A DNA stretch of 28,074 nucleotides, taken from NCBI RefSeq assembly GCF_000003605.2, contig NW_003141317.1, positions 265,191-293,264 of the forward strand, given 5' to 3'. Positions 1 to 28,074 of the stretch are shown in pieces. The translations under genes were made by a program, and so were the position numbers. The stretch is from Saccoglossus kowalevskii. Its lineage: Eukaryota; Hemichordata; Enteropneusta; Harrimaniidae. A model generated the notes under the pieces. The model saw nothing but the letters and a program-made list of their open reading frames with translations. It was not told the DNA's origin and did not search any database. Every line of letters begins with the position of its first letter. The first letter of the stretch is position 1.

Positions 1-348
1 CGCTTTAATAAAAATATACAGTAATGCGAAATTCGTGATTAATCCAAAATTGAGCATAGTACAAAATGTATGATAAATTTTAACACGTTCATTCATTTCT
101 GTTTAGTGGAGGGTTCTTGGTTTGAAGTAAATACAAATTCTGTTGTGTTTCTGTTTCTGATGAGGAGCATTTTCTATTTTTTATTTAATTTCCTGTAACG
201 TTTTGGTGGGTACTGCATTTTTTAACAAGTACATGTAGTTTTTTGTGATTCTAATTTGCTTTCTTATACATATTGACTCGAAGTATATATTGAGGAGTTA
301 CATTTTTAAATGACTGTAAAAATGTCAGTTGTCAGAGAATGACTTGAC
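1..348. other. unannotated AT-rich sequence at left edge
   Basis: Nothing recognisable: no family-like frame, RNA gene or repeat. It could be intergenic or the UTR of a neighbour outside the window. Confidence 0.4.
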
Positions 349-1248
349 TTGAAGGGTGATGGTTGTCGTCGCGCCGAGTTCTGTTTGATATGGGACTCAT
401 AGCGACGTATACAACCCGTGTTAAATACATTGTTTACATGAAATTCAACACGCGTTGCGACGACCCCGGCCCTTTAACTATGTTGAAGCATGGACCTGTC
501 CATGGTTGAAGTTTGTCAACATTCTATTCAGTGGCAGAATGAAAATCAGGGCCATTGATCTTTGCGTGTGTATTAATCAATTCTACGCGGGTACAGGGTA
601 AAGTACTGTCTCAGTGAACACAACTATTTGTTTGTTTTTTTAATCACGAGTGTATACTGCCGGGTCCATAAACCGTGGATCAACATTTATTTTTTATTTT
701 TATATTTAAAAATACTGTAAACGACGGTCGACAAACATTTGGCCAATCAGAGCTATTTTGTTTTTGACGTCATCGTGAGAACGGCATTCTTATATGGCAT
801 TCTTTTACCCAATCAAATCTCATCTGTTTGGTTTGAATGAATCGCAATTCTAAATATTTTAAACATGTGTATAAAATAAACCCTGTAAATAGAAAGGATA
901 GTAGTTGTGCCGTTTGTTTCTATGACTTGTTTTTTTAAATATTATTTATTTGTTTTTATGCTAGGTTTTCCACAGCACTCCAGGTATTGCTACAATAATA
1001 GTCACCCACACTTGTGTGTACCGTGACGATGTTTTACCTTAACATGTAATATGTGTAATTTACTGAAATTAGTTTTCCCTTGTATTTCCTTGTTTGACCT
1101 GCTCCACAGAGATTTTCTAGGTGATTAGAAGGTATCAAGAAAGTCACCGGTGGTTATTAGTGCAAGTCACGCTGAGGTCAAAACTCGTGCTTGTGATTTA
1201 CATTCCATATGTCACACGTACGAGGCGCGACGACCACCACCCTTCAAC
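349..1248. mobile_element. possible inverted-repeat element, ~900 bp
   Basis: TTGAAGGGTGATGGTTGTCG at 349 continues into TCGCGCC. Its inverted counterpart, GGCGCGACGACCACCACCCT then TCAA, ends at about 1248. A weaker inverted copy (GCGACGACCCCGGCCCTTTAA) lies near 456-477. The interior is AT-rich and has no transposase-like frame. It also holds CCAATCAGAG and TGACGTCA motifs near 763-783. No clear target-site duplication is visible, so this may be a decayed MITE or nested foldbacks. Confidence 0.4.
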
Positions 1249-1608
1249 TTTCTTTGTTTTGTCTAGAAATATTTAAACATTGACAGTATAGCAGGAAACC
1301 TACTACATTGTCTATGGTTTAAACAGGTACTTGAGTTTGGGTGTGGCATATATGGAGAGGGTTATATAGGTGTTTCAGTCAGGCTACCAATTCTAATGAA
1401 TTGTCTTCATTGTCCCTGTTTTGAAATTTTCATATCTCGAAAACTCAGTCATTTTGTGAAGATTCGGTAAACATTGTGAGGGCAGATTTTATACCATCTT
1501 GAAATTTTGAAAAGTTATAATGTTTACTGTGCAAGTATACAATGAATCCATACGAAAATAACACCACAGTCCCTCTATAGAATGACTGTGACAACACATA
1601 TAATATAT

Positions 1609-1646
1609 CAGAGAGAGCGAGAGAGAGAGCGAGAGCGAGAGCGAGC

Positions 1647-1679
<33 letters not shown>

Positions 1680-1720
1680 GCAGGCAAACAGACAGACAGG
1701 CAGACAGAGACAGACAGACC
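1609..1720. repeat. compound microsatellite (GA)n then (CAGA)n
   Basis: A GA run interrupted by GAGC passes into CAGA and CAGG tetranucleotide repeats. Long frames across it on both strands (Ser/Leu/Ala or Arg/Glu repeats) are a consequence of the repeat, not genes. Confidence 0.95.
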
Positions 1721-1729
1721 GTAATCCAA

Positions 1730-2825
1730 CTTGTAATAAAATACTAGTAGTTTATGTTAAATATACATGAAATACCAGAAGAATACCTTCCATTAATTAC
1801 TGTGATCTTCTTTGAAAATGATAAATTCGGTTGTCTTGGCAACACATCCTGAAATACTGAAGTTATATGCACAGGAGGTCATTGTGATGTTCAATGCAAC
1901 TTTATTGTATTTTAGGATGGACTTCTAAATTCGACTTCAATATTATGTTTGATATAATAATTAACTAAACACAATCATATTCACAGGGTTAGTGAGAGGG
2001 TTTTCTGCAGATCGTACAAAGTGGGGAAACAACGTAGTGCCAGATTTTAATTAGACCACAAACTCGTGATATATGCCAAAACAGTTCTCTATAAAACTCA
2101 AAGTACGTACGTAAGGTCATATGACATAGCGAAGGAGGCGGAAAAAGTATCACACGGGCTGCGAAAAGCGAAAAGGTAAATACGATAATGACGTCATAGT
2201 CACATAGAATTATCTAGTTCACACGATACACAATGTCATGCAGAGGTCACAATCTCATGCAGGGTCACCTGCATTAAACGGAAGAAACCTGGAAACGTTT
2301 TATAAATATATTTTTGTATAAATCAAACTGCCTGTCAGATTTCAAATTGGCTAATGTTGAGCTCTTGAGTCAATCACTATTTAAAGCTGATGATCGATAT
2401 CTGGAGAGCAAACATTTTAAATCTGGAGGGGGGGGGGTAAAAAGTGTGACCATGCAGTGTCTCGCCTTTACATTCGATTTTTGTTGATTCTGTCAACATT
2501 TGTTCCTGCATTTTTTAAATGTGTTTATAAATTAAAATGGAATATTAGTTTTACACTGTATACTCTCAAAATAAAATAAATGTATATTATTAATCTACAA
2601 TTAGGACAACTTTGAGCCATTTGTTTGTAAATTATTAATAAAGGTATGCCAGACAACCATATGAAAAAATAATGACGTATTCGAATTGAATAACAATAAC
2701 ATGGTCACCTGTCTACCACAAATCTATTACAAACAACTTTGGATTACATTGTGGATACTATTTCAGCACAAGTGTGTTTTTGACTCCAGTGTACGAAGCA
2801 CACAATGGGAGTCTTTGCAGTTACC
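1730..2825. other. unannotated intergenic sequence
   Basis: No gene is visible. It holds a run of ten G (2428-2437) and AGGTCA-like half sites near 2240-2270, none convincing as regulatory sites. Confidence 0.4.
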
Positions 2826-3500
2826 CTGTCTGTCTGTATGTGTGTGTCCGTCCATTCCACGATATCTCAAGAACCGTATGTTAGTTTTTAATGAAATTTG
2901 ATTTGATTAGGTTTTGGTTGAAATCCATGTATATTAATTACCTAATTAGCTTGATAATTAGCTAATTTTTAGCTGTTCCACGACTGTGCCACTGATATCT
3001 AAAGAGCCATTCATTGGATTTTGATGAAACTTGGTACATAGATGCTCTGGACTAATGTACAGATTTGATTAGTTTGGGGCAAAAATCCATTCACATAATT
3101 AACCTAAGTTGCATAATGATTAATCAATTTTCGGCTTTTCCACTGATATACTAAGGTACATACACTGAGGTACTAATCATCACATTTCAATGAAACTTAC
3201 ATAGATACATAGGACAATGCACAGACAGATATGTGAAATATTAATTACCTAATTTGCATAATTAATCAATTTTCAGCCTTTGATATTTCAAGTACTATCA
3301 CTTCATTATTTTCAATCAAACTTGGTACATAGATTTTTTTAGAACAATGCAGAGACCCGATTAATTTTGGGTAAAAATGTGTGCATATTAATCAACTAAT
3401 TTGCATAATTAGTTAATTTTCAGCTTTTAGACTGATATCACAAGTACTAATTATCCCATTTCAAGGAATCCTGGTATGTAGATGTTCTAAGTATCTCAAA
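2826..3500 (+). repeat. degenerate tandem array, four to five ~145-162-bp units
   Basis: The sequence repeats the order: TTAATTACCTAAT, TTTGCATAATTA, TTTTCAGC, ACTGATAT, CAATGAAACTTGGTACATAG, GATTAATTTTGGGTAAAAAT. The TTAATTACCTAAT-like anchor falls near 2934, 3096, 3240 and 3388, giving periods of 162, 144 and 148. A partial first unit begins with CTGTCTGTCTG near 2826. This looks like the core of a dispersed non-autonomous element or a small satellite. Termini are not evident. Confidence 0.8.
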
Positions 3501-4600
3501 TAGCAGACAAATATTAGATGCTAAGCTTCTAGTTTGAAATGCAAATCTTTAATTTTGAATTAATTTGAATGTGTCTCCAATACCCTCAAGCACACAGGAG
3601 TTCTTTCTAAGCTTTCTTTGATTTTTTTTCTGGGGCAACTATTCACATTGTCAAAGATTTTGTTTTCCCTCATTAAAATTTATTGACCAACACAAAGACA
3701 TGGTAAGAAATTTTTATTTATCGTTGAATACTCACGACAGTCATATCTCGCCATGTGTCAATTTCAGTACCAGAGTGTCATGTGCAATGCAGATTCATGA
3801 GAAATTGACCTGGCCAAAAATAGACAGCTGATTAAAACATTGGTTGTGCATCAGATGTACAAAGTTGTGGGAAAAAATTATTTCAAGTTAATAGTTTATA
3901 ATGGAATGAGGACAATAACACACATTTTTCCTTGTTTATCATTTTCTAAATCAATGACACAGGGAAGGTCACATGTCACCAGAGTCAAGTTCACTTTCCA
4001 CTGTGTGATAGAATGTTTATTCACAACGGTTTTGAATGTTGCTAATTACTTCTGCATTATCATATGGTTGTTAACGACATTCATTGTCGTTAATATGTCT
4101 GTAAGAATTTGGTCGCAGCCGAAAAATCAAGACGCATTCAGTTAATACTACTGAGATTTCTTTCAATCTCTTTACCCATGACCTGTCTAGGAATGCAGTT
4201 ACCTTAAGCAGTACTGGAAGTATTACGCCATCACTCAAATTTGTTTCTTATTTACCAGATTTTTATTTTTTTTACACAGTTTAGTCATTTATACAGTTAC
4301 GTAATTTAGTATGACATCAACACTGAGATTCTATTTCAAATTTTTTTTTATCCACAACCTGCCGTGCGTCTAAGAATTCTATTCTCTGGTGCTGGTTTTA
4401 TCAAGAAATGAATACATTTATTGAATGCCTTTGAAAGACCTAACAAACAGAACAATAGCAACACCACGTACAGGCATTTAAACTTGATCTACATTTTTGG
4501 GACACAAATCAAAGCAAAGCATGATATCCTCATTCAACATTCATTACCAAGACTAGAAATGATACAACACTGGAATTAAAATACATTGTAACAAGAGAAT
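3501..4600. other. unannotated sequence downstream of ACLY
   Basis: A 101-codon open frame (3840-4145, plus) has no recognisable family features and an AT-driven composition rich in Ile, Phe and Val. I treat the stretch as non-coding. Confidence 0.4.
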
Positions 4601-5254
4601 CATACAGATGCAACTCAGTTTTATTTTACTGCAACAATTGAAGTTGATCATTAAATCTTCAATCTACTGTTATCAAAATACCACTTGGCATTGGAAACAA
4701 ATATAAATACAACATTCCAACGAGGTGCCACAGAAATATGACCAAAAAAATAAAATAAAAATATTTTGTAGGACTTCCTGATTGCAACGACATCAACATA
4801 GACAACACATAACTTGAGTTGCCATGACTACAGGAAATAACTATGTGTCTTTGAAGTTAGCAAAACTTGTTAACAGAATGTTTCCTGCGACTATCTTTGT
4901 GTAGCATCGAATTATTCCCGGCAAAGGTGTATGAAAATGAGATTAAAACATGCATTGTACTGCTGAAATACACCACTCTCTTGTTATCATGCATTTGTTT
5001 GCACCAAATGACCAAATGAAAAATTACATATATTTAAATATTTACAAATCATTTGCCCATCAAGACTTAAAGTATTTTCTAAAAGTATATTACATAAAGC
5101 CAGTGAAAAAATACGGTTCTAGTACAAATATAGCCAAGGGCCAGAAAGAGACTCTTTTTTTGTCCAATCAGTAGTAACCATAGTAACCAATGCAGGAAAC
5201 ATAAAAACTTCATGGTAATATATGAAGTAGAACTCCAGGAACATTTCCTCTAGA
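4600..5254 (-). other. probable ACLY 3' UTR
   Basis: After the stop codon there is no splice or coding signal. The first AATAAA on the minus strand lies about 630 nt downstream (plus 4622-4627) and is followed by T/G-rich sequence, fitting a cleavage site near 4600. A second AATAAA occurs at plus 4417-4422. The UTR end is inferred from these hexamers only. Confidence 0.4.
4622..4627 (-). terminator. candidate polyadenylation signal AATAAA
   Basis: This is the first AATAAA on the coding strand after the ACLY stop. It is a six-base match in AT-rich DNA, so chance occurrence is likely enough to keep confidence low. The alternative at 4417-4422 is equally canonical. Confidence 0.3.
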
Positions 5255-5343
5255 TTACATCGACTCTGGAAGAATGTATGATATATCGTCCCATGGGTGT
5301 CGATAAAGACCTTGTTTAAGACGCTTCTGGTCCAAGAAATGTC
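5255..5343 (-). CDS. ACLY: ACLY window exon 21: last coding exon and stop
   Basis: The acceptor is ATGTTCCAG|GAC. The exon encodes [20 protein letters not shown] then SYILPESM and a TAA stop at 5257-5255. The [16 protein letters not shown] end is diagnostic of ATP-citrate lyase. The tail is about two residues shorter than the mammalian ending. Confidence 0.97.
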
Positions 5344-8300
5344 CTGGAACATTAATTAATATTATTATAATAATTGATACAATCATACAAGTTCACTTTT
5401 TTTAGTCAATGGCATACTTCGAATATATGAATAAATTTCATAATACTAGGTAGGGAGTCTTGAGACCTTAGGTCACTCACCAATGAATCCCATGCTGCGA
5501 CCAAGAACAAAAAGGCCATTCAGGGCCCCAATTTCAATCAGTTCAGCGGCTTCTTCACTGCAGTGGACAAATTAAAAAAAAACAACATTTATTACAATGA
5601 AAAACATTTGTCATTGAGATTTCTCTGGATATTGCAAGATCAAAACAACTGATCACCTACTTTGTTTTAAAATATTGTTCATTCCCTCCAGACTGTTGTT
5701 AACTTACTTTGTAAAACATCCGCAATTCCGAAGTAGATCAACAAATGCAACACCAATAAATCCATCAACATTCAGAATCAGGTTGGGTTTCTGTAAAGTT
5801 AGCAAAATTATAGAAAATTGATTTGATGTACAGATATGTGTTATTTAGTTTGACTGAAATTGTCATCTAGACGTTCTTACCTTAGCGGTTGTGACTTTCT
5901 CAACATCCATCGCGTAGTCTAATAATGGCGTAGCTGGGAAATTGGCCTTAGCATACTCTTTCAATATCACTACACGCATATCTGGATTGTTGATCTGATG
6001 AAACAAGGCATGGTATGCAGTATAAATAACAGTAATAATGTTCCTGGCATTTTGTTAAATGATTGTTTTCAAGAGATAAATATCATCAAAGTTTGGGGCA
6101 AACTTGCATTTTGGGCAGTCACAGATATAAACTACTGTAAACTACTTCAGTTTCATAAGTCAGTGAAATTTTGCAGCAAACTTTTTTTTTCAAATGTGTT
6201 TGTGCCAGGCGACAGTTTTTTTTTTTATGTAAGTGCAAATTGCAAGTGCTAGTGCTGACACATAGTACATTTTGCCACAGAAGTCATATTCATGTTTTGG
6301 ACTACATAACAAGGCTGTGTGGCCATCTCTCTGTCAAATGTCAATTTTAATGCGCTATCTTGGTGTCAACCAGGCCTGGACGAACACAAGCACCTGCAGA
6401 CCTTAACCAAGGTTCCCCCAAAGTCGCATTCGTTAGTGAATGAATCTCAGCTAGTGGAATTGGCCTTCCCATTGAGTCTGTGGCACACTCGCCCAGGGTA
6501 GAGGTCGACCCTTTGATGTTCAGCCTAAGGTAAGATTTGAACTCGGGTATACCGATCATGAGTCTGATGCGACAACCACGATGCTACCAGTGACAAACTT
6601 TAAGTGACTTTCGGAAATGTTGTCTTCAAGAACGACATAAAGTTGATGGGGTGATTAGTTTTAATGGTAGAAAACTAAAATAAAATTACATTGAGTTGAG
6701 TTCGTTGTACGTCTAACATTGCATATACAACATATGAAAATTACATTTTTACAATCGCTAAACAACAAATGTGTCGCTTTATTTTAATTCTGAACAAGCA
6801 GCCTGTCGGCTGAGATAGCTCCGCTGTTAGCAATGCACATTTCAATTAAAGAACAGAATACATCTTTAGAAAATGAACAATATGTATAGTATCAAGGCAA
6901 TGGGACAAGATTTCAAAAATATCACTTTTCACCAAAGTGACAAAAATATTCATCAAAATTGGAGAATTAAAGATATCATCACAATATGTAATATCAAAGC
7001 AATTGGACTTGCGGTTTTAAACAAGAAGTTGAAAATATCACTTTTTACCAAAAATGACAAAAATATTCACCAAAATTAGAGAATTGAAGATAATTTCATG
7101 AAATGAACAAATCTGAGAGAGGTCTGCCCAAGGTACATATACACCAAGTATCAAAGCATTTAGGGTTGTAGTTTTCAAGAAGAAGTCGAAAAAGTAAAAC
7201 ATTGACACGAACGACGGACGCAGGAAGATGGGAGATGACGAACAATCACTAATATGATAAGCTCCGCTCGACAAAGTCGACAGCGGAGCTAATCATTTAT
7301 TATAGATGTAAAACTTTTTCATGCACGCTTAAATAAAAACATGAGGTCTTAGCAATGGATGAAAATGCAATAAAAGAACTCAAATACACATGTTATGTGT
7401 TACTTCAACAAAATGAAAGCGACAGGATCAGACTTTTGTAAAATTTTCTAAGAGAGGTACACAAGTGAAATTGAACAGTCTGAGAAACATTATTTCCATT
7501 CAACATGCATCCAAATACACCCGATTTAAGACAGCTTTTATGGTGTTTGTATTCACAGCTTTTTTTGTTAAGTAGACGAAACACTGGTAACACAAACATA
7601 CATTGTTCGTTTTGCGACACACAGTCAGTGTGTAAAAAGAAACTAAATGATATATTTGTTGATAATACCACATGTAGTGGCTGGCTCAAACACAGAGGTC
7701 AATTTGTTTCAGTATCCACATTAATGTTCAGACTAAATTTATGAGATACCTGTCAGTTACTCGTTTTTAATTCCAGTTTGTATTTCATATTTACAAAAAT
7801 ACAAGTGTAGCCATAGCAAATTTGTGTAAAAACAGTCAAAAGATTAGGAGGTCAACCTAAACTACATTTTAAATACTATAAAACATGTCTTTTTAGCTAG
7901 CATGTTATTTTAGCTAATCTGTACTTTCTCTAATTCAAGATGTCACTAATTTAAAATACAGTATTTTCTCACAATGAGATTGTTGACACTTTAGCTAAAT
8001 AAAGATTCAGTTACTTTATGCATTGAGTCAAGTTTGCTAAAATGACATGTAACTATTTAAACATGTTAACAGTACTTTGCTTTTGACAGATCATTGCATT
8101 ATCACACATTTGGATACAGACCAAAAACAATTTCCAGAATTTATGCACGTGCGTGTTAATTGTTTATTAAAATTTGGATTTTTCATGAAAATTTAATTTT
8201 TCTTTCATTCTTTCAATTGTGACAAAAAAGCGGATGTGCATGATGTCCAAACCACCTATTTTGTATGGGCCTTGCTGGATGTTATTAAGCAAGCAGTCAG

Positions 8301-11300
8301 TCAGCTGAGATAGCTCCGCTGTTAGCAATGCACATTTCAATTAAAGAACAGAAGATATCATTACAAAATGAACAAATCTAAGAGAGGTCTACCCAAGTAT
8401 CAAAGCAATCAGGTCGTTATTTCCTACAGCTAATAAGGTTATTAAAATGTTCTTATTTGGAATGGGAATGTGTAATCTTTAATGCAAGGCTGTTAACTTT
8501 TTCGCATGATTGTTAAATTTGAAAGTTACCTCTGGTGTCTGGTTCACAATTTTGAAGTAGTTATAAGATGGGTTATGGTAATCAAGAATTATTAGAAAAT
8601 TTTGATTAACACTCTTGCAAAAAAATTGTACTAAAAACAAACCAATTCAGCATTTTGTCACCGAAAACTATATTTCAGGTTAGATTAAAAAAAAAGGTAC
8701 TGGTAGTTGACTAGAGTCCAAATCAAAAATTAAGTAACATATTTGAAACAAACAAATGTGATTACTTGTGGACCGACTAATCAGACTTTGAAATTTGATT
8801 ACCGGTAATATTTTATATAAATATGGTAAATTGACAAAAATTTACCTTCAGCATTCAAAGTAACCCTTGACCTTCAGCATTCAAAGTAACCCTTGACCTT
8901 TAGCACTCACACAACCCTTGACCTTTAGCATTCAAAAACCCTTGACCTAGATATTCAAATGATTAAATATCTAGAGAAGACATTAGGTGCATGAGACAAC
9001 AACATTGACATTCAAAGAAGCACCAACTTTCATGTAGTTAACACTTACTGATTTAACTCTATGCCCAATTCCCATAATCAGACGATGTTCTTTTCGCATT
9101 TTATTTACAAATTCCATCGGGATTAAACCAGCATCATGCGCTTCACTGAACTGCCGAGCTGCTGCATCTAATGCACCACCAAAACGGTCACCCTGGTAAC
9201 AAGAATAGAAAACAGTACATATGTTATAATGATTATAAACAGTTGTACATTTCAATATGACATTCTATCAAAAAACAGTATAAAGAAAAATCACACTTCA
9301 TTTTATTGAAGCGTTTAATTACTATTGCAAGGAAACAAGGCCAATATAAATGTGATAAAGCAATGTGTTGTTTCAGTGCATAAAAAGAAGTAGTTAGTGT
9401 GTAGCACCCTCACTGGCAGCAATGTGAGAGGATTTCTAAGGATTATTATTCACCAAATATAAACACCACAGTAAAATAATGCAGTTAATTTTGATGTTTT
9501 GTTTTCATTTGTGCAAAAGACTATTATTCAGTGACCGAGGCACCTGGGGGCAGAGGGGCCAGTTGTCCCCTCTAGGGTGTCAGCAAAATTTGCCCATCAA
9601 AATTCAAGTAAAAGCGTTTCAGAGGGTCTAGATTTCAAAATTTTTAAGGGGGAGCATGTCCCGGGAGGGAGGTGAGCAGATCTCGCCCCTCTATGCAAAA
9701 TTTCGTGCCGCCATCTCTGATATTTCACACAATGCTCAACATCTTTATATATATTTGTAACATTTGGATTAATTTTAAATACAAGTAACAATTATCCATT
9801 TGATTTAGTGCTGATCATGTGTCATTCAAACTTCTGCAATCAACACGTTCAGTTATCTACAAAAGAAAATACTGCTTGTTTTGCCTGAAAGTGACAATGC
9901 CTTAATATAACGTCATAATACAAGCACACTGTTTTTCTGTCAACTCCAAAATCCCTAAAAATATGGTGTTGAATGTGCATTTCCTGAAAACATACTAAAG
10001 TACAACGAATATAACTATGACAATCCAACTGCAAAACCAATAGATTATATTTGAATAAATAATAATAAAATTATAATTTATCTTTTAAGCAACTTTCTTT
10101 TTTTAATTTTGATCAACAATTGGGTAATGGTAAATTATGTTGATTTGGTCCATCATTTATCAAATGATAAATAAAAAGTTGCACACAAATTTTGTAGAAA
10201 AAATTGCCATGTTCATAAAGTTAACAATTGCATGAACAATAATAGAAAATTCTGAAAGCATTGTTGTGGATTACTGTTATTGAGGAAGGAGAAAGGGATG
10301 ATGTGAAGAGGTGCTTCATTGCAGCTTATAATTTTATTCACAGCCACAGTACTAATATACAAAACAGCAGAAATAAACATAAATGAAATATGCAAGGTTT
10401 TTACTTACAATGGTTAATAACCCAGAGCAGAGAGAAGAGATGAGATCCTTGCCAGCTCTAGATGTAACTATGGTATTATGTGCACCAGACACTGCTGGCC
10501 CGTGATCAGCTGTTATCATCAGACACATTTCTATGAATTTTGTTGCATATGCAGGTAATCTAAAAAATAAATTAATTATATACCGTACAATTTAAAAGTC
10601 ACTCGCCACAATGTCAATACTGATATCAAAAAATTGTTCTAACTAAAAATGTTTTAACTAAATTTCAAAAAATAGGTCTATCATTTCCTGCCAAGTTAGA
10701 ATAACAATTTGTACTGTTTTATCTAACAGTCAGCTTTATATTTGTAATTTGCAGGATTGTGCCTGAAATGAAGTAAAATAGGAAATAAGTACACCTCAAT
10801 TCACCTTCTCTGAAACAACAGTAAGCTAAGTACACCTCAATTCACCTTCTCTGAAACAACAGTAAGCTAAGTACACCTCAACTCACCTTCTCTGAAACCA
10901 CAGTAAGCTAAGTACACCTCAACTCACCTTCTCTGAAACCACAGTAAGCTAAGTACACCTCAACTCACCTTCTCTAAAAACACAGTAAGCTAAGTACACC
11001 TCAACTCGCCTTCTCTGAAACCACAGTAAGCTAAGTACACCTCAACTCACCTTCTCTAAAAACACAGTAAGCTAAGTACACCTCAACTCACCTTCTCTGA
11101 AACCACAGTAAGCTAAGTACACCTCAACTCACCTTCTGTAAAAACACAGTAAGCTAAGTACACCTCAACTCGCCTTCTCTGAAACAACAGTAAGCTAAGT
11201 ACACCTCAACTCGCCTTCTCTGAAACAACAGTAAGCTAAGTACACCTCAATTCACCTTCTCTGAAACAACAGTAAGCTAAGTACACCTCAACTCACCTTC

Positions 11301-14300
11301 TCTGAAACCACAGTAAGCTAAGTACACCTCAACTCACCTTCTGTAAAAACACAGTAAGCTAAGTACACCTCAACTCGCCTTCTCTGAAACAACAGTAAGC
11401 TAAGTACACCTCAACTCACCTTTTCTGAAACAACAGTAAGCTAAGTACACCTCAACTCACCTTCTCTGAAACCACAGTAAGCTAAGTACTCCTCAACTCA
11501 CCTTCTCTGAAACAACAGTAAGCTAAGTACACTTCAACTCACCTTCTCTGAAACAACAGTAAGCTAAGTACACCTCAACTCACCTTCCCTGAAACCACAG
11601 TAAGCTAAGTACACCTCAACTCACCTTCTTTTAAACCACAGTAAGCGAAGTACACCTCAACTCACCTTCTCTGAAACAACAGTAAGCTAAGTACACTTCA
11701 ACTCACCTTCTCTGAAACAACAGTAAGCTAAGTACACCTCAACTCACCTTCCCTGAAACCACAGTAAGCTAAGTACACCTCAACTCACATTCTTTTAAAC
11801 CACAGTAAGCGAAGTACACCTCAACTCACCTTCTCTGAAACAGTAAGCTATGTACACCTCAACTCACCTTCTCTGAAACCACAGTAAGCTAAGTACACCT
11901 CAACTCACCTTCTCTGAAACCACAGTAAGCTAAGTACACCTCAATTCACCTTCTCTGAAACCACAGTAAGCTAAGTACACCTCAACTCACCTTCTCTAAA
12001 AACACAGTAAGCTAAGTACACCTCAACTTGCCTTCTCTGAAACAACAGTAAGCTAAGTACACCTCAACTCACCTTTTCTGAAACAACAGTAAGCTAAGTA
12101 CACCTCAACTCACCTTCTCTGAAACCACAGTAAGCTAAGTACTTCTCAACTCACCTTCTCTCAAACAGTAAGCTAAGTACACTTCAACTCACCTTCTCTG
12201 AAACAACAGTAAGCTAAGTACACCTCAACTCACCTTCCCTGAAACCACAGTAAGCTAAGTACACCTCAACTCACCTTCTTTTAAACCACAGTAAGCGAAG
12301 TACATTTCAACTCACCTTCTCTGAAACAACAGTAAGCTATGTACACCTCAACTCACCTTCTCTGAAACCACAGTAAGCTAAGTACACCTCAATTCACCTT
12401 CTCTGAAACCACAGTAAGCTAAGTACACCTCAACTCACCTGCTCTGAAACCACAGTAAGCTAAGTACACCTCAACTCACCTTCTCTGAAACCACAGTAAG
12501 CTAAGTACACCTCAACTCACCTTCTCTGAAACCACAGTAAGCTAAGTACACCTCAATTCACCTTCTCTTAAACCACAGTAAGCTAAGTACACCTCAACTC
12601 ACCTTCTCTGAAACCACAGTAGACTAAGTACACCTCAACTCACCTTCTCTGAAACCACAGTAAGCTAAGTACACCTCAACTCACCTTCTCTGAAACCACA
12701 GTAAACTAAGTACACCTCAATTCACCTTCTCTAAAAACACAGTAAGCTAAGTACACCTCAACTCACCTTCTCTGAAACCACAGTAAACTAAGAACACCTC
12801 CAAGTCCCATTTCTTCTTTGAACACTTCAGTGATAGGCATACCAGCATAAACCAGTTCTTGACCTCTCTCATCACAGATACTAGTCATGAAAGAAGCAGG
12901 CTTGCGAATCAAACCAAGTTCCTGATAAATGGAATAATATGTTAATGAGTAGAACCCGATAAAAAATACAAGGCATAAATTCATGAATGTACCTTTATTG
13001 TGAACTTACAAAAGTAGATTTATGCTGTGGATACATATAACAATAGACACAAGTCCAATATATATAGGAACATAACATGGTCTACACTAAATCTGTGCAT
13101 CAGGTCGAGTTTCACTGAACCTATGCCAGATCATGACAGTCATTTTCACATCAGGTACTTCCACGACAAAAAAATTATAATTTCACATCTGTAAATTTTA
13201 AATATCACACGCTATTCTTAATTAATATCTGGTGGAACTAAAATTTGTTTATTGTGTCTCAAAAGAGACACTGTTGAAATATAATAGGTTTATTATTAGA
13301 CAATGCAAGAAGAATACAAGAATGTGCCTGATTGGCTAGAAAACCCTAATAACTAATAGTCTGACCAATCAGAGAGCAACTTGGTTTTTGTATGTATCAA
13401 ACTCTGCCTTGTTTATATGATTCTACTCAATTGCATTTATGGTACATTTTATTTTTATATGTGAAATATTATTTTAAGGCAACAACAATTATGCTGACAG
13501 AAAAACTGCAGCAATTCTTATGTATCTGAAAAGATAGAGTGACCGAATAAACCTTTTAGAGCCAACATTTTTCCCACCAACATTTTTTTTGTTTTTTGAT
13601 CATTTTCGAGCGAATGGACATAACCTGGGAGGTACAAGAGTTGAATATTTTGGAAACTTTCTGTGAATCATGCAACATATTATTTTGAAAGTAGTGAGAA
13701 AAGATGACTTTGGCACATGAGAGGATAATTACTGTGCTTTATGAAACATTGGAGATCTATAGTGAGGCTCCAGTCAAAGTCAAGGCTACTTTACTAATTT
13801 TTCCCTCTAAAGTTTTAACAGCATTTTGCACAATTTTTATGTGTTATTTGTTGATTTATTTGTTGATTTATTTGTTGATTTATTTGTTGATTTTGGATTC
13901 AAAGGAGATAATTCCCCATTATTTGCATGTTTAGATCAAAATGTTCTAAAAATCTAGACAAAATATGCCCGTTTATTAGGTGATAAACTTTACTGCATAT
14001 TACATACCCTTGCCCATGCATAATCCATCGGCACTGTGGGAGGTGGAACTTCTTCCTCCGGTATAATAACACCTTTCATAACAAGTTGTTCATATACTTC
14101 CCTAATAAAATAGATACACAATATATATAACGAAACTATAAAGACCGACACCGACTTTTCAACAGAATTCAATTTAAGCTGCTCACTGGAAATATTTAAG
14201 TACACAACTTATTTTGATAGTATGACTATACTTGCATAGCTGGCAATTCATTAAAACATTTTTCTGTTATTTTGTGGTTCAATAATAGATACTATACACA

Positions 14301-17300
14301 TGAATTATCATAAATTAAAAATATACAAAATAAACAGTATTTGTGAGATGAAAAATCAAAACCACTAATACACAAGTGCAGTCATTTTTATTATGCATAC
14401 TAAAACAACCAGGGCATACGCATATTAAAGAATTTCATTAATTTATCGAACGAAGACATGTGCTACAAGAACTCAGTTCATTATAAATCATAGTATCAAT
14501 GTATCTATTATTATATTATACCAGTATATTGATGGTGTTAATCCATTGATTTGATTGGTCCAAACACAAAATTTGCATATGCAATCCATGGTATATTGGC
14601 TGATAATGCACGGCTAAACCAAGTGGCCCTGGAACATGAATTGACTACAGGTTTAATACGAAAATGCATAAAACCGGTATTATTTGATTTTTAGGTAAAT
14701 ATAGTGGTTGAATTTTAGAAGAATATTGAAAAAAAAACTGAATTAAAAACATCTGAAAAGTTATATAACTATAATATTGCTTTTTGTTAATGGTGGGATC
14801 CAAGTTGTGAGCGTCGGTCGTTGGGTGATTGTCGTTCGCCACACAAACCTAAACCACCGTTCCTTAACACCGTGAGGTGCCGACACGAACGCCAGAATGC
14901 TATGTTCTCAATGTTGTTACTTTGAGATGGATTGCGAACTTCCAACAAAGAAAACATGATCTTTAAGTACAAGATATAATTGAGGGATTTAATGACATAA
15001 AAATGCAAAAAAACTATGAGTCACAGGCGAAAATGTATGCCAGTTTGCCACTAATAACAACCGGTGTTCGGTAGCGGCAGCTGACAAAATTGCAGTGCAN
15101 NNNNNNNNNNNNNNNNNNNNNNNNNNNNNNNNNNNNNNNNNNNNNNNNNNNNNNNNNNNNNNNNNNNNNNNNNNNNNNNNNNNNNNNNNNNNNNNNNNNN
15201 NNNNNNNNNNNNNNNNNNNNNNNNNNNNNNNNNNNNNNNNNNNNNNNNNNNNNNNNNNNNNNNNNNNNNNNNNNNNNNNNNNNNNNNNNNNNNNNNNNNN
15301 NNNNNNNNNNNNNNNNNNNNNNNNNNNNNNNNNNNNNNNNNNNNNNNNNNNNNNNNNNNNNNNNNNNNNNNNNNNNNNNNNNNNNNNNNNNNNNNNNNNN
15401 NNNNNNNNNNNNNNNNNNNNNNNNNNNNNNNNNNNNNNNNNNNNNNNNNNCCCGCTGAACGTCAAATATACACAGTTACAAGTAGTATGATGAGTCACAA
15501 AACCGGTTTATTTCACAACTGTACTTTCAATGGGCAAATTACAGTCCAAATTGTACAAAAACCGGAATGAAAACGTGGAAAATCCGTTGTTTTAATGATC
15601 CAAACTGTACACGACCCTGTATTTCAAATCGCGTTGTGTGTCAGTAAAAGGTCAGAAAGGTCATCCTTTGTTATGCTAATTTGTGTGTTTACGCTGCTCT
15701 ATTCAACGTGGATGTTTTTTTTTTTCATGTGGAATAAAAATTAGTTTGTATTCAATTTGAAGTGTTGCGCATGCAATTTTTGTATGCATTCAGCGTACAA
15801 CTACATACTATTCTTATAAATATTCATGTTCAAGGGCCATAATCATGATCTTTTAGTAGATGAAAGTAAACTCTTTTTTTACAAGTTTTATCGAATTGTC
15901 AATATACTGGTATAATATAATAGCAATAACCCCCACCAAAGTTGGGTATACCACTTGATATTGCACAATTCACTCCATATATGCACTCGCCTGCGGCTCG
16001 TGCATATATGTCGTGAATTGTGCAATATCTCGTGGTATACCCGCCTTTGGCGGGGGTTATTGCTTAAATATACTGTATCTATGGTAACAAGAATACTAAG
16101 AAATTCCATGACTGTATTGCAACTTTAATATGCTCATCTTATTTTGCAGAAAAAATAACCATTCTATTATATTTATTTGCATACAGTTTCCTTACTTTAT
16201 TTTATCACCGATGTCATCAAAGCTATTTGGTACATAAGCACCTGCTACAGCCAGTGCTTTATTCTTAGCCCGGGCAGTTTCAGCTTCGGCTTGGGCACAT
16301 GCACCAGCATGGCCAAACTGAACCTGATAAAGAAAATAAGAGACTTTTAATATAGATCTGAATACTAGCTACAGTACATGAACTTAATGTAAGCAACAGC
16401 AAAGCAATGAAGACATTATACTGTCAACAAAAAGTTTGATTCAGAATTTTCCTTTTTATTAAATCATTCTCCATCAATTCAATGTTGCCATGACGACCAA
16501 TACTTTCATCATGTATCCCATAACTTTAAGGTTTATTTTAAATGTAAGTAACAATGTTTATTATTTTTTTTTTTCTCACTATGTTGTCATGACAATTGTA
16601 TTACCAAAATATAACATTTTTTCTATCACCTATACATTGCCATGGAAACCTTAAGAAAGTTCAAATTTCTGTAAATTCATGTCCTCACCTCTGATGTAAA
16701 CATAGTAGCACATGTTCCGATGCACCATGCAACAATTGGTTTTGTGATTCGCCCATTCTCAATTTGAGAACAGATTTCATATTCTTCAACACCACCCACC
16801 TGTATTGAAATTAACAATTATTACAAAAGATTTTAACGAAGTCTAATCTTTCTTGTTAATAGATATATGTATGTAGGCTAAATACGCAATAAAGTTATTA
16901 TTGTTAATACCTGTTATGTACCAAATGTACCTGGGAAATTTCCAATCAACATTTAGGTATCGTTTATTTATTGTTATTTGCAACTGGAAAATTGGATCCA
17001 TCAACGACAGACAATCAGTACTATGAATAGTTCATCTCATCAGAGCTAATAAAACTAAAAGCTAAGTTTTTTGTAAATATTTTGACAATCTGCCCATCTG
17101 ACACAATTACTTACTTCTCCGAGTAAAACAATCATTTTGATGTTATGGTCGTCTTGGTAACGCAGCACATGGTCAATGAAAACTGTCCCTGGATATCTGA
17201 AATTAAAGGAAATGATCTGTTGTGCATTCAGGTTTCTTTAAAAAGGTATAGAGAAACAATATATTTCACATGAATTAACATCAAGAAAATAAATTGAAAC

Positions 17301-20300
17301 AAACCAACTTAAAGTCATACAACCGAAACACATTTTAGTAAATATTGAAAATGATCGATATTTTGCATGATATACTTTAAGAACCGAGAACATTGACAGT
17401 CAAAGGGGGACTAGTTCAAAGCCAAGAAGCTTAGGCCCCCTCAGGCAAGTAAAAGTCCAAATTTACGGAGAGCCAATTTCATTTTCTGATTGTACAGCTG
17501 TTTATATTGGAATTGATTTTTTTTGGAGTTCCTTCACTATAAATATAAACCAAAAATTACACACTCGTAATCTGTTTAGTTGCATGAGGATATACTAGTA
17601 TATGGGTAACAATGACCACCATGAGGCACAGACAGAAATGAAAGCTGACACTAGAGGGCGCTCTAATTTAATTTCAGTTTTAATAACTTTTATTTTATGA
17701 TGAAAAAATGATCTGAGATAAAAACCTGTAATCGTTATTAATTCTGAATATAGTCCAAATCTAGCATCATAATTTGTGAGAAACATAAACAAATGTTGAA
17801 AAGGTAAAATAACTCATTGTTAATGACAGTCTCCATTGCAATCGAGGGAAGTGTTATTCATGTCTATGATAAAGGAATAAGACCAAAAAAAAAGATGGCT
17901 GAAAGTATGTTTTTTATCTTATCATAATTGTTATGGACATATATTGCTACCTGCATAATATATGCAATCAAATTGGATGTGCAAATCACTGGTCACGTGA
18001 CCGGGTAAATTGTTTCTGAATGAATGTGCAGTGTATGGTCATTAATTGAGAGTGAATAAATAGCCTAATCTAGCATCAACAAAAATCAGATTTATTACAT
18101 TTGCAATCTAATATATGGTCAAACATGTTTTCATGGTGAGAAATTAAGGCATTATACAATGAGAATGAAGCACAAGTCATTAATGCGTACCAAGTGACTA
18201 ACATATACCGGTATTGTATCTTTTACTAGTACCGGTAGCTTTGCGATGATTGGCTTTTGTAGTGAGTGGCAGAATCTTGTTTTTCCATTGGAGTTGAGAA
18301 TTTTTAAAACTGATGCTTCAGCAATATTAGGGATTGTCAACTTGCCCATAGGGGCTACAGGTTTTAAATTTTTTTTACATTTCCATGTATACATGTACCA
18401 TATTATCTTTTGCTTACTTATTTGACTACACTGTGTACTGTGTTTCCAGTCCTCGTATATACTGTGTTCTCCAGAAATAAATATCTGATTATTCAGAAAC
18501 ATAAAATTGTAATGTGAATTTAATGCTGTATGGTGACCCCATTTTCAGACTCACTTATCTTATACTACATATCAATGTTGATTTTTTTTTTTATTTATTA
18601 TTTTTTTTTTCATTATTTTTATTCTATAACTATGAACATTTAATAGGTGTGTACTATGATGTATGTGACAAAAATATACGACTATACATGGGCATCAGAG
18701 ATACAGTAGTTATGACCAAAACAGAAGATTACCAGCAGTAGACAATCTTTGATTCGTTCATAAAACAAATCATAGTGCATATGTATTCCTACAAGTCAGA
18801 CGACCATCTTTAATCAAATCATAAAATGAACATTATCTATTTATGACACATTTGCCGAATATCAATGAAAATCGTAGCGATGAAAGACATATAATAGTAG
18901 TATTGTCAAAAAAGGAAATGGCTGTTATTTTGGTCCAAATGTGAAACAAATCATCATGGACTTGTTTTTCAACATGGACATACCAACATGTATGTACCAA
19001 ATATGAACAAAAATGGCTGCCAGTCAGGCATTTTAGATCAGATCTCTAAACCACTGCATGTGCATATGTCCCACATAAAGTACTAGACACATGCAATGAA
19101 TGAACAGATTCAGTCCAGAGAGTTCTGAAACATGACACACGGATAGACGGGACGGACAGTCCCCGTTTTTGAAATTCCTTCAAACAGGAACTATTTAAAA
19201 AATGTTTACTACTGTCAATACACAAACTTGTAACAGGTCATTAACAGTGATAATACCCTAAGGTGTATAACTTACCTATCACCTCCAATAGCAACACCTT
19301 CATACACACCATTGGTATTTCTAGATATAATGTTATTCAATTCATTAGACATTCCGCCTGATCTGGACACGTACGCGACACTGCCGGGGCGGTATAGTTT
19401 AGAAGACAGAATATTATCAAGCATACCACCAGTGTTACCTATCTTGAAGCATCCTGGTTTGATTCCACCAACCTGTCCAAAAAAAAGAATAATGTTTGTA
19501 TCAGCGGAAGAATACGTAATGTGCCTAAAAAGTAGGTGAGTAATACACGTGTAAAGAGGTCACACAATCCTAGTAATTGATTCCATGGTTTCATTTTCAG
19601 GTGTCTGTTCTGGTGATTTACAGTCAGTGGTAAATAAACCTTAGATACAAAATGACCACTAAGATCTCATTGTGAGCGAGAGATCTACATGACTTGTATT
19701 TTCCCCTCAAATAGGTAGCTTGCTCCCCCATCATCACATCTACTCTTCTATGTAACCATGGTATTTTGAACAGTAGACACAATAAATGAGAGAATAGAAA
19801 ACTATTTGAAGGGCAAAAAACAAGTCTTGTGGCATAATATTCAAATTTTTGAAATTTTTAATACGATCTTATTTTTGCTTGGTGACCAGAACATCAATGA
19901 ATATAACAGTAGTTAGTGATTTTACAGGGGTGAATCAAAGAGATGTTCATTGGGTTTGGAAAGATTTGTATAAATTTTTAACGTATTTTCTGGTTTATTT
20001 TTACCTTTTTAACAAAGAGACAAACTAAAATTCTGGATCTGCCCTTGTGACATAATTCAGATGGACAGATAAAACAAATTTCTGAAGCTGACCCATGTTT
20101 TTTAACATAGCTTCTAAAAAACGTACACACATCAACCCAAAGCCATAGGATTTTCAGCATATATAGTGGGAAATTGGATTTATTCAAACAATAAATTACA
20201 GAAAACTTGAGATTAGTTGTATACTCACAGTGGCAGGTCCAATAATGCTCACATTCTTCTCTTTTGCTATCTTATTCAATAATCTGGTTTTGTTTTCTGG

Positions 20301-23300
20301 GATTCCTTCGGCAATATTGGTAATTGATCGAATCTACAGAGGGAAAATTACAAACTTTCAAGATACTAGTATACAGTTCCAATTATTCAGCTAAACATCT
20401 TACAGTCATGAAGCTGAAGACAGAAATGAAGTAACAAACTGCACGCACCTGTGGAAATTGCATCGCTTCTACCGTACTCTCGTACGCAGATCTTAACGAG
20501 GCAAAGTTTATCATAGTGTCAACTCCTGGGTGGTTCTTGATGGCATTTGCCATACTCTTGTACAGGGGAATAAGTATCTCCTTGTGGCCCCAGTAAAACT
20601 TTTGTTTATGATCACCGCTGATAATATAATAAAGTATGTAATATTATTTAAAGTGACACAGTTGCTATGCTGTATTTTGCTTGATATGGGTCCCATGTTA
20701 CATATAAGATGCATGTAAAATATTATGTTTGTTTACATGAAATTTGAATATGCATGCAATGACTGGTGGCTGTTTTAAGGTCATCTGTCAGTCAGATAGG
20801 AAAATATTATATTTTCATATAAAATCACTTCTTCAATGAATTAGAAAGTAAATCTTGTGAAAAAAAAGACAATTTTACTATATATATGGACTCAACACCT
20901 TTTACTAACTTCTTACAATTTCAAACTACACTTAATGATAACTTAAGTTTTACCAGTTCTAAACTAAAACATTTGTACATGTGTAAAATTTATTTATGAT
21001 ACCTGCTAAACAAAACTACAATATTTCATGAGATCGAGACGGTACCAGTTTTAAAAATCAATTTAGAAAGAAATTACCTGAATGGGTAAACCATGCAAAC
21101 AACCGAGGGTTTTGACCTTTGACATACATAGTCGAAATCCAACATCCCTTGTACAGCACGCGGTTGCATTCCCCAAACCATAGCCTGGGTAGAAATTAAG
21201 AACAAAGTTGTGTCTTACATAGATCATGCAAAATGCCAATATAAATGTAAACATACTTTGGCTGGTGATGATGGCAATATATCATCTTTGCTTTCATATT
21301 TCAAATATGACATACGAGCCAAAAATTTGACTTTATGTGGGATTAATTTATTGAACCATTTTTTTGTTTACAGATAATTTACATGTGTATTTACATAAGT
21401 GCATTGGCTTCCAATAAAATGTCTTCAGTTACGAAAAGAGAAAGATTGAAGAAGATTATGTTGTTTGAAAATCTTAATCCAACATCATTTTTTATTATTT
21501 TATTAAATTTGCATATATATCAGAACACGCACAGGTATTCACCATCTACAAAATTACTGCAGGCTACAGTAATTTGCAAAGCACATTATCTTATTTATTC
21601 ATAAATGTGAGACAGTTATATAAAAACTATGACTTGAATAATTAAACAATTTATGGATTCTTCAAGCATGCGCTTAGAACTCAACTTTCATTAATAATGT
21701 GCATTAACCCAACTGTAAGCTTCATGGATTTTCAATGCATTCACTTAGAACTAATAGTAACTATCCTAATGCATCATGGGATTGTCTACATACCTTTGTA
21801 TGTTTTGAAAAAAGAGGCTTCTCACCATCGCCACCAGCTGCTGCTGCCGCTGTCGCTGTTTGCGTGGGTGATTTGGATTCTTCACTTGCTGCAGTCAGAG
21901 ATGATGTCCTACTGTGTGATGGAGTTACCTTTGACGACTGTGAACCAAAAAGTCAAAACATCAGCCAAATGTGTAATTTTTTTGGTTGGGAGGGGGGCAC
22001 GGTCTTGCCACCCACACATCAAAAATGGCATATATTAATTATACAGAATAGTAAAATTTGAAGATTGTTTTTAAGGTTACCACGGCCAGAAATATTTTTC
22101 TTACATCAATTAAGTGGTACCAGTGAGTTAAATTGTTTATTTTATTTTTATACATATATTGCTCTTGTCCAAGTGTTTATAAATAGCCTATCAATCTATG
22201 AAGATATTTTATTTATTCATATTTTTGACAGATTCACTTTTACGATGACCCATTTCATTACTTGTATGCAAGGATAAATGGTGATCTGTGTATTAGCGAT
22301 CATTGCACACAAAGCAGAAGAGCTTGAATTGGTAGGCATGCTGAAACACAACAATTCCGTCTATGCACATATGGTATTTAGGGTTATTTAAAATTGAAAA
22401 ACAAAACTTTTAATGAAAGGTCTTTTTTTTCCAAAATGATAAGATAAATGCAAAGGAGAATTATTTTTCAATCTCAATATTACAATTTGTTGGTGAATCT
22501 TTGAGACAAAAAACTTTGTGGTGAATTTGTATCCCATCAAATATTTGAAATCACAAATAACAATAACTGCCTTTTTTTTTTTAAATCCTACTTATGCAGA
22601 GACTTTCCAAAAAGGGTTACAATATTTGCTCTATTAGAAACACATCTGCAAAAGTATTGTATGAGGAATTATTGAAAATGTGATTTATTTTTATCATAGC
22701 TGCAACTGTAATTTACAAGAATGTAATATTAGAAATAAAGTATAGGAATTTAAAGGTAAAATTGCAGAAAACATGAAAGCAGAAAACGCAGACTTGATAT
22801 TATCTGATAGCACTTGACAGATATTATCTTATGAAAATACTCGTCAGTGCTATCATGCCCAAAACATTGTTTACTATATAATGTGATATTTTGGAGACTA
22901 CTTTAATCAATGCGTCGGAATCAGCTTTCTTTTTTTACAAAACCACCGCTGTTTTTACACAAAACTAATTTTTATTCAAAATAACACCACTATGTTTACT
23001 TAGTAATCACGTGACTAATTTGTGGTACATGTCGCAGATAATTTTTTTCAAAAAGCCAGGAACAAAGGTTTCAAGAAAATATATAATTTGCTATGCTTCA
23101 AAACACTTTTCCCCATGAAAAAAGTTTTTACTTTTTAGAGCATGATAACTCTACCGCATCCTTAATATGTCGAAAGTCTAATAAACAATGAGTAAAGCTC
23201 TCTCCCCAAGAAGCTCTCTAGTATAGTCTCCTGGATTGCTTCAGCACATCACACGATATATTTTGAAGAAAAAAATCAATATTTTTACGGCTATATTATG

Positions 23301-26300
23301 AGAATACACTGAATACAGCAATACATGTTAGTTTTGACACAGTAGCAGATTAGTAATTAAAAGGTAACATGCTTGCTTCAATGTGCAGAGTCACTAGTAA
23401 TGTTAAGGAATTACAGAGTTACTGCAGAGAATATAGAGTTTTGAAGAATTACAGCATGATGTGGAGCGGGGGGAGGGGAGGGGGTCAAATCAGCTGAGAG
23501 TACATGCCTACCTCCTTTTTGATATCCTGGCCAGAAAGCATGCGGAAAAGATAGAGGAATTAATACAGCATTCAAGATATTGGTGCTAGAAGTAGCATCA
23601 TTGACAAGTCACAGAATCGAAGAATGAGAATTAGAAATACAGAAACTGTACAAGCATAAGGTATCCAAGCTTTATTAATGCTTTTTTAAAAGTTTTTGTT
23701 ATCTTGATAATAAAATGTAACTGTCTGTACTTTTATCAGTTTATATTACATATAGGTAAATTGATTTTTATCACCAGTTCCCTTTTTTCATCACAAATTC
23801 AAACAAGCAGCCTATCGACTGAGATAGCTCCGCTGTTAGCAATGCACATTTCAATTAAAGAACTGAAGACATCATTAGAAAATGAACAATATGAATAGTA
23901 TCAAAGCAATCGGACTTGCAGTTTTTAACAAGAAGTCGAAAATATCACTTTTTACCAAAAATTACAAAAATATTCACCAAAATAAATTAATTAGAGAATT
24001 GAAGATATCATCACAAAATGGACAAATCTGAGAGAGGTCCACATGTAGTACCTATATACACAATGTAAGTAATATCAAAGCAATCGGACTTGCAGATTTT
24101 AACAAGAAGTCGAAAATATCACTTTTTACCAAAAATATTCACCAAAATTAGAGAACTGAAGATATCATCACAAAATGAGCAAATCTGAGAAAGGTCTACA
24201 TGTAGTATCTATATATGTAATATCAAAGCAATTGAACTATTGGTTTTTAACAAGAAGTCGAAAATATCACTTTTTACCAAAAATGACAAAAATATTCACC
24301 AAAATTAGAGAATTGAAGATATCATCACGAAATGAACAAATCTGAGAGAGGTTCACATGTAGTACCTATATATGTAGTATCAAAGCAATTGCACTTGCGG
24401 TTTTTAACAAGAAGTCGAAAATATCACTTTTTACCAAAAATGACAAAAATATTCACCAAAATTAGAGAATTGAAGATATTAACATGAAATGAACAAACCT
24501 AAGAGAGGTCTACCCAAGGTACATATACACCAAGTATCAAAGCATTCAGGCTTGTAGTTTTCAAGAAGAAGTCGAAAAAGTAAAACATTGACACGAACGA
24601 CGACGACGACGGACAATCACTCATATGATAAGCTCCGCTCAACAAAGTCGACAGCGGAGCTAAAAAAGTGCAGAACAATTTGAGTGAGAATGTTTGGTGG
24701 TGAAACAGTTAAATACTGTAATATGTACCGTAGTTTCACATTTTAGTCAAAATGGAACAAAAATTAACCATATACAAAATCTACTTTATATTTTAGTAGC
24801 AAAAATGATTATCTGGTGAATACATAAACAGCTTTGGAAAGTTTAACTACGTTTTTAAAAGTATTGAAAAAAAAATTTGATTTGTATACTTCTGAAATCG
24901 TCATAAATTATTGAAAAACCAGATAGCATCTCACTCAACCACGTCTATATCTACTTACACTTGGCCCTCCTAATAAAAAGTTGGCAGTGACATAGTCTGT
25001 GGGCGGTAGTTCCGGAACATCTCGTTTACCCAATGCCATACTGCAGATGAAAGTCATGTGCGTCTCAGTACCGAATACATGCATCGGCACACCTAGATTC
25101 TGACCTGATAACAAACAAAAAAATAGTTTTATCATACAATTTGGGCTTGAAATTCAAGTAACATTGCTGTGATAAGCAACAATAGAGAATAAACATACAC
25201 AAAGTACCAGTATTACTTTGAACCTTTTCACCACCAGATTTTCACACAAAAAATTACACAGCACTTTTCTCTATTCTTCAATATTTCTGGAAATGAATTT
25301 TGGAGTCAATTAACAAAATTTGAATCAATTTTCAGTTTTTACTTCAAAAAAAAAATTTGCTAATTTTGTTCTTCTGAAGGAAAGACTATTGAGGGAACTA
25401 TTTTGTGATGAAAAGAGGGCACTGGTGGTGAAAAGGTTGAGGAAATATGTTAGCACAGCATTGTCTGTCACATTCATTATAATATTTGTGTAATTTTGTT
25501 GTTGGTTCAGTTGTCTCAAGAATAACTTAGAATATTATGTTCAAAATGACAACTAGCATCATGGGACATTTCTAGTAATTTGCCATAATTCGGGATGTAA
25601 AACATTCTGACCCTTCGTCTGAAATGATTCAACAAAATTAAGAGATTTTGCAAAAATATCCGCAAATTAGTGATGTCTGGCGAGCATCTGAATCATAGAT
25701 AGTTTATTTACAAACGCAATATATATTTATCATTCTCATCCTTCCTCCACCTCCTCTTCCACGTCCTTATCTTACCTAACTCTCTCATAACTCTGAGGCC
25801 TTCCTGGTAGTTAGGTCCTCCTCTTCTCACATACACAGATGCATTGACATCTTTCAGTTTTTGTTGATATTCCTTGAGCGCCCTCACAATACCCTATAGA
25901 TCACAAATTACAATATCAATTTCATTTATCTAATAAAATAAGTGTGTGCAGCACTTTTTTTTTTTTTTATTTGTACTGAAAAAAATTTTGTTTTCCTTCT
26001 CTGGATCATACTGCTATAGACATGCCAGCCTGGCATGAAGAGTGTAAATTACTGTTTTAGTACTGGTGGTTTGCATTTACAGTGAAACTGTTAGCGATGA
26101 CACAGTAACCCTCACCAACCATGCCAGGAATTACAATACTACATTTAGTAGCAACAAATTATTTGTATTGATGATGACATAGTCCCTGTCACTATTTTTC
26201 TTAAAATAACAACCAATGTTCTTTGATCGTCATGCAGTGTGTGCATAAATTTGGTGTAAATAAACAAGGTATTTTACATATGTGGTACGTGTCGCAGATG

Positions 26301-27946
26301 AACACATCACACAGAATATAGCGTGAAGTCTCTGGCATATTTAATTAGACTCAAACTAAATTTAGTAAAAAAATGGTAAGCTGACCCAACCATTTTCGGT
26401 TGACAGAAAACTTTCAAGTCATTATCAATTATTTCTTTGACATGCTGGTTTTGATCGTAACAAACACTATTAATTTGGTTTCTTGCCTTGAATGTGGCCG
26501 CTACATTAGTAAAGTTTGCAATACCACCACCGATAATTAGGATCTTTTCTCCTGATGGATGCGGCCGTCTGGTCATCAGTCCAAGTACTGTTTTGGCGTA
26601 CTCATAAGTCTGTTGTTCACTGGGAGCGCCAGAATATTCTCCATAATTTGCCAGTTCACTAGCACCACCCAAGTCACAAATTGTGTCACTGGAAAATATT
26701 CAATATTATACATCTGACACCAAAACAATGAAAAAATGTCATATGAACGTTAGAAAATGAAAGTGTTGTAATATCCTCCTTATTTAGAAATTGTGCATCT
26801 CCTTTATGTCACATTTCGCTTTTCTTTGTTTACATCACAGAAACACTATCAGCACAAGATAGAAATATAATCTTGACACTGAACAGGAGCGTTTGCAAGG
26901 CAAAAAACAATCTTTGTTTCCATGAAATACACATGTCAAACAAATTCAGTATCTTCATATGTTAATTCAGTCACATATACATGTATTAACATAAAGTACA
27001 TGTCAAATAATTCTGTTTATTTGCATATGTAAATTCTGTTTATTTGCATATGTAAATTCAGTTAATTTGCATATGTAAATTCAGTCATATATACACATAT
27101 ATATATATCAAATTTAAATACACATTTTAAACCAATTCAGTTCATTTGCAAAGAATTAAATAATACGGATAATTGTGTTGAAGAGTTTAAGAGCATACAC
27201 ACACCTATAAATTACAGAAGCACCACCTCCAGCCACCATGGTCCATATACGACCATTAGGGTTAAGTATCGTCAATTTTAAAGATGCGCCACTTTTGGCA
27301 TCTAGATCAGCAATGTACGCTTCCTTAGAAAGAAAGTGACAGAAAAAATTAATTAAATAACTGCTTAAATAATAAATTTGGTATTAAAGTTAAAAATAAC
27401 AATTTCTGTTATTTAATAATGTGATTTATTTTGACAAATAAAGGGTAAATTATATCATTTTTCAGTGAAAAGCGTAAATTTAATACATAAATATACTTGC
27501 ATGAAAAATGTATATCGAGTATTAATATGTGTTGAAAAGATATTTTGTAGTTTTTAAGTCTTGTTGCACATCATCAAGTTTGCTTTTTGTTCAATGATGT
27601 AAAACACTAATTATGCGAGAGACAATTTTTTTTTTGTAGCAGTGAAAATTATTCTGGGGTCTCACAACATGGAGTCCAGTGATTTTGGCAAAATTGTACA
27701 ATTCTGAAATCAGACAAATTTCTAGCAGTGAAAATTAAACAGTACGGTTAATGGTGTACAGGAACATAATACTTTGTGTTGTTATCCCACAATAGGTGGG
27801 AAGGTGTATACTCCTTACCTCTGGAAATGCTTCTCTTCCAAATGGTGGTGGGAATGTGATGTCTCCCCATTTGACCTTACAAATGAACTCTGCAGTTTGG
27901 TCCAGTTTAGCCGCCAAGTCCAGCACATAGATCTTATCGGTGACCA
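5255..27946 (-). CDS. ACLY: ATP-citrate lyase gene, 5'-truncated by window edge (21 coding exons)
   Basis: ATP-citrate lyase is a cytosolic homotetramer that converts citrate, CoA and ATP to acetyl-CoA, oxaloacetate, ADP and phosphate, feeding fatty-acid and sterol synthesis and protein acetylation. The spliced exons total 2663 nt: 2 nt of a split codon, 886 residues and a TAA stop. They match the animal enzyme without gaps in domain order: ATP-grasp end, citrate-binding segment, Ser/Thr/Ala-rich linker, CoA-binding segment, phospho-histidine loop ([10 protein letters not shown]), then the citrate-synthase-like lyase module ([21 protein letters not shown]). Every junction keeps phase. Nineteen introns are GT-AG and one is GC-AG; sizes run from 90 to 3054 nt. 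The first ~215 residues lie beyond the right edge. No frameshift or internal stop was seen, so the gene looks functional. Identity is near certain; exact ends of the transcript are not visible. Confidence 0.97.
5481..5557 (-). CDS. ACLY: ACLY window exon 20: [16 protein letters not shown] segment
   Basis: The acceptor is GTCCACTGCAG|TGA and the donor TTCATTG|gtgagt. It encodes [20 protein letters not shown] then SMGFI and the first base of Gly. GALNG[13 protein letters not shown] is near invariant in animals; its end is in the last exon. Confidence 0.96.
5708..5790 (-). CDS. ACLY: ACLY window exon 19: [13 protein letters not shown] segment
   Basis: The acceptor is AACTTTACAG|AAA and the donor ACAAA|gtaagt. 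It encodes [20 protein letters not shown] then RNCGCFT and a split Asn. [10 protein letters not shown]-x-IG is a strongly conserved motif of the lyase active-site region. Confidence 0.96.
5881..5994 (-). CDS. ACLY: ACLY window exon 18: NNPDMRV...ATPLLDYA segment
   Basis: The acceptor is TTTCATCAG|ATC and the donor CTAAG|gtaaga. It encodes 38 codons, [20 protein letters not shown] then [21 protein letters not shown]-x-RV and TPLLDYA are conserved in the lyase module. A 3 kb intron separates it from the previous exon. Confidence 0.96.
6314..6590 (-). mobile_element. tRNA-derived SINE
   Basis: On the minus strand, GGTAGCATCGTGGTTG (complement of 6573-6588) resembles a pol III A box. GAGTTCAAATC (complement of 6534-6544), about 35 nt later, resembles a B box, as in a tRNA head with GTCGCATCAGACTCATGATC between them. 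A GC-richer body continues toward lower coordinates. The 3' limit near 6314 is estimated from the composition change. The open frames seen here are not protein genes. Confidence 0.65.
6793..7292 (+). mobile_element. pearl/Helentron-associated-like element, copy 1
   Basis: The inverted repeat AGCTCCGCTGT (6817-6827) pairs with ACAGCGGAGCT (7280-7290). A conserved flank (AACAAGCAGCC) lies to its left. The 3' end forms a hairpin (AGCTCCGCT-CGAC / GTCG-AC-AGCGGAGCT) and finishes CTAA. The interior holds about two and a half core repeats anchored by ATCAAAGCA-like sequence (6888, 6991, 7149). Subterminal inverted repeats, internal tandem repeats and a 3' hairpin fit the Helentron-associated 'pearl' class. 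No coding capacity. Confidence 0.7.
8290..8412 (+). mobile_element. pearl-like element, copy 2 (3'-truncated)
   Basis: It shares the 5' end with copies 1 and 3 (CAGCTGAGATAGCTCCGCTG, then TTAGCAATGCACATTTCAAT). It keeps GAACAAATCTAAGAGAGGTC and one ATCAAAGCAAT anchor, then stops matching. The 3' hairpin and right inverted repeat are absent. Confidence 0.7.
8845..8955. repeat. 26-bp minisatellite, four units, with TTGACCT in each
   Basis: Units beginning CCTTCAGCATTCAAAG run 8845-8870 and 8871-8896. Shorter variants run 8897-8921 and 8922-8945, with a decayed fifth. TTGACCT recurs at 8867, 8893, 8918 and 8942. Confidence 0.9.
9049..9192 (-). CDS. ACLY: ACLY window exon 17: [11 protein letters not shown]...MGIGHRVKS segment
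   Basis: The acceptor is TTGTTACCAG|GGT and the donor AATCA|gtaagt. It encodes 48 codons, [20 protein letters not shown], then [20 protein letters not shown] and [15 protein letters not shown] and GIGHRVK are signature motifs of the citrate-synthase fold, where GHRV-K lines the CoA/citrate site. Confidence 0.97.
9193..10408. other. ACLY intron (1216 nt)
   Basis: A GC-richer patch at about 9530-9720 (CACCTGGGGGCAGAGGGGCC, CCCGGGAGGGAGG) in otherwise AT-rich DNA is probably a decayed mobile-element fragment. Nothing else is recognisable. Confidence 0.5.
10409..10559 (-). CDS. ACLY: ACLY window exon 16: lyase active-site segment [12 protein letters not shown]
   Basis: The acceptor is TATTTTTTAG|ATT and the donor ACCATT|gtaagt. 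It completes Arg and encodes [20 protein letters not shown], then [20 protein letters not shown] and [10 protein letters not shown]. The [14 protein letters not shown] motif is the citrate-synthase-fold active-site segment of the citryl-CoA lyase module. It is the first exon after the minisatellite-filled intron, and its phase confirms the donor at 12767. Confidence 0.96.
10786..12790 (-). repeat. 41-bp minisatellite copied from an exon-intron boundary, ~48 units
   Basis: A tandem array with a 41-bp period fills about 90% of the 2207-nt intron 10560-12766. On the coding strand each unit contains TTACTGTGGTTTCAG, AGAAG, then a donor-like GTGAGTTGAGGTGTAC. The right-most unit is the real end of the ACLY exon: the last 34 exon bases (from GAGGTGTTCTTAG to AGAAG) plus seven intron bases make one full period. 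The exon differs from the usual unit at only two positions. Variants include donor forms GTGAATT, GCGAGTT (near 11005, 11168, 11209, 11372) and GCAAGTT (near 12028), plus short deletions (near 11840 and 12165). Units sharing rare changes recur, showing larger block duplications. Confidence 0.97.
12767..12921 (-). CDS. ACLY: ACLY window exon 15: [17 protein letters not shown]; 3' end is source of the minisatellite
   Basis: The acceptor is ATTTATCAG|GAA and the donor CAGAGAAG|gtgagt. It encodes [20 protein letters not shown], then [31 protein letters not shown] and a split Arg. These are highly conserved in animal ACLY (start of the lyase module). The frame reads straight into TGA across the donor (AGA AGg tga), so retained intron ends translation at once. 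The last 34 nt of this exon plus 7 nt of intron are repeated about 48 times downstream. Confidence 0.96.
12922..14007. other. ACLY intron (1086 nt)
   Basis: It holds a four-unit 11-bp tandem repeat (about 13848-13892) and a short inverted pair CTGATTGG/CCAATCAG near 13330-13374. A 76-codon frame here is driven by the repeat. Otherwise nothing is recognisable. Confidence 0.5.
13848..13892. repeat. 11-bp tandem repeat TTGTTGATTTA, four units
   Basis: Four near-perfect consecutive copies, seen directly. Confidence 0.9.
14008..14101 (-). CDS. ACLY: ACLY window exon 14: [13 protein letters not shown] segment
   Basis: The acceptor is TTTTATTAG|GGA and the donor CAAGG|gtatgt. It encodes [20 protein letters not shown] then [11 protein letters not shown]. 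The PPPTVPMDY-x-WAR motif links the synthetase part to the citrate-synthase-like lyase module. An upstream open frame of intron sequence is not coding. Confidence 0.95.
15100..15450. other. assembly gap (351 N)
   Basis: Unbroken N. Open frames spanning it are artefacts. No exon is missing here: the exons on either side join in the Lys codon AA|G with continuous family alignment. Confidence 0.99.
15923..16063. mobile_element. foldback element, ~68-bp imperfect arms with 5-nt loop
   Basis: The left arm (15923-15990, starting GCAATAACCCCCACC) is the imperfect reverse complement of the right arm (15996-16063, ending GGCGGGGGTTATTGC). By eye about 60 of 68 positions pair around CTGCG. Shared landmarks are GGTATACCAC, ATATTGCACAATTCAC and CATATATGCAC. 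No coding capacity; typical of a foldback/MITE. Confidence 0.85.
16196..16323 (-). CDS. ACLY: ACLY window exon 13: phospho-histidine loop [10 protein letters not shown]
   Basis: The acceptor is TTTATCAG|GTT and the donor ATAAA|gtaagg. The exon opens [20 protein letters not shown]. The His of FGHAGA is the catalytic histidine that is transiently phosphorylated in the family (His760 in the human enzyme). It is followed by the conserved [10 protein letters not shown]. The final Lys codon is split AA|G. Confidence 0.96.
16324..16688. other. ACLY intron (365 nt)
   Basis: Nothing recognisable beyond AT-rich sequence and a T run near 16565. Confidence 0.6.
16689..16799 (-). CDS. ACLY: ACLY window exon 12: [15 protein letters not shown] segment
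   Basis: The acceptor is TTCAATACAG|GTG and the donor CAGAG|gtgagg. It encodes 37 codons, [20 protein letters not shown] then [24 protein letters not shown]-x-MF-SE leads directly into the phospho-histidine loop. Confidence 0.96.
16800..17114. other. ACLY intron (315 nt)
   Basis: Nothing recognisable. Confidence 0.6.
17115..17196 (-). CDS. ACLY: ACLY window exon 11: DHVLRYQ...LLGE segment
   Basis: This short 82-nt exon lies between TTAATTTCAG and GGAGAA|gtaagt. It completes the split Arg and encodes [20 protein letters not shown] then MIVLLGE. The YPG and LGE-V/I-GG motifs (the latter finished in the next exon) are conserved in the family. Confidence 0.95.
17648..17659 (+). promoter_or_regulatory. 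CTCF-like motif ACACTAGAGGGC
   Basis: Eleven of twelve positions fit the bilaterian CTCF core CCASYAGRKGGC; only the first base differs. The same string also occurs inside mobile elements in invertebrates, so function is unproven. Confidence 0.3.
17991..18002. promoter_or_regulatory. palindromic E-box GGTCACGTGACC
   Basis: A perfect 12-bp palindrome with a CACGTG core, the class bound by USF, MITF/TFE and related bHLH-ZIP factors. A second CACGTG is at 23008-23013. Motif match only. Confidence 0.3.
19276..19472 (-). CDS. ACLY: ACLY window exon 10: [15 protein letters not shown] segment
   Basis: The acceptor is TTTTGGACAG|GTT and the donor GATAG|gtaagt. The 65 codons include [40 protein letters not shown] and [11 protein letters not shown], with a split Arg. 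The SRSGG loop and GVAIGGD are hallmark motifs of the ligase part of ATP-citrate lyase and succinyl-CoA synthetase alpha. Confidence 0.97.
19473..20228. other. ACLY intron (756 nt)
   Basis: Nothing recognisable; a short minus frame (19978-20187) has no family features. Confidence 0.6.
20229..20333 (-). CDS. ACLY: ACLY window exon 9: IAEGIPE...IIGPAT segment
   Basis: The acceptor is CCTCTGTAG|ATT and the donor GCCACT|gtgagt. It encodes exactly 35 codons, [20 protein letters not shown] then [21 protein letters not shown] and IIGPATVGG are conserved motifs of the succinyl-CoA synthetase alpha fold; the VGG part begins the next exon. Confidence 0.96.
20449..20617 (-). CDS. ACLY: ACLY window exon 8: GHKEILIP...NFASLRSAY segment
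   Basis: The acceptor is ATATTATCAG|CGG and the donor CCACAG|gtgcgt. The 56 codons include [39 protein letters not shown] and MQFPQ. The NFASLRSAY stretch belongs to the CoA-binding Rossmann-like domain. The exon is phase-consistent on both sides. Confidence 0.96.
20618..21077. other. ACLY intron (460 nt)
   Basis: Nothing recognisable. Confidence 0.6.
21078..21184 (-). CDS. ACLY: ACLY window exon 7: [19 protein letters not shown] segment
   Basis: The acceptor is CTACCCAG|GCT and the donor ATTCAG|gtaatt. It encodes [20 protein letters not shown], then [15 protein letters not shown] and a split Ser. This starts the succinyl-CoA-synthetase alpha-like, CoA-binding half of the enzyme. GMQ[12 protein letters not shown] is near invariant in animals. 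Confidence 0.96.
21185..21793. other. ACLY intron (609 nt)
   Basis: Nothing recognisable. The 73-codon plus frame at 21383-21604 lacks support. Confidence 0.6.
21794..21937 (-). CDS. ACLY: ACLY window exon 6: regulatory linker with RTSSL phosphosite
   Basis: The acceptor is GGTTCACAG|TCG and the donor ACAAAG|gtatgt. The 48 codons encode a low-complexity linker rich in Ser, Thr and Ala ([15 protein letters not shown], then [11 protein letters not shown]) and end in PLFSKHTK, the conserved start of the second half of the enzyme. In mammals the equivalent linker carries the Akt/PKA-phosphorylated serine in SRTASFS. Here SRTSSL keeps Arg at -3 to the second Ser, so regulation by a basophilic kinase is plausible by homology. 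The Ala run comes from a GCN trinucleotide tract (about 21836-21858 on the plus strand). Confidence 0.93.
23512..23526 (-). CDS. ACLY: possible 15-nt alternative microexon (DIKKE) in the ACLY linker
   Basis: Inside the 3 kb intron, TTTCTGGCCAG is followed by exactly 15 nt encoding DIKKE and then a donor, GAG|gtaggc. Both flanking exons join in phase 0, so inclusion would add five residues to the linker without shifting the frame. GCATG (RBFOX-type core) occurs 12 nt upstream of the exon and 5 nt into the donor side. A C-rich tract follows in the transcript (complement of 23468-23484). Animal ACLY is known to have a short alternatively spliced exon in this linker, though not at exactly this point. 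Signals this short can arise by chance. Confidence 0.35.
23803..24664 (+). mobile_element. pearl-like element, copy 3 (longest, five anchors)
   Basis: AGCTCCGCTGT (23826-23836) and ACAGCGGAGCT (24651-24661) bound an 836-bp element. Five ATCAAAGCA anchors near 23900, 24073, 24222, 24379 and 24536 give periods of about 174, 149, 157 and 157. An ACG run (24595-24612) and the 3' hairpin precede the end. It lies in the ACLY intron between the pre-linker and linker exons, antisense to the gene. Confidence 0.75.
24959..25104 (-). CDS. ACLY: ACLY window exon 5: [10 protein letters not shown] segment, before the linker
   Basis: After TTATCAG the split Gly is completed and the exon encodes [20 protein letters not shown], then [20 protein letters not shown] and NFLLGGPS. 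The donor is CCAAGT|gtaagt; using the GTG two bases earlier would break the phase of the next exon. VFGTETHMT marks the end of the first folded half of the enzyme; TANFLL is the last conserved stretch before the variable linker. Confidence 0.95.
25105..25775. other. ACLY intron (671 nt)
   Basis: Nothing recognisable; a 64-codon minus frame is AT-driven. Confidence 0.6.
25776..25893 (-). CDS. ACLY: ACLY window exon 4: [11 protein letters not shown] segment
   Basis: The acceptor is CTATAG|GGTATT and the donor GTTAG|gtaaga. It encodes [20 protein letters not shown], then [19 protein letters not shown] and the first base of a Gly codon. The double Arg and GGPNYQEGL motif are invariant in animal ATP-citrate lyases and lie near the citrate pocket. 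This exon pairs in phase 0 with the GC-donor exon upstream. Confidence 0.95.
25894..26486 (-). other. ACLY GC-AG intron (593 nt)
   Basis: On the coding strand the intron starts AAG|GCAAGA and ends CTATAG. Family alignment (ATFK then GIVRA) fixes both ends, and no GT near the donor keeps the frame. Apart from the 19-base repeat at 26281-26299 nothing else is recognised. Confidence 0.85.
26487..26688 (-). CDS. ACLY: ACLY window exon 3: citrate-binding segment, ends at a GC donor
   Basis: The exon opens TTTTCCAG|TGACAC, completing a split Ser, and encodes [20 protein letters not shown], then a segment with [19 protein letters not shown] and [20 protein letters not shown]. The GG-x-IANFTNVA loop is the region known from the family to contact citrate. 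The exon must end after AAG at 26487 because the next residues (GIVRA) start the following exon. The intron then begins GCAAGA rather than GT. Reading on from this exon quickly diverges from the family. Confidence 0.95.
26689..27204. other. ACLY intron (516 nt) with tandem ATTTGCAT sites
   Basis: Contains the 23-bp tandem repeat at about 27009-27080; otherwise nothing recognisable. Confidence 0.6.
27009..27080. repeat. 23-bp tandem repeat, three units, each with an ATTTGCAT octamer
   Basis: ATTTGCAT occurs at 27019-27026, 27042-27049 and 27065-27072, exactly 23 bp apart, within units of the form TTATTTGCATATGTAAATTC. Confidence 0.9.
27205..27323 (-). CDS. ACLY: ACLY window exon 2: glycine-rich GGGASV segment
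   Basis: The acceptor is TTCTAAG|GAAGCG and the donor TATAG|gtgtgt. The 119 nt encode [20 protein letters not shown], then [19 protein letters not shown], with a Ser codon split AG|T. The [11 protein letters not shown] stretch is a strongly conserved glycine-rich loop of the succinyl-CoA-synthetase-like core. Phase 0 in, phase 2 out, matching its neighbours. Confidence 0.96.
27324..27818. other. ACLY intron (495 nt)
   Basis: Nothing recognisable. Confidence 0.6.
27819..27946 (-). CDS. ACLY: ACLY window exon 1: end of ATP-grasp region
   Basis: The exon starts after TTTCAG in the middle of a Val codon (G|TG) and ends CCA GAG|gtaagg in phase 0. It encodes [20 protein letters not shown] and continues through [20 protein letters not shown], matching the end of the ATP-grasp (succinyl-CoA synthetase beta-like) part of the animal enzyme, where the LDLAAK segment follows the EINPLVV motif. 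That motif must sit in the next exon to the right, outside the window. An open frame runs on past the donor, but the protein family match stops exactly at the splice site. Confidence 0.96.
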
Positions 27947-28074
27947 CTGAAATGAGAAGCGCACATGATGGTCAATTGAGACGAGTAGAATAATTAGTTT
28001 ATACTATGACATCAACAAGTCCATTTTATTGAGCCAAATGACCACTGAATGTCAATTAAAGATCGGTGAAACAC

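Follow-up and report, generated by a model that had tools for sequence, protein, structure and literature searches.

An exon-adjacent minisatellite of 5' splice sites in the ACLY gene of Saccoglossus kowalevskii and similar candidate loci in its genome

How one 5' splice site is preferred over others equivalent to it is a question often addressed with pairs of competing sites, and natural introns that hold tens of near-identical donors are a test of how the correct site is selected among decoys. In the AGGT model an intron is gained by tandem duplication of an AGGT-containing exon. The human gene 6-16 (IFI6/G1P3) reportedly carries a minisatellite with a 12-bp unit, of which more than one repeat donor is used in mature transcripts, a finding said to come from Turri, Cuin and Porter in 1995.

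The VNTR of intron 18 in human ABCA7 directly flanks an exon and contains the donor of that exon, the use of the next unit's donor adding one unit and shifting the reading frame (PMC5954066). There, retention of one unit amounts to 2 +/- 1% and is unaffected by VNTR length; since a block of NMD raised the stop-bearing forms, this 2% is the level after decay. Skipping of exon 19 is at 12-45% depending on the tissue and increases with VNTR length, 3.2-fold between the smallest and the largest diploid combination, and one section heading of the same source links VNTR length to lower expression (PMC5954066). The VNTR of TERT intron 6, a minisatellite which alters splicing, resembles the array analysed here in period (38 bp) and copy number, but is not described as splice-junction-derived in the part of the article consulted (PMC3948165).

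The ACLY array of S. kowalevskii is an exon-adjacent donor minisatellite. It abuts an exon, includes the authentic 5' splice site of that exon and has donor sequences in its units, as seen from their sequence and predicted U1 pairing. This type of array is already known, the same design being present in at least two human genes, ABCA7 (PMC5954066) and reportedly 6-16/IFI6; the newer part is its recurrence in one genome. ABCA7 shares with ACLY the position of the array, the frame shift by one unit and a copy number of similar magnitude (23.7 in the reference). It differs by its 25-bp unit, by an array that begins at the GT whereas 34 of 41 bases are exonic in ACLY, and by its known length variation and disease association (PMC5954066).

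The ACLY intron array and its source exon

The window is the whole stretch of 28,074 nucleotides that was analysed, and all coordinates refer to it (Table 1). Three adjoining exon peptides, when joined, match human ACLY at 1.6e-82, which identifies the gene. TRF places the array at 10786-12800 with a period of 41, 49.3 copies and 92% matches, while segmentation resolves it into the exon copy, 48 complete intronic units (46 of 41 bp and two of 38 bp, from 12759 to 10798) and one partial copy. The intron (12766-10560) has 2207 nt, of which the array covers 1981 nt (89.8%). An earlier note on this DNA had described about 48 copies of a 41-bp unit that adjoin the exon, fill some 90% of the intron and combine the last 34 exon bases with the first 7 intron bases; these features are all confirmed. 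The 48 intronic units comprise 25 distinct sequences, with a mean identity to the exon copy of 91.3%, and a similarity between 16-unit blocks within the array was reached by 22 of 1000 permutations. A TTTCAG motif is located 5 nt upstream of the donor in most units. Rfam gave 0 matches at gathering score over the whole window.

Table 1. Features of the ACLY array and its flanks in the window
Feature	Position	Strand	Remarks
ACLY coding exon, 155 nt	12767..12921	-	identified by its translation and a PDB match (human ACLY); repeat unit derives from its last 34 bases
Exon copy of the unit	12760..12800	-	exon bases 12800-12767 and intron bases 12766-12760, by segmentation
Authentic 5' splice site AAG|GTGAGT	12765..12766	-	sole donor joining the next exon in frame, assigned by sequence
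48 complete intronic copies	10798..12759	-	35 full-strength donors, 13 weakened
Truncated last copy, sense GAGGTGTACTTA	10786..10797	-	11/12 match to exon GAGGTGTTCTTA
Candidate acceptor-like pyrimidine stretch and CAG	10763..10785	-	directly downstream of the array; by sequence
Next ACLY exon	10409..10559	-	preceded by acceptor TTTTTTAG

The proposal that the exon is the source and the intronic copies are derived also stands. The array is found at one place, the exon is coding and conserved, and the variants among array copies (4 synonymous, 12 nonsynonymous and 1 stop, for a random expectation of 22/71/7%) are typical of unconstrained DNA. The 11-residue peptide encoded by the exon copy, presented earlier as conserved in animal ACLY, is so for 9 residues while two differ (human 6HXH has GGVLGLLWFQK). 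A 60-base unit query against the 572-Mb genome gave at least 49 matches, and all 49 of those listed lie inside the ACLY array; the same 41-bp array was thus found at no unrelated locus among the matches listed, and the idea of a dispersed satellite inserted here by chance is rejected. An ACLY paralog or a second haplotype without the array was looked for in the genome and none was found. Like in the AGGT model, tandem duplication would have copied a splice-competent AG|GT, but the repeat did not create the intron anew, since the array does not include the acceptor at 10560.

Donor strength, reading frame and choice of the first donor

The intronic units carry 34 AAG|GTGAGT, 1 CAG|GTGAGT, 7 GTGAAT, 4 GCGAGT, 1 GCAAGT and 1 AAT|GTGAGT. 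By sequence and predicted U1 pairing, 35 of the 48 donors are full-strength and 13 are weakened (units 1, 5, 9, 18, 20, 24, 34, 37, 38, 39, 43, 47 and 48, numbered from the exon), so the earlier statement that every unit keeps its donor was too strong. That units 1, 47 and 48, which lie at the ends of the array, are among the weakened ones was noticed post hoc; the hand-calculated chance is ~0.02 for the three units, or ~0.07 if the near-identical units 47 and 48 are counted once, and nothing is made of this pattern.

The predicted U1 pairing energy of -10.7 kcal/mol is the same for the exon donor and most decoys, and the exon donor ranks 27th of 49 in accessibility predicted from local folding. 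A stronger or more accessible exon donor is therefore not supported. The decoys also carry 34 exon bases each, so the choice cannot be put down to donor strength or to the local context that was copied along; position must then do the work, the remaining explanations being position itself and the order of transcription. Selective keeping or purging of donors in the array is unsupported as well, since donor columns are neither conserved nor eroded: 5 of 9 are variable versus 13 of 32 other columns (Fisher p 0.47), with 15 of 432 versus 64 of 1536 minor cells. Homogenisation outpacing selection could be another cause for the persistence of array donors.

The exon ends at 12767 with the sense junction AAG|GTGAGT, and a TGA is found in frame 4 nt past this first donor, so that every distal donor truncates the protein. 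Only the exon-proximal donor joins the next ACLY exon in frame with a conserved protein. This argument rests on protein conservation and hence gives a lower limit for correct splicing, without measuring how efficient it is. The earlier note had offered two outcomes, of which a favoured exon-proximal donor appears better supported by the conserved frame and by the rarity of unit retention in ABCA7 (PMC5954066), although predicted strength and accessibility do not set the exon donor apart. Noisy donor choice lowering ACLY output, the alternative outcome, is the less probable of the two.

It is likely that the array is a near-neutral minisatellite born on the ACLY exon-intron junction, whose exon-proximal donor is used nearly always and whose decoys are mostly ignored. 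A tandem duplication spanning the junction would have started it, and its probable seed is an imperfect direct repeat of short length, GAGGTGT[T/A]CTTA, with exon and intron copies 41 bp apart; the truncated last copy is a possible relic of this repeat. Unequal exchange would then have led to growth to ~48 intronic copies. We infer that the spliceosome picks the exon-proximal donor because it is the first to be transcribed and, paired with the upstream acceptor, bounds an exon of the normal 155 nt; the putative mechanism is exon definition or early commitment. The downstream donors would be mostly ignored, leaving the array to drift nearly neutrally and to be tolerated because the first donor wins, while rare decoy use would lead to an immediate stop and probably to NMD.

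Less probable, but still to be weighed, is that a considerable fraction of transcripts is lost to decoys or to the effect of a long array, so that length tunes ACLY output either through retained units with a stop followed by NMD or, as happens in human ABCA7, because the following exon is skipped. The growth of ABCA7 exon 19 skipping with VNTR length, the increase of stop-bearing forms under NMD block and the heading on lower expression point this way (PMC5954066), as do the 35 full-strength decoys inside 2 kb of ACLY and the truncation expected from any of them. Single-unit retention in ABCA7 is, however, ~2% and length has no effect on it (PMC5954066), and ACLY donor positions show no purging or keeping. 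It is unlikely that donor-array introns, as a recurring feature of this genome, act as splicing rheostats, with appreciable internal-donor firing into NMD or delayed splicing, and with fast-changing copy number tuning ACLY and a dozen or more other genes.

A function of the array itself, be it in recursive splicing, as a cluster of DNA-binding motifs or as a U1-recruiting platform that guards the transcript from premature polyadenylation, seems very improbable. The dense U1-like sites, the AG|GT present in most units and the TTTCAG motif would agree with such a role, but donor columns are without constraint and, by eye, the units of other arrays in the genome do not resemble the ACLY unit. An assembly artefact, the animal itself having no array or a far shorter one, is the least credible reading: a run of 351 N is present in the window at 15100-15450, but simple stutter does not fit well with the 25 distinct units, the 16-unit block similarity and the two variants of 38 bp, and arrays of the same design adjoin other exons in the genome.

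Other donor arrays in the genome

The ACLY array had been treated as singular, while the genome search reveals a recurring class. Among the 24 donor-bearing array contigs whose flank was examined, 13 have an array starting at the 3' boundary of an exon-like ORF, giving 12 candidate loci besides ACLY; the 13 include tuberin, GABA-B receptor 1, PSMD13, Nop52/RRP1, a C-type lectin and a TSP1-like locus. Among the entries listed by a limited set of queries to an open-access library, none describes arrays of this type across a genome. Splicing from the first donor to the next exon would preserve the frame and a conserved protein in GABA-B receptor 1 (RRVFCE|VYKEKLYGPKYVWF) and in the C-type lectin (WIGLNDLE|SDGVYKWTDG). 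Use of the second donor would keep the frame without a stop at two of the 13 loci, the lectin (54 nt) and the TSP1-like locus (33 nt), and for this reason the argument from the frame has no force for the second-donor step there. Thirteen candidate loci in one genome, together with two human precedents, make a first-donor rule testable.

Donor arrays show no clear excess or deficit relative to a permuted motif, AAGGTRAGT arrays being found in 11 contigs versus 10 for the one permuted 9-mer used as control. The reversed-motif controls disagree between searches (motif/reversed matches of 1827/1847, 72/1174, 229/32 and 210/18), some real-motif counts coming mostly from one giant array (C1331, C1113). 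With these inconsistent controls and the similar contig counts, an enrichment of donor arrays in the genome is not upheld.

Differences between the exon and the array consensus were tallied at three of the 13 loci. In ACLY and the lectin, the latter read by eye, 4 of 4 are synonymous, while PSMD13 has two nonsynonymous differences, also by eye. Arrays of this type may preserve older states of the adjoining exon, although the PSMD13 differences are nonsynonymous.

Layout and origin of the ACLY array

TRF resolves the repeat as a single array, which by segmentation consists of the exon copy, 48 complete intronic copies and one truncated copy. It takes up 89.8% of the intron, in agreement with the roughly 48 copies and 90% of the earlier note, and its intronic units have a mean identity of 91.3% to the exon copy. 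The same 41-bp array was also sought at unrelated loci, the finding that would have pointed to a dispersed satellite: of at least 49 genome matches to a 60-base unit query, 49 of 49 lie inside the ACLY array. An ACLY query found at least three exons in the genome, each from the window locus.

Features of the ACLY locus (window positions)
Feature	Position	Strand	Remarks
ACLY exon with exon copy	12921-12767	minus (sense)	
Exon copy of the unit	12800-12760		
ACLY intron holding the array	12766-10560	minus	2207 nt
Next ACLY exon	10559-10409	minus	
Array	10786-12800		period 41, 49.3 copies (TRF)
Acceptor-like sequence	10763-10785		3' edge of array, ~200 nt ahead of true acceptor
N run	15100-15450		351 N inside the gene; an assembly gap or a stretch withheld
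26-bp minisatellite	8844-8948	sense	4 copies, GAAGGT in unit; ~100 nt downstream of ACLY exon 9192-9049
Similar diverged repeats	23889-24600; 6926-7192		~157-bp units, at two sites lying between exons of ACLY; probably copies of a dispersed element that has tandem repeats within it
Apparent GC donor AAG|GCAAGA	26486-26485	minus	follows ACLY exon ending VAATFK (26487)

The array consensus departs from the exon at two exon-derived sites, synonymously in both cases: column 8, where the exon T is A in 48 of 48 units (GTT/GTA), and column 14, where it is C in 46 of 48 (AGT/AGC). The final truncated copy ends GAGGTGTACTTA, after which the repeat is left. Its match to the exon sequence GAGGTGTTCTTA (11 of 12 positions, with the array's A at column 8) suggests that the founding duplication might have occurred between two short direct repeats; the truncated copy may equally be the ragged edge of the array. 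Variants in the exon-derived columns of the array comprise 4 that are synonymous, 12 nonsynonymous and one stop, close to the expectation in the absence of coding constraint. Donor columns are neither more nor less variable than the rest of the unit (5 of 9 versus 13 of 32 columns, Fisher p 0.47). Similarity between units is maximal at a lag of 16 units, a value reached at any lag by 22 of 1000 permutations, with a second high value at lag 4 (0.003 for lag 4 alone), a sign of block duplications.

Donor choice in the ACLY intron

The earlier statement that every unit keeps a donor holds at full strength for 35 of the 48 intronic units (34 AAG|GTGAGT, 1 CAG|GTGAGT); in the other 13 the donor is weakened (7 GTGAAT, 4 GCGAGT, 1 GCAAGT, 1 AAT|GTGAGT). 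The five GC donors are not necessarily dead, since an apparent GC donor follows the exon ending VAATFK; its use is supported by the next exon, at 25893, which starts GIVR. Pairing with the U1 5' end is predicted at -10.7 kcal/mol for the exon donor and for most of the intronic decoys, the second best value among 15 listed ACLY donors, and predicted local folding ranks the exon donor 27th of 49 in accessibility. Neither prediction thus marks it out. Only this first donor gives an ACLY protein matching human across the junction. Read-through past the exon leads to ...WFQRR*. With this TGA complete 4 nt inside the intron, every distal donor truncates the protein.

The standard expectation is that, of two equal donors, the intron-proximal one is preferred. 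Array genes need the intron-distal, that is the exon-proximal, donor, which could be explained by exon definition, in ACLY together with the acceptor 155 nt upstream, or by commitment once the first donor emerges. SRSF1 is reported to shift choice to the intron-proximal donor and hnRNP A1 to the intron-distal one (PMC5585400).

The ACLY array belongs to a known kind, of which the human ABCA7 VNTR is the measured example. The human 6-16 minisatellite is reportedly another, going by a paper title. In the ABCA7 study the VNTR has a 25-bp unit and takes in the donor of exon 18, with single-unit retention of 2 +/- 1% independent of array length, exon 19 skipping of 12-45% by tissue that increases with length, and more stop-bearing forms upon NMD block (PMC5954066). 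By analogy, ACLY splicing is expected to resemble that of ABCA7, and array length may influence the following exon here too.

Donor-bearing arrays in the genome

A loose design of three AGGTRAGT at short spacing gave at least 1827 genome matches. Its AAGGTRAGT form had 72 matches in 11 contigs (complete listing), all inspected upstream: the array starts where an exon-like open frame ends in six (C3228, which carries ACLY, C4090, C4441, C1597, C2126, C2616), the upstream flank has no such exon-end start in three (C128, C1550, C3272), and N runs mask the start in two (C166, C4506). A second array block of C166 has no exon upstream. The GAGGTRAGT form had at least 229 matches, those listed covering 12 contigs up to C2511; among the 11 inspected (all except C1331), seven arrays are exon-adjacent (C777, C1608, C1646, C1734, C1912, C2476, C2511) and four are not or are ambiguous (C850, C1169, C1737, C2182). 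C224 and C998, from the looser search only, have no exon-donor start in the flank. The exon-adjacent total is 13 of 24 inspected contigs, a count outside which stand C1089, C1331, C1113 and matches beyond those listed. No prior description of a genome with a dozen or so candidate donor arrays was found in the open-access literature searched; these candidates are a ready test set for donor choice.

Among the matches listed, two contigs have very long runs of donor triples near their start: C1113 (762-13001, >12 kb, CAGGTGAGT, ~41-bp units) and C1331 (895-18872, ~18 kb, GAGGTAAGT, 47-bp units). In a search with CAGGTGAGT the giant C1113 array was the sole array among the matches listed.

The control, a permuted 9-mer searched with an identical layout, matched 87 times in 10 contigs (complete listing), versus 11 contigs for AAGGTRAGT. 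Minisatellites are common in the genome, as 81 kb sampled contained three arrays (period 29-59, minimum 3 copies) beyond the search targets. Both counts fit births at random positions, some on donors and tolerated, as a rough estimate from a single control motif and a limited sample drawn around arrays and genes. Match counts of a reversed-motif control differed in direction between searches, with no consistent sign.

Quality of the 13 exon-adjacent candidates

Matches of array-adjacent exons, with exon-derived part of the next copy where short
Exon	E value	Exon-derived part (nt)
ACLY (three neighbouring exon peptides, joined, versus human)	1.6e-82	
Tuberin	2e-18	
GABA-B receptor 1	1.7e-20	6
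PSMD13	3e-16	
Nop52 (RRP1/Nop52)	2e-10	
Lectin_C	2.4e-7	
C1734, DAGK_acc	3.3e-12 (preceding exon); 0.0019 (array-adjacent, below Pfam cut-off)	
C2476, SRA1	1.4e-4 (below Pfam cut-off)	
C1608, TSP1_spondin	5.6e-6 (below Pfam cut-off)	5
C2511, ANF_receptor	0.012 (below Pfam cut-off)	2
C1912		6

Pfam gave no match for the exons of C4441, C1597 and C1912, and the PDB none for that of C4441; the C4441 exon may be ESF1-like and the C2476 exon may belong to SEC31. By a strict ungapped measure, the next copy contains at least 13 nt of exon-derived sequence in 9 of the 13 loci and at most 6 nt in four. The step to the second donor brings a frame shift or an earlier stop in 11 of 13; the exceptions are the lectin (54 nt) and TSP1-like (33 nt) loci, where the frame would be kept. 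Of five loci searched for the next exon, ACLY, GABA-B receptor 1 and the lectin show it, and the first donor joins it with conserved protein; motif search of the flank gave no next exon for tuberin and RRP1/Nop52. The sense array of C4441 has 47-bp units in which an acceptor-like CTCTTCCAG lies 20 nt from a donor CAAG|GTGAGT, an arrangement that might in principle work as a series of micro-exons.
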